A DNA stretch of 64,000 nt from Celeribacter ethanolicus. Its GTDB lineage: Bacteria; Pseudomonadota; Alphaproteobacteria; Rhodobacterales; Rhodobacteraceae. This document shows, piece after piece, positions 1-64,000 of this stretch; the first letter of the stretch is position 1, and every line of letters starts with the position of its first letter. The stretch covers positions 186,001 to 250,000 of the forward strand of contig NZ_LRUC01000018.1 in assembly GCF_001550095.1 (NCBI RefSeq), read 5' to 3'. Made by a program: the position numbers and the translations under genes. The notes beneath the pieces were generated by a model that saw only the letters and a program-made list of their open reading frames with translations, did no database searches and was not told where the DNA came from.

Positions 1-110
1 TCTCAAAGCCTCAATCGGCAGCACCCTTTCAGATCCCTTGAACCGTCTTCCCCGGCCCTGCCCCCGAACATCCCTCCACGGATCCGAGAAACCCAAGCCG
101 GAGGCGCCGG

Positions 111-164
111 TTATTGCGGCGGATCCTCCTTGTTGTTAGAGCCAGAAGCGTGGAACATTCTCAT
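111..164 (-). CDS. 17-codon small ORF behind an FNR-type promoter
   Basis: An ATG preceded by an unusually strong Shine-Dalgarno stretch (AAGGAGGAGAC directly before the ATG) opens a frame of 17 codons reading MRMFHASGSNNKEDPPQ and ending in TAA. A second in-frame ATG lies two codons in. The predicted transcript start (about 191) leaves a leader of roughly 27 bases. I do not recognise the peptide. It could be a small oxygen-regulated protein, a leader peptide for a gene beyond the window edge, or chance. The promoter and ribosome binding site make translation plausible; function is unknown. Confidence 0.45.
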   Translation of the reverse strand: MRMFHASGSNNKEDPPQ

Positions 165-197
165 GTCTCCTCCTTTTCTTGCCTTATCAACACTTTA

Positions 198-239
198 ATC
201 ATAGCCCGAGTCGCGCAGATCAACCTTGATCCCGATCAA
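198..239 (-). promoter_or_regulatory. FNR/FnrL-type class II promoter
   Basis: On the minus strand the site TTGATCGGGATCAA (226-239) matches the FNR consensus TTGAT-N4-ATCAA exactly. A TATGAT -10 hexamer follows at 198-203. The centre of the box (232.5) is 29.5 bases from the first base of the -10, which is the geometry of a class II FNR site centred at -41.5, with a predicted start near 191. The box overlaps the stop codon of the upstream dehydrogenase gene. It points at the short ORF at 111-164 and whatever lies beyond the left edge. The geometry is seen; oxygen control by FnrL is inferred. Confidence 0.7.
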
Positions 240-1204
240 ATCGCGGCTGTGAAAACCGCGTCGATCATTGCCTGCGTGCCCTTGGCCTCCTCCAGGCTCC
301 AGGGATATGTCACACCTTCCTTCACACTCCGAACGAAGTTTTCAACCTGCACAACATATTGCCGCACGGCCGGGAAACTCTCGATCCACCGCAGCCCCTG
401 CCCGTCCGTGATCTCGATCTCGGCCAGCCCCGCGACGCCTGCGTTGAACGGGGTTTTCACCACGATCAGCCCCTTGCGGCCATGAAACCGTGCCTCTTGG
501 AACGGCGCCATCCGCATCGAGACATAGCCGTGATAGGCGAAGCCCGGAAACCGCGCGGAGACCTCCGCCGTGACATCGACGCCGGCCTCGCGCGTGATCT
601 CCGCATGTGTGATCGCCACAGGCTCCTCCCCCGTCGCAAACCGCACACAGCCAAAGGCGTAGACACCAATGTCGCCCAGAGCGCCACCGCCGGTTTCGGG
701 CCGGTTGCGGATATTGCCCGCGTCCGGGTTGTCGAAGGAAAACCCGACCTCGACCCGTTCGAGTGTCCCGATCTCGCCCGCCGCCAACAGATCGCGCAGC
801 CGCTGCCATTGCGGGTGATGCACGATCATGAAGGCCTCGGCGCACACAAGCCCGGTCGCATCGCGCTTGGCAATCAGCGCGTCGATCTCTCCGGCCTTCA
901 TCGCAATGGGTTTCTCGCAGAGCACATGCTTGCCCGCCGCCATGGCCTTGAGGCTCCACACCACATGCAGGTGATTGGGCAGCGGGATATAGACCGCGTC
1001 GATCTCCTCCGAGGCCAGCAGGGCGTTGTAATCGGTGAACACCTTGAGATCGGGGACGAAGGCACGAAACGGCGTCGCTTTCTCCTCCGACGAGGTGGCG
1101 AGTGCGGCAAACACTGCCCCCTCCGCCTCATGGATCGCCCGCGCCATGTGATGGAGCGCAAAATCCGACGCCCCAAGGACGCCGAACCGTACCGGCTTGC
1201 TCAT
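236..1204 (-). CDS. Gfo/Idh/MocA family oxidoreductase
   Basis: This 322-residue protein is a NAD(P)-dependent dehydrogenase of the Gfo/Idh/MocA family, cytoplasmic, acting on a sugar, inositol or similar polyol that cannot be specified from sequence. The N-terminal Rossmann fold shows GVLGAS at residues 8-13, the family motif IPLPNHLH near 73-80 and the catalytic-lysine motif EKP at 97-99. A GDIGVY segment in the C-terminal domain lies where the family carries substrate-binding residues. The start is supported by GGGAGGG six bases upstream of ATG. It stands alone on the minus strand downstream of rpoH, and its stop codon overlaps an FNR-type site serving the next transcript. Family assignment is firm; substrate is open. 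Confidence 0.85.
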   Translation of the reverse strand: MSKPVRFGVLGASDFALHHMARAIHEAEGAVFAALATSSEEKATPFRAFVPDLKVFTDYNALLASEEIDAVYIPLPNHLHVVWSLKAMAAGKHVLCEKPIAMKAGEIDALIAKRDATGLVCAEAFMIVHHPQWQRLRDLLAAGEIGTLERVEVGFSFDNPDAGNIRNRPETGGGALGDIGVYAFGCVRFATGEEPVAITHAEITREAGVDVTAEVSARFPGFAYHGYVSMRMAPFQEARFHGRKGLIVVKTPFNAGVAGLAEIEITDGQGLRWIESFPAVRQYVVQVENFVRSVKEGVTYPWSLEEAKGTQAMIDAVFTAAI

Positions 1205-1261
1205 ATTCAGCCCTCCCTTGCTGAAACGATAGCACCATCATGCGCGGAGGCGGAACAAATG

Positions 1262-1286
1262 AAAAGGGCGGCCCAAAGGACCGCCC
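1262..1286 (-). terminator. Terminator after rpoH
   Basis: On the minus strand a 9-bp stem (GGGCGGTCC with GGGCCGCCC, one G-U pair, TTT loop) is followed by TTTT, lying 25 bases past the rpoH stop. It has the form of an intrinsic terminator. Confidence 0.75.
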
Positions 1287-1311
1287 TCATGTTCCGTTTT
1301 TTCAGCGCCGC

Positions 1312-2208
1312 TCAGGCGTTCTCAAGAATGCCCTGTTCCTTCGCCAGCTCCTGCATGCGCTTTTGCAGCTTCTCGAAAGCACGCACTTCGATCTGGCGAA
1401 TGCGCTCGCGCGACACCTCGTATTTCGCCGACAGGTCTTCGAGCGTCATCGGCTGATCCTTCAGACGGCGCTCCATGAGAATGTCCTTTTCACGGTCGTT
1501 GAGCACCTCCATCGCACGGACCAGAAGCTCGCGCCGGGTTTCCATCTCGTCGCGGGCCTCGTAATCGGCGGCGGTGTTGGCGCTTTCGTCCTCAAGCCAG
1601 TCCTGCCATTGCGCGGAGCCTTCCTCGTCACTGCCCACCGTAGCGTTGAGCGAGGCATCGCCCCCCGACATCCGCCGGTTCATCGAGATCACCTCGTCCT
1701 CGGTCACGCCCAGATCGTGCGCGATCTGCTTGACGTTGTCCGGGTGCAAATCGCCCTCTTCGAAGGCGCCAATCCGGGCCTTGGCCTTGCGCAGGTTAAA
1801 AAACAGTTTCTTCTGTGCCGAAGTGGTGCCGAGTTTCACCAGAGACCACGAGCGCAAGATATATTCCTGAATGCTCGCACGGATCCACCACATGGCATAG
1901 GTCGCCAGACGGAAGCCTTTTTCCGGGTCGAACCGTTTGACGGCCTGCATCAGGCCCACGTTGGCCTCGGAAATCACCTCCGCCTGCGGCAGACCGTAGC
2001 CGCGATAGCCCATGGCGATCTTGGCCGCGAGCCGCAGGTGCGACGTCACGAGCTTATGCGCCGCCCGGCTGTCTTCGTGATCGACCCAGCGCTTGGCGAG
2101 CATGTATTCCTCTTCGGGTTCCAGCATCGGGAACTTGCGAATTTCCTGCAGATAGCGGTTCAGACCCTGTTCGGGACTGGGAGCCGGCAAATTTGCGTAG
2201 TTACTCAT
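1312..2208 (-). CDS. rpoH: RNA polymerase sigma factor RpoH (sigma-32)
   Basis: The 298-residue product is the heat-shock sigma factor. Region 2 carries the core-binding and -10 recognition helices (AEVISEANVGLMQAV, then the WWIR motif at 107-110), and the RpoH box QKKLFFNLRK at 132-141 is diagnostic of sigma-32 rather than sigma-70. Region 4 ends with the helix-turn-helix [19 protein letters not shown]. Length is typical. It directs transcription of chaperone and protease genes; many Rhodobacteraceae carry two RpoH paralogues, and this may be either. GGGAGAG lies upstream of the ATG. A 7-bp inverted repeat (2250-2276) sits in the leader. The gene is monocistronic with its own terminator. Confidence 0.95.
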   Translation of the reverse strand: MSNYANLPAPSPEQGLNRYLQEIRKFPMLEPEEEYMLAKRWVDHEDSRAAHKLVTSHLRLAAKIAMGYRGYGLPQAEVISEANVGLMQAVKRFDPEKGFRLATYAMWWIRASIQEYILRSWSLVKLGTTSAQKKLFFNLRKAKARIGAFEEGDLHPDNVKQIAHDLGVTEDEVISMNRRMSGGDASLNATVGSDEEGSAQWQDWLEDESANTAADYEARDEMETRRELLVRAMEVLNDREKDILMERRLKDQPMTLEDLSAKYEVSRERIRQIEVRAFEKLQKRMQELAKEQGILENA

Positions 2209-2249
2209 GTCTCACATCTCTCCCGCGTCATGCGCCATGTTATAAGGCT

Positions 2250-2276
2250 TAACATCTCATTTGGGAAGGGATGTTA
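2250..2276 (-). promoter_or_regulatory. Inverted repeat in the rpoH leader
   Basis: The arms TAACATC (2250-2256) and GATGTTA (2270-2276) are perfect 7-bp complements separated by 13 bases, about 45 bases upstream of the rpoH ATG. It could be an operator or a hairpin in the 5' untranslated region. I see no independent evidence for either. Confidence 0.3.
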
Positions 2277-2412
2277 GCGCTTTCAAGAGGCGCTGCCACG
2301 TTTTCTCATTGCGACAATTTAAACGAAAGATGACCCGACATCCGCCGCCCGACCAGCGCATTTCACCGAAATTACATGCAGATCACGCCAATGTGGTCTC
2401 TGTTACATCGGC

Positions 2413-3432
2413 TCAGAGCTGATCGAGCAACACCTGCATATCCTCAGGCAAAGGCGCCTCAAACCGCATGTCCTCGCCCGTCACCGGATGCACGAATCCC
2501 AACACGGCGGCATGGAGCGCCTGACGCGGGAAGGCGTCGACCGCGGCCCGCGCTTGGTCCGACAGCGCTTTGTGATTAAGCTTCCTGCGCCCGCCATAGG
2601 TCTGATCGCCCACCAACCCATGCCCGGCATGGGCCATATGCACGCGGATCTGGTGGGTGCGCCCGGTTTCCAGCCAGCATTCCACCAGCGCAAGCTGCGG
2701 CGGCGTGCCATAAAGCTCCACCACCCGCGCCCGCGTCACCGCATGACGGCCCTCGGTAAAGGACACCGCCTGTTTCTGACGATCTGTTTTGTGACGGCCC
2801 AGAAACGACGTGATGCGCAGAATGTTCGAGCCTTCGAAACTCACGCCCCTCACGCCCCGAAGGCGCGGGTCCATCGGGTCCGGCGCACCATAGACCAACG
2901 CGAAATATTTCCGCTCCACCGTGTGCTTTTCGAACTGTTTCGCAAGACCCTGATGCGCCTTGTCGGATTTCGCCGCGACCAAAAGCCCGGAGGTGTCCTT
3001 GTCGATCCGATGCACGATGCCGGGGCGTTTTTCACCTCCGATCCCCGACAGGCTGTCGCCGCAATGCGCCATCAGCGCATTGACCAGAGTGCCCGAAGGC
3101 GAGCCCGGCGCGGGATGGACCACCATGCCCACCGGTTTGTTCACCACGATCAGGTCGTCATCCTCGTAGATCACATCGAGCGGGATGTCTTCGGCCTGCA
3201 CCTCGACCTCGGCGGCCTCTTCCACCGTGATCTCGATCCGATCGCCTTCGGCCACCTTGCCCTTCTGATCCGTCACCACCGCACCGTTCACCTTGATCGC
3301 CCCCTCGGCGAGCAATTTCGCCAGACGCGAGCGCGACAGCACCGCTTCTTCTGGCACATCGCGGGCAATCGCCTTATCAAGACGCTTGGGCGGTTTTTCC
3401 GCGATGAGGAAGGCGACGGTGGATACGGGCAT
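2413..3432 (-). CDS. rluD: RluA-family 23S rRNA pseudouridine synthase (RluD-like)
   Basis: This 339-residue protein makes pseudouridine in 23S rRNA (RluD: positions 1911, 1915 and 1917 in E. coli numbering, by family knowledge). An N-terminal S4 RNA-binding domain (PPKRLDKAIARDVPEE onward, residues 14-75) precedes the catalytic domain, whose active-site aspartate lies in GIVHRIDKDTSGLL, with the late family motif RTHQIRVHMAHAGH. The frame stays open upstream, but similarity to the family begins at this ATG. The start codon overlaps the start codon of the divergent gene at 3431: the two ATGs share the palindrome CATG. Only a weak AAGG precedes it. RluA, RluC and RluD are hard to separate by eye. 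Confidence 0.85.
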   Translation of the reverse strand: MPVSTVAFLIAEKPPKRLDKAIARDVPEEAVLSRSRLAKLLAEGAIKVNGAVVTDQKGKVAEGDRIEITVEEAAEVEVQAEDIPLDVIYEDDDLIVVNKPVGMVVHPAPGSPSGTLVNALMAHCGDSLSGIGGEKRPGIVHRIDKDTSGLLVAAKSDKAHQGLAKQFEKHTVERKYFALVYGAPDPMDPRLRGVRGVSFEGSNILRITSFLGRHKTDRQKQAVSFTEGRHAVTRARVVELYGTPPQLALVECWLETGRTHQIRVHMAHAGHGLVGDQTYGGRRKLNHKALSDQARAAVDAFPRQALHAAVLGFVHPVTGEDMRFEAPLPEDMQVLLDQL

Positions 3433-3751
3433 GAGCAACCTTGAGATTGATCCGAAGGACGCGGCCCGGCTGACGCTCCTGCGACGGCTGGTCACGACAC
3501 TTCTGGTGGTGATGATTGCCGGGTTTCTAGTGCTGATCGCCCTGCTTGTCACCCGTTTCCCGTCAATGGACGCGCCCGCTCCGACATCCCTGCCCTGGCC
3601 CGATCGTCTGGCCCTGCCGGAGGGCATCACCCCAGAGGCGGTGACACGCGGTTCCGACTGGGTCGCCGTGGTCGCGGGCGATGAAATTCTGATTTTCAAT
3701 GCCGAGGACGGCGCCCTGCGCCAGCGTGTCTCCGTCAAAGTGTCTCCGTAA
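3431..3751 (+). CDS. DUF6476 family single-pass membrane protein
   Basis: This 106-residue protein has a short acidic N-terminus, one strongly hydrophobic helix (about residues 21-43, LVTTLLVVMIAGFLVLIALLV) and a periplasmic domain ending in GDEILIFNAEDGALRQRV. This matches the small Rhodobacterales family DUF6476, whose function is unknown. It is transcribed away from rluD, and the two start codons overlap in CATG, so the ribosome binding site (GGTGGA) lies inside the rluD coding sequence. The conserved head-to-head arrangement with rluD suggests a shared promoter region within the coding ends, since there is no intergenic space. Confidence 0.7.
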   Translation: MSNLEIDPKDAARLTLLRRLVTTLLVVMIAGFLVLIALLVTRFPSMDAPAPTSLPWPDRLALPEGITPEAVTRGSDWVAVVAGDEILIFNAEDGALRQRVSVKVSP

Positions 3752-3895
3752 GCGCCTGACACCCCAGAAACGCACCCCGGAAATACGCCGCGAAACGGAT
3801 CGCACAGAAACGCAAACGGAGAAGCGAGCGCCGAGGCCTTGCCTGACCTGCGGCGCTACTCCCCCGATGGACCGGTCACATCTGCGGACCGGCCC
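3752..3895. other. Intergenic region with a stem-loop
   Basis: No convincing gene is visible here. A hairpin formed by 3869-3877 and 3887-3895 (GGACCGGTC against GACCGGCCC, one mismatch) lies just beyond the stop of the small membrane protein gene. It lacks a T-run on either strand, so it may be a stabilising 3' end rather than a classical terminator. Confidence 0.35.
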
Positions 3896-3994
3896 CTACC
3901 TTCCCCAATTCAGCTCCCGCCCGACGAGGGCAAAAAACAGGATTGGAGACATGACAAGCGCCGCATAGGCGAAACCCACGAAATAAAGATGCAT
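3896..3994 (-). CDS. 32-residue single-helix membrane protein
   Basis: A strong ribosome binding site (AAGGGAGGAAAAA directly before ATG) opens a 32-codon frame that begins MHLYFVGFAYAALVMSPILF and ends with a charged tail, GRELNWGR. The first 25 residues form one transmembrane helix and the C-terminus is expected on the cytoplasmic side. The size and topology resemble the small subunits or regulators that sit in membrane complexes, but I cannot match it to one. A perfect inverted repeat lies 54 bases upstream. The quality of the Shine-Dalgarno and the helix make it likely to be a real gene. Confidence 0.55.
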   Translation of the reverse strand: MHLYFVGFAYAALVMSPILFFALVGRELNWGR

Positions 3995-4047
3995 TTTTTC
4001 CTCCCTTTTTGGAAGGATACCACAAATTCGCCAAATCTGCTACATTT

Positions 4048-4066
4048 TGTCGCAGGCCCTGCGACA
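4048..4066. promoter_or_regulatory. Perfect 8-bp inverted repeat, operator candidate
   Basis: TGTCGCAG-GCC-CTGCGACA is a perfect palindrome with a 3-base centre, about 55 bases upstream of the start of the 32-residue membrane protein. It has no T-run on either side, so it is not a terminator. It is shaped like a dimeric regulator site. It resembles a CrtJ/PpsR-type TGT-N12-ACA site but the spacing is one base too long. Confidence 0.45.
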
Positions 4067-4212
4067 GAGGGCGACACCGCCACTGACAAAGACATCGACA
4101 TCGTCGCGGGTTTCAGCAGCATGCCGGTCGACAGAAGGGCATGAGAGCGTACAGGAACACCCGCAGTGGCAACACCACGAGATCAGTCAAACTGAAAGAG
4201 GAAGGGAAAGAG

Positions 4213-4289
4213 TGGTACCACCTCCCCGGCTCGAACGGGGGACCTCCTGATCCACAATCAGGCGCTCTAACCAACTGAGCTAAGGCGGC
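4213..4289 (-). tRNA. tRNA-His (GTG)
   Basis: A complete cloverleaf is visible on the minus strand: acceptor GCCGCCT with AGGTGGT, D-arm AGCTCAGTTGGTTAGAGC, anticodon stem CTGAT/ATCAG around loop TGTGG with anticodon GTG, and T-arm CCCCG-TTCGAGC-CGGGG, with CCA encoded. The discriminator is A73, the base before G1 is T (so no G-1 is encoded), and the first acceptor pair is G-U. Most bacterial tRNA-His have G-1:C73; the non-canonical form is established for a group of alphaproteobacteria, whose histidyl-tRNA synthetase is adapted to it. Confidence 0.95.
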
Positions 4290-4429
4290 ACTGACGGGGG
4301 ATTTAACGAGACGGGCAGATGATTGCAAGAGGCAGATTGCGAGAAAATTGCCCGAGACCCGGAATCTCCCGCGCCCCTTGCGTCAGATCGGGCGAACGCG
4401 TATTTCGGGAAAGATCAAAAGGAGCCGTC

Positions 4430-4621
4430 ATGGGTATCAATTCGGAACGCGACATCGAAGCCAATCTGCAAATCGGGCCGACCTCGCTCGGCATGGTGCG
4501 GATGTTCATCGAGGCCACCGGCGGCATCGAGATTCCGATGGATTTCGAACCTGAAGAGGCCGAAGAGATCGCCGAAGAGCTGATGGCTGCGGCGGCGCAA
4601 GCGCGGAAAATGGCGAAATAA
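4430..4621 (+). CDS. DUF6324 family small protein
   Basis: This 63-residue acidic protein begins MGINSERDIEANLQIGP and ends in a helix rich in glutamate and alanine (PEEAEEIAEELMAAAAQARK). It matches the small alphaproteobacterial family DUF6324, of unknown function. AAAAGGAG five bases before the ATG fixes the start. No membrane segment or signal peptide is present, so it should be cytoplasmic. It lies alone between tRNA-His and mmcB, transcribed convergently with mmcB, with 60 bases between the two stops. Confidence 0.75.
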   Translation: MGINSERDIEANLQIGPTSLGMVRMFIEATGGIEIPMDFEPEEAEEIAEELMAAAAQARKMAK

Positions 4622-4681
4622 GCCCGGCTTGACCAGCGTTGAATGCCTCCGGCGAGAATATTTCTCCCACGGAAAGTCCTT

Positions 4682-5149
4682 TTAGCTTTCTCCTCCGAAC
4701 AACGCCGCGACGCCCGGATCGCGATAGCCCTGTAGCCGACGCGCCGCATCGCGCGCGGCCTTGAGATGCACCGATTTGCGCCGGGCGGCAGGCAATTTGT
4801 CCTCCTCCGGCATACGGATAATCTCCGCCTGATAGGCATCGGCGATGATCAGCCCCGCTTCGGGCGGCAGAATCTCCGTCGGAAAGTCGAGATCTACGGC
4901 GAAGAAATACCGGTCGCACCACGGCAGATAGCCCTGCCATTTCGCGTCCGACATGAAATCGGCGCGCGACGATTTGCACTCCACCACCCAGACCTCGCCT
5001 TTCGGCCCCAGCGCCAGAACATCGACGCGCAGGCCGCGCGCGGGCACCCATTCCTCGACACACGCGAAATCATGCGAACGCAGATGGCGGCACACGCCGC
5101 GCGCCAGTAACTGGCCGGGTTGGGCGGACGTGAGAAACGTATCGGTCAT
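4682..5149 (-). CDS. mmcB: MmcB family DNA repair protein
   Basis: The 155-residue product matches MmcB, a PD-(D/E)XK-nuclease-fold protein first described as an SOS-induced mitomycin C resistance factor in Caulobacter. The nuclease core is visible as RVDVLALGPKGEVWVVECKSSRADF (residues about 44-68), with the D and the E-x-K pair of the fold. The start at MTDTFLTSAQ is chosen because family similarity begins there; the open frame upstream is not conserved-looking. The ATG overlaps the stop of a doubtful upstream ORF by four bases. I looked for a LexA box of the alphaproteobacterial GTTC-N7-GTTC type just upstream and did not find one. Confidence 0.85.
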   Translation of the reverse strand: MTDTFLTSAQPGQLLARGVCRHLRSHDFACVEEWVPARGLRVDVLALGPKGEVWVVECKSSRADFMSDAKWQGYLPWCDRYFFAVDLDFPTEILPPEAGLIIADAYQAEIIRMPEEDKLPAARRKSVHLKAARDAARRLQGYRDPGVAALFGGES

Positions 5150-5364
5150 GGCCAGACCCTGCCGCAGTCTCGCGCGATTTTCAACGCCTCCCCCTTGTCG
5201 TCCTCGCAGCAAAGCCCTATCTCGAAGCCCAGGCGGGATCTGCTCTTCTCGTACACATGGGCGCAAGTCTCCGGTGGCCTTACGCAACCGAATGGGAGCT
5301 GGCTCTGTCTGGATCCTGGTCCAGTTACCTGGCGCCCACCTGATTTTTCAGGCTTCGGGAGCAT
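5146..5364 (-). CDS. Doubtful 72-codon ORF coupled to mmcB
   Basis: This frame ends in TGA overlapping the mmcB ATG in an ATGA, the kind of coupling used elsewhere in this window. Its C-terminal half (with EIGLCCEDDKGEALKIARDC) looks protein-like and is cysteine-rich. Against it, the codons are unlike the neighbours (AGA, AGG, ATA, GTA and CCA are used freely) and the chosen ATG at 5364 has no ribosome binding site. It may be a decayed or horizontally acquired gene, or the region 5150-5448 may encode a structured RNA. No other gene is visible in that stretch. Confidence 0.25.
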   Translation of the reverse strand: MLPKPEKSGGRQVTGPGSRQSQLPFGCVRPPETCAHVYEKSRSRLGFEIGLCCEDDKGEALKIARDCGRVWP

Positions 5365-5448
5365 ACGCGCTGCTACGGATGCTGTGGTCCCCCGCCGCCT
5401 TCTTGAAGGCAATTCAACAAGACGCCCTCGAAGAGGGTCAAAACGCAA

Positions 5449-5475
5449 AACGCGCCCGAAAGGACGCGTTTTTCT
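5449..5475 (-). terminator. Terminator, possibly bidirectional
   Basis: AACGCGCCC-GAAA-GGACGCGTT (5449-5470) forms a 9-bp stem with one wobble. On the plus strand it is followed by TTTCTTTG and on the minus strand by TTGCGTTTTG. It lies 20 bases past the stop of the gene at 5492-5800, which it probably terminates. Confidence 0.65.
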
Positions 5476-5491
5476 TTGTTGTGACACTCGC

Positions 5492-5800
5492 TCAACGGCG
5501 CCGCGACGCCGCGACCGGGATCGGTTCCATCGCCATCAGCGGGATGTCGTCGCGCTTGCCGCCCTGCCCGGTATCTTCGCTTTCGGCCATCCGCATGATC
5601 GTAATGGCGAATTGCACGCCGGAGAACACGATGCCATTGGCAAACCACAAGACGATGACAGCAATGATGCCCGCGTCGTTATGCGTGACCAGATGCCAGA
5701 GGTTGGCGACGTTGAAGTAGAGAAGCGCGCCCACAAAAGCCGCCGCGATGGCAAAGCCGATCAGGACCTGAGTGATGTAGAGTTTCACGAGCTTCGGCAT
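5492..5800 (-). CDS. Two-helix membrane protein of unknown function
   Basis: The 102-residue product has two predicted membrane helices, about residues 10-33 (TQVLIGFAIAAAFVGALLYF) and 48-72 (AGIIAVIVLWFANGIVFSGV), followed by a soluble tail rich in charged residues and ending SRRR. The start MPKLVKLYIT is chosen because GGAG lies seven bases upstream; the frame continues further but without a ribosome site. It has its own terminator downstream and sits before the nusB operon on the same strand. Similar proteins are annotated only as hypothetical in related genera. No function can be assigned. Confidence 0.65.
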   Translation of the reverse strand: MPKLVKLYITQVLIGFAIAAAFVGALLYFNVANLWHLVTHNDAGIIAVIVLWFANGIVFSGVQFAITIMRMAESEDTGQGGKRDDIPLMAMEPIPVAASRRR

Positions 5801-5886
5801 AGCAGCACTCCAAACGGGAACATATTCAAGAATCTTAGCACATGTGGCGGGATTTTCCAGTTCCATTCCGTCGCATCCCAAAACGC

Positions 5887-5911
5887 AAAAAACGCCCCAA
5901 GGAGGGACGTT
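5887..5911 (-). terminator. Terminator of the rib-nusB operon
   Basis: On the minus strand AACGTCCC-TCCTT-GGGGCGTT forms an 8-bp stem followed by TTTT. It lies about 75 bases past the nusB stop and closes the ribE-to-nusB transcript. Confidence 0.75.
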
Positions 5912-5986
5912 TCCATCAGAATTGTGCTCGGAAACGCTTCGGGATGCGCTCCACGTGTTAGAATATTCGCGCGTTTTCCCTCCGCG

Positions 5987-6472
5987 TTAAAACGCTTCTG
6001 GGTGCGCCTCGCGGGCCATATGATCCAACACCGCATTGACGAATTTCGGCTCGCGACCATCGGGATAGAAAGCTTTCGCCACATCGACGAACTCGACGAT
6101 CACCACCTTCGGCGGCGTGCGACCGGACAAAAGCTCCGCCCCTGCCGCCCGGAACAGGGCGCGAAGCGTCGAGTCGATACGAGCGATCGGCCATTTGGCA
6201 ACCAGCGCCCGGTTGGTCATCTGGTCGACCTTGGCCTGATCGTTCACGGCAATCTCGGTGATCTCGTGGAACAGATCGCTGTCGCCGTCGATAAACTCGC
6301 CCTCTTCCTCGGTCTTCAGCCCGAAGAAATGGTCGTAGAACTGGCGGCGCACTTTGTCGACGGTCATATCGGCCGCTTCCATCTGAAACAGCGCCTGCAC
6401 GGCATAGAGCCTTGCGGCGGATTTCATCTCGCGCTTGGTCGGCGGTTTCAGGTGGTCGTTCTCGTCAGTCAT
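5987..6472 (-). CDS. nusB: Transcription antitermination protein NusB
   Basis: The 161-residue all-helical protein is NusB, which with NusE (S10) binds boxA RNA in rRNA leaders. The N-terminal signature KREMKSAARLYAVQALFQME (residues 13-32) includes the arginine-rich boxA-binding start, and the C-terminal half shows the IARIDSTLRALFRAAGAELL helix and a PDGREPKFVNAVLDHMA ending typical of the family. Length is slightly above the E. coli protein because of the charged N-terminal extension. The ATG overlaps the ribH stop in ATGA, so the two are translationally coupled, as in most alphaproteobacterial rib operons. Confidence 0.95.
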   Translation of the reverse strand: MTDENDHLKPPTKREMKSAARLYAVQALFQMEAADMTVDKVRRQFYDHFFGLKTEEEGEFIDGDSDLFHEITEIAVNDQAKVDQMTNRALVAKWPIARIDSTLRALFRAAGAELLSGRTPPKVVIVEFVDVAKAFYPDGREPKFVNAVLDHMAREAHPEAF

Positions 6473-7014
6473 GCTTTTTTGCTCTCGTCAGGCTGGCCGG
6501 CAAGCTTGATCGCGTCGGCATGGAATCCCACGCCCTTGCTCGGAGCAGCCCATTTGCGCGAAAGCGCGATGAGATGCAAGGCCGCAGCCGCCGCGCCGCC
6601 ACCTTTGTTCTGGCCTTTCGCCTCGGCGCGGACCACCGCCTGATCGCGGTTTTCGACGGTCAGGATGCCGTTGCCGATGCAAAGCCCTTGCAGGCCCATC
6701 AATTGCAGCGCCCGCGAGCTGTCGTTGCAGACCGTGTCGTAATGGGTGGTCTCGCCGCGAATGACACAGCCCAGCGCCACATAACCGTCGAAATTCGATA
6801 GCTTGTCGGCAATCGAAATCGCCGTCGGCACTTCGAGCGCGCCCGGAACCTCCACGAGATCCCAGGTCCCGCCCACGGCCTCAACGGTCGCCTTGGCCCC
6901 CGCCACCAACTCGTCGGCGATGTCCTTGTAATAGGGCGCCACGACGATGAGGAGTTTCACTGGCTGATCGAAAGACGGCAGCTCGAGCGTGTAATGCTGT
7001 TCATTGGCGGCCAT
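6469..7014 (-). CDS. ribH: 6,7-dimethyl-8-ribityllumazine synthase
   Basis: This 181-residue enzyme condenses 5-amino-6-ribitylaminouracil with 3,4-dihydroxy-2-butanone 4-phosphate to give lumazine, the penultimate riboflavin step. The family motifs PGALEVP, ALGCVIRGETTHYD and GILTVEN are all present, and a catalytic histidine lies in the HYD segment. The start at MAANEQHY follows the ribBA stop by four bases and GAAGGGAAC lies upstream. The C-terminus is longer than usual (GFHADAIKLAGQPDESKKA). It belongs to the ribE-hypothetical-ribBA-ribH-nusB transcript. Confidence 0.95.
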   Translation of the reverse strand: MAANEQHYTLELPSFDQPVKLLIVVAPYYKDIADELVAGAKATVEAVGGTWDLVEVPGALEVPTAISIADKLSNFDGYVALGCVIRGETTHYDTVCNDSSRALQLMGLQGLCIGNGILTVENRDQAVVRAEAKGQNKGGGAAAAALHLIALSRKWAAPSKGVGFHADAIKLAGQPDESKKA

Positions 7015-7018
7015 GGGC

Positions 7019-8122
7019 TCAGTTCCCTTCCGTGATCTTGCGCGTGCCGGTGATTTCGAGGCCAAAGGCCTCAAGCCCCGGTGCTTTCGGCTGCGGGCTG
7101 TCGCTGACGAGGATCAGCTTGTGCAGACCGAGTGCGGCCAGAATTTGCGCCCCCAGCCCGTATTGCCGCAGCGTTTGCGGCGAGGCCTCGCCCTCTTCAA
7201 CCATTTTCATCGTCGTGTCGCGCAAAAGCACGACCACGCCGCGGCCCTCTTCGGCAATCACCTCCATCGCGCCTTCCATCTCGCGCGAGGTGCGCCCGAT
7301 GCCCAGCACGTCTTCGAGCGGGTTGAGGTTATGCACCCGCACCAGAACCGGCGCGCCATCGGTGATGTCGCCTTTCGACAACACGATATGCTCGGCGCCC
7401 TGAAGATCGTCGGTGTAAATCTGCATGTCCCACTCACCGCCGAAGGCCGAGGTGACCTTGCGCGACGCGGATTGCGTCACGAGGTTGTCGTGGCGGCGAC
7501 GATAGGCGATCAGGTCGGAAATCGTGCCGATCTTGAGATTGTGTTTCTGCGCAAAGCCCACGAGATCGGGAAGGCGCGACATGGTGCCGTCTTCGTTCAT
7601 GATCTCGCAGATCACCGAGCTGGGCAGAAGCCCCGCCAGACGCGCCACATCGACACCGGCCTCGGTATGGCCTGCACGGACCAGAACGCCGCCGTCGCGC
7701 GCGCGCAGCGGGAAGATATGGCCCGGCGTTGCGATGTCGGCGGCGTTTTTCGACGGGTCGATGGCCACGGCAACGGTGCGCGCGCGGTCATGCGCGGAAA
7801 TGCCGGTCGACACACCCTCCTTCGCCTCGATGGAGACGGTAAAGGCGGTTTCGTGCCGTGAAGAGTTGTTCGAGGCCATCATCGGCAGGCCCAGCGCGTC
7901 GATCCGCTCGCCGGTGAGCGTCACACAGATCAGACCGCGCCCGTAGGTGGCCATGAAGTTGATCGCCTCGGGCGTCGCCATTTGCGACGGGATCACCAGA
8001 TCGCCCTCGTTCTCGCGATCCTCATGGTCGACGAGGATGAACATCCGCCCATTGCGGGCGTCTTCGATGATCTCCTCAATCGGGGAGATGGCGTCTTGGT
8101 AGCTGACTTGCGTTTCGGACAT
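7019..8122 (-). CDS. ribB: 3,4-dihydroxy-2-butanone 4-phosphate synthase with degenerate GTP cyclohydrolase II domain
   Basis: The 367-residue protein has an N-terminal RibB domain (residues 10-205) with the metal-binding DHEDRENEGDL motif and the later HTEAGVD motif, so it should convert ribulose 5-phosphate to the four-carbon riboflavin precursor. The C-terminal half (about 215-367) has the outline of GTP cyclohydrolase II, but the zinc site (C-x10-C-x-C in RibA) is replaced by a stretch without any cysteine (VHNLNPLEDVLGIGRTSREM), and the EGRNIGL motif is also lost. It should therefore not have cyclohydrolase activity; a separate ribA must exist outside this window. Such RibB-like fusions are known in alphaproteobacteria. 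Confidence 0.9.
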   Translation of the reverse strand: MSETQVSYQDAISPIEEIIEDARNGRMFILVDHEDRENEGDLVIPSQMATPEAINFMATYGRGLICVTLTGERIDALGLPMMASNNSSRHETAFTVSIEAKEGVSTGISAHDRARTVAVAIDPSKNAADIATPGHIFPLRARDGGVLVRAGHTEAGVDVARLAGLLPSSVICEIMNEDGTMSRLPDLVGFAQKHNLKIGTISDLIAYRRRHDNLVTQSASRKVTSAFGGEWDMQIYTDDLQGAEHIVLSKGDITDGAPVLVRVHNLNPLEDVLGIGRTSREMEGAMEVIAEEGRGVVVLLRDTTMKMVEEGEASPQTLRQYGLGAQILAALGLHKLILVSDSPQPKAPGLEAFGLEITGTRKITEGN

Positions 8123-8219
8123 GGTAATCTCGGCGGGCCTTCTGGGACTTCGGTCGCTTCCCGATACAGCTTTGCGCGGGCAAAGGCCAGCCTCATGCCA
8201 CGCACAATCGCCAAGCATT

Positions 8220-8257
8220 TCTGCGCAATTCGCACGGCTCTGCGCAATTCGCACGGC
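8220..8257. repeat. Perfect tandem 19-bp duplication
   Basis: The 19-mer TCTGCGCAATTCGCACGGC occurs twice in immediate succession (8220-8238 and 8239-8257), followed by a partial third start (AATTCG). It lies about 100 bases upstream of ribBA, between it and the hypothetical gene at 8277. It could be a duplicated regulator site or a replication slippage product. Confidence 0.85.
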
Positions 8258-8276
8258 AATTCGTGCTCGCGCCCGC

Positions 8277-8843
8277 TCAGCCGCCGAAAAACACCGGCGC
8301 GTCGATCCGGCCGGCAAGCTTGCCCGCCTCGACCCATTCCGCCTCAAACGGCGCTTCCGAGACCAGAACAAGCCCATCCCGCGGAAATTTCGGCCCCAAA
8401 AGTTCCGCCAGAGCGGCGCGTTGTTGCTCCCATGGCGCATAGGGGCGCGGCGCACGCCCGGCCCGGTCCACCGCGTCAAGCTCTTCGATCAGCTCCGGCA
8501 CCAGCGGATGATGCGCCGCCACGATGCATGCGGCTTTCACCTCTGCCAACTTGTCGGCAAAGGCCGGGTTCATCCGATCTCCCAGCCGCACAAGCCGCAG
8601 CGCATTGGAGGAAAACAGAAATCCCACCACATCGCGCCCCGTCGAGGCCCGGATCGAGGCATAGGATTTATACGGCAGGCCAAGTTCCTCGGCCCGGCGC
8701 ACACGCATGCGGATCACTTCGATGGGCAGGCTCTCGCCCATCAGGCTCTTGCGCGCCTTATTCCAGACAAAGCGACGATAGCTCACGCCCGGATCGAGCG
8801 CGGGACCGCCGTTGTGGCCCACACCATGGAGCGGGGCGCTCAT
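8277..8843 (-). CDS. Conserved hypothetical protein of the riboflavin operon
   Basis: This 188-residue protein begins MSAPLHGVGHNGGPAL and has no signal peptide or membrane helix. An arginine-rich helical region (residues about 20-60, with RMRVRRAEELGLPYKSYASIRASTGRDV) is followed by a mixed C-terminal domain. Similar proteins occur at this same position between ribE and ribB in other Rhodobacteraceae, to my recollection, but no activity is known. The start is set by the ATGA overlap with the ribE stop; an in-frame ATG three codons earlier is less likely. Its position suggests an accessory role in flavin synthesis or DNA/RNA binding, which is inference only. Confidence 0.65.
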   Translation of the reverse strand: MSAPLHGVGHNGGPALDPGVSYRRFVWNKARKSLMGESLPIEVIRMRVRRAEELGLPYKSYASIRASTGRDVVGFLFSSNALRLVRLGDRMNPAFADKLAEVKAACIVAAHHPLVPELIEELDAVDRAGRAPRPYAPWEQQRAALAELLGPKFPRDGLVLVSEAPFEAEWVEAGKLAGRIDAPVFFGG

Positions 8844-9439
8844 ACCTGCCACTCCTGCAAACGGGCGACGTAGCGCGCCAGCGTGTCGATTTCTAGGTTC
8901 ACCTTGTCGCCCACCTTGGCCACGCCCCAGGTCGTCACCTCCTGCGTATGCGGAATGACGTTGATGCCGAAAGAGCAGCCCTCGACCTCGTTCACCGTCA
9001 AAGACGTGCCGTTCAGTGCCACCGAACCTTTCGGCGCGATGAATTTCGCCAGCGCCTCGGGAGCTTCGAAGGTAATCCGCGTGCTGTCGCCCTCATCCTT
9101 CATCGCCGTGATCACCGCCACGCCGTCGACATGGCCGGACACGATATGCCCGCCCAGCTCATCGCCCAGTTTCAGGGCCCGTTCGAGGTTCAGCCGCTTG
9201 CCGACCGTCCAGGCACCGATATTGGTTTTCGACACGCTTTCGGCAGAGATTTCCACGTCGAACCAGTTCTGCGGATCAGTCCCAAGCGCAATCACCGTCA
9301 GACACACCCCGTCGCAGGCAATCGACGCGCCGATCTCGATCCCGTCGACATCATAGGCGCAGCCGATCCGCGCCCGCAGATCGCCGCGTTTTTCCAGTTC
9401 CAGCACGGTACCGACATCGGTGATGATCCCTGTGAACAT
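8840..9439 (-). CDS. ribE: Riboflavin synthase alpha subunit
   Basis: The 199-residue protein dismutates two lumazine molecules to riboflavin and the ribityl-uracil substrate. It shows the two tandem lumazine-binding barrels: MFTGIITDVG at the N-terminus with SIACDGVCLTV (about 38-48), then HIVSGHVDGVA (about 96-106) and the second-barrel GSVALNGTSLTVNEVEG (about 136-152). The conserved N-terminal MFTGII serves as the trimer contact in the family. GGAGG lies four bases before the ATG. It is the first gene of the minus-strand rib-nusB transcript; no FMN riboswitch is visible upstream. Confidence 0.95.
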   Translation of the reverse strand: MFTGIITDVGTVLELEKRGDLRARIGCAYDVDGIEIGASIACDGVCLTVIALGTDPQNWFDVEISAESVSKTNIGAWTVGKRLNLERALKLGDELGGHIVSGHVDGVAVITAMKDEGDSTRITFEAPEALAKFIAPKGSVALNGTSLTVNEVEGCSFGINVIPHTQEVTTWGVAKVGDKVNLEIDTLARYVARLQEWQV

Positions 9440-9471
9440 GACGCCTCCATGCGTTTGTTGATCGTTTTGCT

Positions 9472-9491
9472 TTACCTTGGCCAAGAGGTAA
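9472..9491. promoter_or_regulatory. Inverted repeat upstream of ribE
   Basis: TTACCT-TGGCCAAG-AGGTAA has perfect 6-bp arms and a nearly palindromic centre, 33 bases upstream of the ribE ATG in the divergent region between ribE and the capsule genes. It may be an operator or a leader hairpin. The rest of the 204-base divergent region (9440-9643) shows no clear promoter consensus. Confidence 0.3.
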
Positions 9492-9643
9492 CGCCCCAGC
9501 CGCCCGCCCGCAAGCATGCTCAGGTTTCGTTAACTGCTTCTCGGGCAAACTCGCGGACAAGAGACCAGCCTCTGCGCTCCACGGGCCACAAATCCGCCCG
9601 AATTTATGGCTAACAGGAAATTAACCACGACAAACCGCAACCG

Positions 9644-10966
9644 ATGCCGCAAAACCGCCCCATGCCGAACCAAACCCCGACGAAAAGCGCCGACGCCCGT
9701 GTGTTCCTGATGCTTCAGGGACCGCACGGACCGTTTTTCTGGGGCCTGGGCAAGATGCTGACGGCGGCCGGCGCGCAGGTCTGGCGCGTCGGCTTCAACG
9801 CCGGGGATCGCGCTTTCTGGTTCTCGACCAAGAGCTTTATCGCCTACACCGATCCGCCAGAGGACTGGCCCGACCGGTTCGAAGGGATCATACGCGACAA
9901 GGGCGTGACCGACATCGTGCTCTACGGCGACACCCGCCCCGTCCACGCCCTCGCTATCGAACGCGCCCGGGCGCTGGGTCTCACCATCCATGTGTTTGAA
10001 GAGGGCTATATCCGCCCCTATTGGGTGACCTATGAGCGTGGTGGCTCGAACGGCAATTCGGCCCTCATGACGCTTGGCGTCGCGGAGATGCGCGGCGCGC
10101 TCGAGAACATCGACCAGGACACGATCGACCCGCCCGCACAATGGGGCGACATGCGCCAGCACATCTTCTACGGCGCGCTCTACCATTGGTTCGTGATGTT
10201 CCGGAACTCCGGTTTCCGTCATTACCGCGGCCATCGCGAATTGCCTGTGACGCGCGAATTCATATTATATTTCAAACGCCTGATCCTGATGCCGCACCAT
10301 TGGCTATCGCGCGCCTGGCACACGCGCGCCATTCTCGGGGCGGGACATCCGTTTCACATCGCGCTGCTGCAACTCGAGCATGACACCAGCTTTCAGGTCC
10401 ACAGCCCCTATTCCACCATGCCCGAATTCGTCGCCGATGTGATCGAAGGCTTTGCCAAAGGCGCGCCGCGTCACCACCACCTCGTGTTCAAGGCGCATCC
10501 GCTGGAAAACGACCGCCGTAACCTGCGCCACGAAATCCGCCGCATTGCCGCCGAATACGGCATCGAGGACCGGGTGCATTACGTCCGCGGCGGCAAATTG
10601 CAGAAACTGCTGCTGAGCGCGCGCTCAGCCGTCACCGTCAATTCCACTGCCGGGCAACAGGTGCTGTCGCTGGGCATCCCGCTGCGCATCCTCGGGCGCG
10701 CAGTCTATGACAAACCTGAATTCGTCTCCCATCAACCGCTGGAAACCTTCTTCGCCCAGCCCGAGCGGCCCGACACCCGCGCCTATCGCGATTATCGGCA
10801 GTTCCTTCTGGAAACCTCGCAGGTCCCTGGCGGGTTCTATTCGAAACGCGGGCGGCGGCAGCTCATGCGTCTCGTCGTCGATCTGATGCTCGGCGCCGAG
10901 GCCCCCGATCAGGCGCTCCTGAGCGGCAAGACCCCGCCGCGCCAGCCGCTGCGCCTCGTCAAGTAA
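9644..10966 (+). CDS. kpsS: KpsS-like capsular polysaccharide beta-Kdo transferase/export protein
   Basis: The 440-residue protein matches KpsS, a cytoplasmic retaining beta-Kdo glycosyltransferase that starts the poly-Kdo linker on lipid for group 2 capsules. The N-terminal motif LQGPHGPFFWGLGKML (about 25-40) with the following VGFNAGDRAFW is characteristic, and YGDTRPVH, FEEGYIRPYW and the C-terminal KAHPLENDRR and TVNSTAGQQVLSLGIP nucleotide-sugar segments fit the family. An alternative in-frame ATG lies six codons in. It is the first gene of a short capsule cassette inserted between ribE and ribD on the opposite strand. Confidence 0.85.
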   Translation: MPQNRPMPNQTPTKSADARVFLMLQGPHGPFFWGLGKMLTAAGAQVWRVGFNAGDRAFWFSTKSFIAYTDPPEDWPDRFEGIIRDKGVTDIVLYGDTRPVHALAIERARALGLTIHVFEEGYIRPYWVTYERGGSNGNSALMTLGVAEMRGALENIDQDTIDPPAQWGDMRQHIFYGALYHWFVMFRNSGFRHYRGHRELPVTREFILYFKRLILMPHHWLSRAWHTRAILGAGHPFHIALLQLEHDTSFQVHSPYSTMPEFVADVIEGFAKGAPRHHHLVFKAHPLENDRRNLRHEIRRIAAEYGIEDRVHYVRGGKLQKLLLSARSAVTVNSTAGQQVLSLGIPLRILGRAVYDKPEFVSHQPLETFFAQPERPDTRAYRDYRQFLLETSQVPGGFYSKRGRRQLMRLVVDLMLGAEAPDQALLSGKTPPRQPLRLVK

Positions 10967-11017
10967 ACCGGCGAGGGTACCGAACAGGGCAATTTCATGT
11001 CCGAAAACTCCTGCGAA

Positions 11018-11035
11018 CACCACTAGATCGTGGTG
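11018..11035. other. Small perfect hairpin between kpsS and the OPX gene
   Basis: CACCAC-TAGATC-GTGGTG forms a 6-bp stem about 50 bases past the kpsS stop and is followed by TAAAACT, without a real T-run. The 230-base gap (10967-11196) otherwise contains an AT-richer stretch with TTGACT at about 11133-11138 that may promote the OPX gene. Confidence 0.3.
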
Positions 11036-11196
11036 TAAAACTGCCCCTCGCCACACTCTCTGCGACAGCCGCGACCTTCGCGCCACACCACCTTCACTGC
11101 GCCCCACATCTCTCTGCGAACGCTGGATTTTTGACTCGCTATTGGTTAATCTTCTGACTAAACTCGATAAAAATATGGGGCAGAGGAGATCGAGCA

Positions 11197-12327
11197 GTGA
11201 ATATCCTGACATCGCGCATGACCCGCGCCATTGCGCTGGCCGCAGTGACGGCGAGCCTGTCGGCCTGCGCCCTGCCGCGTTCCGGCCCGACCAAGAAGGA
11301 AATCTTCGCGGGCTCCGAGATGAAACAGGGCGATGCCTTTGTCGTCTCCGTTAACGACCGCGTCAATGCCGTGACCGCGATCAACCAGGAGCTCGGTTTC
11401 TCCGCCGCCTTCCAGAATGCCGGGGTGATTGGCTCCGACACCATCGCGCCGGGCGACGTTCTCTCGCTTACCATCTGGGAAAACGTCGATGACGGGCTGC
11501 TGGCGGGTGCCGGCGCCAATGCCACCGTGCTTTCCGAGGTGCAGGTCGATGGCGCGGGCTTCATCTTCGTGCCCTATGCCGGGCGCATCAAGGCCGCGGG
11601 CAACAGCCCTGAGGCGATCCGCCGCCTGATCACCGAGAAACTCGACGCGCAAACCCCCGATCCGCAGGTCATGGTCACCCGTGCCGCGGGCGATGGCGCC
11701 ACCGTCACCATCACCGGCAAGATCTCCGGTCAGGGCGTCTATCCGATCCAGCGCCCGACGCGTCGTCTCACCGCCATGCTCGCGCATGCCGGCGGCGTGG
11801 CCGTCGAGCCCGATGTCGCACAGGTCAAGGTGATCCGCGGCTCGAAAACCGGCGTCGTCTGGTTCCAGGACCTCTACGACAACCCGAAATACGACATTCC
11901 GCTGCGCGACGGCGATCGCATTCTGGTCGAGGCCGACCCGCGCTCCTTTACCGCCCTCGGCGCCACCGGCGCGCAAAGCGTGATCCCTTTCGAGACCCGC
12001 AACCTCTCCGCGCTCGAAGCCATCGCACAGGTCGGCGGCCTGCGCACCAGTTCGGCCGACCCGACCGGCGTTTTCGTCTTCCGCAACGAACCGGAAACCA
12101 TCGCCAAACAGGTGCTCGGTCGCGACGACATCATGGGCGCCCAACGCCTGATCTATGTGCTCGACCTGACCCAGCCGAACGGGTTGTTCCTCGCCCGCGA
12201 CTTCCTCATTCGCGACGGAGACACGCTCTATGTCACCGAAGCGCCGTTCACCCAGTGGCAGAAAACTCTGAGCGCAGTCACCGGCACGGCCAACTCCGCC
12301 AACTCGCTCGCCGCCATCGGCCAGTGA
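11197..12327 (+). CDS. Outer-membrane polysaccharide export (OPX) lipoprotein, Wza/KpsD family
   Basis: This 376-residue protein is an OPX-family component that forms the outer-membrane exit channel for capsule. A lipoprotein signal (SRMTRAIALAAVTASLSAC, lipobox LSAC near residues 20-23) is followed by the polysaccharide export domain (IAPGDVLSLTIWENVDD to GRIKAAGNSPEAIRRLI) and SLBB-type beta-grasp segments (VTITGKISGQGVYPI and ETRNLSALEAIAQVGGL). The start is GTG with GAGGAG eight bases upstream; an in-frame ATG lies seven codons later. Without a C-terminal amphipathic Wza helix seen clearly, it may need a partner. Operon with kpsC, whose start follows by four bases. Confidence 0.85.
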   Translation: MNILTSRMTRAIALAAVTASLSACALPRSGPTKKEIFAGSEMKQGDAFVVSVNDRVNAVTAINQELGFSAAFQNAGVIGSDTIAPGDVLSLTIWENVDDGLLAGAGANATVLSEVQVDGAGFIFVPYAGRIKAAGNSPEAIRRLITEKLDAQTPDPQVMVTRAAGDGATVTITGKISGQGVYPIQRPTRRLTAMLAHAGGVAVEPDVAQVKVIRGSKTGVVWFQDLYDNPKYDIPLRDGDRILVEADPRSFTALGATGAQSVIPFETRNLSALEAIAQVGGLRTSSADPTGVFVFRNEPETIAKQVLGRDDIMGAQRLIYVLDLTQPNGLFLARDFLIRDGDTLYVTEAPFTQWQKTLSAVTGTANSANSLAAIGQ

Positions 12328-12331
12328 TCGG

Positions 12332-14083
12332 ATGGGCGGCGACTTGCCCGGCCCGAAATCTCCCGCCCCGGCCTCCCCGCCGGGGCGGCTCTCGTTTCAG
12401 ATCCCACGTCTGATCGAGCGCCTGCATGCCGAGGCCGACCTATCCTGCGCCACGCTAAGCTGGCACGACCTCGCCCGCAGCGCGCCTCTCGACGACAGTG
12501 CGGCACTTGACCGCGCGCGTCAGGCGATTGAATGGCTGATCTCGTTGAAATTGTCCCGATCCAGTGCCGAAATCGACTCGGATCTGACGCCGGATGTTCC
12601 ATTTGTGCTCGTTCTGGATCAGCCTCGCAGCGCTGAAGACGCCCCTTCCGAAGCCGCAATGACCGAAATGCTGGTCTTCGCCCAGACCGAGCTCGTGAAT
12701 GCCCGTGTCGTCATCCTCGGTTGCGACGATGGTTTTTTCAGCGACAGCACCGATCCGCGTCTGACCCGCCTGCCGCCGAACGCCAATCTCTATCGCCTGC
12801 TCGAGGCGGCCACCGCCGTCTACACCCATTCCGCGGGCTACGGCTTCGACGCGGTCCTCGCCGGGCATCGTCCCCGCGTCTTCGGACGGCCATGGTATGG
12901 CGCGCTCGGTCTCACCGCCGATGAAGACCCCGATCCGCACAGCAGCCATCGCCTGACCCGCGCCCAGCTCTTTCTCGCCGCCCTGATGCGCGCCACCACA
13001 TGGCATGCGGGCACGGAGACGCTGGAGATCGAGGAGATTTTGGCACGGCTCGAAGCCCGCGAGCGCGCCACTCGTGAGGATGCATCGGGCTATGTCGCCT
13101 CCGGCATCCTGCGGTGGAAACGCCGTTTCCTTCGGCAATATCTCGGCCGCGCAGCTCTCACGATCAGCGACGATCCGAGTATCATCGCCCGAGAAAAAGC
13201 CGCAGGCCGCCGTCACATCGCCTGGGGGGCCGTCCCGGAGGCCGATTTGCGGCTCGAGGACGGTTTCCTGCGCTCTCGCGGTCTCGGCGCCGCCCTCCTG
13301 CGCCCCCTGTCGCTCGTGCTCGACGACAGCGGCCTCTACTTCGACCCGACCCGCCCCTCCCGGCTGGAAACCCTGATCGCGGAGCGCACGCCCCTCAGCG
13401 CCGCACAGCGCGCCCGGATCGAGCGCTTTCTCTCCCGGCTCAAGGCCCTGCATCTGAGCAAATACAATGTCGGCGCGGATCTGCCCGCCCTACCCGAAGG
13501 CCATCGCATCCTCGTCGCCGGACAGGTCGAGGACGACGCTTCCATCACCCTTGGCGCGGGCGAAATCGCGACCAATCTCGCGCTGTTGCAGGCCGCACGG
13601 ACGGCGCATCCCGATGCCGTTCTGGTTTACAAGCCGCACCCCGATGTCGAAGCCGGGCTGCGGCGCGGCGCCCTGCCGGAAGCCAGCGGCATTGCCGATG
13701 TCATCGCCTCCGGGGCCGATCCGCTCGCGTTGATCGAGGCCTGCGATGAGGTCTGGACAATGACTTCGCTCCTCGGCTTCGAGGCGCTGTTGCGCGACAC
13801 GCCCGTGACCTGCACCGGAACGCCGTTTTACGCCGGGTGGGGGCTGACCACCGATCTCGGCCCGGTGCCCGCACGTCGTGCCGCACGCCCCGACCTGATC
13901 AGCCTCGCCTATGCGGTTCTGATTGATTATCCACGCTATTTCGATCCGAAAACCGGTGCGCCCCTGTCACCGGAAGAGGCTCTGGAACGACTGGCGCAGG
14001 CCCCGAAGGGCCGCAGTCGTCTCGCTCAGGCGCTTTTGGCCAAGATGCGGCAGTTGCGCGCCGCAACCCTCGGCATCAGGTGA
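12332..14083 (+). CDS. kpsC: KpsC-like capsular polysaccharide beta-Kdo transferase
   Basis: The 583-residue protein matches KpsC, a cytoplasmic enzyme with two tandem beta-Kdo transferase modules that extends the linker begun by KpsS. The C-terminal module is complete in appearance (RLEDGFLRSRGLG, VAGQVEDDASI, YKPHPDVEAG, MTSLLGFEALLR, PFYAGWGLT). The N-terminal module is short and retains only the later motifs (THSAGYGFDAVLAG and RPWYGALGLT); the early EDGF-type motif is absent, and the family is usually longer by roughly 80-100 residues. It may be a single-activity variant. The 3' end overlaps ribD, transcribed convergently, by eight bases. Confidence 0.8.
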   Translation: MGGDLPGPKSPAPASPPGRLSFQIPRLIERLHAEADLSCATLSWHDLARSAPLDDSAALDRARQAIEWLISLKLSRSSAEIDSDLTPDVPFVLVLDQPRSAEDAPSEAAMTEMLVFAQTELVNARVVILGCDDGFFSDSTDPRLTRLPPNANLYRLLEAATAVYTHSAGYGFDAVLAGHRPRVFGRPWYGALGLTADEDPDPHSSHRLTRAQLFLAALMRATTWHAGTETLEIEEILARLEARERATREDASGYVASGILRWKRRFLRQYLGRAALTISDDPSIIAREKAAGRRHIAWGAVPEADLRLEDGFLRSRGLGAALLRPLSLVLDDSGLYFDPTRPSRLETLIAERTPLSAAQRARIERFLSRLKALHLSKYNVGADLPALPEGHRILVAGQVEDDASITLGAGEIATNLALLQAARTAHPDAVLVYKPHPDVEAGLRRGALPEASGIADVIASGADPLALIEACDEVWTMTSLLGFEALLRDTPVTCTGTPFYAGWGLTTDLGPVPARRAARPDLISLAYAVLIDYPRYFDPKTGAPLSPEEALERLAQAPKGRSRLAQALLAKMRQLRAATLGIR

Positions 14084-15176
14084 TCCGCGCCCAAAGGCTC
14101 AGCGCATCCGGCCCGATCTGTTCGAGTTTCTCAAGCTGGTAGCGCGGCGCCTCGGCCAGACGGTCCAGCCCCAGCGCGCCCAGCCCCGGACGCCCCTCGG
14201 CACCGATGCCGAGCCCCGCCGTGAACAACGCCACATGATCGGCCAGCCCCGCCGACAGCAGAGACGCCGCCAAGGCGCCGCCGCCTTCGCAGAACACCCG
14301 CGTCAGCCCCCGCGCACCGAGCGCTTGCAACGCGGCTTCGGCATCGAGCTGTCCCTGCGTGACCGGCACTTCGATCAGCTCCGCACCAAGCCCTTGCCAA
14401 GCCGAAATCAGTTCCGGCGCGGCCTCCGGCCCGTGCAGGAGCCACACCGGCACCTCGCCCGCCGTGCGCGCCAGATGGCTGTCCAACGGCAGATCGAGCC
14501 TGCGCGACATCACCAGCCGCACCGGCTGATGATCGACACCCAGCCCCCGGATCGTCAGGGTCGGATCGTCCGCCCGCGCCGTGCCTCCGCCGACCAGAAC
14601 CGCATCATGCGTGCCCCGCATCGCATGCACCCGTCGGCGCGCCATCGGGCCGGTGATCCACTGGCTCTCCCCGGTCGCCGTCGCGATCCGCCCGTCCCAG
14701 GACATCGCAAGCTTCAGCGTCACCATCGGGCGGTCCAGAGTGACTTTCGACAGGAAGCCCTGCTGCTGCGCCCGAGCCTCGGCATCACAGAGCCCGGCAA
14801 CCACCTCAACCCCGGCGCTTTGCAGCATGGCAAACCCCCGCCCGTTCACCCGTGGGTCCGGATCGCCCAGAGCAACCACGACACGCGACAACCCCGCCGA
14901 AATCAGCGCCTCGGCGCAGGGCGGGGTTTTGCCGTGATGGGAACAGGGTTCAAGCGTAACATAGGCGGTCGCGCCCCGCGCCGCCTCGCCCGCCTGACGC
15001 AAGGCCATGACCTCCGCATGCGGACGTCCGCCCGGCTGGGTCCAGCCCCGTCCGACGATGCGCCCGTCCCGCACGATGACACAACCGACCGCCGGGTTCG
15101 GCCAAGTCCGGCCAAGCCCGCGCGCACCCAGAGTCAGCGCGTGGCGCATGTGGCGCAAATCTTCGGATTCGCTCAT
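14076..15176 (-). CDS. ribD: Riboflavin biosynthesis bifunctional deaminase/reductase RibD
   Basis: The 366-residue enzyme carries out two successive riboflavin steps: deamination of the pyrimidine and reduction of the ribosyl side chain. The N-terminal deaminase has the zinc site PHAEVMAL and [12 protein letters not shown] (about residues 52-87), and the C-terminal reductase begins near [14 protein letters not shown] (about 148) with the [15 protein letters not shown] and NADPH-binding GGG-segment. The ATG overlaps the nrdR stop by four bases, giving the usual nrdR-ribD pair. Here ribE is not the next gene: three capsule genes on the other strand separate them. Confidence 0.95.
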
Positions 15177-15640
15177 TCGTCGGATTTGGCGTCGGGGCGC
15201 AACTCACTGACAAACTTGTCGAAATCGTCGGCCGCCTGGAAGTTCTTGTAGACCGAGGCAAAGCGGACATAGGCCACCGTGTCGATCCGCGCGAGGCTTT
15301 CCATGACGATCTCACCGATGGTTTTCGACGGAATATCCGTCTCCCCCATGCTCTCCAACCGTCGCACGATGCCGGAAATCATCTGGTCCAGGCGCTCCGG
15401 TTCGATCGGGCGTTTCTGGGCCGCGATCCGGATCGAACGCTCCAGCTTGTCGCGATCGAAATCTTCGCGCCGCCCGTTGGATTTCACCACCACGAGATCG
15501 CGCAATTGCACACGTTCATAGGTGGTAAACCGCCCGCCACAGGCCGAACAGAACCGCCGCCGCCGGATTGCCACATGATCCTCAGCCGGACGGCTGTCTT
15601 TCACCTGGGTATCAATATTTCCGCAAAATGGACAACGCAT
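15173..15640 (-). CDS. nrdR: Transcriptional repressor NrdR
   Basis: The 155-residue regulator represses ribonucleotide reductase genes in response to dATP/ATP. The N-terminal zinc ribbon has cysteines 3, 6, 31 and 34, followed by the basic segment RRRRF and TTYERVQ, then an ATP-cone domain ([20 protein letters not shown]). Length is typical. It begins the nrdR-ribD unit. I looked for NrdR boxes in the 135-base upstream region and found only a half-like TATAGTGCC. That region also contains TGTGGATAAC, resembling a DnaA-box-like sequence, of doubtful meaning. Confidence 0.95.
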
Positions 15641-15775
15641 CCTGGCGTCCCCTTCATCTCTTCGTCACTGCCTCGTCTGGGGTCTGCGCCCCAGTTATCC
15701 ACAGGCACTATAGGGGCTCTCCCAGAATTTGGGTAGATGAAATTTTCAGCGCTAAATGTTGTAGGGCACCCCGGC

Positions 15776-16195
15776 TCAACGCAGCAGCGCCATGACCCGC
15801 CGGACATGCGGTCGGGCGCGATGTTCGAAAAGGTAAACTCCTTGCCATGTTCCAAGCGTCATTCTCCCGTTCAGGACGGGAATTGTACACGTCGTCGGCA
15901 GAAGCGCCGCCTTGATATGCGCCGGCATATCGTCCGGCCCTTCATAGGTGTGGGTCAGATAGGCCATCGACGGATCGCTCGTGGGCGGCACGAGGCGGTG
16001 GAAAAAGGCTTGAAGGTCGGTCTGCACCTCCGGATCGGCATTCTCCTGAATGACCAGTGAGGCGGAGGTATGTTGCACCATGAGCGTCAGCAGCGCCTCC
16101 ATCGCCCCCTCGCCCGCCACCCAGCGCGCCAGATCGGCGGTGAATTCATAAAGGCCCGGACCGGAAGTGGCGATCTCAAATAGGCGATGGCTCAT
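15776..16195 (-). CDS. YjbQ family protein (UPF0047)
   Basis: The 139-residue protein belongs to the YjbQ/UPF0047 family, some members of which have secondary thiamine phosphate synthase activity. The family signature is visible as MVQHTSASLVIQENADPEVQTDL (about residues 48-70) and HIKAALLPTTCTIPVLNGRMTLGTWQGVYLFEHR toward the C-terminus, with the conserved histidines and glutamate. The start MSHRLFEI is preferred because its ATG overlaps the stop of the upstream gene in ATGA; the frame extends 14 codons further. True physiological substrate is unsettled in the literature. Confidence 0.85.
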   Translation of the reverse strand: MSHRLFEIATSGPGLYEFTADLARWVAGEGAMEALLTLMVQHTSASLVIQENADPEVQTDLQAFFHRLVPPTSDPSMAYLTHTYEGPDDMPAHIKAALLPTTCTIPVLNGRMTLGTWQGVYLFEHRARPHVRRVMALLR

Positions 16196-16707
16196 TCGCA
16201 GTCCTCTTTCCAGATCAGCGCATAAGAATCCCAGCAATAGCCCGCAGCCTCATAGGCATCGGAAAATCCGAACACCGTATAGTCGAGCGTCTCCGGCACA
16301 CAGTCGAACCGTGCCAGTTCCTTGCCATTCCGTTCAACAACAATCCCGCCCGTCATTTCGTGATCATCTGTCATCCGGTCGAGCGCCCCCCAGAGCACAT
16401 AGCTCACATCGCCATTGGTCAGGCGCAGTTCCTCCCAGATCGCCCCACCCACACCGGGCCAAGGCGTCACGACAACCTCGGCATAGGGGCGCTCCAGCGC
16501 AAGGTCGGGCGACTGACCCGGATGACCGAAACGATAGGACACCCCATTTTCATGCGCCGACAGAACCACGCCTTTGCCATTTGGAAACTCACATTGAAGC
16601 AGAACCGCGTCCTGCGCCCATGCGGCGCCGGACGACAGTGCCCCCAGTGAAAGAAATGTCGCCGTCATCGCGATATGGCCGGACAGCCTGTATCCTGAAG
16701 TGCCCAT
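16192..16707 (-). CDS. Secreted protein of unknown function
   Basis: The 171-residue product has a signal peptide ending in SSGAAWAQDA (cleavage expected near residue 32) and a mature domain with four cysteines (LLQCEFPNGKG, RFDCVPETL, AGYCWDSY, and a C-terminal KEDCE), probably forming disulfides in the periplasm. No enzyme motif is visible. GGGGAGG five bases before the ATG fixes the start, although a later in-frame ATG would still leave a signal peptide. It is coupled to the YjbQ-family gene by ATGA. Only a hypothetical annotation is justified. Confidence 0.6.
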   Translation of the reverse strand: MGTSGYRLSGHIAMTATFLSLGALSSGAAWAQDAVLLQCEFPNGKGVVLSAHENGVSYRFGHPGQSPDLALERPYAEVVVTPWPGVGGAIWEELRLTNGDVSYVLWGALDRMTDDHEMTGGIVVERNGKELARFDCVPETLDYTVFGFSDAYEAAGYCWDSYALIWKEDCE

Positions 16708-16767
16708 CGAAGCCTCCCCTCACCTGTTGCCAGAAAGGCTTACCTCATTCAGATCGCGATGGAAACG

Positions 16768-17067
16768 TCAGCCCTCAGCTTCGCAGCGGACGGTCTGCCC
16801 CGCCTGTGCAGGAGACAGGGAGGCGGTCTGCACCTGCGCATCCTGAACCGGTGCCATAAACACCGCGTCCAGCGTCGCGATACAGCGGTCCAGGTCTTCG
16901 GCAGGCACTTTGATGACGATCACACCGCTGTTGTCGCCCCCCTCATACGGACCATCCGCCACCGCAAGATCCTGTACCACCTCGCCCAACGCCCCAAAGG
17001 GCGCGATCAGCGCTGCGGCAACGATGGCGAAGGTGAAGGCAATGAGGGCCTTGGCGGCGCGTGTCAT
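16768..17067 (-). CDS. Small membrane-anchored or secreted protein
   Basis: The 99-residue product begins MTRAAKALIAFTFAIVAAAL, a hydrophobic segment that could be an uncleaved anchor or signal peptide, and continues with an acidic periplasmic domain containing two cysteines (LDRCIATL and VRCEAEG at the end). GGGAGAGC lies upstream of the ATG. It sits 60 bases before the secreted protein gene at 16707 on the same strand. I do not recognise the family. Confidence 0.5.
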   Translation of the reverse strand: MTRAAKALIAFTFAIVAAALIAPFGALGEVVQDLAVADGPYEGGDNSGVIVIKVPAEDLDRCIATLDAVFMAPVQDAQVQTASLSPAQAGQTVRCEAEG

Positions 17068-17153
17068 GACAGCTCTCCCGTGCAGTTGTCCCAGAACAAC
17101 GCACAAAGGCTTAATCAGGTTTCAACGCCGTCAGATTTCCTGTGGATAACCCG

Positions 17154-17543
17154 TCAGGCCGCGTCGAAAACGCCCCGTGCCGCCTCAATTTCGGGCATCC
17201 GCCCCTCCGCCCAGTCAATCAACCCGTGCAAAGGCCCAAGAAAGGATCGGCCCAGATCGGTCAAACTATAGGCCACCGAGGGCGGTTTCGTATCGAACAC
17301 CTCGCGCGCCACCATTCCATCGCGCTCTAGATCGCGCAGGGACTGGGTCAGCATCCGCTTGGAAATGTCGGGGAGCGCGCGTCCCAGCGCGTTGAACCGC
17401 TGCGGCCCGTGTTCCAGTTCGAGCAGGATGAGCGAGGTCCATTTCGCCGCAACGTGATCCAGAACCTGCCGCACCGGGCAGTTCTGCGGCTCAAACCCCA
17501 TCGCCTTCCATTCTTCCAGGCGGTTCGTCGGAATGTCACGCAT
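17154..17543 (-). CDS. HxlR family transcriptional regulator
   Basis: The 129-residue winged-helix protein matches the HxlR family: CPVRQVLDHVAAKWTSLILLEL (about residues 22-43) including the redox-sensitive cysteine position, GPQRFNALGRALPDISKRMLTQSLRDLERDG as the recognition part, and a YSLTDLGRSFLGPL wing and dimer helix. The second ATG of the frame is chosen because AAGGA is correctly spaced for it. It is divergent from the NAD(P)H-binding gene at 17667, the same arrangement as E. coli ytfH/qorB, and probably represses that gene in response to quinones or electrophiles. Confidence 0.85.
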   Translation of the reverse strand: MRDIPTNRLEEWKAMGFEPQNCPVRQVLDHVAAKWTSLILLELEHGPQRFNALGRALPDISKRMLTQSLRDLERDGMVAREVFDTKPPSVAYSLTDLGRSFLGPLHGLIDWAEGRMPEIEAARGVFDAA

Positions 17544-17618
17544 CACTCTCATCCTTCAGGCGGTTCCCTCAATGTGACCTTGTCCCGAAAAAGTGCCTCC
17601 TTTTCAGAGGTAAAAAAG

Positions 17619-17633
17619 GTCTCTAATTGAGAC
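17619..17633. promoter_or_regulatory. Operator candidate for the HxlR regulator
   Basis: GTCTC-TAATT-GAGAC is a perfect 5-bp inverted repeat with an AT centre, in the 123-base divergent region and 34 bases upstream of the ATG of the reductase-like gene. HxlR regulators commonly bind such repeats between divergent genes. The repeat is seen; binding is inferred. Confidence 0.5.
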
Positions 17634-17666
17634 TTATACCCAAAACGAACCCCGAAGGGAAGACAT

Positions 17667-18518
17667 ATGACCACCTATCTCGTCACCGGCGCCTCCGGCC
17701 AGCTCGGCCAGCTCGTCATCGACCACCTCGCCACGCTCGTCGCCAAAGACGACATCCTCGCCCTCGTGCGCTCCGACAAAGCCGCCGAAGGTTTTGCCGC
17801 CAAGGGCATCACCACCCGCCGCGGCGATTATACCGACACAGCCGCGCTCAAAGCTGCTTTTGACGGTGTGGATCGCCTTCTTCTGATCTCCTCGTCCGAG
17901 GTGGGCCAGCGCGCACCGCAACATGGCAATGTCATCGAGGCCGCCAAAGCCGCAGGCGTCAAATTCATCGCCTATACCTCGATCCTCAAGGCCGACACCG
18001 GCAACATGGCGCTGGCCGAAGAGCACCTTGCGACCGAAGCCATGCTCAAGGACAGCGGCATCCCGCACACGCTTCTGCGCAATGGCTGGTATTCCGAGAA
18101 CATCACCATGACACTGGGCCAGGACCTTGAACTGGGTCAACATTTCGGTGCCGCCGGTGAGGGCAAGCTCGCCACCGCCCCGCGCAAGGATTACGCCGAG
18201 GCCGCCGCCATCGTGCTAGCGGGCGGTCATGACGGCGAGGTTCTGGAGCTTGCTGGTGATGAAGCCTACACGCTCGCGGAATACGCCGCCATCGTGAGCG
18301 AGCTGTCCGGCAAAGAGGTGAAATACACCGACATGCCCGAAGCCGCGTTTACCGAAGCACTGGTCGGCGCAGGCCTGCCCGCCGGGTTCGCCGCCATCCT
18401 CGCGGATTCGGATGCGAAAGCCGCCAAAGGCGCACTGTTCGACGGCAGCCAAACGCTGTCCAAACTGATCGGCCACCCGACCGAGCCGATCGCCGAGACG
18501 GTCAAAGCCGCGCTCTAA
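17667..18518 (+). CDS. NmrA/QorB-like NAD(P)H-binding oxidoreductase
   Basis: The 283-residue protein is an atypical short-chain dehydrogenase of the NmrA/QorB type. The nucleotide-binding motif TGASGQLGQLV lies at residues 7-17, followed by VRSDKAA (phosphate-binding arginine), RRGDYTD, and FIAYTSILKADT where the catalytic tyrosine of classical enzymes would be. The length and order match E. coli QorB, an NADPH quinone reductase. GAAGG precedes the ATG at useful spacing. Divergent from an HxlR regulator, supporting a role in quinone or electrophile detoxification. Confidence 0.85.
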   Translation: MTTYLVTGASGQLGQLVIDHLATLVAKDDILALVRSDKAAEGFAAKGITTRRGDYTDTAALKAAFDGVDRLLLISSSEVGQRAPQHGNVIEAAKAAGVKFIAYTSILKADTGNMALAEEHLATEAMLKDSGIPHTLLRNGWYSENITMTLGQDLELGQHFGAAGEGKLATAPRKDYAEAAAIVLAGGHDGEVLELAGDEAYTLAEYAAIVSELSGKEVKYTDMPEAAFTEALVGAGLPAGFAAILADSDAKAAKGALFDGSQTLSKLIGHPTEPIAETVKAAL

Positions 18519-18549
18519 GCCGTTTTACGGACACCGGCTGGGCGGGGGA

Positions 18550-18852
18550 TCAGTTGAAAATCGCCTCGCCCATCTGGTCTATGAAGATCTGCGCCTTGTG
18601 CAGGCTGGCGATGCGCGCGTCGTCCTCGCCACCCATCGTGTCGGCGCGGATCATTATGTGCGTCTTGGTCACGCCGTCGATGTCCTTTTCGATCCGGGCG
18701 GCGACGCGGTAGCCGTTCGTTTCCTTGATCGGCTCGGGGAAAATGCGGAACTCATCGCCGTAAAGTTCGGGTTTCACGTCCACCTTCGACGCGCTCTGCG
18801 CCCCGGATGCACCGCCAGATTTGCTGCCGAAAAGTTTGGAGAAAATGGACAT
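18550..18852 (-). CDS. HlyU family protein
   Basis: The 100-residue protein begins MSIFSKLFGSKSGG and continues with YGDEFRIFPEPIKETNGYRVAARIEKDIDG, which matches the HlyU family of small alphaproteobacterial proteins named after a Vibrio regulator; no DNA-binding motif is apparent here and the name may be misleading. GGAGG is well placed before the chosen ATG. It lies convergent with the QorB-like gene and upstream of nothing obvious. Function unknown. Confidence 0.7.
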   Translation of the reverse strand: MSIFSKLFGSKSGGASGAQSASKVDVKPELYGDEFRIFPEPIKETNGYRVAARIEKDIDGVTKTHIMIRADTMGGEDDARIASLHKAQIFIDQMGEAIFN

Positions 18853-19026
18853 TTGGGCCTCCTGTTTGAGAGGCATTTTGAAGCCCCGACCGCCCAAGTG
18901 CAAGCCGCGCATTGGTTGATCGAGGGCGGGTGGCTTATTGCATCCATTTGTCAGAATAAAGCTTTAAAGAATCATTAATATTCTGCGCAATTATCTGAAA
19001 TTAACTTAATGGTTTATTTTCAGTTT

Positions 19027-19054
19027 TTTTCAGATATATTGGATCGCACATAAT
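19027..19054 (+). promoter_or_regulatory. Sigma-70-like promoter of the AT-rich gene
   Basis: TTTTCA and CATAAT are separated by 16 bases in a very AT-rich tract (about 18950-19070) and the gene starts 17 bases after the -10. GAGGAAC provides a ribosome site. The hexamers are near consensus for sigma-70. Confidence 0.5.
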
Positions 19055-19070
19055 ACAGAGGAACATCGCC

Positions 19071-19550
19071 ATGAATGACATCGCCGTCCCAGTCTCTCTC
19101 CCAACTTTCTTGCGGTTAGTAGACTTTTTGAAAGCAATCGGAAGTGATCGAGATCCCGTCTATCAAGTAGAAGAGGCAATCGATTATTGGATTGATAATG
19201 CCAGTTGGAAAACTGAAGATCTTCTTCCTGAACTGGTCAGTGAGGGCACTCAGAGCGGATATACTTGGAAAATCCAAAGTGAAGGCAACACACCAAGCAC
19301 TTCACTGTTTCTTCCAGACACGACAAAGCTGCGCATACAACTCAAGAATGGCTACGAATATGCTACCGTCCAAGATGGGAAAATATTCTTTCAATCTGAA
19401 GCAATCGGCAGTCCAAACAAGTTCGCGCAGCAAGCAGCTGGCCACGCACGCGATGCATGGAGAGACGTATGGATAATGAGGCCAAACGACAGAAATTTCA
19501 TCTTAGCTGATGAACTTCGGAAGCTAGCGCGCAAAAATGCGGTGCGTTAA
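19071..19550 (+). CDS. Foreign-looking protein with a RAMA-like C-terminal domain
   Basis: This 159-residue gene is markedly AT-rich with codons (TTA, AGA, ATA, GAA, AAA) unlike the neighbours, implying recent transfer. The N-terminal 45 residues (VSLPTFLRLVDFLKAIG and QVEEAIDYWIDN) could form a ribbon-helix-helix or similar DNA-binding fold. Residues about 85-136, with KNGYEYATVQDGKI, SPNKFAQQ and RDAWRDVW, have the pattern of the RAMA domain (restriction endonuclease and methylase associated), which is predicted to bind DNA or modified DNA. No partner restriction gene is next to it. Its own promoter and terminator enclose it between hlyU-like and rpoD genes. The RAMA resemblance is by eye only. 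Confidence 0.45.
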   Translation: MNDIAVPVSLPTFLRLVDFLKAIGSDRDPVYQVEEAIDYWIDNASWKTEDLLPELVSEGTQSGYTWKIQSEGNTPSTSLFLPDTTKLRIQLKNGYEYATVQDGKIFFQSEAIGSPNKFAQQAAGHARDAWRDVWIMRPNDRNFILADELRKLARKNAVR

Positions 19551-19552
19551 AT

Positions 19553-19582
19553 AAAAGGCGCTCCATAAGAGCGCCTTTTAAA
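19553..19582 (+). terminator. Bidirectional terminator between convergent genes
   Basis: AAAAGGCGCTC-CATAA-GAGCGCCTTTT is a perfect 11-bp stem carrying A and T runs on its two sides, so it can terminate both the AT-rich gene (plus strand) and rpoD (minus strand, whose stop is five bases away). Confidence 0.9.
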
Positions 19583-19584
19583 CT

Positions 19585-21582
<1,998 letters not shown>

Positions 21583-21730
21583 GCGGCTCTCCCCTAAACT
21601 CTGGCGGGTTCCGATGCGGTCCCGATGGCCCTGTCGCCGCCCCTGTCATGGACCAGTCTCTGGCCCCTTGGTCGGCAGTCGGGGCGGGGTCGCCCAACCC
21701 TTTCACCCGACTCAGCGCCTGCTCAAACCC

Positions 21731-21759
21731 GAATCATGTCATGCGAATCAATGATTCGC
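21731..21759. promoter_or_regulatory. Cluster of three CcrM (GANTC) sites upstream of rpoD
   Basis: GAATC at 21731-21735, GAATC at 21745-21749 and GATTC at 21753-21757 fall within 27 bases; the last two form the perfect palindrome GCGAATCA-A-TGATTCGC (21743-21759). They lie about 150-175 bases upstream of the rpoD ATG in the dnaG-rpoD gap (21583-21842). GANTC is the methylation site of CcrM in alphaproteobacteria and is generally under-represented, so a cluster in a promoter region suggests methylation-sensitive control. The remainder of the gap has no gene. Confidence 0.5.
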
Positions 21760-21842
21760 CACCCGAATACCCATATTTCCTTAACCATCCCTGCACCAGT
21801 GGCACAGGGCCTCTCCATACAACGCCCGCCCGCTTTTGCGGC

Positions 21843-23801
21843 TCACTTGCCACGTTCCGGGGCGATTCGGCTCAAAAGTGCCCGAAACGCGTTGCGTTCG
21901 TCGCGCGACAGCTCAAGCCCGTTTTCCGCAATGTCGAATTCCGTCCTGTCCTCCGCCTCCGCTTTGGTCGCCCGATTGCGCGCCTCCGCCGCCTGCCGAA
22001 GCCGCCAGGTCAGCTTTTCATCATCGGCGGCCAGCATGTCCTCCAGCCCTTCGGCCAGCTCGGCCTGATAGCCCCGCCGCGCCTTGAGCTTGGCCAGTTC
22101 CTCCGTGAGGCACATCTGCGCCACCTCGCGGTCGGGCCGGCGCACAGGGGGCGCGATCTGCACATGGGGATGCGACATCAGCCGATCAAGGGCCCCGCGC
22201 CCCGCCATCGCACTCACATTATCCCGAAGCACGCCCGCGTCCTCCTCCTCGGCATGGGTCAGCACCGCATGAAGCAAGGCCGCATGATCCTCCGAACGCG
22301 GCGTCAGCGCCTCGAGCTGGGACAGGAACTCCATCGCCATCCCCGGATTGGCGATCAGAACCGCCAGAACCACCGCCTCGCGCATCAGATCGGCCTGCGC
22401 CTCGTCGCCGGAGACGATCAGGGATGCTTTCAGCCCCTCGGTGGGCACCGCCGCCTGCTTGCCGAACCGCCCGCGCCCACCGCCCGGGGTCCAGGCCTTG
22501 CGCGGGCTCTCTTCGCGTTTGCCACGAAACAGTTCGCGACGCATGTCGTTCAAAATCTCGCCGTAATGGCGTTTGATCGAAGCGTCGGTGATCGGGCGAA
22601 TGGTCTCGCGCAGGCTCTTGTCCAAGGCCGCGCGACGTTCCGGGCTGTCGAACACCTTGCCCTCGGTTTCGCGCCGCCACAGCAGCGCCACCATCGGCAA
22701 CGCCCCGTCGAGCACCTCCTGCATCGCCTCCGGCCCCTTGGCCTTGATCAACTCGTCCGGGTCCTGCCCCTCCGGCAGAATGGCAAAGCGCAGCCCCTTG
22801 CCCGCCTCCAGAAGAGGCATCGCCAGATCAATCACCCGGTAGGCCGCCCGAAGCCCCGCCTTGTCGCCATCGAGCGCGATCACCGGCTCGCTCGACATCC
22901 GCCACATGAGTTGCAACTGCCGGTCGGTGATCGCCGTCCCCAAAGGCGCAACCGTGGCCTCAAACCCGGCCTCCGCCAGCGCGATCACATCCATATAGCC
23001 CTCGGCGACGACCAAGGTCTGCCCCCGCCCGCAGGCCACACGAGCTTCCTGATGGTTGTAAAGCGCATTGCCCTTGTCGAACAGCAACCGTTCGGGGCCG
23101 TTTAGATATTTCGCCCGCGCGTTCGGGTCCATCGACCGCCCGCCAAAGGAAATCAGCCGCCCGCGCGCATCGCGGATCGGAAAGACGATGCGGTCACGGA
23201 AAAAATCATAAGGCTCACGCCCGTCGTCGGGTTTCGCCGCCACCCCGGCCTCGACCGCCATCTCGGCGGAAATACCCTGATCCTTCAGGGCACGCAAAAG
23301 CGCATTGCCGGAGGGGGCAAAGCCGATCTCGAAGCGCTCCCGCGTCTCGGGTTTCATCCCACGTTTGTCGAGATAGGCCCGCGCCGCCGTACCGCCCTGT
23401 TGTTGCAGGCAGAGCCGGAAAAACCGGTTCGCCGCCTCGTTCACATTGGCCAGTTCCGCCCGCTTGTCGGATTTCTCCTGCGCCTTCGGATCGCTCTTCG
23501 GCACCGGCATCCCAGCCTCCTGAGCGAGAATCTCGATCGCCTCCATGAACCCGACATTCTCGGTCTCGCGCACGAAGGTGATCGCATCGCCTTTGGCGTG
23601 GCAGCCGAAGCAATAATAATAGCCGTCCTTGTCATTGACGTGGAAGGAGGCGGATTTCTCGTGGTGGAACGGGCATGGTGCCCACATGTCGCCCTTGCCG
23701 GGGTTCGATTTGCGCGTGTCCCACATGACTTTTCGGCCGACCACATCGGTCAGCGACAGGCGATTGCGCAGCTCATCCAAGAATCCCGGGGGCAGTGACA
23801 T
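21843..23801 (-). CDS. dnaG: DNA primase DnaG
   Basis: The 652-residue primase synthesises RNA primers at the replication fork. The N-terminal CHC2 zinc-binding domain shows C43, H46, C64 and C67 (CPFHHEKSASFH to CFGCHAKGD), followed by the RNA polymerase/Toprim domain with LISFGGRSMD, LVVAEGYMDVIAL, GTAITDRQ and ALDGDKAGLRAA, where the catalytic glutamate and DxD lie. The C-terminal helicase-binding part is divergent. The start MSLPPGFLDELRN is fixed by family similarity; no Shine-Dalgarno is obvious. Two GANTC sites (23870 and 23898) lie upstream. Confidence 0.97.
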   Translation of the reverse strand: MSLPPGFLDELRNRLSLTDVVGRKVMWDTRKSNPGKGDMWAPCPFHHEKSASFHVNDKDGYYYCFGCHAKGDAITFVRETENVGFMEAIEILAQEAGMPVPKSDPKAQEKSDKRAELANVNEAANRFFRLCLQQQGGTAARAYLDKRGMKPETRERFEIGFAPSGNALLRALKDQGISAEMAVEAGVAAKPDDGREPYDFFRDRIVFPIRDARGRLISFGGRSMDPNARAKYLNGPERLLFDKGNALYNHQEARVACGRGQTLVVAEGYMDVIALAEAGFEATVAPLGTAITDRQLQLMWRMSSEPVIALDGDKAGLRAAYRVIDLAMPLLEAGKGLRFAILPEGQDPDELIKAKGPEAMQEVLDGALPMVALLWRRETEGKVFDSPERRAALDKSLRETIRPITDASIKRHYGEILNDMRRELFRGKREESPRKAWTPGGGRGRFGKQAAVPTEGLKASLIVSGDEAQADLMREAVVLAVLIANPGMAMEFLSQLEALTPRSEDHAALLHAVLTHAEEEDAGVLRDNVSAMAGRGALDRLMSHPHVQIAPPVRRPDREVAQMCLTEELAKLKARRGYQAELAEGLEDMLAADDEKLTWRLRQAAEARNRATKAEAEDRTEFDIAENGLELSRDERNAFRALLSRIAPERGK

Positions 23802-24074
23802 GGGCGCGAGTATCGCCGCTGGATCGCCCAAGGTCCAGAGGCCCTGCAACGCCGCGCCATGCGGGCTGCGAATCGCTTTGTGGCGAAACTCCGACACGAA
23901 TCCGACAACAGCGTGGCAAAATGCGGCAAAACCGTGTCCACCCGCCAATCGCATCCCCGCGCATATGCGGCTTTCCCGGCTTTTCCCGCCGCCTCGCCCG
24001 CCAATATGACCATTTCGCGGCAGAGCCTCTGCGGACTTTACCCATGGTTTCCAACCGCTCAAAATAATGTCGTG

Positions 24075-24115
24075 TGGCGTCTGTCATGCACGGGGAAAAC
24101 CCCGGCCAGACACCA
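24075..24115. other. Stem-loop in the dnaG-tadG divergent region
   Basis: CGGGG-AAAA-CCCCG (24091-24104) is a perfect hairpin nested inside outer arms TGGCGTCTG and CAGACACCA that pair at 8 of 9 positions, giving a 41-base structure. It ends 50 bases upstream of the tadG ATG. The remaining 363-base divergent region (23802-24164) holds two GANTC sites near dnaG and no gene. The structure may be an operator, a leader hairpin or a cruciform. Confidence 0.4.
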
Positions 24116-24164
24116 TGCACACTGGGGAATATGGGGGCACCACTCCGATCTGAGAGACGGTGTC

Positions 24165-25895
24165 ATGTTGGGTAAGATCACGCGCCGCGAAGCGGGGCTT
24201 TTTCATAGGGACCGGGGCCATGCCGCCGGTGGTGCTGCGCGTGAGAACACGTCGCAGGCGCCCGTTCAGGAACCGGCTTCGGGTCTCGCCCGCGCCGCGG
24301 CAACACATCTGCGCAAACTCGATGCGCGGCGGCATATGCGCGACGAGCAGGGCTCGCTCGCGCTCTTCGGCCTGTTCACCTTTGTCATTCTTCTGGTGCT
24401 CGCCGGGATGGGCATCGACATCGTGCGTCATGAGACCCTGCGCACCGAGTTGCAGAACACGCTCGACCGCGCCGTGCTCGCCGCCACCAACCTCGAGAAC
24501 ACCAACGATCCGAAAGACGTGATCATCGACTATTTCGCGAAGGCGGGCCTGAGCGAATATCTCAAGGAAGACGAGATCGACATCGTTCCGCTCGGCGACG
24601 GGCGGCAGGTCTATGCTTCGGTCGAAGCGGAGGTGCCGACCTATTTCATGAAATTCGCCACCATCGACAGCCTCTCCCTGTCGGGCGAAACCATGGCACA
24701 ACAGGGTCTCGCAGGCCTTGAGATCTCGCTCGTGCTCGACGTGTCGGGCTCGATGAACAGCTACAGCCGCCTGACCAACCTGAAGGACGCCGCCCAGGAT
24801 TTCACCGAAACCGTCTTCGAGAATGCCGCCAGTGACGAAATCGCGATCTCGGTCATCCCCTACGCCACGCAGGTGAACGCAGGCAAAGACATCCTGGACT
24901 CACTCCATCGCCTGAACGCCCATGACAAATCCTACTGCATCAACTTCGAGGAAGACGATTTCTCGACGATCGGCCTAGAATTCCCCGTCACCGAAACCAC
25001 CGGCCGCTTTTACGACCAGACAATGGATTTCGATGCGTTCAACAGCAATTTTTATGACCTCGACATGGCGCTGTCGGACCACACCTGTGCTCCGGCCGCG
25101 AGCCGCGAAATCCTGCCGTTCTCGAACAACCAGACTGAAATCGACGATTACATCGAGGCACTCACCGCCTATGGCAATACCTCGATCGATCTTGGCGTGA
25201 AATGGGGCGCGGCCCTGCTCGACGAAAGCGCGCAGATCCTGACCGCAGGCACCTCCGCCAGCGCCCACCCTGCCTCCAATTCGGACGCCCAGAAATTTAT
25301 GGTGGTGATGACCGACGGCTCGCACACCAACCAGTATCTCATGCCTGACCCCTACCGCGACGACGACCAGTCGACCGGCGTCTATAAAGACAAGGACGGT
25401 CGCATCTACGTCAGCGGCGAACGCACCACCTGCTCCTACTACTACGGAAACCCCTACAATTGCTCGACCGAGATGCGCTACACCCGGATCGACAACCGCA
25501 GCGTTCTGACCTCGCTGCCCTACACGCTCGCCTCCGGCAATGTCTGGGAAATCACATGGTCCGAGGTCTGGTCCTCGATGACCGTCTACAACCACGCCAA
25601 GGCCCGTTCCTACGCCACCGGCAATGACTACGATTACTACACCTGGCGCAATGCGACACGCACCAGCTACGACACCGCGACCAAGGACGCGCGACTGGAC
25701 GAGATTTGTACCGCCGCCAAGAATGCCGGGATCATCATCTTCGCCATCGGCTTCGAGGCCCCGACCGCCGGTCAGAACGTGCTGCGCTCCTGCGCCTCTT
25801 CCGATGCGCATTACTACGATGTGGAAGGGATCGAGATCGCCGAGGCCTTCTCCGCCATCGCGACCAAGATCACCGAGTTGAGGTTGGTCGAATGA
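24165..25895 (+). CDS. TadG-like pilus assembly protein with von Willebrand factor A domain
   Basis: The 576-residue protein has a basic N-terminus followed by RDEQGSLALFGLFTFVILLVLAGMGIDIVRHE (about residues 65-95), the pseudopilin-like anchor of the TadG family. A von Willebrand A domain begins at LEISLVLDVSGSMNSYSRL with the MIDAS motif DxSxS, continues with the TSIDLGVKWG threonine segment and the MVVMTDGSHT aspartate, and has a tyrosine- and cysteine-rich insertion (TTCSYYYGNPYNCS) in between. TadG proteins are secreted or anchored parts of Flp/Tad adhesive pili. It is coupled to the next gene by ATGA. Confidence 0.85.
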   Translation: MLGKITRREAGLFHRDRGHAAGGAARENTSQAPVQEPASGLARAAATHLRKLDARRHMRDEQGSLALFGLFTFVILLVLAGMGIDIVRHETLRTELQNTLDRAVLAATNLENTNDPKDVIIDYFAKAGLSEYLKEDEIDIVPLGDGRQVYASVEAEVPTYFMKFATIDSLSLSGETMAQQGLAGLEISLVLDVSGSMNSYSRLTNLKDAAQDFTETVFENAASDEIAISVIPYATQVNAGKDILDSLHRLNAHDKSYCINFEEDDFSTIGLEFPVTETTGRFYDQTMDFDAFNSNFYDLDMALSDHTCAPAASREILPFSNNQTEIDDYIEALTAYGNTSIDLGVKWGAALLDESAQILTAGTSASAHPASNSDAQKFMVVMTDGSHTNQYLMPDPYRDDDQSTGVYKDKDGRIYVSGERTTCSYYYGNPYNCSTEMRYTRIDNRSVLTSLPYTLASGNVWEITWSEVWSSMTVYNHAKARSYATGNDYDYYTWRNATRTSYDTATKDARLDEICTAAKNAGIIIFAIGFEAPTAGQNVLRSCASSDAHYYDVEGIEIAEAFSAIATKITELRLVE

Positions 25896-26437
25896 CACTT
25901 TTGCGCAAACTGAATCGGTTGCGTCAACGCCACGCCCGGAACGACGACGGCAATGCGACCATCGAATTCGCCCTGATCTTCCCGATGTTCATGTTCCTCA
26001 TCATGGGCAGCTACGAGATCGGTTATTACACCGTCTCCTCCGCCATGCTGGAGCGCGGCCTCGACAACGCGGTGCGCGACGTGCGTCTCGGCAATATGCC
26101 CACCGTCACGCTCGACACCCTGAAATCGGCCACATGCGAATACGCGCGCTACGTGCGCAATTGCGAGGAAAACATCCACATCGCGCTCGAACCCGTCGAC
26201 GCGTGGAATTTCACCCGCCCGACCTATATCGCCGAATGTATCGACCGCAGCGCCGATGTGGCACCCTCCACCGTCTTCGAGGATGGCAAGGAAAACGAAC
26301 TGATGCTGGTGCGCGCCTGCGTCAACGTCGATCCGATCTTTCCGACCACATGGATCGGGGCCGCCATGCAGCGCACCGAGGGCTCCGGCTATGCCATCGT
26401 CGCCACCGGCGGCTTCGTGAACGAACCCAACAGCTAA
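25892..26437 (+). CDS. TadE-like pseudopilin
   Basis: The 181-residue protein has a short basic N-terminus and the TadE signature DDGNATIEFALIFPMFMFLIMGSYEIGYY (residues about 19-46), where a prepilin peptidase could cleave before the hydrophobic helix in TadV-dependent systems. The rest is a periplasmic domain with four cysteines (ATCEYARYVRNCEEN, IAECIDRS, VRACVNVD). ATG overlaps the TadG stop. No tadA, rcpA or flp gene is visible nearby, so this trio is a satellite cluster depending on a pilus machine encoded elsewhere. Confidence 0.8.
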   Translation: MTLLRKLNRLRQRHARNDDGNATIEFALIFPMFMFLIMGSYEIGYYTVSSAMLERGLDNAVRDVRLGNMPTVTLDTLKSATCEYARYVRNCEENIHIALEPVDAWNFTRPTYIAECIDRSADVAPSTVFEDGKENELMLVRACVNVDPIFPTTWIGAAMQRTEGSGYAIVATGGFVNEPNS

Positions 26438-26448
26438 GGGAGACGACG

Positions 26449-27165
26449 ATGTTCTCTATCCGCCAGACCTCCCCGAAATCCGCCCTGCGTCGCCTCCTGC
26501 ACCGCTTTTCCCGCGACGAGGCCGGATCGGTCGCCATTGAGGCCCTGATCGTTGCCCCGGCGCTGATCTTCACGCTGATGGCCTGCTACACCTTCTTCTC
26601 CGCCTTCGAGGCCAAGGCCCGCGCGAACAAGGCCAATTACACCATCTCCGATTACATCTCGCGGCAAACCGACACGATCGACGACACCTTCATGGGGGGG
26701 CTCGCCGATCTCTACCGCTTCCTCAACAACGACGGCGACATCGACATGCGGGTCTCCGCCGTCCAGTTCGTCATCGACCAAGATGAAAACGAGAGCTTCA
26801 AGCTGGTCTGGTCCTATGCCACCGGCGGTTATGAGAAACTCACCGACATCACTCTCGTCGACATCGAGGAACGCCTGCCGCTCATGGCCGATGGCGAAGA
26901 GGTGATCGTGGTGGAAACCCAGCGCGGCTGGGTCGCGCCCTTCAACGCCATCCTGAGCGAGATGAATTTCGAGGACATCGTCACCACCAAACCGCGGTTC
27001 GCCTCGCAGGTGATCTATGACGACGGCACCGAAGTGATCAACGATGCCACTCATGAGGATTCCGACGACAGCGATGTCGACACCGGCGGCACCTCGACCG
27101 GCTCGAACAGCAGCGGCTGGGGCTCCGACCGTTACGGCGGCGGCGGCTATTACTGGTGGTGGTGA
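26449..27165 (+). CDS. TadE/TadG-like protein with an aromatic C-terminal tail
   Basis: This 238-residue third member of the cluster has the anchor DEAGSVAIEALIVAPALIFTLMACYTFFSAFEAKARA (about 23-59) after a basic start, then a soluble domain without cysteines. The last 35 residues are low-complexity (many S, G, D and T) and end in RYGGGGYYWWW, an exposed aromatic tail that I do not know from the family. AAGGGAGAC before the ATG supports the start, 11 bases after the preceding stop. The tail may serve as a sorting or polymer-contact signal; this is inference. Confidence 0.75.
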   Translation: MFSIRQTSPKSALRRLLHRFSRDEAGSVAIEALIVAPALIFTLMACYTFFSAFEAKARANKANYTISDYISRQTDTIDDTFMGGLADLYRFLNNDGDIDMRVSAVQFVIDQDENESFKLVWSYATGGYEKLTDITLVDIEERLPLMADGEEVIVVETQRGWVAPFNAILSEMNFEDIVTTKPRFASQVIYDDGTEVINDATHEDSDDSDVDTGGTSTGSNSSGWGSDRYGGGGYYWWW

Positions 27166-27182
27166 GCCTTACAGCTCGCGCC

Positions 27183-27665
27183 TCAGTCCAGCCGTCCCAT
27201 GCCGCCGATACGGGCCGCAATCACATCGGCCATCGCCTTGCCCTGACCCGCCGGCGTCACACCGCCGACGCCCAGCCTGCGACCGAACCGCCACCATAGC
27301 CCCGGCGCCCAGACCCGACTGCCCGGGGTTTTCAGCCGGATCAGAAATCCGTTCGACGGCTTGAAGGCAAAGGTGCCGCGTTCGACCTTCTCGATCTCGT
27401 CGAGACGGCAGAGCACCCGCCCGCCCTCTTCGCGCAGATCCGCCTCGGTCAGCACAAGCCGCACGCCCGTCGCCACCCAGAGCCGCCACGCGACCCAGAG
27501 CACCGCCGACGCCATCACGACCAGCAGAGCCATCCAGCCCGCCGTCATCTCTTCGGCCCCGAAGGCCACACGCAGCAACAAGGCCCCCAGCACGCCCAGA
27601 AGCGCCACCGCGCTCATCCGCCGCGCGGGCGAAGGTGTCAGGCTCAGATCGGTTCCGCTCGTCAT
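27183..27665 (-). CDS. Two-helix membrane protein, unknown function
   Basis: The 160-residue protein has two predicted membrane helices (about 17-36 and 43-66, VALLGVLGALLLRVAFG and MALLVVMASAVLWVAWRLW) followed by a cytoplasmic PH-like beta domain (LVLTEADLREEGGRVLCRLDEIEKVERGTFAFKPSNGFLI). The layout resembles small bacterial PH-domain membrane proteins, a resemblance by eye. It is convergent with the TadE-like genes and divergent from the lipoprotein gene at 27782. No phenotype is known to me. Confidence 0.65.
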   Translation of the reverse strand: MTSGTDLSLTPSPARRMSAVALLGVLGALLLRVAFGAEEMTAGWMALLVVMASAVLWVAWRLWVATGVRLVLTEADLREEGGRVLCRLDEIEKVERGTFAFKPSNGFLIRLKTPGSRVWAPGLWWRFGRRLGVGGVTPAGQGKAMADVIAARIGGMGRLD

Positions 27666-27781
27666 GGCACACTCCTAAAAGACCCCTCCGCTTTAGCCCG
27701 CCCTCGCCCGAAGGGAAAGCCGCATTGTCCCCGCCTCCGCCAAAGGCTAAACTCGCCCGGCAATCGCAGCCGGATCCCTTC

Positions 27782-28111
27782 ATGACGCAGCTCGCCCTTC
27801 GCCGCACTCTTCTCGCCCTGCCCCTGGTCGCGCTGCCCCTCGTCGCGCTGATCGGCTGCGCTCAGACCCCGGACCTCTCCGACCGGCTCGCACCCGTCGA
27901 CACCGCGCTGCCCTGGCCCTCGCTGATCGCCTCGCCGTCGCAAACCGGCTTTGAGGATGCCGCAAGCGCCGATGAACTTGCGCAGGAGACCCGTGCGACG
28001 CTGGCCCGCGCCGAAGCGCTCCGCGCCCGGGCAGAGACGCTCGCGAACGACCCCGTGTTCGCCACGGACGACCAGACCGAGCCCCTGCCCCCGCTTGTAA
28101 CCGGAAACTGA
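27782..28111 (+). CDS. Small lipoprotein
   Basis: The 109-residue product begins with a signal sequence rich in leucine and valine that ends in the lipobox LIGC (cysteine near residue 26), so it should be lipid-modified and located in the envelope. The mature part is short, with an alanine/arginine helix (ELAQETRATLARAEALRARAETLA) able to form a coiled coil. The start is chosen at the ATG that gives an intact signal. It precedes hom by 89 bases; no functional link is evident. Confidence 0.6.
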   Translation: MTQLALRRTLLALPLVALPLVALIGCAQTPDLSDRLAPVDTALPWPSLIASPSQTGFEDAASADELAQETRATLARAEALRARAETLANDPVFATDDQTEPLPPLVTGN

Positions 28112-28200
28112 GCCCGGCAACGGCGGGCAGTTGCACGCCCCCGCATTCGCCGCTATCACGACGGACAGGTTTTTCAACACATCCTCGAGCGGAGCCCCAC

Positions 28201-29511
28201 ATGCCGAAATCTACGTCTTCCCAAGCCCCCCTGCGCCTCGGCATTGCAGGTCTTGGCACCGTCGGCGTGGGCGTCATCAAGATCATCCAGCGCAAGGCCA
28301 ATCTGATCGCCGAGCGCAGCGGTCGGCCCGTGGTGATCACCGCCGTCTCCGCCCGCTCGCGCGACAAGGACCGCGGTGTCGATATTTCCGGTTACGCCTG
28401 GGAAGACGATCCGGTCGCGCTTGCACTGCGGGACGACGTCGATGTCTTCGTCGAGCTGATGGGCGGTTCCGACGGCCCCGCCAAGGCCGCGACCGAGGCC
28501 GCGCTCGCCGTCGGCAAGGATGTCGTCACCGCCAACAAGGCCATGCTCGCCCATCACGGCCAGATGCTCGCCGAGAAGGCCGAGGCGAAAGGCGCCGTGC
28601 TGCGCTATGAGGCCGCCGTCGCGGGCGGCATTCCGGTGATCAAGGCCCTGACCGAAGGTCTCGCAGGCAACCGGATCGAGCGTATCGCCGGTGTCATGAA
28701 CGGCACCTGCAACTACATCCTGACCCGGATGGAGAACGAGGGCCTCACCTATGACGAGGTCTTCGCCGCCGCCAAGGCGCTTGGCTATCTCGAAGCCGAC
28801 CCGACGCTCGACGTCGGCGGCATCGACGCCGGGCATAAACTTGCCCTTCTGGCCGCCATCGGCTTTGGCACGCAGGTGGATTTCGACAATATGGTGCTCG
28901 AAGGCATCGAGCGCATCACCATCGAAGACATTCGCCACGCCGCCGACATGGGCTATCGCATCAAGCTTCTGGGCGTCGCCCAGATGACCGGTCGCGGGCT
29001 TGAACAACGCATGACCCCCTGCCTCGTCCCCGCACTCTCGCCGCTGGGACAGCTCGAAAACGCCACCAACATGGTGGTGCTCGAAGGCGACGAGGTCGGC
29101 CAGATCGTGCTGCGTGGCGCCGGGGCTGGTGAAGGCCCCACCGCCTCCGCCGTGATGTCCGACGTGCTCGACATCGCCCGCGGCATCCGTATCCCGACCT
29201 TTGGCGTCCCCGCCGCCGCCCTCGAAAAGGCCACCCCTGCCGTCGCTGCAACCCCCGCGCCGTTCTACCTGCGGATGTCGCTTCTGGACAAACCCGGCGC
29301 GCTGGCGAAAATCGCCGCGGCGCTGGGCGATGCGGGCGTGTCCATCGACCGGATGCGGCAATACGGTCAGGACGCCAATCCCGAGGTGGCTCCCGTGCTG
29401 ATCGTCACCGATGCCACCTCGCGCGCCTCGCTCGACGCCGCCCTCGAAGGCATGAAAGCGACCGCCGTTCTGGCCTCGGAGCCGGTCGCGATCCGCATCG
29501 AAAACGTCTGA
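28201..29511 (+). CDS. hom: Homoserine dehydrogenase
   Basis: The 436-residue enzyme reduces aspartate semialdehyde to homoserine, the branch point to threonine and methionine. The N-terminal NAD(P) fold shows GIAGLGTVGVGV (residues about 14-25), followed by VVTANKAML, the family signature with the catalytic region AAVAGGIPVIKAL and GVMNGTCNYILTRM, and LDVGGIDAGHKLALL. A C-terminal ACT domain (FYLRMSLLDKPGALAKIAAALGDAGVSI) indicates feedback control by threonine. No leader peptide or riboswitch is visible upstream. A strong terminator follows, and the order hom-glpX-recJ is common in the Rhodobacteraceae. Confidence 0.97.
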   Translation: MPKSTSSQAPLRLGIAGLGTVGVGVIKIIQRKANLIAERSGRPVVITAVSARSRDKDRGVDISGYAWEDDPVALALRDDVDVFVELMGGSDGPAKAATEAALAVGKDVVTANKAMLAHHGQMLAEKAEAKGAVLRYEAAVAGGIPVIKALTEGLAGNRIERIAGVMNGTCNYILTRMENEGLTYDEVFAAAKALGYLEADPTLDVGGIDAGHKLALLAAIGFGTQVDFDNMVLEGIERITIEDIRHAADMGYRIKLLGVAQMTGRGLEQRMTPCLVPALSPLGQLENATNMVVLEGDEVGQIVLRGAGAGEGPTASAVMSDVLDIARGIRIPTFGVPAAALEKATPAVAATPAPFYLRMSLLDKPGALAKIAAALGDAGVSIDRMRQYGQDANPEVAPVLIVTDATSRASLDAALEGMKATAVLASEPVAIRIENV

Positions 29512-29536
29512 TCCCGCCCGCTCCGGCAGAATTCAG

Positions 29537-29563
29537 AGGGTCCGCTCAGGCGGACCCTTTTTA
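29537..29563 (+). terminator. Terminator after hom
   Basis: AGGGTCCGC-TCAG-GCGGACCCT is a perfect 9-bp stem followed by TTTTTAT, 25 bases past the hom stop. Confidence 0.9.
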
Positions 29564-29742
29564 TGTTTCCATGGAAAACGTCATGCTGTTGACGTGAAAT
29601 TGTTACGCCGCGACAAGACGTTAGCGCAAACAACCCATCTGTTAGCGCGCACAGCTCCGCACCCGCCTTGCCCCGCCCCGGAACATGTGGTCATGAAGAG
29701 GGGCAGAAATTTCCGTCCGCCCGAAAAGGACCCGTAAGACAC

Positions 29743-30717
29743 ATGTCGCAAGCCCCCAATTTCTTTGACCGTATGCTCTCCCTTGGCCTCGCCCGCGTGG
29801 CCGAACAGGCCGCCATCGCCTCCGCCGATTACGTCGGCCACGGCGATGAGAAGGCCGCCGATCAGGCCGCCGTCAACGCCATGCGCGATCAGCTCAACAA
29901 GCTCGACATCCAGGGCGTCGTGGTGATCGGCGAAGGCGAGCGTGACGAAGCCCCCATGCTCTACATCGGCGAGAATGTCGGCAACGGCAACGGTCCCGCC
30001 GTGGACATCGCCCTCGACCCGCTCGAAGGCACCACGCTCACTGCAAAAGACATGCCCAACGCGCTAACCGTGATCGCCATGGCGCCGCGCGGCACGCTGC
30101 TGCACGCGCCCGACGTCTACATGGACAAACTGGCGATCGGGCCGGGCTATCCGAAAGACGTCGTGTCGCTGGACATGACCCCGACCGAGCGCGTCGAAGC
30201 GCTGGCCAAGGCCAAAGGCGTCGCGCCGAAAGACATCACGCTCTGCGTGCTCGAACGCCCGCGTCACGAAGAGATGCTGGCCGAGCTCCGCGCCACCGGC
30301 GCCGCGATCCGCATGATCACCGATGGTGACGTCGCCGGTGTCATCCACTGTGCCGAGCCGACCACCGGCATCGACATGTACATGGGCTCCGGCGGTGCGC
30401 CCGAGGGTGTGCTCGCCGCCTCCGCGCTGAAATGCATGGGCGGTCAGATGTGGGGCAAGCTGTTGTTCCGCAACGACGACGAACGTGGCCGCGCCGCCAA
30501 GGCGGGAATCACCGATCTCGACAAGATCTACTGCCGCGATGAACTCGTTACCTCCGACGTGATCTTCGCCGCCACCGGCGTGACCAACGGCTCCATCGTG
30601 CATGGCATCAAGCGCGAACCCGGCTTCCTCACCACGGAAACCATCCTGATGCGCTCGAAAACCGGCTCGATCCGTCGCATGACCTACCGCAACCCGACGA
30701 CGCCGCGTCACGACTGA
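29743..30717 (+). CDS. glpX: Class II fructose-1,6-bisphosphatase GlpX
   Basis: The 324-residue enzyme hydrolyses fructose 1,6-bisphosphate in gluconeogenesis. The class II motifs are present: VVIGEGERDEAPML (about residues 58-71), the metal-binding DPLEGTTL (about 90-97), MITDGDVAGVIHC and GSGGAPEGVLAASALKCMGG. Length and start MSQAPNFFDRML match the family; the frame opens further upstream without similarity. AAAAGGA lies before the ATG at a long spacing. It has its own terminator and stands between hom and recJ. Confidence 0.96.
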   Translation: MSQAPNFFDRMLSLGLARVAEQAAIASADYVGHGDEKAADQAAVNAMRDQLNKLDIQGVVVIGEGERDEAPMLYIGENVGNGNGPAVDIALDPLEGTTLTAKDMPNALTVIAMAPRGTLLHAPDVYMDKLAIGPGYPKDVVSLDMTPTERVEALAKAKGVAPKDITLCVLERPRHEEMLAELRATGAAIRMITDGDVAGVIHCAEPTTGIDMYMGSGGAPEGVLAASALKCMGGQMWGKLLFRNDDERGRAAKAGITDLDKIYCRDELVTSDVIFAATGVTNGSIVHGIKREPGFLTTETILMRSKTGSIRRMTYRNPTTPRHD

Positions 30718-30768
30718 TCGCAAACGCGCACCGGGCATCGCCCATCTGCGCGACGGCGAGAAGAAACG

Positions 30769-30801
30769 CTCCCGCCAGTCCGACACTGGCGGGAGTTTTT
30801 A
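30769..30801 (+). terminator. Terminator after glpX
   Basis: CTCCCGCCAGT-CCGAC-ACTGGCGGGAG is a perfect 11-bp stem followed by TTTTTAT, about 50 bases past the glpX stop. Confidence 0.92.
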
Positions 30802-30931
30802 TATGCGCTGTGCCAGACCGACACTTAGCCCGGCCTTATGGCAGCGATACCGATAACGGTCGTATCAACTCTGTGATGCATCCCAACAGCGCGTTTGCAT
30901 CCGCCCTCTCCCTCGGCGATATACTGGGCCC

Positions 30932-32677
30932 ATGACCGATTTTCTCAATGTCTCCGCCTCGCTCACTGGCCGCCGCTGGATCGGCCCCACCGCCGATCTC
31001 GACCGTCAGGCGGAGCTTCTGGTGCAACAGACCCGCCTGCCTCTGGCCCTCTGCCAGACCCTCGCCCGGCGCGGGGTGACGCCCGAGGCGGCGGCGCAAT
31101 TCCTCGACCCCAAACTCAAGGACCTCTTGCCCGATCCGCTGACCCTCAAGGGCATGGGCGTGGCCGCCACCCGCTTTCTCGACGCGACAAAACGCGGCGA
31201 AAACATCGCCGTTTTCGCCGATTACGACGTGGACGGCGGCACCTCGGCAGCGCTCCTGATCACATGGCTGCGCCAGATGGGCCGCCCCGCGACGCTCTAC
31301 ATCCCCGACCGCATCGACGAAGGCTATGGCCCCAACGAGCCCGCCATGGAGGCGCTTGCCCGCGACCACGACCTGATCGTCTGTGTCGACTGCGGCACGC
31401 TCTCCCATGATGCCATCGCCGCCGCCAAAGGGGCCGATGTGATTGTTCTCGACCACCACCTGGGCGGGGAAACCCTGCCCGACTGTGTCGCCGTGGTGAA
31501 CCCAAACCGTCAGGACGAAAGCGGCGATCTGGCGCATCTCTGCGCCGCCTCCGTCGTCTTTCTCATGCTGGTCGAAGTCGGGCGGCAAATGCGCGCCGAG
31601 GGGCAAAAAGGCCCCGATCTCATGGCCATGCTTGATCTCGTCGCACTCGCCACCGTCGCCGATGTCGCGCCCCTGATCGGCGTCAACCGTGCCCTCGTCC
31701 GTCAGGGCCTCAAGGTCATGGCCCGGCGCGACCGGATCGGTTTGCGCGCGCTCGCAGATGTATCCCGCATGGACACTGCCCCCACCTCCTATTCCCTCGG
31801 CTTTCTTTTGGGCCCCCGGATCAACGCCGGCGGGCGGATCGGCGCTGCGGATTTGGGCGCACGACTGCTCTCCACCGAAGACCCGCATGAGGCACAGGCC
31901 CTCGCCGAACGGCTCGACGCGCTCAACACCGAGCGCCGTGACATCGAAAGCGCCGTGCGCGACGACGCGCTGTTGCAGGCCGAACAGCGCGGCCTCGACG
32001 CCCCGCTCGTCTGGGCCGCAGGCGATGGCTGGCACCCCGGCGTGGTCGGCATCGTCGCCTCGCGTCTCAAGGAAGCCACCAACCGCCCCGCCGTCGTCAT
32101 CGGCTTTGACGAGGACGGCATCGGCAAGGGCTCCGGTCGCTCCGTCTCCGGCGTCGATCTCGGCGCCTCCATTCAACGCCTCGCCGCCGAAGGGCTTTTG
32201 GTCAAGGGCGGCGGGCACAAGATGGCCGCGGGCCTCACCGTGATGCGCGACCGGCTTGAGCCCGCGATGGAACGCCTCTCCGAACTTCTCGCCAAACAGG
32301 GCGCTGGCGCGATGGGGCCGTCCGATCTGAAACTCGACGGCCTCCTGATGCCCGGCGCCGCCACGCCGGAGCTGATCGCACAGCTTGAAGCCGCCGGCCC
32401 CTATGGTGCCTCCGCCCCCGCCCCGCGCTTCGCCTTCCCCGCATGCGCGATTCATTTCGCCAAGCGGGTCGGCTCGAACCACCTGAAAGTGACCTTCTCC
32501 GAAGGCCAGGGGCCGCGTCTCGACGCCATCTGTTTCGGCGCTTTCGACGGCCCGCTCGGCCCCGCGCTCGAACGCCATGGTGGCGCGCGTTTCCACCTCG
32601 CGGGCAAGCTCGAGCTCAACACATGGGGAGGGCGGCAATCCGTCCAACTGCGCCTCGAAGATGCCGCCGAAGCCTGA
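30932..32677 (+). CDS. recJ: Single-stranded-DNA-specific exonuclease RecJ
   Basis: The 581-residue 5'-3' exonuclease acts in recombinational and mismatch repair. The DHH phosphoesterase motifs are complete: FADYDVDG at about 95-102, CVDCGT, LDHHLGG at 173-179, and ATVADVAPL. The DHHA1 part shows GRINAGGRIG and the GKGSGRSV and KGGGHKMAAGL nucleic-acid-binding glycine motifs, and a C-terminal OB-fold (KVTFSEGQGPRLDAICFGAF) completes the protein. Start at MTDFLNVSAS fits the family. It ends 105 bases before tRNA-Glu. Confidence 0.95.
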   Translation: MTDFLNVSASLTGRRWIGPTADLDRQAELLVQQTRLPLALCQTLARRGVTPEAAAQFLDPKLKDLLPDPLTLKGMGVAATRFLDATKRGENIAVFADYDVDGGTSAALLITWLRQMGRPATLYIPDRIDEGYGPNEPAMEALARDHDLIVCVDCGTLSHDAIAAAKGADVIVLDHHLGGETLPDCVAVVNPNRQDESGDLAHLCAASVVFLMLVEVGRQMRAEGQKGPDLMAMLDLVALATVADVAPLIGVNRALVRQGLKVMARRDRIGLRALADVSRMDTAPTSYSLGFLLGPRINAGGRIGAADLGARLLSTEDPHEAQALAERLDALNTERRDIESAVRDDALLQAEQRGLDAPLVWAAGDGWHPGVVGIVASRLKEATNRPAVVIGFDEDGIGKGSGRSVSGVDLGASIQRLAAEGLLVKGGGHKMAAGLTVMRDRLEPAMERLSELLAKQGAGAMGPSDLKLDGLLMPGAATPELIAQLEAAGPYGASAPAPRFAFPACAIHFAKRVGSNHLKVTFSEGQGPRLDAICFGAFDGPLGPALERHGGARFHLAGKLELNTWGGRQSVQLRLEDAAEA

Positions 32678-32730
32678 TTTCGCGTATGAAATCCCCCCTG
32701 TCAAAAAAACTGCAAAATTCTGTGAGAATC

Positions 32731-32859
32731 CCTCTTGCGCCCCTCGCGCGCATCTCATAAACACCCGCTCACGCCAAGCGCGGTCCGTTCGTCTATCGGT
32801 TAGGACGCCAGGTTTTCAACCTGGAAAGAGGGGTTCGATTCCCCTACGGACTGCCACTT
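32731..32859 (+). repeat. Left arm of a 129-bp inverted duplication containing tRNA-Glu
   Basis: This segment is repeated in inverted orientation at 33231-33359. The arms contain 51 bases of upstream sequence plus the whole tRNA-Glu; I see a single substitution in the upstream part (T at 32744 where the other copy has the equivalent of G). Such near identity implies recent duplication or ongoing gene conversion. Confidence 0.85.
32782..32856 (+). tRNA. tRNA-Glu (TTC), copy 1
   Basis: The 75-base sequence folds as a tRNA: acceptor GGTCCGT with ACGGACT (G-U first pair), D-arm GTCTATCGGTTAGGAC, anticodon stem CCAGG/CCTGG around TTTTCAA with anticodon TTC, T-arm AGGGG-TTCGATT-CCCCT, discriminator G and encoded CCA. 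It reads glutamate GAA/GAG codons. Confidence 0.96.
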
Positions 32860-33230
32860 TCCCCCCGATATATGCCTGTTTCCAGCCTGTCCAAACGCCT
32901 CTGTTGTGCTTTGAGCCATGAGTGGCCTGCGGAGAACCATGACCTGTGTGGTAGGGCCGGATTGTCTACCGCGTTGCATCGGCGGATGCGCACCCCGCTC
33001 TTCGCGGAGTGGCATGTGCTTTGAAGTAAGCCGGGGCGACTGTCCTGCAGACTTCGACCTTCTCAGTGCATTCCGGCGCAAAAGGTCATGCATCTTGGCG
33101 GAGCGGTTTTGGCGCACAGTGCCCGTCAATTCTCTGCGATGCCCCAAGTGGCAGCTCGGACATGGAGATAATGGATGACGCAACAGCGGACTGCGACCGT
33201 GGCGGCCGTAAGATAGAAATTTGAGTGGGG
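32860..33230. other. 371-bp spacer between the inverted tRNA-Glu copies
   Basis: An 86-codon plus-strand frame (32918-33178) exists with many cysteines in its first half (MTCVVGPDCLPRCIGGC), but it has no good ribosome binding site and its codons are not those of the host. Neither strand gives a recognised protein. The spacer could be a decayed mobile element or a repeat relic. No terminator is evident after either tRNA apart from the C-rich CTTTCCCCCC tract. Confidence 0.35.
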
Positions 33231-33359
33231 AAGTGGCAGTCCGTAGGGGAATCGAACCCCTCTTTCCAGGTTGAAAACCTGGCGTCCTAACCGATAGACG
33301 AACGGACCGCGCTTGGCGTGAGCGGGTGTTTATGAGATGCGCGCGCGGGGCGCAAGAGG
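33231..33359 (-). repeat. Right arm of the 129-bp inverted duplication
   Basis: Reverse complement of 32731-32859, including the second tRNA-Glu and its upstream 51 bases, so that both copies keep the same promoter-proximal sequence (ATCTCATAAACACCCGCTC). Confidence 0.85.
33234..33308 (-). tRNA. tRNA-Glu (TTC), copy 2
   Basis: Identical in sequence to copy 1, on the opposite strand, with anticodon TTC, G-U first acceptor pair, discriminator G and encoded CCA. The two genes point towards each other across the 371-bp spacer. Confidence 0.96.
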
Positions 33360-33465
33360 AAAATGTGCGAAACCTGCATTTCCTGAGCAGCCATCCCACA
33401 TGTCCCGCGCAAACCACGCGCAGACAGGCCCCGGATGGCCTGCAAACCGCGTGCAGATTGAGCGG

Positions 33466-34497
33466 TCAGCCCCTCACCCGATGCTCGACAGGGTCATTGA
33501 CATGGTCGCTCACATGACCCTTGTGAACCTTGGGATCGAACATGGTTGCCTGCGCACGGCCCTCATATTTAGAACTGTAGAGCGCCAGATCCGCATCGTG
33601 AATCATCACATCGGCATTGGGCGTCTCATAGAACTCGGTCGTCGTGACGCCCACGGAGCCGGAAATCCGGCACAGCTCATCCTGATAGGGGATCGGCTCC
33701 TCGAGCCGCGTGATGATGCGTTCCGCCGTACGCATAAGCCCGTCGTGCTCCATGAACTTGTTGAAGATCAGGATGAATTCATCCCCGCCCACGCGCGCGA
33801 CCATATCGTCACCCCGGGTCTCTTCGAGCAGGATCTTCGCCACCCGCTGCAATACCGTGTCCCCCGCCGCATGGCCCAGCGTGTCATTGACCGATTTGAA
33901 GTAATCGAGATCGAGATGCATGATCGCAAACGGCACGCTCGAGCGCAGCATCCGCTCCATCACATGATCCATCGCCCGGCGATTCTTCAGCCCGGTGAGC
34001 GTATCGGTATAGGCCTGCTCCTCGGCGGCGACCTTGGCGCCTTGCAGACGGGCGTTGAGCTGTTTCGTTTCCTCGAGGACGGCCGACTTCGCCTCCACCA
34101 GATAGAGCATCTCGATCGCAAGATCGGTATGGGCGAAATCTCCGGAGGTCAGCCGGTAATCCGCCACCGCATCGACAATCGAAATCCCGAAAGACAGGTT
34201 CAAAAGGTTCAGCCCCGTCCCGGGGATTGCCGCCGCCATGCCCTTGAGTGGTGTGGAAATCCCCGTGAGAAAATTGAGATAGAGCTTCGTCCCCAAAGGA
34301 ATAGGCCCTTCGCCGCCACCCCGCCCGTTGTCACGCACGGAGAACACATCGGCGATCTGCGCTCCGATCAGGGTGTCAGGTTCGCGCAGCTTCGCCAGCG
34401 TCGGCGCGACATAACGGATCTCCCCCGCATCGTCATACATCAGGCTCATCGGCATGAAGGCAATCAGCGCTTCCGGATCGAATTTCATCGCACTCAC
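33466..34497 (-). CDS. Diguanylate cyclase partner of an H-NOX protein
   Basis: The 343-residue protein has an N-terminal sensor domain (residues 1-125, beginning FDPEALIAFMPMSLMYDD and including GTKLYLNFLTG) that resembles the heme-NO-binding-associated (HNOBA) domain, a short coiled-coil linker (about 126-160), and a GGDEF domain. The active site VGGDEF is intact at 236-241, and the inhibitory I-site RxxD (RGDD, 228-231) lies at the correct five-residue distance, so the enzyme should make cyclic di-GMP and be feedback-inhibited. Its ATG overlaps the stop of the H-NOX gene in ATGA. In H-NOX/cyclase pairs the H-NOX protein controls the cyclase in response to nitric oxide. Confidence 0.88.
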   Translation of the reverse strand: MSAMKFDPEALIAFMPMSLMYDDAGEIRYVAPTLAKLREPDTLIGAQIADVFSVRDNGRGGGEGPIPLGTKLYLNFLTGISTPLKGMAAAIPGTGLNLLNLSFGISIVDAVADYRLTSGDFAHTDLAIEMLYLVEAKSAVLEETKQLNARLQGAKVAAEEQAYTDTLTGLKNRRAMDHVMERMLRSSVPFAIMHLDLDYFKSVNDTLGHAAGDTVLQRVAKILLEETRGDDMVARVGGDEFILIFNKFMEHDGLMRTAERIITRLEEPIPYQDELCRISGSVGVTTTEFYETPNADVMIHDADLALYSSKYEGRAQATMFDPKVHKGHVSDHVNDPVEHRVRG

Positions 34498-35093
34498 AGC
34501 TCTCCCCCGATCCGTTCCGACAACTCAAAGGTCCGACCCTCGGCATAGGCCGCTTCGAGCAGGTTGATCGTGATGATTTCTTCGCCGGAATCCATCCAGC
34601 CCTGATGTTCTAGAAACACCAGAGCGCCATAATCGTCCGCCATCGCCCGCATCACCCCCACCATCGCATAGCCGAACCCCGGCATCGAACTGAGGCAACT
34701 GAGCCGGAACGTGCCGTCGCCATTGTCCTCGACCCGCAAGGTCGGCATCTCGAGATCCGGCAGGGCCAGTTTCGCCCGCCCTTCCAGATCGTTGAGCGAG
34801 AACAGGAATTCCGTGAAATTCTCACCGCCGAAGCGCAACAGCCGGCGTATCGCCTCCACATTCGGATGCGACACGAGATAGGTTCCGAGATCCTCGAGAA
34901 AGGTTTCGACAGGCTTGTGTAACTGGCGTGCCGCGCGCCCCAGAACGTCAATCGTCAACTGATCGGGATAGCTCAGCATGGCCTCGAAATTGTCAAATCC
35001 GAGATCGGCGCTTTCCGCCACCGCCTGCCAGGTCGTCCCCCCGTATGTATCGCGCATGAAACACTGAATCGCGCGATTGATCATCCCATGCAT
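34494..35093 (-). CDS. H-NOX-like protein lacking the heme ligands
   Basis: The 199-residue protein has the H-NOX fold by sequence: MHGMINRAIQCFMRDTYG at the N-terminus, TFLEDLGTYLVSHPNVEAIRRLLRFGGENFTEFL, and PGFGYAMVGVMRAMADDYG near the end. The heme-binding residues are missing. The proximal histidine position (H102 in the Thermoanaerobacter protein) is E104 in SLNDLEGRAKLALP, and the Y-x-S-x-R heme-propionate motif reads C133-x-S-x-M137. It therefore probably does not bind heme in the usual way, although related Rhodobacteraceae sequences may share this change. The start MHG is chosen since H-NOX proteins begin M-x-G. First gene of a two-gene unit with a diguanylate cyclase. Confidence 0.8.
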   Translation of the reverse strand: MHGMINRAIQCFMRDTYGGTTWQAVAESADLGFDNFEAMLSYPDQLTIDVLGRAARQLHKPVETFLEDLGTYLVSHPNVEAIRRLLRFGGENFTEFLFSLNDLEGRAKLALPDLEMPTLRVEDNGDGTFRLSCLSSMPGFGYAMVGVMRAMADDYGALVFLEHQGWMDSGEEIITINLLEAAYAEGRTFELSERIGGEL

Positions 35094-35104
35094 GACGGCC
35101 ATGT

Positions 35105-35126
35105 CTCCCAGTACTACATGTGGGAG
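35105..35126 (-). promoter_or_regulatory. Hairpin covering the H-NOX ribosome binding site
   Basis: On the minus-strand transcript CTCCCA-CATGTAGTAC-TGGGAG forms a perfect 6-bp stem, and its 3' arm is the purine-rich TGGGAG that is the only Shine-Dalgarno candidate (11 bases before the chosen ATG at 35093; two bases before an in-frame ATG at 35102). The hairpin could limit translation of the H-NOX/cyclase pair, or the repeat could be an operator in DNA. Confidence 0.45.
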
Positions 35127-35223
35127 TGTTACGGCCTGTCCCTTAAGAAATTACCAATACTGCCGAAACAGTGTCCGCCATCTTCCTAAAATTAATCCGA
35201 TTTCTGGTACTTTTTGCGAAATT

Positions 35224-35931
35224 CTACCGCCCGGACAACCACTCCGGCAGGTCCGCGACACTCTCGAGCACCACCTCCGCATAGGGCGCAAGCGCCGCCG
35301 CACCCGCCACGCCGGTCAGCACCGCCACCGGGATCATCCCGGCCCGCGCCGCCGCCTCCAGATCGTGCAGACTGTCGCCCACCATGACACAGGCCCCGGC
35401 CGCCACCCCCAGCCGATCTGCCGCACCAAGGCACGGGCCCGGCTCCGGTTTGCCGCCGAACCCGCTGTCATAGCCCACCACCGTGCCGAAAAACTCCGCC
35501 ACGCCCATCCTGCGCAGATGATCGTGCCCCGCCGCCTCGAAATCGTTGGTCACGACGCCAAGCGCCAGTCCGCGCGCCCGCAATGCCGCACAGGTCGTGG
35601 CCAGCCCCGCCACCGGGGCCGGGACGAAGGCCGCCGGGTCCGGCTCCAGCCAGGACAGGAGCCGATCCGGCGCGGCTTCGGGGAAAAACGGGCTGAGCAG
35701 GTCCAGAACCTCCTGCGGCGTGCCCGCGATCACGGCGCTGTCCGGGTGAAACCTCTGCACCCCGCGGTCGAATCCCAACGCCTCGGCCACGGCAGCGCTC
35801 AGCCCCGCATCCGCACCGCAGATCCGCGCGATCACCGAGGCCGCCCAAGGCCCCCAGCTCGCCTGAAAATCCATCAGCGTGCCGTCCTTGTCGAACAGCA
35901 CCGCCCCAATCTCGCTCCCGATTTCGCGCAT
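35224..35931 (-). CDS. HAD superfamily phosphatase (phosphoglycolate phosphatase-like)
   Basis: The 235-residue protein carries all HAD motifs: FDKDGTLMDF (nucleophile aspartate near residue 14), GVVTNDF, GGKPEPGPCL with the lysine, and VMVGDSLHDLEAA. The helical cap between motifs I and II is of the type found in Gph and related phosphatases. It probably dephosphorylates a small metabolite, with phosphoglycolate as one candidate. It follows DUF3572 by nine bases on the same strand. The substrate cannot be read from sequence. Confidence 0.85.
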   Translation of the reverse strand: MREIGSEIGAVLFDKDGTLMDFQASWGPWAASVIARICGADAGLSAAVAEALGFDRGVQRFHPDSAVIAGTPQEVLDLLSPFFPEAAPDRLLSWLEPDPAAFVPAPVAGLATTCAALRARGLALGVVTNDFEAAGHDHLRRMGVAEFFGTVVGYDSGFGGKPEPGPCLGAADRLGVAAGACVMVGDSLHDLEAAARAGMIPVAVLTGVAGAAALAPYAEVVLESVADLPEWLSGR

Positions 35932-35940
35932 ACCCCGGCC

Positions 35941-36219
35941 TCAGGTCCAGTTGATCTGCGCCCCACCCGGCAGGGCCTGACGCGCGCGCATCGGCTCATG
36001 CGGATCGAGTCCCGTGGCCGCCGCGCAGGCATTGACCCAAGCATCGTCCATGGTCACGAAATCGAGAACCGCCGTAAGGATCTCGACCTCTCCGGCCCGG
36101 GCCATCAACTCGCCCGCAGAAATGCCGCTAGAGCCCAGAAAAACCGGAAAAATCTCCTCTTCCGAGGCCAGCCAGGCCAGAACTTTCAGGCCGATGACCT
36201 CGGCGGATTCCTGCTGCAT
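35941..36219 (-). CDS. DUF3572 family protein
   Basis: The 92-residue protein begins MQQESAEVIGLKVLAWLASE and continues with LGSSGISAGELMARAGEVEILTAVLDFV and DDAWVNACAAATGLDP, matching the alphaproteobacterial DUF3572 family of unknown function. It is compact, helical and without membrane segments. The start is set by family similarity; the frame extends upstream through a hydrophobic stretch that lacks a ribosome site. It is divergent from the pleD gene, an arrangement that recurs in alphaproteobacteria to my recollection. Confidence 0.8.
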   Translation of the reverse strand: MQQESAEVIGLKVLAWLASEEEIFPVFLGSSGISAGELMARAGEVEILTAVLDFVTMDDAWVNACAAATGLDPHEPMRARQALPGGAQINWT

Positions 36220-36361
36220 CTGGGGATAACTCCAAAGGGTTGGAAACACTTTCTTAACCTTTGTGACCGAAATTATTAACCAGACGCAACACCAGAACCA
36301 CAACAAAAATCAAATGCGGCATGGCGCTCTCCCCCAAAGCCGTAGCCAAAAAGGAACCCCG

Positions 36362-37741
36362 ATGGCGGGCAGAATTCTGATCGCTGACAACGTGCCGACC
36401 AACAGGATCATCCTCAAGGTCAAGCTCGCGTCCGCCTTCTACGACGTCTCCCAGGCCACAACCGGCACGGCGACGCTCGCACAGGCGCGCGCAGAGCGGC
36501 CCAACCTCATTCTCCTCGATGTCGATCTCGGCGACATGTCGGGCTTCGAGACCTGCGCCCGGCTCAAAGCCGACCCGCTGACCGCGCATATTCCCGTCGC
36601 CATCCTCACCCCCGCGCAAAACCCCGAAGCCAAGATCGCGGCGCTCAAGGCCGGTGCCGACGAGGTGCTGTCGAAACCGCTTGACGAATTGACCCTCACC
36701 GCGCGGGTCCGCGCCCTGATGCGCGCCTCCGCCACTTCCGAAGAACTGCGCCGGCGCAACGAAACCGCCCGCGCGCTGGGGTTTTCCGAGGCGCAAAGCC
36801 AGTACGAGACTCCCGGAAAGATCGCTCTGATCGGAGCGACCACCGAGGAGGCGATGAGCTGGCGCGCCGGGCTCAAGGGCATGGTGCATGACGAGATTGC
36901 CATCGAACGCGCCGATCACCTGCTCGAAACCATCTATCATGGCGAGATTGCCGATCTCTACGTGATCTCCACCCGCGCCGGAGGCGACGGGCTGCGACTG
37001 ATCTCCGATCTGCGCGCCCGCGAAGCCACCCGTGGCGCCGGGATCGTCGTCGTCCATGGCCCGCAGGACCGGCGCGAGGCGCTGATGGCGCTCGATCTCG
37101 GGGCCAACGATCTGATCGCCCGCGGTGCCGATCCGGAAGAAATGGCCCTGCGCCTGCGCAGCCAAATGCGGCGCAAGAAGGAAACCGACCTGCTCAAACT
37201 CACCCTCGACGAGGGGCTCCGCCTCGCCACCCGCGACAAGCTCACCGGGCTTTACAACCGGCATTATGCCCTGCCCCATCTCGACAAGATCGCTCGCGAA
37301 GCCCGCGCAACCGGCCAGCATTTCGCCCTCATGCTGATCGACATCGACCGGTTCAAATCCGTCAACGACACCTGGGGCCATACCACGGGCGACGCGGTTC
37401 TGATCGAAGTGGCTAGACGGCTCGCGGACAATCTCCGCGGCATGGATCTGGTGTCGCGCTTCGGCGGTGAGGAATTCCTGATCTGCATGCCGATGACCTC
37501 TCTGATGGAGGCCCGCGCCGTCGCCGAACGGCTGCGGGCCGGGGTCTGTGCCCGTCCGGCCGCAATCGCCCCCGATACGACCCCGATCAGCGTTTCCGTC
37601 TCCATCGGCCTCGCCATGGGGGGCGACCAAGGCGCCGCGACACCCGATATCGACACGCTTCTGGCCATCGCCGACCGCGCGCTTTACGCCGCCAAGGCCG
37701 AAGGCCGCAACCAGGTCACGCTGGGTTCCTACGCCGCCTGA
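36362..37741 (+). CDS. pleD: PleD-type response regulator diguanylate cyclase
   Basis: The 459-residue protein has the domain order REC-REC-GGDEF of Caulobacter PleD. The first receiver has the phosphoacceptor D53 in LLDVDLGDMSG and K105 in SKPLDE, with one acidic-pocket residue changed (ADN instead of the usual DD). The second receiver (about 152-270) lacks a clear phosphorylation site and should act in dimerisation. The cyclase active site is GGEEF at 368-372 with an intact inhibitory RxxD (RGMD, 359-362). AAGGA precedes the ATG. It makes cyclic di-GMP on phosphorylation and controls the motile-to-sessile change in relatives. Confidence 0.92.
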   Translation: MAGRILIADNVPTNRIILKVKLASAFYDVSQATTGTATLAQARAERPNLILLDVDLGDMSGFETCARLKADPLTAHIPVAILTPAQNPEAKIAALKAGADEVLSKPLDELTLTARVRALMRASATSEELRRRNETARALGFSEAQSQYETPGKIALIGATTEEAMSWRAGLKGMVHDEIAIERADHLLETIYHGEIADLYVISTRAGGDGLRLISDLRAREATRGAGIVVVHGPQDRREALMALDLGANDLIARGADPEEMALRLRSQMRRKKETDLLKLTLDEGLRLATRDKLTGLYNRHYALPHLDKIAREARATGQHFALMLIDIDRFKSVNDTWGHTTGDAVLIEVARRLADNLRGMDLVSRFGGEEFLICMPMTSLMEARAVAERLRAGVCARPAAIAPDTTPISVSVSIGLAMGGDQGAATPDIDTLLAIADRALYAAKAEGRNQVTLGSYAA

Positions 37742-37839
37742 AGACGGCGCACATCCACCCGATCTTGCCATGACACGTCCGCTCTGCCAGCATGATTGGC
37801 ACATGCTCGCAAAGCCCTCTTGTCACGTCTGGACCCGAT

Positions 37840-38340
37840 ATGATGCAACGCCTGACCGGCCTTTTCCTTCTCACGCTCTGCCCGGCGGCCAGCTTCGCCT
37901 TGTCGCCGCTGGAGCGCATGGTCCTTGAGGAGTTGACCTGTGAGCGCGCACCAAACTCTCTCGCCATCCTGCGCAACCTGTCGGACAACGGACAAATCAC
38001 CCCCGGCGACAACCTCGGATATGACAGTCTGAGTTGCTGGAAGATCGTGGGGGGCCTCACCCTCGCCGGAATGCCCTTCGAGAGCCTTTGCGTCTACGAA
38101 GAATCCCCCTCGCTGCAGGCCAGCCATCCCGAATTTTATTATCGCGGCCCCGGCACGTCTCCGGGTCAAACCCTCTCTCTCGGCTCTTCCGAGAGCGCCG
38201 ACGCCTTGTCCGATTGGTATCTGGAGATTTTCGGCCCGCGCAATATCTACACCGCCATTGCCGAGGGCGAGGAGACGACGCTCCAAACGCTCAGCGAAGT
38301 GAGCTGCACAGACTGGATGCTACCCCGGCCCCGCGACTGA
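37840..38340 (+). CDS. Secreted protein of unknown function
   Basis: The 166-residue product has a signal peptide (MMQRLTGLFLLTLCPAASFA, cleavage near residue 20) and a mature domain with four cysteines (ELTCERAP, LSCWKIV, ESLCVYEE, VSCTDWM), presumably paired as disulfides. No known motif is seen. The start is chosen to give the signal peptide; an ATG one codon later is equivalent. It ends at a terminator shared with the convergent gene at 38379. Confidence 0.6.
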   Translation: MMQRLTGLFLLTLCPAASFALSPLERMVLEELTCERAPNSLAILRNLSDNGQITPGDNLGYDSLSCWKIVGGLTLAGMPFESLCVYEESPSLQASHPEFYYRGPGTSPGQTLSLGSSESADALSDWYLEIFGPRNIYTAIAEGEETTLQTLSEVSCTDWMLPRPRD

Positions 38341-38348
38341 GACGTGCA

Positions 38349-38372
38349 AAAGCGCCCCTCAGGGCGCTTTTT
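38349..38372 (+). terminator. Bidirectional terminator
   Basis: AAAGCGCCC-CTCA-GGGCGCTTT with TT following on the plus strand, and an A-run on the other side, lies between the convergent stops at 38340 and 38379. Confidence 0.85.
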
Positions 38373-38378
38373 CCATTC

Positions 38379-38921
38379 TCAGCGGCCCGGACTATTTCCC
38401 GGCCCGCGCGCGCCCTGTTCATGCGGTCGGTGCGGCGGGTTACGCAGCATCTCCTCAAGCCGTTCGGCATAGGCCTGACGTTCCTGCGCGCTCATCTCCG
38501 CGATCTGCTGCGCCACGAGGCGGGCGCCGATCTGTTGGCCGCGAGCAAATTCCTTTTGCTGTTCGGAGAGCAGCGTCTCGAACCCGGCCGCGTCGAAATC
38601 GTCCGCCTTGAGCGCCGTGATCATCGCGCCGAACATCGCGCCCACCTTGGCCCGCGCGGCTCTCGGATCGCCCGCGCTGCGCGCAAATTCACGCCCGAGC
38701 GCCCGCCGGTCCTCGGTCTCCAGCGCGCCGACGAAAGGTCCGAACCCGAAATCGCGCGCCTGCAAGGTCCGCGCCCGGTCCATGCCCGCATTCCAGCGCA
38801 ACACCGCACCGCCGACGATCCCGAGGATCGCGACATTCAGCGCCAGGGACAGCACAAGCACGATGCGGCTCCAGTGCACGCCCTTGCCCGGCGCCGTGCT
38901 GGGGTTTTGTTCATCCGTCAT
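38379..38921 (-). CDS. Spy/CpxP/CnrX-like periplasmic sensor protein
   Basis: The 180-residue protein has one N-terminal membrane helix (about 19-41, IVLVLSLALNVAILGIVGGAV) and a periplasmic four-helix region with DRRALGREFARSAGD and EMSAQERQAYAERLEEMLRN, the pattern of the heavy-metal-sensing Spy/ZraP/CnrX group (often annotated periplasmic heavy metal sensor). It lies three bases after the anti-sigma gene, in the same order as CnrX relative to CnrY and CnrH in metal-resistance sigma systems. It has a histidine-containing tail (PPHRPHEQ). It may bind metal or unfolded protein and modulate the anti-sigma factor. Confidence 0.75.
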   Translation of the reverse strand: MTDEQNPSTAPGKGVHWSRIVLVLSLALNVAILGIVGGAVLRWNAGMDRARTLQARDFGFGPFVGALETEDRRALGREFARSAGDPRAARAKVGAMFGAMITALKADDFDAAGFETLLSEQQKEFARGQQIGARLVAQQIAEMSAQERQAYAERLEEMLRNPPHRPHEQGARGPGNSPGR

Positions 38922-38924
38922 CGC

Positions 38925-39359
38925 TTATCCTTCCGCCGCCAGTTCGTAAAAGCTCGGGAGCAGCGCGTCGATCCCGTATTCGCTCGTCGCCGTGTCATAG
39001 GCTTCCGTGCCGGATACATAGGATCCTGTCGCAAGAACGGTCACCGCAGACGGGGCTCCAAGCCCGATCGCAAGCCCCGCGACACCTGCCGTCGCAAGCC
39101 CGGCCACCGCACGCCAGCCGCCCAGCGCCGCCACCATGGCCGCCATCAGCGGGTGACGCTGTTTCGCAGGGGCACGCAGCGCCGCAAGCCGCGCCGCCTC
39201 GGTCGCCTCACGGGTGTCGATCATGCTTTCGGCATCGGCGAGGATGCGTTCCATCAACCCGCCAGACGGCAACATCGTCTCACGGCGCGCCTCTTTGAAA
39301 AGCGCCTCCAGCTCCCGTTCCGGAAACTCAACCGTCCGTTTGTCGTCACGATCCGTCAT
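38925..39359 (-). CDS. Probable anti-sigma factor
   Basis: The 144-residue protein has a cytoplasmic N-terminal region (LEALFKEARRETMLPSGGLMERILADAE), one membrane helix (about residues 81-101, GWRAVAGLATAGVAGLAIGLG) and a short acidic periplasmic tail. Its start overlaps the sigma factor stop by 14 bases and it precedes the Spy-like gene, so context marks it as the membrane anti-sigma factor of the ECF sigma factor upstream. No zinc-binding HxxxCxxC motif is seen, so it is not of the ZAS type. The gene belongs to a four-gene minus-strand operon. Confidence 0.75.
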   Translation of the reverse strand: MTDRDDKRTVEFPERELEALFKEARRETMLPSGGLMERILADAESMIDTREATEAARLAALRAPAKQRHPLMAAMVAALGGWRAVAGLATAGVAGLAIGLGAPSAVTVLATGSYVSGTEAYDTATSEYGIDALLPSFYELAAEG

Positions 39360-39936
39360 TTTCGAACCCCAATATCTCGCGTTGCGACGCCAAAGCCGCC
39401 GCCAGCGCCCTCTTGCCGCGCGCGGTCAGACTTTCGACCGCCTCGACACTGATCTCCAGAACCTCGGCAATCTCCGGATTGCCCAATCCCTCGATATGTC
39501 TCAACACCACCGCTTCACGTTGCCGGTCTGGCAACTGATCCAGCGCGGCCTGCAACGCATCGACCCTCTGACGCTGCATCAGCACAGAATCCTGCGAAGG
39601 CCGTCCGTCTTCCGGCTCGGCGATCTCGTCGAGCCCCTTGCTGCGCCGCTTGCGCAGCCGGTCGGTGCACAGGTTGGTCACGACCCGATAGAGCCATGTC
39701 GTCACCTGCGCCTCGCCCTGCCGCCACTCCGGCGCGATCTTCCAAAGCCGCAACATGGCGTCCTGCGCCACATCCTCCGCCTCTTCGCGATCCTTCAGAA
39801 GCCGGGCGGCATAGCCCACGACCCGTGGCGTCAGCCGAAGGGTCAACGCGCGCGCCGCCGCCCTGTCGCCATTGCCGAAGGCAACGAGCAGGGCTTCGTC
39901 GGAAACATCATTGAGGGCGTCGAAGGGCATGGTCAT
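39346..39936 (-). CDS. ECF-type RNA polymerase sigma factor
   Basis: The 196-residue protein shows region 2 (YAARLLKDREEAEDVAQDAMLRLW and TWLYRVVTNLCTDRLRKRR) and region 4 (ALDQLPDRQREAVVLRHIEGLGNPEIAEVLEISVEAVESLTARGKRALA), the minimal architecture of group 4 (extracytoplasmic function) sigma factors. The start MTMPFDALND is chosen from family alignment; earlier in-frame ATGs exist and no Shine-Dalgarno distinguishes them. It sits between the EF-hand protein gene and the anti-sigma gene. It probably controls its own operon through an envelope signal; its promoter consensus is not evident by eye. Confidence 0.88.
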   Translation of the reverse strand: MTMPFDALNDVSDEALLVAFGNGDRAAARALTLRLTPRVVGYAARLLKDREEAEDVAQDAMLRLWKIAPEWRQGEAQVTTWLYRVVTNLCTDRLRKRRSKGLDEIAEPEDGRPSQDSVLMQRQRVDALQAALDQLPDRQREAVVLRHIEGLGNPEIAEVLEISVEAVESLTARGKRALAAALASQREILGFENDGS

Positions 39937-40025
39937 CACCGGTTCTGCGTAGCGCATACGTCGCGGCAGGTCCATCGCGCGCTCGATCGGGGACGCACCC
40001 GCCCCCGATCCGCTCACGTGACGGC

Positions 40026-40937
40026 TCAGTTGCCGTCGGCCTCAGGTGCATCCACCGGGGCTTGCTGGCCATACATAGGGCCGTAGCCCTGGCCGTTCAT
40101 CGGGCCGTATCCCTGACCGTAGCCCATGCCGGGCTGACCATACATCGGGCCATAGCCCTGGCCGTAGCCCATTCCCGGCTGCCCCTGCATCGGACCATAA
40201 CCCTGACCGTTCATCGGACCGTAGCCCTGGCCGTAACCTTGGCCATACATCGGGCCATAGCCCATCCCCGGCTGGCCCTGCATCGCACCATAGCCCTGAC
40301 CGTTCATCGGACCGTAGCCCATGCCCGGATGGCCCATCATGCCCATATGGCCTTGCTGCATCTGGCCCCCCATCTGACCGCCCATGCGGCCCTGTTTGCC
40401 CTGCATCTGACCACCTTGGCGGCCCTGCATCCAGCGGGTCATCATCGACAGTTCTTCTTCGCTCAGCGCCCCGTCATTGTCGCGGTCGAGACGGTCAAAA
40501 ATCGTGCCCGCCCCGGGTCCCTGCATTTCCTCGGCGCTCAACACGCCGTCGCCGTCGGCGTCGCGGGCCTCAAGCATCGCCGTCGCGCGCGCCTTCATCT
40601 GTTCGGCACGCCGAGCTTCCTGTCGGGCATAAAGCTCATCCGCGTCGACGGTGCCGTCACCGTTGCTGTCAACCGTGGCGAATTGCGCCGCGCGGAAGGC
40701 GTCGATTTCCTCCTGGGTGATCTTGCCGTCTTCATCGGCATCGACCGTCGTGAAATCGAAATCCGGACCGAAGGGACCAAAGCCCCGCTGACCGTTCATC
40801 TGACCACCCATCTGACCGGTCGCGCATCCCATGCGCGCCATCCGGTCCTTTTGCCCCATGCCCGCAGCCATCGCCACGGTGGTGCCGCCCAGAACAGCGA
40901 TCACTGCAACGGCGGAAACAATGCTTTTACGTTTCAT
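40026..40937 (-). CDS. Secreted four-EF-hand protein with Met/Gly/Tyr/Gln-rich repeat tail
   Basis: The 303-residue protein has a signal peptide (MKRKSIVSAVAVIAVLGGTT, cleaved near residue 25) and four canonical EF-hand loops: DADEDGKITQEE at 66-77, DSNGDGTVDADE at 90-101, DADGDGVLSAEE at 126-137 and DRDNDGALSEEE at 151-162, all with acidic residues at loop positions 1, 3, 5 and 12. It should bind calcium in the periplasm or outside. Residues 168-291 are low complexity, built of GQM-type and then GYGPMNGQ/GYGPMYGQ-type repeats. The start is the second ATG, which has AGAGG at good spacing. It heads the operon that includes the ECF sigma factor. Confidence 0.88.
   Translation of the reverse strand: MKRKSIVSAVAVIAVLGGTTVAMAAGMGQKDRMARMGCATGQMGGQMNGQRGFGPFGPDFDFTTVDADEDGKITQEEIDAFRAAQFATVDSNGDGTVDADELYARQEARRAEQMKARATAMLEARDADGDGVLSAEEMQGPGAGTIFDRLDRDNDGALSEEELSMMTRWMQGRQGGQMQGKQGRMGGQMGGQMQQGHMGMMGHPGMGYGPMNGQGYGAMQGQPGMGYGPMYGQGYGQGYGPMNGQGYGPMQGQPGMGYGQGYGPMYGQPGMGYGQGYGPMNGQGYGPMYGQQAPVDAPEADGN
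40066..40340 (-). repeat. In-gene tandem repeats encoding the GYGPM(N/Y)GQ tail
   Basis: Degenerate 24-45 bp units encoding GYGPMNGQ, GYGPMYGQ, GYGPMQGQPGM and GYGQ recur about ten times (residues about 200-290 of the EF-hand protein). The DNA units are nearly identical in the third codon position, implying expansion by slippage or unequal exchange. They are in frame and not spacer-separated, so this is not a CRISPR array. Confidence 0.85.
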
Positions 40938-41053
40938 GTCTTTCATCCTCTCAAGGCTACCCTTGCGCGGTCGTGTCGAACTCCCCTTCAAACCGCGCTT
41001 TCAGGAATACAAACGCGCCATCTCCCGGTTTCCGTCGCCTCCTCCGGCGAAAA

Positions 41054-41073
41054 CCCGCATCAAACCCGCATCA
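41054..41073. promoter_or_regulatory. Direct repeat spaced by one helical turn
   Basis: CCCGCATCA occurs at 41054-41062 and 41065-41073, exactly 11 bases apart, 117 to 136 bases upstream of the EF-hand operon start in a 304-base divergent region (40938-41241). This places two half sites on the same face of the helix, as for an activator. No gene is visible in the rest of this region. Confidence 0.35.
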
Positions 41074-41241
41074 CGGCGTCGTGAACGGTAGCTTTGCCGC
41101 CGAAAACATGTCAGCCTGCCCGTGGAGGAGAGCGCGACGGGCCCCGCGCGCGACATCGCGCCGCAAGGACAATCCGCGCGGCACGTTCGATTGTGCTGTC
41201 CTTTAGACTTCGCCCGAACCGCACATGAAGGCGCGCACCAG

Positions 41242-41661
41242 ATGACTGATCTTTCTCACGGCTACATGGCCGCACAAACCTCCCCCTCCGATGGCGAGCG
41301 CGAATTGCGCCCCGCGTTGACACGCGGCTGGAAACGCCGTTGCCCCTGTTGCGGCGGAGGGCCGATGATGAAGGGCTACCTGACCGTGCGTGACGAATGC
41401 CCGGTCTGTGGCGAAGACCTGTCGCATCATCGCGCCGATGACGGACCGGCCTATCTCACCATCCTGATCGTCGGCCACCTGATGGCGCCGCTGCTCGGCT
41501 GGGTCTTCGTCGCCTTCCGTCCCGATCCTCTGGTGCTGGTCGCGATCTTCGCCACCGGCACGGTCGCGCTCTCGCTCTATCTCCTGCCGCGCCTCAAGGG
41601 GATGATCGTCGCCTTCCAATGGGCGAAACGCATGCACGGATTTGGTAACGAAGATGCGTGA
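41242..41661 (+). CDS. DUF983 membrane protein
   Basis: The 139-residue protein has a zinc-ribbon-like N-terminus (KRRCPCCGGGPM at about 32-43 and DECPVCGEDLSHH at about 52-64, with six cysteines) and two membrane helices (about 71-93 and 97-118). This is the DUF983 pattern, common next to cytochrome oxidase assembly genes but here isolated. The start is MTDLSHGYMAA, with a possible later start at the second methionine. It overlaps the following hydrolase gene by eight bases, so they are probably cotranscribed. Confidence 0.85.
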   Translation: MTDLSHGYMAAQTSPSDGERELRPALTRGWKRRCPCCGGGPMMKGYLTVRDECPVCGEDLSHHRADDGPAYLTILIVGHLMAPLLGWVFVAFRPDPLVLVAIFATGTVALSLYLLPRLKGMIVAFQWAKRMHGFGNEDA

Positions 41662-42157
41662 CGGCACGCCCGATCCGCGAGCGGCAAAATCCTATGCCCT
41701 CGCGCGCCACGACGGTCAGACGGACAAGCTCGGCATCGCCTATCGGCACCATCTCGAAGACGTCGCGAATCGCGTCTCGTCCTGCTCTGCGGTCATCCGT
41801 TGCACCGCATGGCTGCACGACTGTGTCGAGGACACCGGTGCCACACTGGACGAGATCGACGCCCGGTTCGGCCCAAAGGTCCGCGCCGCGGTCGGCGCCA
41901 TGACCAAACGCGACGGCGAGGACTATCTTCGCGATTACCTGCCACGCCTGATGCGCAATCCCGATGCGGTCCAGGTCAAAATCGCCGACGCCGCGCACAA
42001 TCTCGGCAAGGCGCATCTCTTGGCGGAGACAGATCCGGAACGCGCCCGGGCTTTTGACGCAAAATACCGGCACGTCCTCGACACGCTCGGGGCCCCCTCC
42101 GCGACGCCGGAGCGACTGGTCTTCCGCGACGGAGCCTGGCACAGCTTCCCGGCCTGA
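41654..42157 (+). CDS. Small RelA/SpoT-type HD hydrolase
   Basis: The 167-residue protein is an HD-domain phosphohydrolase of the single-domain kind. The motifs are YRHHLEDVANRV with its histidine, WLHDCVEDTGATLDEI with the HD and ED pairs, TKRDGEDYLRDYL and VKIADAAHNLGKA with the final metal-binding aspartate and the substrate-binding asparagine. The synthetase domain of Rel proteins is absent. Related small alarmone hydrolases (SAH/MESH1) degrade ppGpp or NADPH; which applies here is not known. It overlaps DUF983 by eight bases. Confidence 0.8.
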   Translation: MRDGTPDPRAAKSYALARHDGQTDKLGIAYRHHLEDVANRVSSCSAVIRCTAWLHDCVEDTGATLDEIDARFGPKVRAAVGAMTKRDGEDYLRDYLPRLMRNPDAVQVKIADAAHNLGKAHLLAETDPERARAFDAKYRHVLDTLGAPSATPERLVFRDGAWHSFPA

Positions 42158-42167
42158 GCCCGCCCGC

Positions 42168-42632
42168 TCAGAGCGCCTTTTCATAATGAATGCGCTGATA
42201 TCCATCGCTCTCGCCGCGATGGGTCTCGTGATATCCAAGCCTGGGATAAAGCGCCTGCGGCCCGGCCATCACCACATTGGTATAGACCCGCATAAGGGCC
42301 GCGCCCTCATCGCCCGCCTGCGCCTCCGCCGCTTCAATCAAACGCCGCGCAAGCCCCTGCCCCCGCGCCGTCTCCGACACCGCCAGCACATCGAGCATCA
42401 TCGCCCCGTCTTCCTCGGGATAGATGAAGACCACCCCCAAAACCGCCGCGCCCCGGACCGCAACCGTCACCCGCCCCCGCGCCACGATCTCCGCATAGTC
42501 ATAAAGCGCGGGCGCCGGCGGCTTGCCGATCAGCGGCGTATATTGTGCAAAGGCCGTCACCACCAGATCGGTGATCGCCGCCACATCTTCGGGCACGGCC
42601 GGGCGCAGCATCGGGGGCATCGTTTCACTCAT
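42168..42632 (-). CDS. GNAT family N-acetyltransferase
   Basis: The 154-residue protein shows the GNAT fold: LRPAVPEDVAAITDLVV at the start, LDVLAVSETARGQGLARRLIEAAEAQA as motif A with the acetyl-CoA-binding RGQGLA, and LYPRLGYHETHRGES as motif B. It could acetylate an amine or a protein. The start is the ATG giving family length; other ATGs lie 12 and 18 bases upstream. It is convergent with the hydrolase gene at 41654. Substrate unknown. Confidence 0.85.
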   Translation of the reverse strand: MSETMPPMLRPAVPEDVAAITDLVVTAFAQYTPLIGKPPAPALYDYAEIVARGRVTVAVRGAAVLGVVFIYPEEDGAMMLDVLAVSETARGQGLARRLIEAAEAQAGDEGAALMRVYTNVVMAGPQALYPRLGYHETHRGESDGYQRIHYEKAL

Positions 42633-42811
42633 CGCACCACTCATCCACATCGCCCGCGCCCTGTCATGGGGCCAGATCTGCTCAGAGATAGAGCCTGCCC
42701 GCGTTGCAATGGCCCTGCAACGGCCCTGTGCACCGCCGCGCGTCACGGCAGAAATTGACAGAAGCCCCGCGCGCCCGTTCTATCGGCACAGCACAACAGA
42801 AAGCCCGCACC

Positions 42812-43768
42812 ATGACCGACACCACCCCCGACTTTCCCCTGCTCGACCTCGCCGCCTTTGCCGCCGCGAGGCCAGAGGGCCGCGCGGCCATCGGTGCCGA
42901 GGTGGATCGCATCTGTCGCGAAACCGGCTTTCTCGCCGTCACCGGCCACGATGTGCCCACGGATGTGATCGCGGCGCTCTGGTCCCACGCCCGTGCCTTT
43001 TTCGCGCAATCGCCTGAGGCGAAACACAAGGTCGCCCCCACTCCGGGCGGTCCCTATGGCTATCTCGGCCCCGGCACCGAGGCTCTGGCGAAATCCCGCG
43101 GTGGGGACACGCCCCCGGACCTGAAGGAAAGTTTCAACGGCGGCCCCGCCGCCATCCCGCCCGGCGAGACCGACCCCGATGCGCTCGCCTTTTGCTACGC
43201 CCCGACACCCTTCCCGGACCTGCCGGGCTTCAAAGACGCATGGCGCAGCTATTATGCGGAAATGGAGGCCTTGGCGGCCCGGATCATGGAGGTCTTCGCC
43301 GTCGCGCTGAAGCTGCCCGCCGATCATTTCGCACCCTATATCACCACGCCGATCTCCGGCATGCGGGCGCTCAATTACCCCGCGCAAGACAAGACCCCCG
43401 AAGAAAACCAGCTCCGCGCGGGCGCCCATACGGACTATGGTTCCCTCACCATCCTCCTGCCCGAACCCGGCTCGCGCGGCCTGGAAATCCTGACGCCGGA
43501 AGGGAACTGGAAAGGCATCCCGCCTGTCGACGGCGCCTTCGTGATCAACATCGGCGATCTCATGGCGCTCTGGACGGGTGGCCGCTGGACCTCGACCCTG
43601 CACCGCGTCGTCACGCCGCCGGACTGGGCCACCAAGACCCGCATGTCGATTGCCTATTTCCATCAGCCGAACTGGCACGCCGAGGTCAAACCGCTCTCCG
43701 GCCCCGCCTCCGAGGCAGTCACCTCCGGGCCTTATCTGATGAGCAAATTCGCCGCAGCCAACGGCTAA
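42812..43768 (+). CDS. 2-oxoglutarate/Fe(II)-dependent dioxygenase, isopenicillin N synthase family
   Basis: The 318-residue oxygenase has an N-terminal DIOX_N segment (FPLLDLAAF, ICRETGFLAVTGHDVP) and a catalytic jelly-roll with iron ligands H206 and D208 (AGAHTDYGSLT) and H264 (TLHRV), plus the 2-oxoglutarate-binding R277-x-S279 in TRMSIAYF. Related enzymes oxidise flavonoid-like, gibberellin-like or amino-acid-derived substrates, and in bacteria may act on aliphatic sulfonates, nucleobases or secondary metabolites. Substrate is not evident. It is convergent with an HxlR gene, with 11 bases between stops. Confidence 0.9.
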   Translation: MTDTTPDFPLLDLAAFAAARPEGRAAIGAEVDRICRETGFLAVTGHDVPTDVIAALWSHARAFFAQSPEAKHKVAPTPGGPYGYLGPGTEALAKSRGGDTPPDLKESFNGGPAAIPPGETDPDALAFCYAPTPFPDLPGFKDAWRSYYAEMEALAARIMEVFAVALKLPADHFAPYITTPISGMRALNYPAQDKTPEENQLRAGAHTDYGSLTILLPEPGSRGLEILTPEGNWKGIPPVDGAFVINIGDLMALWTGGRWTSTLHRVVTPPDWATKTRMSIAYFHQPNWHAEVKPLSGPASEAVTSGPYLMSKFAAANG

Positions 43769-43779
43769 GACAAAGAGGC

Positions 43780-44169
43780 TTACGCCTCCTCCCCGGTCGC
43801 ATCCGTTTCCGACAGCGTATACCGAAGCCCCCAAGCGCGCAGCCCCGTCAGGATCGGTGTTAGCGCCTCGCCCTTCTCCGTCAACCGGTATTCCACCTTG
43901 GGTGGCACCACCGGATAGACGGTGCGCGTCAACACACCGTCCGCCTCCAACTCCCGCAGTTGCTTCGTCAACGTGCGTTGCGTAATCGCGCCCACCGCGC
44001 GCCTGATTTCGCTGAACCGCATCTCTCCGCTCAGCAGATGGAACAGGATGACGCCCTTCCACTTGCCGCCGATCACCTCGAGCGCGCTTTCGACCGCACA
44101 ATTCTTCGAATGGCTATAGCTGGTGAAACGCTGCGCCCGTCCCGGCGCGCCGGTGTTCCGGTCCTCCAT
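43780..44169 (-). CDS. HxlR family transcriptional regulator
   Basis: The 129-residue winged-helix regulator contains CAVESALEVIGGKWKGVILFHLLSGEMRFSEIRRAVGAITQRTLTKQLRELEADG, the full HxlR DNA-binding core, followed by the VEYRLTEKGEALTPIL wing. GAGGAT lies upstream of the ATG. It is divergent from the flavin-binding pyridoxamine-phosphate-oxidase-like gene at 44283 and probably controls it. The intergenic region contains a short palindrome at 44183. Confidence 0.85.
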   Translation of the reverse strand: MEDRNTGAPGRAQRFTSYSHSKNCAVESALEVIGGKWKGVILFHLLSGEMRFSEIRRAVGAITQRTLTKQLRELEADGVLTRTVYPVVPPKVEYRLTEKGEALTPILTGLRAWGLRYTLSETDATGEEA

Positions 44170-44182
44170 GGTATCCTCTTTG

Positions 44183-44193
44183 ATACTGAGTAT
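44183..44193. promoter_or_regulatory. Operator candidate for the second HxlR regulator
   Basis: ATACT-G-AGTAT is a perfect 5-bp inverted repeat, 13 bases upstream of the HxlR ATG and 90 bases before the divergent gene, in a locally AT-rich tract (GATACTGAGTATATAAATAG). Related ATAC/GTAT repeats are typical HxlR sites. Binding is inferred. Confidence 0.45.
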
Positions 44194-44282
44194 ATAAATA
44201 GTGCATTCTTGCCGATGATATACCGAAATCCGATACATGTGTCAGCCGATCCGCGCCGCCGCGCAAAATCCGAGGAATACAC

Positions 44283-44927
44283 ATGTCCGATTTCGACCGC
44301 TCCCCCGACGGCCTTGCCTTTTCCCTCGCCGTTCAGGCGGCACAAGACAGGCTTGGCTCCCGTCCACAATATGCACGGGCCCAATGGCCCATCGACATCT
44401 CCCCGGACCTCGAAGCGTTCATCTCCGCCCAGCGTAGCGTCTTCCTCGCAACGGCCAGCGCCGAAGGCCAGCCCTATGTCCAGCATCGCGGCGGTCCGCC
44501 GGGCTTTCTGAAAGTGCTGGATTCGCGCAGCATCGGCATGGCCGATCTGCGCGGCAACGGTCAGTATATTTCCCTCGGCAACCTGTCCGAAAACGACAGG
44601 GTGGAGTTGTTCCTGATTGACTATGCCCACAGGCGCCGGGTCAAGATCTGGGGCCGTGCGCGCATGGTCGAGGACGACCCCGATCTGGTCGCCCGCCTGA
44701 TGCCTGACGCCATGCGAGGCCGGGCCGAGAGAGCCTTTCTGATCGAGGTCGAAGCCTGGGACGTGAATTGCCCGCAGCATATCCCCCAGCGCTTCGAAGC
44801 CGAGGATGTGGCCGCCGCGCTGGCCGAAAAAGACCGCAGGATTGACGAACTGGAACGCGAGATCGAAGGCCTCCGTAGCCGCTTCCCGAATTGGGAGGGC
44901 TGCGGAGACGCTCTCTGGGAAACGTAA
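44283..44927 (+). CDS. Pyridoxamine 5'-phosphate oxidase family flavoprotein
   Basis: The 214-residue protein has the split-barrel FMN-binding fold of the PNPOx-like family: ISAQRSVFLATASAEGQPYVQHRGGPPGFLKVLD (about 47-80), ADLRGNGQYISLGNLSENDRVELFLIDYAHRRRVKIWGRARMVED and VEAWDVNCPQHIPQRF near the end. A C-terminal coiled coil (AALAEKDRRIDELEREIEGL) follows. Members reduce or scavenge small molecules using FMN or F420. Divergent from an HxlR regulator, so it probably responds to a redox or xenobiotic signal. Confidence 0.85.
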   Translation: MSDFDRSPDGLAFSLAVQAAQDRLGSRPQYARAQWPIDISPDLEAFISAQRSVFLATASAEGQPYVQHRGGPPGFLKVLDSRSIGMADLRGNGQYISLGNLSENDRVELFLIDYAHRRRVKIWGRARMVEDDPDLVARLMPDAMRGRAERAFLIEVEAWDVNCPQHIPQRFEAEDVAAALAEKDRRIDELEREIEGLRSRFPNWEGCGDALWET

Positions 44928-44972
44928 GCCGGGCAGACCTAAGCCGAGGAAACGTAAGAGGGGCGGCTCCGT

Positions 44973-45995
44973 TTACACTTTCCCGTTCCTGCCGCGCCGC
45001 GCATCCGGGTGCAGTGCGGAGGCAAGAATATGTTCGCTCTTATGCACCACATGCCCCGCCTGCCCCACGATCAGCGGATCCGGCTCGCCGATCAGGTCTT
45101 CGTCCTTATCCGGGTAATCGAGGGTCATCAGGAAGTGCTTCATGCATTCGATCCGGGCGCGTTTCTTGTCGTTCGATTTCACGATGATCCATGGCGCATC
45201 CGCCGTGTCCGTGTAAAAGAACATCGCCTCTTTCGCCTCGGTGTAATCGTCCCATTTGTCGAGAGAGGCCTTGTCGATCGGCGACAGTTTCCATTGCTTG
45301 AGCGGATCGGTTTCGCGCGATTTAAACCGGCGCTGCTGTTCGGCCTGGGTCACCGAGAACCAGTATTTGTAAAGCTTGATCCCCGAACGCGTCAGCATGC
45401 GTTCGAATTCCGGCGTCTGGCGCATGAATTCGAGATATTCGTTCGGCGTGCAGAACCCCATCACCCGCTCGACCCCCGCGCGGTTGTACCACGAGCGGTC
45501 ATAGAGCACGAATTCTCCGCTGGTCGGCAGGTGTTCGACATAGCGTTGGAAGAACCACTGGCCCTTTTCGGTCTCCGTCGGTTTGTTGAGCGCCACGACA
45601 CGCGCATGCCGCGGGTTCATATGCTCCATGAACCGCTTGATCGTGCCGCCCTTGCCCGCCGCATCGCGCCCCTCGAACAACAACACATATTTCTCGCCGG
45701 TCTGCTGCGCCCAAAGCTGCGCCTTGAGCAATTCCGCCTGAAGCGCCACCTTGGTGCGCTCGTATTCCAGCCGCGACATCTTCTTGCGATACGGGTATTT
45801 GCCGGTCTCGAAGGCGGCGCGGATCTTGTCCGGCGTCACCGTCGGGAATTGCTTCGGCCCGCCATGCACGACCGCATCATCCGCCCCGCTCGCCTGCGGC
45901 ACAGGAGACGTGCCATTGACGGTTCCGTTCACGGTCCCGGTCGGCGTCTCGGCGGACACAGGGGTTTCGGTGGCGGGCGTCATGGGCGTCGTCAT
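44973..45995 (-). CDS. ppk2: Polyphosphate kinase 2
   Basis: The 340-residue enzyme phosphorylates nucleoside diphosphates with polyphosphate (class I PPK2). The P-loop GRDAAGKGGT lies at 109-118, the Walker B/lid region YDRSWYNRAGVERVMGFC near 165-182 and the conserved PFERMLTRSG-type region follows. The first 45 residues are a low-complexity, threonine/valine-rich leader. The start is the ATG with GGAG ten bases upstream; the frame extends 37 codons further. It is divergent from parE. No ppk1 lies between hdaA and ppx in this window, so this may be an important polyphosphate enzyme here. Confidence 0.9.
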   Translation of the reverse strand: MTTPMTPATETPVSAETPTGTVNGTVNGTSPVPQASGADDAVVHGGPKQFPTVTPDKIRAAFETGKYPYRKKMSRLEYERTKVALQAELLKAQLWAQQTGEKYVLLFEGRDAAGKGGTIKRFMEHMNPRHARVVALNKPTETEKGQWFFQRYVEHLPTSGEFVLYDRSWYNRAGVERVMGFCTPNEYLEFMRQTPEFERMLTRSGIKLYKYWFSVTQAEQQRRFKSRETDPLKQWKLSPIDKASLDKWDDYTEAKEAMFFYTDTADAPWIIVKSNDKKRARIECMKHFLMTLDYPDKDEDLIGEPDPLIVGQAGHVVHKSEHILASALHPDARRGRNGKV

Positions 45996-46179
45996 GCGGG
46001 CATATCTCCATTGTTCGGCAAACTGTGCGCTTGTCATCTCCCTGTTACACGAAAATCCTTGTCCTTTCCTTGATCTGAGGCAAGGTTTTCGACCTTTCCC
46101 CCGCAAGCGCTTGCGCCTTTTGCGCCCCGATGGTCTAATCCTTGACCAAATTCGCCATCATAAGAATCGAGCAATCACC

Positions 46180-48135
46180 ATGTCCGACGATCTCCTCGCA
46201 GGGGCCGAGCCCGCCTATGACGCTTCCTCCATCGAGGTGCTCGAAGGGCTGGAACCCGTCCGAAAACGTCCGGGCATGTATATCGGCGGCACCGACGAGC
46301 GCGCGCTGCATCACCTCGTGGCCGAGATTCTCGACAATTCGATGGACGAGGCCGTCGCCGGTCACGCCAACCGCATCGAGATGACACTTCATGCGGATTA
46401 CTCGGTGACCATCACCGACAACGGTCGTGGCATCCCGGTCGATCCGCACCCGAAATTCCCCGGCAAATCCGCGCTCGAGGTCATCCTCTGCACGCTCCAC
46501 GCCGGCGGCAAATTCTCCGGCAAGGCCTATCAGACCTCCGGCGGTCTGCACGGCGTCGGCTCCTCCGTGGTGAACGCGCTCTCCGATCTGATGATCGTGC
46601 AGGTCGCCAAGAACAAGGAGCTGTTCGAACAGCGCTTCTCCCGTGGCATTCCGCAGGGTCCGGTCGAGAAAATCGGCGCGGCCCCGAACCGGCGTGGCAC
46701 CTCGGTGAAATTCCACGCCGATGCCGAAATTTTCGGCTCGCACCGGTTCAAACCCAAGCGCCTCTTCACCCTCGCCCGCTCCAAGGCCTATCTCTTCTCC
46801 GGCGTCGAAATTCGCTGGAAATCCGAGATCGACGATGGCGAAACGCCCACTGAGGCCACCTTCCACTTCCCCGGCGGCCTCGCCGATTACCTGTCTGAGA
46901 CGCTGGGCGCCGTGACCACCTATTCCGAGCGGCCCTTCGCTGGCGTGGTCGAATTCGGCCCCCGCTTCGGCGTCCCCGGCAAGGTCGAATGGGCGATCAA
47001 CTGGACCCCGTCGCGCGACGGGTTCATCCAGTCCTACTGTAACACCGTGCCCACACCCGAGGGCGGCACCCATGAGGCGGGCTTCTGGGCCGCCGTGCTC
47101 AAGGGCGTGCGCGCCTACGGCGAACTGGTCGGCAACAAGAAGGCCAAGGACATCACCCGCGACGATCTCCTGACCGGCGGCTGTGCGCTTGTCTCCTGTT
47201 TCATCGCCGATCCCGAATTCGTCGGCCAGACCAAGGACCGCCTCGCCACCACCGAGGCCGCGCGTCTCGTCGAGAACTCCGTCCGCGATCACTTCGACAA
47301 CTGGCTCGCCGCCGACACCAAATCCGCCGGTGCCATCCTCGATTTCCTCGTCTTGCGCGCCGAAGAACGCATGCGCCGCCGTCAGGAAAAAGAGACCCAG
47401 CGCAAATCCGCGACCAAGAAACTCCGCCTGCCGGGCAAGCTCACCGACTGTACCTCGAAAGACCGCTCGAACACCGAGCTGTTCATCGTCGAGGGCGACA
47501 GCGCCGGCGGTTCCGCCAAAGGTGCCCGCAAACGCGAAACGCAGGCTTTGTTGCCGCTCAAAGGTAAAATCCTCAACGTCTTGGGCGCAGCCTCGAACAA
47601 GCTCACCTCGAACCAGGAAATCTCCGATCTCTGCGAGGCCTTGGGCGTTGGCATGGGCACGCGCTTCAACGTCGACGACCTGCGCTATGAACGCGTCATC
47701 ATCATGACCGACGCCGACGTCGACGGCGCCCACATCGCCTCGCTGTTGATGACCTTCTTCTACACCCAGATGCGCCCCCTGATCGACCAAGGCCATCTCT
47801 TCCTCGCCTGCCCGCCGCTCTACCGTCTGACGCAGGGGGCAAAACGCGTCTACTGCCTGGATGAGGCGGAACGCGACCTGTGGCTGGAGAAAGGCCTTGG
47901 CGGCAAAGGTAAAATCGACGTCTCGCGGTTCAAGGGCTTGGGCGAAATGGACGCCAAGGATTTGAAAGAAACCACGATGGACCCGGCCACGCGCAAGCTC
48001 ATCCGGGTGACGATCGACGAAGACGAACCCGGCGAAACCGCCGATCTGGTGGAGCGTCTGATGGGGAAAAAACCGGAGCTAAGGTTCCAGTACATTCAGG
48101 AAAACGCGCGGTTTGTTGAGGAATTGGATGTTTAG
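46180..48135 (+). CDS. parE: DNA topoisomerase IV subunit B
   Basis: The 651-residue ATPase subunit of topoisomerase IV decatenates daughter chromosomes together with ParC. The GHKL ATPase motifs are EILDNSMDEAVAGHA, TDNGRGIPVDPHPKF and GGLHGVGSSVVNAL, and the Toprim part has EGDSAGGSAKGARKRETQALLPLKGKILNV and TDADVDGAHIASLL. It is distinguished from GyrB by length and the short C-terminus. No Shine-Dalgarno is strong; the ATG is chosen by homology. Immediately followed by an AT-rich gene of foreign character. Confidence 0.95.
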   Translation: MSDDLLAGAEPAYDASSIEVLEGLEPVRKRPGMYIGGTDERALHHLVAEILDNSMDEAVAGHANRIEMTLHADYSVTITDNGRGIPVDPHPKFPGKSALEVILCTLHAGGKFSGKAYQTSGGLHGVGSSVVNALSDLMIVQVAKNKELFEQRFSRGIPQGPVEKIGAAPNRRGTSVKFHADAEIFGSHRFKPKRLFTLARSKAYLFSGVEIRWKSEIDDGETPTEATFHFPGGLADYLSETLGAVTTYSERPFAGVVEFGPRFGVPGKVEWAINWTPSRDGFIQSYCNTVPTPEGGTHEAGFWAAVLKGVRAYGELVGNKKAKDITRDDLLTGGCALVSCFIADPEFVGQTKDRLATTEAARLVENSVRDHFDNWLAADTKSAGAILDFLVLRAEERMRRRQEKETQRKSATKKLRLPGKLTDCTSKDRSNTELFIVEGDSAGGSAKGARKRETQALLPLKGKILNVLGAASNKLTSNQEISDLCEALGVGMGTRFNVDDLRYERVIIMTDADVDGAHIASLLMTFFYTQMRPLIDQGHLFLACPPLYRLTQGAKRVYCLDEAERDLWLEKGLGGKGKIDVSRFKGLGEMDAKDLKETTMDPATRKLIRVTIDEDEPGETADLVERLMGKKPELRFQYIQENARFVEELDV

Positions 48136-48170
48136 GAGATCTCAAAAGTTTTACTTTCGAGAAGAAGAAA

Positions 48171-48875
48171 TTGAAACGCTTCGGTATAATCACAACCAGC
48201 ATATATCTTTTGGTCATAGTCATTTGGATCTATTTTGATTGGTCGAGGTTCCATGCACTAAAGCCAAACGAATGGGGCGATTTTCTCGCAGGGGTATTTG
48301 GCCCCCTTGCACTCTTTTGGGTCGTGCTTGGTTTCTGGCTACAAAGTCATGAATTGCAAAATAGTGTACGAGCTCTTGAGATGCAGTCGGCAGAGTTGAA
48401 GAGCTCTGTTGAGCAACAAACTGCTTTGGTCGGAGTTTCTAAACAACAACTTAGTTTAGAGATCGAAAAGCGTGAACACGAAGCTGCACGTTCTGAAAAA
48501 GAATGGATGGAACAGCTCGCCCCGAGATTTATGCTCACTGCATCCGGCGGCAGTAGTTCTATGGGCACACACACACGAAAGTTTAAGGTCATTAATAGAG
48601 GTGGAGATGCAAGAAAAGTTAACTTCGTATCCTTCAGAGCAGAAGACCTAAACCTGAAAATAGCCCCGAAAGCACGGCACAACATATTAAATGGCACTGA
48701 ATTTGAAATTTCACTTCAGGCAGCACAACCAATTGAAAAAATTGACGGACTAGAACTGGCAGTGGATTCAATAGGTAATGAAAATATCATAAGAAAACAA
48801 ATATTCCATTTTGAAAATGGTCAATTTGTTGAAACGGCAACCGGCACGCATCGTATACAGGATCAGCAAACCTAG
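48171..48875 (+). CDS. AT-rich two-helix membrane protein with coiled coil
   Basis: The 234-residue product has two membrane helices (about 5-22 and 38-58) separated by the conserved-looking WSRFHALKPNEWGDFLAG, then a coiled coil (about 62-115, NSVRALEMQSAELKSSVEQQ) and a C-terminal beta domain. This arrangement is seen in proteins next to mobile elements and phage defence genes. Base composition is far lower in GC than parE. The start codon is TTG after GAAGAAGAAA, so it is uncertain. The function is unknown; the sequence suggests recent acquisition behind parE. Confidence 0.55.
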   Translation: MKRFGIITTSIYLLVIVIWIYFDWSRFHALKPNEWGDFLAGVFGPLALFWVVLGFWLQSHELQNSVRALEMQSAELKSSVEQQTALVGVSKQQLSLEIEKREHEAARSEKEWMEQLAPRFMLTASGGSSSMGTHTRKFKVINRGGDARKVNFVSFRAEDLNLKIAPKARHNILNGTEFEISLQAAQPIEKIDGLELAVDSIGNENIIRKQIFHFENGQFVETATGTHRIQDQQT

Positions 48876-48888
48876 CCCCAAAAGCAAA

Positions 48889-48910
48889 GACCCCGCCGAA
48901 GCGGGGCCTT
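48889..48910 (-). terminator. Hairpin terminator after the PemK-like gene
   Basis: On the minus strand GCCCCGC-TTCG-GCGGGGT forms a 7-bp stem and is followed by CTTTGCTTTT. It lies about 105 bases past the stop of the PemK-like gene and also 14 bases past the stop of the gene at 48171, so it may work on both strands. Confidence 0.6.
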
Positions 48911-49014
48911 ACAGCACTGGCCATCGGATTGCTGTCTCCGGTCTGACCAGCGGCCCTTGGTAGGGTCTTAATGCGGATGCCGAAGCAGGGCCGCCACAAG
49001 CGAAATATAATCCT

Positions 49015-49440
49015 TCACAGATGCTTTGTCAAAACCGACAGGCCCAGCCCATGCAGCACACAAGACATCACACGCGCCAACTCTGCCTCAGGAAGCGTTT
49101 CCATCTGGTAAACCCGCCGCCCGTTGCGATCCTTCCCAAGCCGCAACAAATCCGTCCGCTGCCAGCTCACGGAACACACCATATCCCCCTTCACCCAGCG
49201 CGTGATCTTGCCCCACCTCGGCGGCAAGGCAAATGGAATATCCAGCGTACAATGATAGGGCATCGCCGGTTCCGGTGCAGTCGTGCTCAACGGCACAACG
49301 GTGCAAAGCCCGTGACGATTTTTGATCGCCTTGGACACAACCACCGCAAGCCTCGGCTTGATCATCTCCGGTGGCACAAATCCTTTATCGAAATCGACGC
49401 AAACAACGGTTCCCTGAGTGGGATGGTATCTGAGGCCCAT
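49015..49440 (-). CDS. PemK/MazF-like toxin family protein without visible antitoxin
   Basis: The 141-residue protein has the MazF/PemK fold signature: QGTVVCVDFDKGFVPPEMIKPRLAVVVS at residues 9-36, CTVVPLSTTAPEPA, and a final VMSCVLHGLGL helix. Family members cut RNA at short sequences. An antitoxin gene normally precedes the toxin, but the 189 bases upstream hold no such ORF and the next gene is divergent. It may be a solitary toxin-like RNase or a member recruited to another role. A ribosome binding site (GAAAAGGAGATC) lies upstream of the ATG. Confidence 0.75.
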   Translation of the reverse strand: MGLRYHPTQGTVVCVDFDKGFVPPEMIKPRLAVVVSKAIKNRHGLCTVVPLSTTAPEPAMPYHCTLDIPFALPPRWGKITRWVKGDMVCSVSWQRTDLLRLGKDRNGRRVYQMETLPEAELARVMSCVLHGLGLSVLTKHL

Positions 49441-49542
49441 AATCCCTCTGATCTCCTTTTCCCTGACTGAATCACAAAGACCGGAAGTCGGACAAGACCA
49501 AAAATCGGCACCCCCACCGGCAACAATCCCCCCCGCCTCGGC

Positions 49543-49582
49543 ACCCTTCCGCCCATCCCCTCACTGAGGGGAACCCTTCCGC
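49543..49582. promoter_or_regulatory. Palindrome flanked by direct repeats upstream of the CigR-like gene
   Basis: TCCCCTCA-C-TGAGGGGA (49556-49572) is a perfect 8-bp inverted repeat. The 10-mer ACCCTTCCGC occurs on both sides, at 49543-49552 and 49573-49582, exactly 30 bases apart. The element lies 48 to 87 bases before the ATG of the secreted protein gene at 49630. Confidence 0.45.
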
Positions 49583-49629
49583 GCCCGGCCGGGTTATATC
49601 TCCGACAAACGACATTCGGAGGACAGAGC

Positions 49630-50052
49630 ATGATCTCTTTCACCAAACCCCTTCTCCTTGCCGCCGCGGCCCTCGCCGCCGCCCCGGCGCTCGCCGACGG
49701 GCACAAGGACAAGAAACCCAGAAACGCCCCGCAAGAGGTCTATGTCTACCACGTGCCCAAAGGCTGTCACCTGCCGCCGGGGATCGAAAAGCAGATGCGT
49801 GAGGGCAAGCGCAGCACCCTGCCGCCGGGCCTCGCACAGCAATGCTACGGCAAACAGGCGGCTTACCGCTACGAGCGTGGCGACCGTCTGCCCGACGGCT
49901 ACCGGGTGATCCGAGATTACGACCGCTACGGTCTGCCCGATCCGAAAGGCGACCGATACGTGGTCTCCGGCGACACGATCTACAAGATCGCCCGCGACGC
50001 CGCGATCGTGATCACCGCCATGGGGATTTACAACAACATCACCGGCAACTGA
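49630..50052 (+). CDS. Secreted CigR-like protein
   Basis: The 140-residue protein has a signal peptide (ISFTKPLLLAAAALAAAPALA, cleavage near residue 22) and a mature domain with HVPKGCHLPPGIEKQ, LPPGLAQQCYGKQ and RLPDGYRVIRDYDRYGLPDPKGDRYVVSGDTIYKI. The repeated LPPG and YVVSGDTIYKI pattern resembles the CigR/RcnB-like family of periplasmic proteins, named for a Salmonella anti-virulence factor. It has two cysteines and a basic mature region. GGAGGA precedes the ATG. Role unknown in this lineage. Confidence 0.7.
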   Translation: MISFTKPLLLAAAALAAAPALADGHKDKKPRNAPQEVYVYHVPKGCHLPPGIEKQMREGKRSTLPPGLAQQCYGKQAAYRYERGDRLPDGYRVIRDYDRYGLPDPKGDRYVVSGDTIYKIARDAAIVITAMGIYNNITGN

Positions 50053-50213
50053 CCCCGTCGTCCCCGACCCTGCGCCCGCTCGCGCAGGGTCCACCATCAG
50101 GGGCCGACAAAAGTCCGACGCAAATCCGACGCTTTGCCGACAGCTCTCAACGCATCCTGAAAGCCCCGATCAAAGCCTTTGACCGCCCGGCTTCCACGCC
50201 GCATAGTCGCGCC

Positions 50214-51086
50214 ATGATCCGGTCTTTCGACACTCTGGCCCTCACCGCCGCCCATCGGCGGCTCGAAGCGCTGTTCACCGAACGCCCCCATCTCGCCGCC
50301 CGCGCCAAAGACGTCGATGCCGTCCAGACCCGTGGTCAGCGCGCGGTGTTTCGCCTCCTCTGGGACGACCATCCGGCGATTGCCAAGCTGATCTGGCACA
50401 GCGAGAAAACCCGTGCCGTCAACGGCCAGACCTCCGCGCTGCGCGAGATGCTCGAAACCCTCGCGGGCCGTCCTGCCCATGTGCCACAAGTGCTTCATAT
50501 CGCTCCGAAAGCCGGGTTTTTCGTGATCTCCTTCATCGAGGGGAAAAGCGGGGATGAGCTGCTCCGCGACCGCGGCGCCGCAGCCCTCCCCGAGCTTGTC
50601 GAAGCCGCGCGTCTGTGGCTGTCAGAGGCCACGCGCGATGACCGGCACCCCGGCGCCTTCCCCATGGCCCGCGCCCGGCGCATCCTCGACGACTGCGCCG
50701 ACGGCCCCGCCCGCGACGTGGTCCTGCGCACCCGCGATTTGTTAAAACACGCGCCCGAAATCCTGACGATCTGTGGCGGTCATGGCGATTTCTGGCCCGC
50801 AAACCTGATCATAGGCCCCGCGGGCGTCACCGCCATCGACCTCTCCGGACGGCGGTCGAACGCACTCCTCGAAGACATCGCCTGTTTCGCGCAAGGCCTT
50901 GCAGAACATAGCGAATTTGGCCTGACTTCTGCGATCACCACACCGCTTTTGTCGCTCCTGCCGGAGGCAGAAACCACCCGCGCCTTTCCGATTTTCAGCG
51001 GTCTGGCGCTGGCGCGCAAGCTCCATGCCGGGGGCGGTCTCGGCTACGCCCATGAGCGCGCCCGGTTTCTCGGGGAAACCCCTTAA
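50214..51086 (+). CDS. Aminoglycoside phosphotransferase-like kinase
   Basis: The 290-residue protein belongs to the APH/ChoK kinase-like group. The conserved catalytic segment ICGGHGDFWPANLII (about 192-206) carries the HGD and the asparagine, and IDLSGRRSNALLEDIACF holds the metal-binding aspartate. Members phosphorylate choline, homoserine, thiamine, aminoglycosides and other alcohols; nothing here points to an antibiotic substrate. Start at MIRSFDTLAL by family length. Convergent with lolD, overlapping its stop by four bases. Confidence 0.8.
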   Translation: MIRSFDTLALTAAHRRLEALFTERPHLAARAKDVDAVQTRGQRAVFRLLWDDHPAIAKLIWHSEKTRAVNGQTSALREMLETLAGRPAHVPQVLHIAPKAGFFVISFIEGKSGDELLRDRGAAALPELVEAARLWLSEATRDDRHPGAFPMARARRILDDCADGPARDVVLRTRDLLKHAPEILTICGGHGDFWPANLIIGPAGVTAIDLSGRRSNALLEDIACFAQGLAEHSEFGLTSAITTPLLSLLPEAETTRAFPIFSGLALARKLHAGGGLGYAHERARFLGETP

Positions 51087-51763
51087 ACCGGCACGATCTG
51101 GCCGTCTTCAAGCCGCACCACCCGGTCCATTTTCGCAGCCAATTCAAGGTTATGCGTGGCGATCAGGGCCGACAGCCCCTCGTCGCGCACAATCCCCATC
51201 AGCACATCGAACACCAAAGCCGAGGTCGTCGGATCGAGGTTCCCGGTCGGTTCGTCCGCAAGCAAAAGCCCCGGCTTGTTGGCCAGCGCACGGCAAAAGG
51301 CGACCCGTTGCTGTTCGCCGCCCGAAAGCGCCGAGGGACGGTGTCCGGCGCGTTTTCCCACGCCGACTTTTTCGAGCAAATTCATCGCCCTGTCCCGCGC
51401 TTCTCGCTCCGAAACGGCATTGGCGAGCTGCGGCAGGACGACGTTGTCGAGGGCCGTGAACTCGGGCAGCAGGTGGTGAAACTGATAGATGAACCCGACC
51501 CCCGCGCGGCGCATGGCGGTGCGGGTCTTGTCGCCCTGCCCGGTCATGTCCTGCCCATTGATCCGAACCGTGCCCGTGTCGGGCAGGTCCAGAAGCCCCG
51601 CGATGTGCAGAAGCGTCGATTTCCCGGCCCCGGACGGCGCGATCAGCCCAACGATCTCGCCGCGTGCGACGGTGAGGTCCACGCCGCGCAACACATCGAC
51701 TTCGTTGGGTTTTCCGGCGTTGTAGGTCTTTCGGATCTGGTTCAGGGACAGCATGTCACTCAT
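51083..51763 (-). CDS. lolD: Lipoprotein-releasing ABC transporter ATPase LolD
   Basis: The 226-residue ATPase powers release of lipoproteins from the inner membrane by the LolCDE complex. It has Walker A LIAPSGAGKSTLL (about 40-52), the LolD-group Q-loop FIYQFHHLLPEFTALDNV, the ABC signature ALSGGEQQRVAFCRALANKP and Walker B LLLADEPTGNLDP. Its start overlaps the permease stop by eight bases, so lolC and lolD are cotranscribed. The pair lies upstream of nothing further on the minus strand. Confidence 0.95.
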   Translation of the reverse strand: MSDMLSLNQIRKTYNAGKPNEVDVLRGVDLTVARGEIVGLIAPSGAGKSTLLHIAGLLDLPDTGTVRINGQDMTGQGDKTRTAMRRAGVGFIYQFHHLLPEFTALDNVVLPQLANAVSEREARDRAMNLLEKVGVGKRAGHRPSALSGGEQQRVAFCRALANKPGLLLADEPTGNLDPTTSALVFDVLMGIVRDEGLSALIATHNLELAAKMDRVVRLEDGQIVPV

Positions 51764-53051
51764 AGCGCAACGCCTCCACAGGGTTCATCCGTGCGGCTCG
51801 GCGCGCGGGCAGGATGGTGACGATGAAGGACAGGCCAAGCGAGAGGCCGACCGCTTTGAAAATATCGACGGCACGCAGCTCGGCGGGCAGTTCGTAAATG
51901 CCCCGGATCGACGGGTCCCAAGCCCCGCCGCCGCTCATCCAGTTCACGAAACTCAACACCTGGTCGATATAAATCGCAAACAACGACCCGAGGATCACGC
52001 CGAAAAGCGTCCCCAACACGCCGGTGATCGCCCCGCAGATGAAAAACACCCGCAACACGGACCCTTCGGTCAGCCCCACGGTGCGCAGGATGCCGATGTC
52101 CCGGCCCTTGTTCTTAACCAGCATGATAAGCCCGGAGACGATGTTCATCGAGGCGATCAGCACCAGCACCGAGAGGATGACGAACATCACATTGTCCTCG
52201 ATGTCGAGCGCGCGCAGGAAGGCCCCCGAGGCATCGCGCCAGGTCCAGACCATGCCCCGCTCTCCGACGGCTTGCAAGAGCGGCAGGGTGATGTCGTCGA
52301 CCTGATCCGGGTGCTCCACCATCACTTCGATCTCGTCGGCAGCACCCTGCCGGTTGAAGAACTTCTGCGCCTCGGCGAAAGGCAGGTAAGCGCGTGTCTT
52401 GTCAATGTCATAGCGCCCGGCGGAGAAGACATAGACGACTTCGAAGGCCGATACGCGCGGACTTGTGCCGAAGGCGGTCTTGGCGCCATCCGGTGAAATC
52501 AGCTTGATCTTGTCGCCGACGGTAACGCCCAGCTCGCTCGCCACGCCGGAGCCGATGGCAATGCCCTCAGAGAAGCGCGAAACATCGCCCCAATGCTCGT
52601 CCGGCGAGATCGCCACACGCGGGATAGTCATCAGGTTCTCGGGCGTGATGCCATAGACCTCGATGCCTGCATTGCGACCGTTAGACGAGACCATGACCTG
52701 CCCGCGCACCAGAGGCGCGGCGCGGGTCACCCCCGGCACCTCGCGCAGCTTGGCGGCCCAGTCGTCATAATCCGTGAGCGCACGCGAGGTGGTGCCCTCC
52801 GGCGTCACGTAGATCGAGGAATAGACCGTCACATGCGCATTGGAGCCGAGGATCGTATCGACGAATTCATCGCGAAACCCGGTGCGCACCGCAAGCGTGA
52901 TGATCAGCGCCGCCACGGCCAAAGTGATGCCGATCAGAGAAATCCATGTCATCACCGACACGCCCCCCTCTTCGCGCCGCGCGCGCAGGTAGGCAAAGGC
53001 GATTTTCCACTCGAAGCGGGAAAAGGGCTTGGTCGTTCTGGCCGCGTCCAC
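51756..53051 (-). CDS. lolC: Lipoprotein-releasing ABC transporter permease LolC/LolE
   Basis: The 431-residue permease has the LolC/E layout: FEWKIAFAYLRARREEGGVSVMTWISLIGITLAVAALIITLAVRTGFR with the first helix, a large periplasmic domain (about 55-270) and three further helices, including IVSGLIMLVKNKGRDIGILRTVGL with the coupling segment. Only one permease gene is present, as in alphaproteobacteria where a single LolF-like protein may form a homodimer. A GTG start with GAGGAG before it fits better than the ATG 16 codons upstream. Confidence 0.9.
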   Translation of the reverse strand: MDAARTTKPFSRFEWKIAFAYLRARREEGGVSVMTWISLIGITLAVAALIITLAVRTGFRDEFVDTILGSNAHVTVYSSIYVTPEGTTSRALTDYDDWAAKLREVPGVTRAAPLVRGQVMVSSNGRNAGIEVYGITPENLMTIPRVAISPDEHWGDVSRFSEGIAIGSGVASELGVTVGDKIKLISPDGAKTAFGTSPRVSAFEVVYVFSAGRYDIDKTRAYLPFAEAQKFFNRQGAADEIEVMVEHPDQVDDITLPLLQAVGERGMVWTWRDASGAFLRALDIEDNVMFVILSVLVLIASMNIVSGLIMLVKNKGRDIGILRTVGLTEGSVLRVFFICGAITGVLGTLFGVILGSLFAIYIDQVLSFVNWMSGGGAWDPSIRGIYELPAELRAVDIFKAVGLSLGLSFIVTILPARRAARMNPVEALRYE

Positions 53052-53142
53052 CGGGGGGCTCCTCACAAGTTTGCCAGACCAAACCCTTTGGCACGCCAAA
53101 GGTCAAGCGCAGGCGGGGTGAAGCCTGCGTGAACGCCAGCGA

Positions 53143-53649
53143 TCAGAACGTGAGACCCGCACGCGTCTTGCTGCGCCGGAACGGCCAGAGCAGAAGCGCC
53201 AGAAGCCCCGAGAGCGCGGCCCAGCCCGCCGCATAGCCCGCAAGCGCGGAAATCCCGCCCTCGAGCGTGAGCGGCAAAGCCGGGCGGAAATCGTCGAAGG
53301 TGGCACGGGCGAGTTTCGTGTCGGCCACACGCTGCGGCATGGTCAGCCGCTCGAGCGGCGTGGCGGCGCGCAACACGGTGAGGTCGTCGGAGAGACGTCC
53401 GTGCCGGTCGATGGTTTCACGCATGTCACGACGACGGTTTTCGAGAAATACCGAACCGCCCATGGAGGCCAACGCTTCCTCCCTGGTCATTTCCGCTTTC
53501 TGCGCGGAGGCGTCGAAATCGGCAATCACAACGCCGAGGGCCTCGACCTGACCGGCGAGGCGTTGGGTATATTGCTGGGTGAACTCGGGAAACTGGGACA
53601 CAACGGCGGCCCCCAACAGGCCGCCCGCAAGGGCGAGTGCTCTCAACAT
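53143..53649 (-). CDS. DUF2937 family membrane protein
   Basis: The 168-residue protein has an N-terminal signal-anchor (LRALALAGGLLGAAVVSQFPEF), a periplasmic middle domain with LAGQVEALGVVIADFDASAQKAEMTREEAL and a second membrane helix near the C-terminus (about 135-157, GGISALAGYAAGWAALSGLLALLLWPF). This matches DUF2937, a small proteobacterial family without known function. It lies between lolC and proS on the minus strand, 92 bases from lolC, and may be separately transcribed. Confidence 0.8.
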   Translation of the reverse strand: MLRALALAGGLLGAAVVSQFPEFTQQYTQRLAGQVEALGVVIADFDASAQKAEMTREEALASMGGSVFLENRRRDMRETIDRHGRLSDDLTVLRAATPLERLTMPQRVADTKLARATFDDFRPALPLTLEGGISALAGYAAGWAALSGLLALLLWPFRRSKTRAGLTF

Positions 53650-53788
53650 GGCTGCCTCTCTTCCGTCTGCTGCGGAATCCGTCTTTGCGGAATTTCTATG
53701 GCGCAGAGGCTAAAAGGATTCGGGGGCGGGACACAAATGCCCCGCCCCCGAATGTGCGAAATCTCGCGAAAACTCGCCGATGGCGTCG

Positions 53789-55126
53789 TTAGACACCCGC
53801 GTAGATTTTCACGATTTTCTCAACCGCCAGTTCCGGCGTCATCTCTTCGCTCTCACCGCTGCGGCGGCAGGTCACTTCGACCACACCATTTTTGAGGCCG
53901 CGCGGACCGACAGTGATGCGCCAGGGCAAACCGATCAGGTCCATGGTAGCGAATTTGCCGCCCGCGCGCTCGTTGCGGTCGTCGTAAAGCGGCTCAAGCC
54001 CCAGCGTTTCGAACGATTTATACAGCGCCTCACAGGCCGCATCCGCCTCTTCATCGCCCTGTTTCAGGTTGACGATGCCGACGTGGAACGGCGTCACCCC
54101 CTCCGGCCAGATGATGCCCTTGTCGTCATGGTTTGCCTCGATCAGCGCGCCCAGAAGACGCGACACACCGATGCCATGCGAGCCCATGTGCACAGGCGTC
54201 GGTTTGCCATCCGGGCCTTGCACGGTCGCGCCCATGGATTCGGAGTATTTCGTGCCGAAGTAGAAAATCTGACCGACCTCGATGCCGCGCGCGCTGCGAC
54301 GGCGCTCTTCGGGGACCTCGGCAAAGATCGCCTCGTCATGGGTCTCGTCGGTGCGGGCGTAGCGCGAGGTGAACTCTTCGAGCACGGCCTGGCACTGATC
54401 TACGCTGTCGTAGTCGATCTCGCGGTCGCCGAATTTCAGATCGGTGATCTCGCTGTCATAGAATACCTCGGATTCGCCGGTTTCGGCCAGCACGAGGAAT
54501 TCATGCGTGTAGTCACCGCCGATCGGACCGCCATCGGCGCGCATCGGGATCGCCTGAAGCCCCATGCGCTCATAAGTGCGCAGGTAGCTGACGAGGTGGC
54601 GATTATAGGCATGCAGCGCGTCTTCCATCGTCAAATCGAAGGTATAGCCGTCCTTCATGAAGAACTCACGGCCCCGCATCACACCGAAACGCGGACGGAT
54701 CTCGTCACGGAATTTCCACTGGATCTGGTAGAGCGTCAGCGGCAGATCCTTGTAGGACTTCACATAGCCCCGGAAAATGTCGGTGATCATCTCTTCGTTG
54801 GTCGGACCGTAGAGCATATCGCGCCCGTGCCGGTCGGTGATCCGCAGCATCTCGTCGCCATAGGCGTCATAGCGACCGGATTCACGCCACAGATCGGCGG
54901 ATTGCATCGTCGGCATCAGCACCGGAATGTGACCCGCGCGCTGTTGTTCCTCGTGCACGATCCGTTCGACATTCCGGAGCACCTTGTAGCCCAGCGGCAG
55001 CCAGGAATAGATCCCCGCAGATTGCTGACGGATCATCCCCGCGCGCAGCATGAGACGGTGCGAGGCGATCTGCGCCTCCGCGGGGGTTTCTTTCAAAACC
55101 GGAAGGAAATAGCGCGACAGACGCAT
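53789..55126 (-). CDS. proS: Prolyl-tRNA synthetase, short form
   Basis: The 445-residue class II synthetase attaches proline to tRNA-Pro. Motif 1 ([16 protein letters not shown] with [10 protein letters not shown]), motif 2 ([30 protein letters not shown]) and motif 3 ([15 protein letters not shown]) are all present, followed by the anticodon-binding domain ([23 protein letters not shown]). The editing insertion of about 180 residues found between motifs 2 and 3 in most bacterial ProS is missing, as expected for the alphaproteobacterial short form, so misacylated Ala-tRNA-Pro must be cleared by a free-standing editing protein. No T-box is visible. Confidence 0.96.
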
Positions 55127-55299
55127 GTGTGAAGCCCTCGAGTGATCAGTGTTTGCAACGGTCTATGCCATCGTTGTGAACCAGACAAGCCGCAGAACAC
55201 GGGAAACTTGCCCACGGCGCATGCATATTAAACTTTCGGAAAGCGACTTGGTTTAAGGCTCAGGGAAACGCAACAGATTTCAGACAGAACCCAGATCAT

Positions 55300-57090
55300 A
55301 TGGCCCTTCCGCTCGCCCGGCTTCGACATCTCATCGAAATGGCGCTGACCCGTCCTGCGGACGCGGCCTCGACGGAGGCTGTGCGGGTCCTGGCCCGTAT
55401 GTGTACGCCACTCGCTCTGGCGCTCGTCGGGCTTGTGGCCTTCCTCGGCGGTGCTCTGCCCTTGGCGTTGGCAGGCGGTGTGCTTTTTGCCGCGATGGGT
55501 GGGCTTGCCCCCCGTCTGCCGCAAAGCCTCGCCGCCATCGTCGTCGGTCAGGCGCTGGTCGGTCTCACCATCACGCTGAACACAGCTCTGACGGGCCTGC
55601 CGCTGCATCTCGACACCAACATGCTGTTCTTCGCGATGCTCGCCAGCATCGTGATCATGTCGGATTTCCGCGCCCTGTTCTGGGCCGCCGTGACCATTTC
55701 CATTCACCACGCCGTTCTTTTGGGTTTCGCTCCGACACTGGTTTTCCCGGATGCGGACCTCGGTTTCAACCTGTCCCGCCTGGCGTTTCATTCGGTCATC
55801 AGCCTGCTCGAGTTCCTCGCTCTGGGGTACATGCTCGCACGGCGGCACGAGTTGAGCGCCCTTGCCGCGAACCGGACCGAGGCTGCACAGGAGGCTGCGC
55901 GCAAGGCGCAGGACGCCCTGTCCTTGGCGGAAAGCGAGAAAACCCGCGCCGAACAGGCGCTTGTACAGGCACAGAAGGCCGGCGCCCGCGCTGCCAAGGC
56001 ACAGAAAACCGCAGAGACCGCCCTGCGCGACAATCAGGAGGCCCGCGCGGAACGTCAGCGTCTGCGCGAGCGCGAAGATGCCGAACGGGCGCAGCGCGAA
56101 GCCGCACTCGACATTCTTCTCACGGTGTTCGAAGCGCATCTGGAGGATCTCGCGAAAGGCAATCTGAGCACGCGCATCGACGAAGAGCTCGATGACGCCT
56201 ATCTTGTCCTGCGCGACAGTTTCAACCAGTCCATGGCCACCCTCGGCGCCGCCATCGAAGACGTGCGGACGCAATCCGGCGAGATGCAGGGGCTGTCAGG
56301 GGAAATCGCGGCGTCCGCCACCGATCTGGCCGGTCGCACGGAGCGCCAGGCGGCCACTTTGGCCGATGTCGCGCGCACGGTGAACACGCTCGCCGGATCG
56401 CTCGAAACCGTCGCGTCCGACTCGACCGATGCGCAATCGCTCTCGGAAACCACCTCTCGGGAGGCGGCTGAAGGCGTGGACATCGTGCAACAGGCGGTAG
56501 AAGCCATGCAGGACATCGAGCGGAGCGCCGGCGAGATCGACAAGATCACCTCGGTCATCGACGACATCGCCTTTCAGACCAACCTCCTGGCGCTCAATGC
56601 CGGTGTCGAGGCGGCGCGGGCCGGCGAGGCCGGGCGGGGCTTTGCCATCGTCGCCGCCGAGGTGCGCGCGCTGGCGCAACGCTCCTCGAATGCGGCACGC
56701 GAAATCAACCAGCTCATCCTGCGTTCGAACCAGCAGGTGCAATCCGGCGCCGATCTGGTCAGGCGCACGGGCGCGGCCCTGGGCGGCATCAAGACCTCCG
56801 TCGACACGATTACCGGACGGCTGCACGCCTCGGCCCGTGCGGTGCAATCGCAATCCGACCACCTCGCCCGCGTCAACCGCGCGATCTCCGATCTCGAGAC
56901 CGTCACCCAACAAAACGCCGCGATGTTCGAGGAGACCACCGCCGCCAACACCCAGCTCTCCGAACGTGCCCGTGTGCTGAGCGATCTCGTGCAGACCTTC
57001 GTCACCGCCCGGTCACGCCGCTCAGCGCAATACGGTGCAAGGGCGTTCCCGCCGCCCTCGACCGCCGCGCCGCTGCAAAGAACCGGTTGA
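55300..57090 (+). CDS. Methyl-accepting chemotaxis protein with a multi-helix membrane sensor
   Basis: The 596-residue receptor has about six hydrophobic helices (residues about 30-185) with almost no periplasmic loop, so it may sense through the membrane or from inside. A long coiled coil (about 190-270, alanine-, glutamate- and arginine-rich), a HAMP-like segment ([23 protein letters not shown]) and the signalling hairpin follow. The tip [41 protein letters not shown] is well conserved. It has no CheR/CheB docking pentapeptide at its C-terminus (ends PLQRTG). Ligand unknown. Confidence 0.85.
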
Positions 57091-57166
57091 GGCGGCCCGA
57101 TCATGCGCTTCCCCTTGAAACCCAACCCCATGCGGGCGATATGAAGGGAAAGATGGAAAGGCGAGT

Positions 57167-58261
57167 ATGGCGTTACCTGTCCGCGATCAGATGAAATACT
57201 GGGGCACCGCTGCGGCGGTGTTTCTGGCGCTTTTGTGGCTCATGGGCGACGTCATCCTGCCCTTCGTGCTGAGCATGGCGGTGGCCTATATGCTCGATCC
57301 GGTGGCGGATCGCCTCGAATCATGGGGGCTGAGCCGGATCGCCGCGACCATTGTCATCACGCTGGTGGCAGCCGTGCTCTTCGTTCTGACTGCCCTGCTT
57401 GTAATTCCGACACTCGTCAAACAGGCCACCGATCTCGTCAACACCGCCCCCGACCTGATCAACAATCTGCAAAGTTTCCTGACCGCAAAATTCCCGGTTC
57501 TGCTCGATGAAAGCAGCCAGTTGCGCCAGACGCTGGCGCAGATCGGCGAGACCATCCAGTCGAAAGGCGGCGAATTGCTGTCGGGCGCGCTGGCCTCGGC
57601 GATGAGCCTCGTGAACGTGGTGATGCTGCTGGTGCTGGTGCCTGTGATCACCTTTTACCTGCTGATGGACTGGGACCGTATGGTGGCACAGGTCGACAAG
57701 CTTCTGCCGCGCGACCATGCCCCGGTGATCCGCCGTCTGGCCTCCAACATCGACCGCACGCTTGCCTCCTTCATCCGGGGACAGGGAACGGTGTGTCTCA
57801 TCCTCGGCACGTTCTACGCCGCGGGCCTCATGCTCGTGGGGCTGAAATTCGGCCTTGTCGCCGGCGCGGTGGCCGGCGCCCTGACCTTCATCCCCTATGT
57901 CGGCGCCATCGTCGGCGGGCTGCTGTCGATCGGGCTGGCGCTGTTCCAGTTCTGGGGCGAATGGCAGTGGATCGCTGCCGTGGTCGCGATCTTTGCCGTC
58001 GGCCAGTTCGTCGAAGGCAATATCCTGACCCCGAACCTCGTCGGCTCCTCGGTCGGACTGCACCCGGTCTGGCTGATCTTCGCGCTCTCCGCCTTCGGCA
58101 CGCTGTTCGGTTTCGTCGGCATGCTCGTGGCCGTCCCGGTCGCCGCCGCCCTCGGCGTGGTGGCCCGCTTCGCCGTCGATCAATACCGCGACAGCCGCCT
58201 CTACCGGGGCCTCGAGGCCAATGCGCCGGACGACGTGGACGACACGGACGACGACATCTGA
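57167..58261 (+). CDS. AI-2E family transporter (PerM-like)
   Basis: The 364-residue membrane protein has the AI-2E exporter/PerM pattern: an N-terminal helix pair, GLSRIAATIVITLVAAVLFVLTALLVIPTLVKQ, a soluble segment (about 80-140) and a bundle of C-terminal helices with FIRGQGTVCLILGTFYAAGLMLVGLKFGLVAGAVAGALTFIPYVGAIVGG and the conserved GxLxGxxxAxP-type end. Members have been linked to autoinducer-2, pyruvate or sodium/proton flux; substrate is uncertain. It ends two bases before hdaA, so these are cotranscribed. Confidence 0.85.
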   Translation: MALPVRDQMKYWGTAAAVFLALLWLMGDVILPFVLSMAVAYMLDPVADRLESWGLSRIAATIVITLVAAVLFVLTALLVIPTLVKQATDLVNTAPDLINNLQSFLTAKFPVLLDESSQLRQTLAQIGETIQSKGGELLSGALASAMSLVNVVMLLVLVPVITFYLLMDWDRMVAQVDKLLPRDHAPVIRRLASNIDRTLASFIRGQGTVCLILGTFYAAGLMLVGLKFGLVAGAVAGALTFIPYVGAIVGGLLSIGLALFQFWGEWQWIAAVVAIFAVGQFVEGNILTPNLVGSSVGLHPVWLIFALSAFGTLFGFVGMLVAVPVAAALGVVARFAVDQYRDSRLYRGLEANAPDDVDDTDDDI

Positions 58262-58263
58262 CC

Positions 58264-58947
58264 ATGGCCGAACAGCTCATCTTCGATCTGCCGGTGCGTC
58301 AGGCCCTGGGACGCGATGCATTTTTCGTCTCGCCCTCGAACGCCGTCGCCATGGCCACGCTCGACGCCGTCGACAACTGGCCCTCGGGCAAGCTCGTACT
58401 CATCGGCCCCAAGGGGGCGGGCAAAACCCATATGGCGCATGTCTGGGCCAGCGACCATGCGGCCGTGATCGTCCCGGCGCAGACCTTGGCGCAGGCCGAC
58501 ATCCCTGCCCTCGCGGCCCGTCGTTTCGTCGTCGTCGAAGATGCGGACCGCCTGTCCAGCCTGCCCGATCCGCAGCATGCGGAAGAGGCGCTGTTCCATT
58601 TGCACAACCTGACGCTGGCCGAAGGTGGGCGGTTGTTGCTCACCGCCCAGAGTGCGCCCAATCACTGGACGCTCGGCCTGCCCGATCTCGCCTCGCGCAT
58701 GCAGGGCACTACCGTGGCGCGGATCGAGCCGCCCGATGACAAGCTGCTCGCCGCCATGCTGGTCAAACAGTTCGACGACCGGCAGATCGCCGTCCCCGGC
58801 ACCCTGATCCTCTGGCTGGTCAAACGCATGGAACGCTCGGCGGAGGCTGCGCGCCGGATGGTGGAAACGCTGGATGCGGCGGCACTGCGTTCCGGCAGGC
58901 CGATCTCGCGAAACCTCGCGGCACAGTTTTTCCCGAAAGACGAGTGA
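58264..58947 (+). CDS. hdaA: DnaA regulatory inactivator HdaA
   Basis: The 227-residue AAA+ protein promotes hydrolysis of DnaA-bound ATP after initiation, with the sliding clamp. An N-terminal clamp-binding peptide (QLIFDLPV at about 4-11) is followed by the P-loop GPKGAGKTHMAHVW (about 48-61), the Walker B VVVEDADRLSS and a sensor region. It lacks the DnaA DNA-binding domain, as expected. Alphaproteobacteria often carry hdaA-ppk-ppx; here ppx follows without ppk. Confidence 0.9.
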   Translation: MAEQLIFDLPVRQALGRDAFFVSPSNAVAMATLDAVDNWPSGKLVLIGPKGAGKTHMAHVWASDHAAVIVPAQTLAQADIPALAARRFVVVEDADRLSSLPDPQHAEEALFHLHNLTLAEGGRLLLTAQSAPNHWTLGLPDLASRMQGTTVARIEPPDDKLLAAMLVKQFDDRQIAVPGTLILWLVKRMERSAEAARRMVETLDAAALRSGRPISRNLAAQFFPKDE

Positions 58948-59064
58948 CCCCGCGGGAAAGTTTTGTTTTCGCTCAATAATCATGCGATTGACGAAGGCCG
59001 GGGCATTTGGCACTGTCGCGCCTGCCGGAGCCATCCATGCCCGGCATGATCCAGAGGATACGCC

Positions 59065-60627
59065 GTGACTGATATGACCGATCTTCCTCGCACCGAGCCC
59101 GGGCAACAGGATTGGGGCATCTTCGGGCGGCCTTTGTTTCTCGATCAGGAAGCCCGCGCCCTGTCGCGTGTCGGCGTCGTGGATGTCGGCTCGAACTCCG
59201 TGCGTCTCGTGGTCTTCGACGGGGCTGCGCGCAGCCCGGCCTATTTTTACAATGAAAAGATCATGTGCGGACTGGGCGCCGGGCTTCGGGAAACCGGTCG
59301 GCTCAACCCGGAAGGCAAGATCCGCGCCATGTCCGCGATCCGCCGATTTCAGACACTGGCAAAAGGCATGGGAATCCCACCACTGACGGCGGTTGCGACC
59401 GCTGCGGTACGGGAGGCTGAGGACGGTCCCGCGTTTCGGGAGGAGATCGAGCGGGAGACCGGCCTCAGCCTTTGGGTCATCGACGGCGAGGAAGAGGCCC
59501 GTCTTTCGGCGCAGGGCGTGCTTCTGGGCTGGCCGGAGGCGGACGGGCTGGTCTGCGACATCGGCGGCTCGTCGATGGAGTTGGCGATCGTCTCGAAAGG
59601 CACCGTCGGCCAACGCATCACCTCGCCGCTCGGGCCGCTGAAACTTCTCGGCCTGACCGGCGGACGCAAGGGGCTCAAGGACCATATCGCGCCGATCATG
59701 AAGGATCTGGCCGCCGCCATGGGCACGGATCACAAACGGATCTATCTCGTCGGCGGATCGTGGCGCGCCATCGCCCGGATCGACATGGAGCGGCGCAATT
59801 ACCCGCTGCATGTGCTGCATGAATACCGGATGTCGAGCCGCTCGGTGACCGAAACGATCAAGTTCATCCGCAAGAGCGACATGGCCGAACTGCGCGCCAA
59901 AACCGGCACCTCCTCGGCGCGGATGTCGCTTGTGCCGATTGCTGCCGAGGTGCTGCGCCAGCTCGTGCGCACCTTCCATCCGAAAGAGATCTGCATCTCG
60001 TCCTACGGCATTCGCGAGGGACTTTTGTACGAACAGATGCCCGAAAGCGTACGCGCCCGCGATCCGCTGATCGAGGCTTGCCGGTTTTCCGAACAGAAGG
60101 ACGCGCGCATGCCGGGTTTCGGCAAGCGCCTGCACGCCTTCATCGAGCCGGTGTTCCGTGCGCGCCAATATGAAAAGATGCGGCTGATCCGCGCCGCCTG
60201 TTTGCTCCACGACGTGACATGGCGGGCGCATCCGGACTACCGGGCGGAGGTCTGTTTCGACAATGCCACGCGTGCCAATCTTGGCGGGCTTACGCATAAC
60301 GAGCGGATTTTTCTCGGCCTTGCCCTGCTCCATCGCTACAAGAATTCGCGCGAAAACACGCCCTTCGCCGAGCTGATCCAGATGCTGTCGGACAAGGAAA
60401 TCCGTGACGCCGAAGTGCTCGGCAAGGCGATGCGCTTTGGCGCGATGTTCGCCGTCGATGCCCCCACCGATGTCGCCAAGCTCGATTACTTCCCGAAACG
60501 CAAGGAACTGATCCTGACGCTCAGCCCGGATGCCGAAGACCTGTTTGGCGAGGTCACCAACGCGCGTTTTCAGTCGCTGGCCAGCAGTCTCGGCGCGACC
60601 CCCGACGTGCGCCACGCCAAGGCCTGA
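59065..60627 (+). CDS. ppx: Ppx/GppA family exopolyphosphatase
   Basis: The 520-residue protein removes terminal phosphate from polyphosphate and possibly pppGpp. The actin-like ATPase fold shows VVDVGSNSVRLVVFDG (about 38-53), AVATAAVREAEDG, WVIDGEEEARLSAQGVLLG, VCDIGGSSMELAIV and LVGGSWRAIARI. The C-terminal helical domain (HAFIEPVF to AKLDYFPKRKELIL) is present. The start is GTG with AGAGGA six bases upstream; an ATG lies three codons later. The 117-base gap after hdaA holds TTGACG and CACTGT with 17-base spacing as a candidate promoter. Confidence 0.92.
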   Translation: MTDMTDLPRTEPGQQDWGIFGRPLFLDQEARALSRVGVVDVGSNSVRLVVFDGAARSPAYFYNEKIMCGLGAGLRETGRLNPEGKIRAMSAIRRFQTLAKGMGIPPLTAVATAAVREAEDGPAFREEIERETGLSLWVIDGEEEARLSAQGVLLGWPEADGLVCDIGGSSMELAIVSKGTVGQRITSPLGPLKLLGLTGGRKGLKDHIAPIMKDLAAAMGTDHKRIYLVGGSWRAIARIDMERRNYPLHVLHEYRMSSRSVTETIKFIRKSDMAELRAKTGTSSARMSLVPIAAEVLRQLVRTFHPKEICISSYGIREGLLYEQMPESVRARDPLIEACRFSEQKDARMPGFGKRLHAFIEPVFRARQYEKMRLIRAACLLHDVTWRAHPDYRAEVCFDNATRANLGGLTHNERIFLGLALLHRYKNSRENTPFAELIQMLSDKEIRDAEVLGKAMRFGAMFAVDAPTDVAKLDYFPKRKELILTLSPDAEDLFGEVTNARFQSLASSLGATPDVRHAKA

Positions 60628-60644
60628 GCCGCAGAAGACAGAAC

Positions 60645-60980
60645 TCAAAGGTCGATCATCCCCTCGTCCTTCGGCGCCCCTTCGGGGGTTTCCGGCTCCG
60701 GCAAGGTCCGTTCCGGTTTGCGCCGGATCAGGATGTCGCCATTAGGCAGGATTTCCGGCGCCTCATAGGCCCCCAGATCGTCGACGAAGCCCTCGAGATC
60801 CTCGAGCGCAGGCCCCATCTCCTCGAACAACTGCTGCAACAAAAGCCGAGAGCCTTCGCGCAGCATGTTCCAGCCTTCCGATCCCTCGGAAGCTCCGGTC
60901 TCCTCTGCGGCGACAGGGCCAGCCATCAGCATCATAATCAGGACAATCCGTTTCATGGCCTTCATATAAGGGCTTTTCAT
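60645..60980 (-). CDS. Small secreted acidic protein
   Basis: The 111-residue product has a basic-hydrophobic signal peptide (MKAMKRIVLIMMLMAGPVAAEE, cleavage near residue 24 of the longest frame) and an acidic mature region (SRLLLQQLFEEMGPALEDLEGFVDDLGAYEAPEILPNGDILI) ending in a proline-rich tail. The longest start has GGGGGTG at good distance; two later ATGs are possible. Similar small periplasmic proteins follow the endonuclease gene in Rhodobacteraceae, by recollection. Function unknown. Confidence 0.65.
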   Translation of the reverse strand: MKSPYMKAMKRIVLIMMLMAGPVAAEETGASEGSEGWNMLREGSRLLLQQLFEEMGPALEDLEGFVDDLGAYEAPEILPNGDILIRRKPERTLPEPETPEGAPKDEGMIDL

Positions 60981-61005
60981 GACGTTTTCACCCCCGCCTC
61001 ATGTC

Positions 61006-62052
61006 TTAAAGATCGAGATCGACCGTCACCGGGAAATGATCCGAAGCGGTCAGAAGCGCCTGCTGCAATTCCGGCGTGCCAAAACAGAGCGGATCGTCGA
61101 ACGGGTGCCAGATGTGCCATGTCGCGCCATCCTTCAGATCCTGCGACACCATGACGTAATCGAGCAAAGCCGAGAGGTAGCGTTTCTCCTCGTCGATATA
61201 GAACCGCGCCGAGGTCGGCCCCTGATTGCCGCGCCGGGCCAGCGCCTCCGTCGCATGCGGATCGCACAGCCGCATCTCAGGCGGCACATCCGGGTCCTCG
61301 CGCCCCATGACGATCTCGACCCCCGAGCGCCCGAACAACTTCTCATACTCGTCGAGCCCCGGCCCGTCGTTGAAATCGCCCAGCACAATGAGCGGCTCTC
61401 CGGCCTCCAGATGCCCCTCGACCCGCTCGCGCAACCAGATGCATTGCGCCAGTTGCTTGCGCCGGTTTTCGATCGAGATACGGATCACGTCATCGCGGTT
61501 GCGCGCGCCATGCGGCGCCTTGGATTTCACATGCACGCCGATCATGCGAAAGGCAAAACCGCTTTCGCGCACCTCCATCGCCAGTTCCAGCGGCGGTTTG
61601 GAAAACCGTACTTCCTCCCGGTCCCTATCGGTGTCGAGATCGAGCCGGTAGATCGAGTTGAACGCGGGCGGTTCGAAATTGTCCCCCAATCCCGCAGGCG
61701 CGCCCATCGGATCGTGCCGGGCGCGCAGCACCAGCGGATCGTACATCAGGGCGATTTCCTGTTGGGTTTCGTTCACATAGCCAATCTCGACGGCCATGGC
61801 CCGAAGCCCCGCCCAATCGGCGAATTGCTCGAGCGCCCGGCGGGTGTCGCGGCGGCGGTTGGTGTCCGGCGCCTCAATCACCATGATCGCATCGGCATCC
61901 ATCGCCGTGAACACCTTGCCAAGGGCCTCAAGCTGCATTTCCCGGGTCACATTATGCCGCGCCGACCAGGCATCGTCCGCCAGAGGCCGCCCCGTGTTGT
62001 CGAACAGGTTGTCGAACCATTCGACATTGTAGGTGGCGACCCGGATCGTCAT
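61006..62052 (-). CDS. Endonuclease/exonuclease/phosphatase family protein
   Basis: The 348-residue hydrolase has the EEP fold motifs: VATYNVEWFDN with the metal-binding asparagine, MVIEAPDTN with the catalytic glutamate, FRMIGVHVKSKAP, PLIVLGDFNDGPGLDEYEKL with the DFN pair and LTASDHFPVTVDLDL with the final SDHFP. Members cut DNA, RNA or phospholipid-derived phosphates. The absence of a signal peptide suggests a cytoplasmic enzyme. Its ATG overlaps the upstream gene in ATGA. Confidence 0.88.
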   Translation of the reverse strand: MTIRVATYNVEWFDNLFDNTGRPLADDAWSARHNVTREMQLEALGKVFTAMDADAIMVIEAPDTNRRRDTRRALEQFADWAGLRAMAVEIGYVNETQQEIALMYDPLVLRARHDPMGAPAGLGDNFEPPAFNSIYRLDLDTDRDREEVRFSKPPLELAMEVRESGFAFRMIGVHVKSKAPHGARNRDDVIRISIENRRKQLAQCIWLRERVEGHLEAGEPLIVLGDFNDGPGLDEYEKLFGRSGVEIVMGREDPDVPPEMRLCDPHATEALARRGNQGPTSARFYIDEEKRYLSALLDYVMVSQDLKDGATWHIWHPFDDPLCFGTPELQQALLTASDHFPVTVDLDL

Positions 62053-62732
62053 GCCGCCCGCTCCGCCTCGATCTCCTCCCAGGCGGCGTTGATCTCGACC
62101 AACCGGTCGGAGGCCAGCCTGACCGCCTCTTCCGGCACACCACGCGCGATCATCTTGTCGGGATGGGTCTCGCGCACCAGCGCACGGTAGGCCTTCTTGA
62201 TTTCCTCGAGCGAAGCCGCAGGATCGACCCCCAGCACATCGTAGGGATCGCGCGCCGCCTCCGGCACATAGCGCGCCTTCAGCATCCGAAATGCCCGGTC
62301 CTCGATGTCGAAAATCTCCGCCACCCGGGTCAGAAAGGCATCCTCACCGGGGTGATACTCGCCATCCGCCATGGCGATATGGAACAGCCCGTCCATCAGA
62401 TCCATCAGCGGGCGGCACTCGTCGCCGTACATTTTCTTGACGCTTTTCGCGTAATCCTCGAAGCCTGCCACATCCTGACGCGCGAGATTGAACACCCGTG
62501 CGGCGGCGGCCTCGTCTTCTTTCGCGATCTGGAACACTTCGCGAAACGCCGTCACTTCATCGCGGGTGACAAGCCCGTCGGCCTTGGCCATCTTCGCGCC
62601 CAGTCCGATGACCGCGATGGTAAAGCCCATGCGCCGCTCCGGCTCCGAGCGGAACTGCTCGAACACCGAAGCGAGGCTTTCGCCTGCGCCAAGCGCCTTG
62701 AGCGCTTCGAGAATGCGGGTCCAGATCGACAT
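62049..62732 (-). CDS. TerB/DnaJ domain protein (DjlA-like)
   Basis: The 227-residue protein joins a TerB-like helical domain (about residues 30-150, with FTIAVIGLGAKMAKADGLVTRDEVTAFREVF and MADGEYHPGEDAFL, which carry the acidic metal-binding pairs) to a C-terminal J-domain (DPYDVLGVDPAASLEEIKKAYRALVRETHPDK), including the HPD motif that activates Hsp70. No membrane anchor is visible, unlike E. coli DjlA. It is coupled to the endonuclease by ATGA overlap. Probably a DnaK co-chaperone. Confidence 0.9.
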   Translation of the reverse strand: MSIWTRILEALKALGAGESLASVFEQFRSEPERRMGFTIAVIGLGAKMAKADGLVTRDEVTAFREVFQIAKEDEAAAARVFNLARQDVAGFEDYAKSVKKMYGDECRPLMDLMDGLFHIAMADGEYHPGEDAFLTRVAEIFDIEDRAFRMLKARYVPEAARDPYDVLGVDPAASLEEIKKAYRALVRETHPDKMIARGVPEEAVRLASDRLVEINAAWEEIEAERAA

Positions 62733-62784
62733 GGCCGCAGTTTATCCGCGAAAGCCGATCAAGTCCCGCGACAAATCCGTGAGT

Positions 62785-63288
62785 TCAAAGGAATTTCTGT
62801 AAGAAGAGCACGTCGAGCCAGCGGTCGAACTTGAACCCGGCCTGCGGGATGCGCCCCGCCTCGGCATAGCCCAGCGTCTTGTGAAAGGCGATGGAGCCGG
62901 TGTTGTCGGCGTCGATGGCCGCAATCATCGAATGATGCCCGGCCTCGCGCGCGTGCTGCTCGACCATGAGCATCAGCGTCCGGCCAAGCCCGTGGCCCTG
63001 TGCCGTATCGTTCAGGTAGACGGAATGCTCCATGGTAAAGCGATAGCCGTTGTTACCCGGACGAAACTGGTCATAGGTGGCGTAGCCCACCACCTCGCCC
63101 CTGATCTCGGCCACGTAAAACGCCCGGCCCCGCGCCAGACGGTCGCCGATCATCGCGATCCATCCCGCAGCGTCCCGCTCGACGGAAGAAAACGAAGCAG
63201 TGGACCCGGCAATCACCGGTGCCATGATGGCAATGAGGGCGCCCGCGTCCTCGGCCCGCGCCACGCGCAGATGCGGTTTCTCGGTCAT
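62785..63288 (-). CDS. GNAT family N-acetyltransferase (phosphinothricin acetyltransferase-like)
   Basis: The 167-residue enzyme shows LRVARAEDAGALIAIMAPVIAGSTASF, the acetyl-CoA-binding segment SVYLNDTAQGHGLGRTLMLMVEQHARE and SIAFHKTLGYAEAGRIPQAGFKFDRWLDVLFLQK, matching the phosphinothricin/methionine sulfoximine acetyltransferase group. Its natural role is likely acetylation of amino acid analogues. Its ATG overlaps the stop of the upstream VOC-family gene in ATGA. Confidence 0.88.
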   Translation of the reverse strand: MTEKPHLRVARAEDAGALIAIMAPVIAGSTASFSSVERDAAGWIAMIGDRLARGRAFYVAEIRGEVVGYATYDQFRPGNNGYRFTMEHSVYLNDTAQGHGLGRTLMLMVEQHAREAGHHSMIAAIDADNTGSIAFHKTLGYAEAGRIPQAGFKFDRWLDVLFLQKFL

Positions 63289-63917
63289 GCGATCCAGATC
63301 TCCCCTGACGGCGTGCCAATTTCTGCGGTCATTCCCGGCGTATCGGCTTGTACAATTCGAACATTCTCCATGGCGGAGATGAAAGGTGCAAGTGCCTCGC
63401 GCAGCTCTTCGGGATTCGGATGCGAGATCTTCAGCCGACGCAGCGCCAGCCCCGGGTCCGGCAACCCCGGAACGGGCCGTGGCGAGTGCCATTCGATCAG
63501 AGCCGGAAAACAATTGTCAAAGGGCAGAACACCCGTTTCCGGCACAATCATCCGCCAGGCGTAATCTCCACGCTGGAACGACATGATCCGCCCAACATTG
63601 GCGGGTGCCAGTTCCCAGGCTTCCTCCAGATCGGAGCAGGACACGACCCAGTTCGTCAATCGCGGCGGCCCTCCGAAGTTGTCCAGATCAAACCAACGCG
63701 GAAAATCGGGGCGTTTTGCCGCCGGATCGGGGGCGATCACCTCGAGATAGGCGTCGCTGCCATCCGGGCCCGCCATGGCCACAAGCACGTTTTCCGTGCC
63801 CATATCCTTGTGCACCCCGCGCGGGCCGAATTCGACGTCCAGCAACGCCTCCATCGCGTCCTTGCCCTGCTCCAGATCGGAGGCGGAAATTACAAGGTGA
63901 TCAATCCGGTAGGTCAT
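63285..63917 (-). CDS. VOC family (glyoxalase-like) protein
   Basis: The 210-residue protein begins YRIDHLVISASDLEQGKDAMEALLDVEFGPRGVHKDMGTENVLVAM, a typical VOC-superfamily start with a metal-ligand histidine, and repeats the beta-alpha-beta pattern in the second half (RLTNWVVSCSDLEEAWELA). This matches the glyoxalase-like domain proteins (Glyoxalase_3). The reaction is unknown. It is the first gene of a coupled pair with an acetyltransferase; the 83 bases to the window edge contain its upstream region. Confidence 0.85.
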   Translation of the reverse strand: MTYRIDHLVISASDLEQGKDAMEALLDVEFGPRGVHKDMGTENVLVAMAGPDGSDAYLEVIAPDPAAKRPDFPRWFDLDNFGGPPRLTNWVVSCSDLEEAWELAPANVGRIMSFQRGDYAWRMIVPETGVLPFDNCFPALIEWHSPRPVPGLPDPGLALRRLKISHPNPEELREALAPFISAMENVRIVQADTPGMTAEIGTPSGEIWIA

Positions 63918-64000
63918 TGCTATTGCCCTTATTGAAACCTTGGAGACGAGTCCCCATCTCCCTATAACGCACCCTTAAATCAACTTTCAGGAAAGACCAG

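Follow-up and report, generated by a model that had tools for sequence, protein, structure and literature searches.

The window, i.e., the stretch of 64,000 nucleotides of Celeribacter ethanolicus that was analysed, encodes on its minus strand an H-NOX-fold protein devoid of the proximal heme histidine and a diguanylate cyclase whose gene shares 4 bp with that of the H-NOX protein. On the sequence comparisons and structure models given below, the most likely interpretation, held with slightly more than even confidence as a whole, is that the H-NOX protein would act independently of heme, as a partner that keeps the cyclase in check. The pair belongs to the H-NOX/cyclase operons of Group 5, a Rhodobacteraceae type that is already in print. 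Published work is cited by PMC number, from the available parts of each paper.

The H-NOX protein and its partner cyclase

The protein belongs to the H-NOX (HNOB) family by its Pfam profile and by its predicted fold (Table 1). By sequence, the closest solved structure is Nostoc Alr2278 (6.6e-20). The AlphaFold2 model (mean pLDDT 91.1, from 81 aligned rows including that of the window) has a Nostoc H-NOX as best Foldseek match (E 2e-13; query TM 0.77-0.79 over the Nostoc entries). The gene can start either at ATG 35102 (longest open reading frame) or at the in-frame ATG 35093, i.e., the Met of M-H-G, which was chosen in an earlier sequence-only reading of the window; E104 of that reading corresponds to E107 in the 202-residue numbering used here.

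Table 1. Features of the H-NOX/cyclase locus (positions in the window)
Feature	Position	Strand	Basis or remark
Conserved upstream box TTGG-N7-TTAA, putative CtrA-like	35143-35157	minus	shares spacing and right half-site with CtrA boxes
H-NOX-fold protein (HNOB) without proximal His	34494-35102	minus	Pfam HNOB E 5.8e-25; ORF of 202 aa
G73, mapped to an H-NOX hinge glycine	34884-34886	minus	kept in 203/203 members
Glu107 at the proximal heme-His position	34782-34784 (codon GAA)	minus	alignment to Nostoc H105, gap-free nearby
Pro120, conserved proximal Pro of H-NOX	34743-34745	minus	kept in 203/203 members
C136-x-S138-x-M140 replacing Y-x-S-x-R (heme propionate clamp)	34683-34697	minus	alignment to Nostoc Y134/S136/R138
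G149, mapped to an H-NOX hinge glycine	34656-34658	minus	kept in 203/203 members
Diguanylate cyclase: HNOBA-like/PAS domain, long helix, GGDEF	33466-34497	minus	GTG start; Pfam GGDEF E 1.4e-38
HNOBA-like (sGC-type PAS) domain, approx. residues 1-125	34123-34497	minus	family Pfam matches; profile matches 2p04 and 6pas_B
RxxD inhibitory site (RGDD), five residues before GGDEF	33805-33816	minus	
GGDEF active-site motif of the cyclase	33775-33789	minus	

The sequence-only reading had placed a Glu at the position of the proximal histidine and C-x-S-x-M at that of Y-x-S-x-R, and both assignments are borne out by the alignment to Nostoc H-NOX. It had also stated that the fold motifs are kept, which agrees with the HNOB match and with the presence of P120, G73 and G149. 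Among the features of heme-binding H-NOX proteins, the axial histidine and the clamp are absent; the proximal Pro and the two mapped glycines are present. It must be noted that the assignment of G73 and G149 as hinge glycines is a mapping made in the present analysis, the hinge mechanism being that of PMC7108781. Histidines are found only at positions 5, 62, 79 and 166, and a scan of the whole 202-residue protein gives none between 79 and 166. There is therefore no shifted histidine near the proximal site; this candidate, considered in the earlier reading as what would speak against it, is rejected.

The cyclase sequence reads RGDD-MVARV-GGDEF, so that both the active site and the inhibitory site are intact, as the earlier reading had said in addition to noting the gene overlap. 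By its motifs, the protein is predicted to be an active, product-inhibited diguanylate cyclase. In its AlphaFold2 model (mean pLDDT 93.3), a helix (residues 126-162) lies between the N-terminal domain and the GGDEF domain. The N-terminal domain had been described as an HNOBA-like sensor. The copy of the window gives no Pfam HNOBA match up to E 1, but 62 of 77 aligned cyclases of the family match HNOBA (PF07701) with an E of at most 0.01. A profile of 30 cyclase N-domains has hits to the histidine kinase entry 2p04, a PAS domain (3.3e-7), and to region 205-347 of the soluble guanylate cyclase beta subunit (1.1e-5). The matches thus come from the family and the profile, not from the window's own copy, the domain of which is probably a diverged HNOBA.

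With a PAS-type input domain, a helix and a GGDEF domain beside an H-NOX protein, the operon therefore resembles a split analogue of soluble guanylate cyclase. The domain order is the same and the PAS-type input domain matches; in contrast, the H-NOX is on a separate chain and the output domain is GGDEF, not of the guanylate cyclase type. The alpha subunit of soluble guanylate cyclase itself has a heme-less H-NOX.

Distribution, selection and history of the proximal site

A relative of the H-NOX protein, paired with the cyclase, is present in all 20 genomes searched of the genus (nearest named relatives: Celeribacter and Pacificibacter), always without the proximal histidine, and this absence is therefore not due to chance. 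The residue at the site is Glu in 17 of them and Val, Lys and Gln in one each; Glu is thus no special ligand. In four of these genomes (L002-L005) there is, in addition, a canonical H-NOX that has both His and Tyr-x-Ser, showing that heme-type and His-less proteins coexist.

At the family level, the group profile matches 287 of 394 genomes, at least two of which (G023 and G312) hold canonical copies only. The aligned set contains 227 group loci and 24 canonical loci, and 203 group members remain after removal at 97% identity; the residue counts were drawn from some 180 of the 287 genomes, chiefly the best and the weakest scorers, plus the genus and named loci. All 24 canonical copies have the proximal histidine, vs. 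only 16 of the 203 group members. In the other 187, the site is occupied by Pro (137), Glu (13), Gln (9), Arg (7), Asn (7), Gly (4), Ala (3), Ser (3), Lys (2), Val (1) or Thr (1). Positions 105, 134, 136 and 138 are variable among the 203 members, and the position of the clamp Tyr is Cys in 125 of them. Each of the two mapped glycines is invariant, as is the proximal Pro. Two further marks of the group are nearly invariant: R-R-L-L-R-F-G-G, immediately ahead of the helix carrying the proximal site, and M-A-D-D-Y-G, located at the end of helix 143-158.

The association with the cyclase is constant. A cyclase homologue is next on the same strand, directly downstream, in all of the 227 loci; GGDEF is present in 226 of these cyclases and RxxD at the right spacing in 222. 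The overlap of 4 bp is found in 100 of 203 loci, the start codon nearest to the stop being taken. The pair also occurs on replicons recorded as plasmids (L253, L254), e.g., in Phaeobacter sp. G2 (120 kb) and Paracoccus denitrificans HAMBI_2443 (1.73 Mb).

The dN/dS ratio of the H-NOX gene is 0.03-0.12 (Nei-Gojobori; seven relatives with finite dS) and that of the cyclase gene 0.07-0.27 (eight relatives), the latter being above the former in 7 of 7 shared pairs; these ratios are rough, since the finite dS values are high (0.68-2.63). For the H-NOX pairs with L011 and L021 and the cyclase pair with L021, dS is saturated and gives no ratio. The H-NOX protein is clearly maintained by purifying selection. 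The loss of the heme ligands, and an in-frame stop within the H-NOX match in two genomes of the family, G055 and G195 (L148), could otherwise be taken to mean that the gene is a decaying remnant kept only through its coupling to the cyclase gene. This is the least credible of the explanations considered: it is disfavoured by dN/dS values below those of the cyclase in every shared pair and by the near invariance of R-R-L-L-R-F-G-G and A-D-D-Y-G over 203 members.

Purifying selection would also be expected if the vacated pocket bound another ligand, e.g., a hydrophobic metabolite, a different tetrapyrrole or a lipid, in which case the protein would be a true sensor using the same hinge motion. 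The invariant mapped glycines and proximal Pro support this view, as do positions 74 and 144, which we take to be distal-pocket residues: the former is Leu, Ile, Val or Met in 186 of 186 His-less rows and the latter Val in 145 of 186. The metabolic phenotype reported for the hnox deletion of P. denitrificans (PMC12582929) points in the same direction. On the contrary, there is no constant polar or charged substitute, and positions 105, 134, 136 and 138 vary. Another ligand is thus a possible explanation, with well under an even chance. The family comparison also bears on the proposal of the sequence-only reading that the sensor must use another ligand, another cofactor or act as a fixed regulator. 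The anchoring residues are absent and the cyclase is intact, so that another ligand, or none, has to be considered; the Glu itself does not fit the part of a special ligand. We know of no ligand of the His-less H-NOX pocket.

The 16 rows that have the histidine are scattered on the tree, which requires at least 12 changes. On a smaller tree, built without the column of the site itself, 13 His changes are counted vs. a mean of 14.6 (range 11-16) after shuffling. A single His clade is rejected (AU p 0.002, tested after the first tree had been inspected). When the tree is rooted on distant canonical H-NOX proteins, the first branches are non-His; with a weak root and low support at many nodes, this is no more than a hint that the histidine may have been regained. 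If it were so, the family would have given up heme early and kept the hinge, its members being gas-independent subunits, or sensors of non-gas ligands, of a split cyclase of the soluble guanylate cyclase type, and the few His-bearing proteins, including that of Dinoroseobacter shibae, would be repeated secondary returns to heme and NO sensing. This scenario is a tentative one, and rather improbable at present. Two other positions vary along with the histidine, namely position 8 (Ser in 13 of 16 His rows vs. 54 of 186 His-less rows) and position 136 (Trp in 7 of 16 vs. 12 of 186), both counts being uncorrected for relatedness and for many tests.

Upstream region and neighbourhood

The pattern TTSG-N7-TTAA occurs in 81 of 200 upstream regions (150 bases), mostly about 54-64 bases before the start, vs. 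0 of 200 in-gene controls; the pattern was chosen after k-mers had been inspected, and the control is GC-rich coding DNA. The exact sequence TTAA-N7-TTAA is found in none of the 200 upstream regions. With one mismatch it is found in 39 of 200, vs. a mean of 5.6 in mononucleotide shuffles, and the window's own upstream region contains none. The CtrA box quoted in PMC7232146 has the matching spacing and right half, and PMC9143464, citing others, states that CtrA regulates rcc02629 of Rhodobacter capsulatus. In Dinoroseobacter shibae, hnox and dgc1 are induced by quorum sensing (PMC6473078), and the predicted CtrA site named in the available text of that paper is that of dgc2, not of dgc1. On these sequence grounds, the H-NOX/cyclase pair may be under CtrA control.

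An inverted repeat, CTCCCA-N10-TGGGAG (35105-35126), separates the conserved box from the start of the H-NOX gene, and a similar one is found upstream in L015 and L024. A PleD-like cyclase (receiver domains and GGDEF; 36362-37741) is encoded on the other strand about 1.3 kb from the pair, and a HAD-family gene (35224-35931) lies between them. Two tRNA-Glu (ttc) genes in opposite orientation (32782-32856 and 33234-33308) are located just downstream of the cyclase gene.

Comparison with known systems and probable mode of action

According to PMC8738867, Group 5 is characterized by less than 10% His at the proximal site, mostly Pro, no conserved Cys, hinge glycines that are kept and a trigger given as unknown. 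The family described here has 7.9% His (16/203) and 67% Pro (137/203) at the site, no Cys common to all members (the commonest Cys column reaches 125/203) and a GGDEF gene as neighbour in 227 of 227 loci. The P. denitrificans H-NOX is matched by tblastn with E 3e-37 and is 43% identical; in PMC8738867 a network cut-off of 1e-47 was used. The earlier view of the pair as a poorly described signalling unit is thus only partly right: the trigger is undescribed in the available text of PMC8738867, but the unit is in print and loss of the histidine is the rule (187/203). In PMC7108781 the histidine is said to be absolutely conserved in the 598 sequences gathered around Vibrio cholerae H-NOX, and its loss is therefore a mark of the Group 5-type family.

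One of the closest systems is HnoX-DgcA of P. denitrificans (Pden_3719/3720), which has in common with the window's pair no proximal His, no conserved Cys, the hinge glycines and an overlapping GGDEF gene. The site differs, being Glu in the window and Pro in P. denitrificans; the copy of strain HAMBI_2443 (L253) likewise has Pro and a cyclase gene overlapping by 4 bp, and is 43% identical to the window's protein. According to PMC5588039, the axial His is absent from the H-NOX of P. denitrificans and, by citation, from that of R. sphaeroides, and the P. denitrificans gene overlaps dgcA. In the same paper, attached growth (biofilm) is partly impaired in the hnoX mutant, which lacks BapA, and the dgcAB mutant overproduces biofilm; its authors propose that H-NOX inhibits DgcA, with NO stimulating the inhibition, and NO also acts without H-NOX. 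In the work that gave the metabolic phenotype of the hnox deletion, c-di-GMP could not be detected (PMC12582929).

R. capsulatus rcc02630/rcc02629 is similar, with a homologue beside a c-di-GMP gene (PMC7232146). Its loci (L048 and L049) have Gln at the site, no His and a GGDEF neighbour, and the proteins are 43-44% identical to that of the window; PMC7232146 nevertheless counts this homologue among the HNOX NO-sensor proteins.

Heme could still be bound, with NO being sensed through another axial residue or none. An argument for this comes from D. shibae, the H-NOX of which is listed as a heme/NO sensor inhibiting Dgc1 (PMC8846402), upon NO binding according to PMC8846402, PMC7232146 and PMC6473078, all from Bedrunka et al. 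2018. The copy in a putative D. shibae genome belongs to the same family (profile E 7.9e-60) and has the same two-gene layout. Unlike the protein of the window, however, it keeps the proximal histidine (D-D-L-H-D-R), and it would thus be an exception representing the minority state of the family, i.e., the 16 members of 203 that keep His. The clamp is gone in the window's protein, and since the site residue varies (E/V/K/Q in the genus, mostly P elsewhere), there is no constant replacement ligand. Nitrite reductases (defined by a NirK score above the cut-off or by a d1 match with E under 1e-100) are found in 9 of 15 His-bearing genomes vs. 20 of 60 His-less genomes, a difference that is not significant (two-sided Fisher test uncorrected for the tree, p 0.077). 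The window's own genome has a best NirK match of 48 bits, which does not reach the cut-off. Its best d1 match scores 28 bits, above the 25.5 of Pfam, but is weak and short, covering positions 9-94 of 368. Sensing of NO by bound heme is thus unlikely here.

V. cholerae H-NOX provides a precedent for an H-NOX fold that signals without heme (PMC7108781). It differs in having retained the proximal His and in sensing through a zinc site of three Cys, a site that is absent from the window's protein. A similar cysteine/zinc redox switch would be very unlikely in the present case: only C14 and C136 are present, not the three-Cys zinc set of groups 2-4, Cys counts range from 0 to 7 in the family with none in 15 of 202 rows, and PMC8738867 describes Group 5 as without conserved Cys. 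This candidate is rejected.

We thus return to a heme-independent partner that restrains the cyclase. The protein would lack classical heme ligation and would not be a classical NO sensor. It may be a regulatory subunit that attaches to the cyclase at its HNOBA/helix part and lowers the output of the enzyme, as the P. denitrificans genetics suggest. Among the Foldseek matches of the H-NOX model is entry 2kil, a Shewanella H-NOX mutant in which the His is changed to Gly and which reportedly mimics the inhibitory state. Classically, NO displaces the proximal His and frees helix F (PMC7108781, also for the hinge), so that a His-less protein may mimic the released state and resemble, by default, the released, inhibitory H-NOX. 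Its set-point would then be fixed by the level of expression, or by a trigger other than a gas that works on the retained hinge. The following points count against this interpretation: (i) the invariance of the hinge positions suggests a switch that is still mobile, in poor agreement with a locked state; (ii) it is still proposed in PMC5588039 that NO stimulates the inhibition; (iii) in D. shibae NO is reported to act through a His-bearing H-NOX.

In this family, the annotation «heme NO-binding» is thus unproven for some nine tenths of the proteins, and the NO result of D. shibae is not transferable, as it stands, to the His-less members. What a His-less H-NOX responds to was posed as an open question in 2022 (PMC8738867), and no answer was found in the available parts of the papers cited. 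The window's pair adds to this group a clade with Glu at the proximal site. The pair being present in most of the sampled genomes of an abundant family, knowledge of the signal would account for c-di-GMP input in a large number of bacteria.
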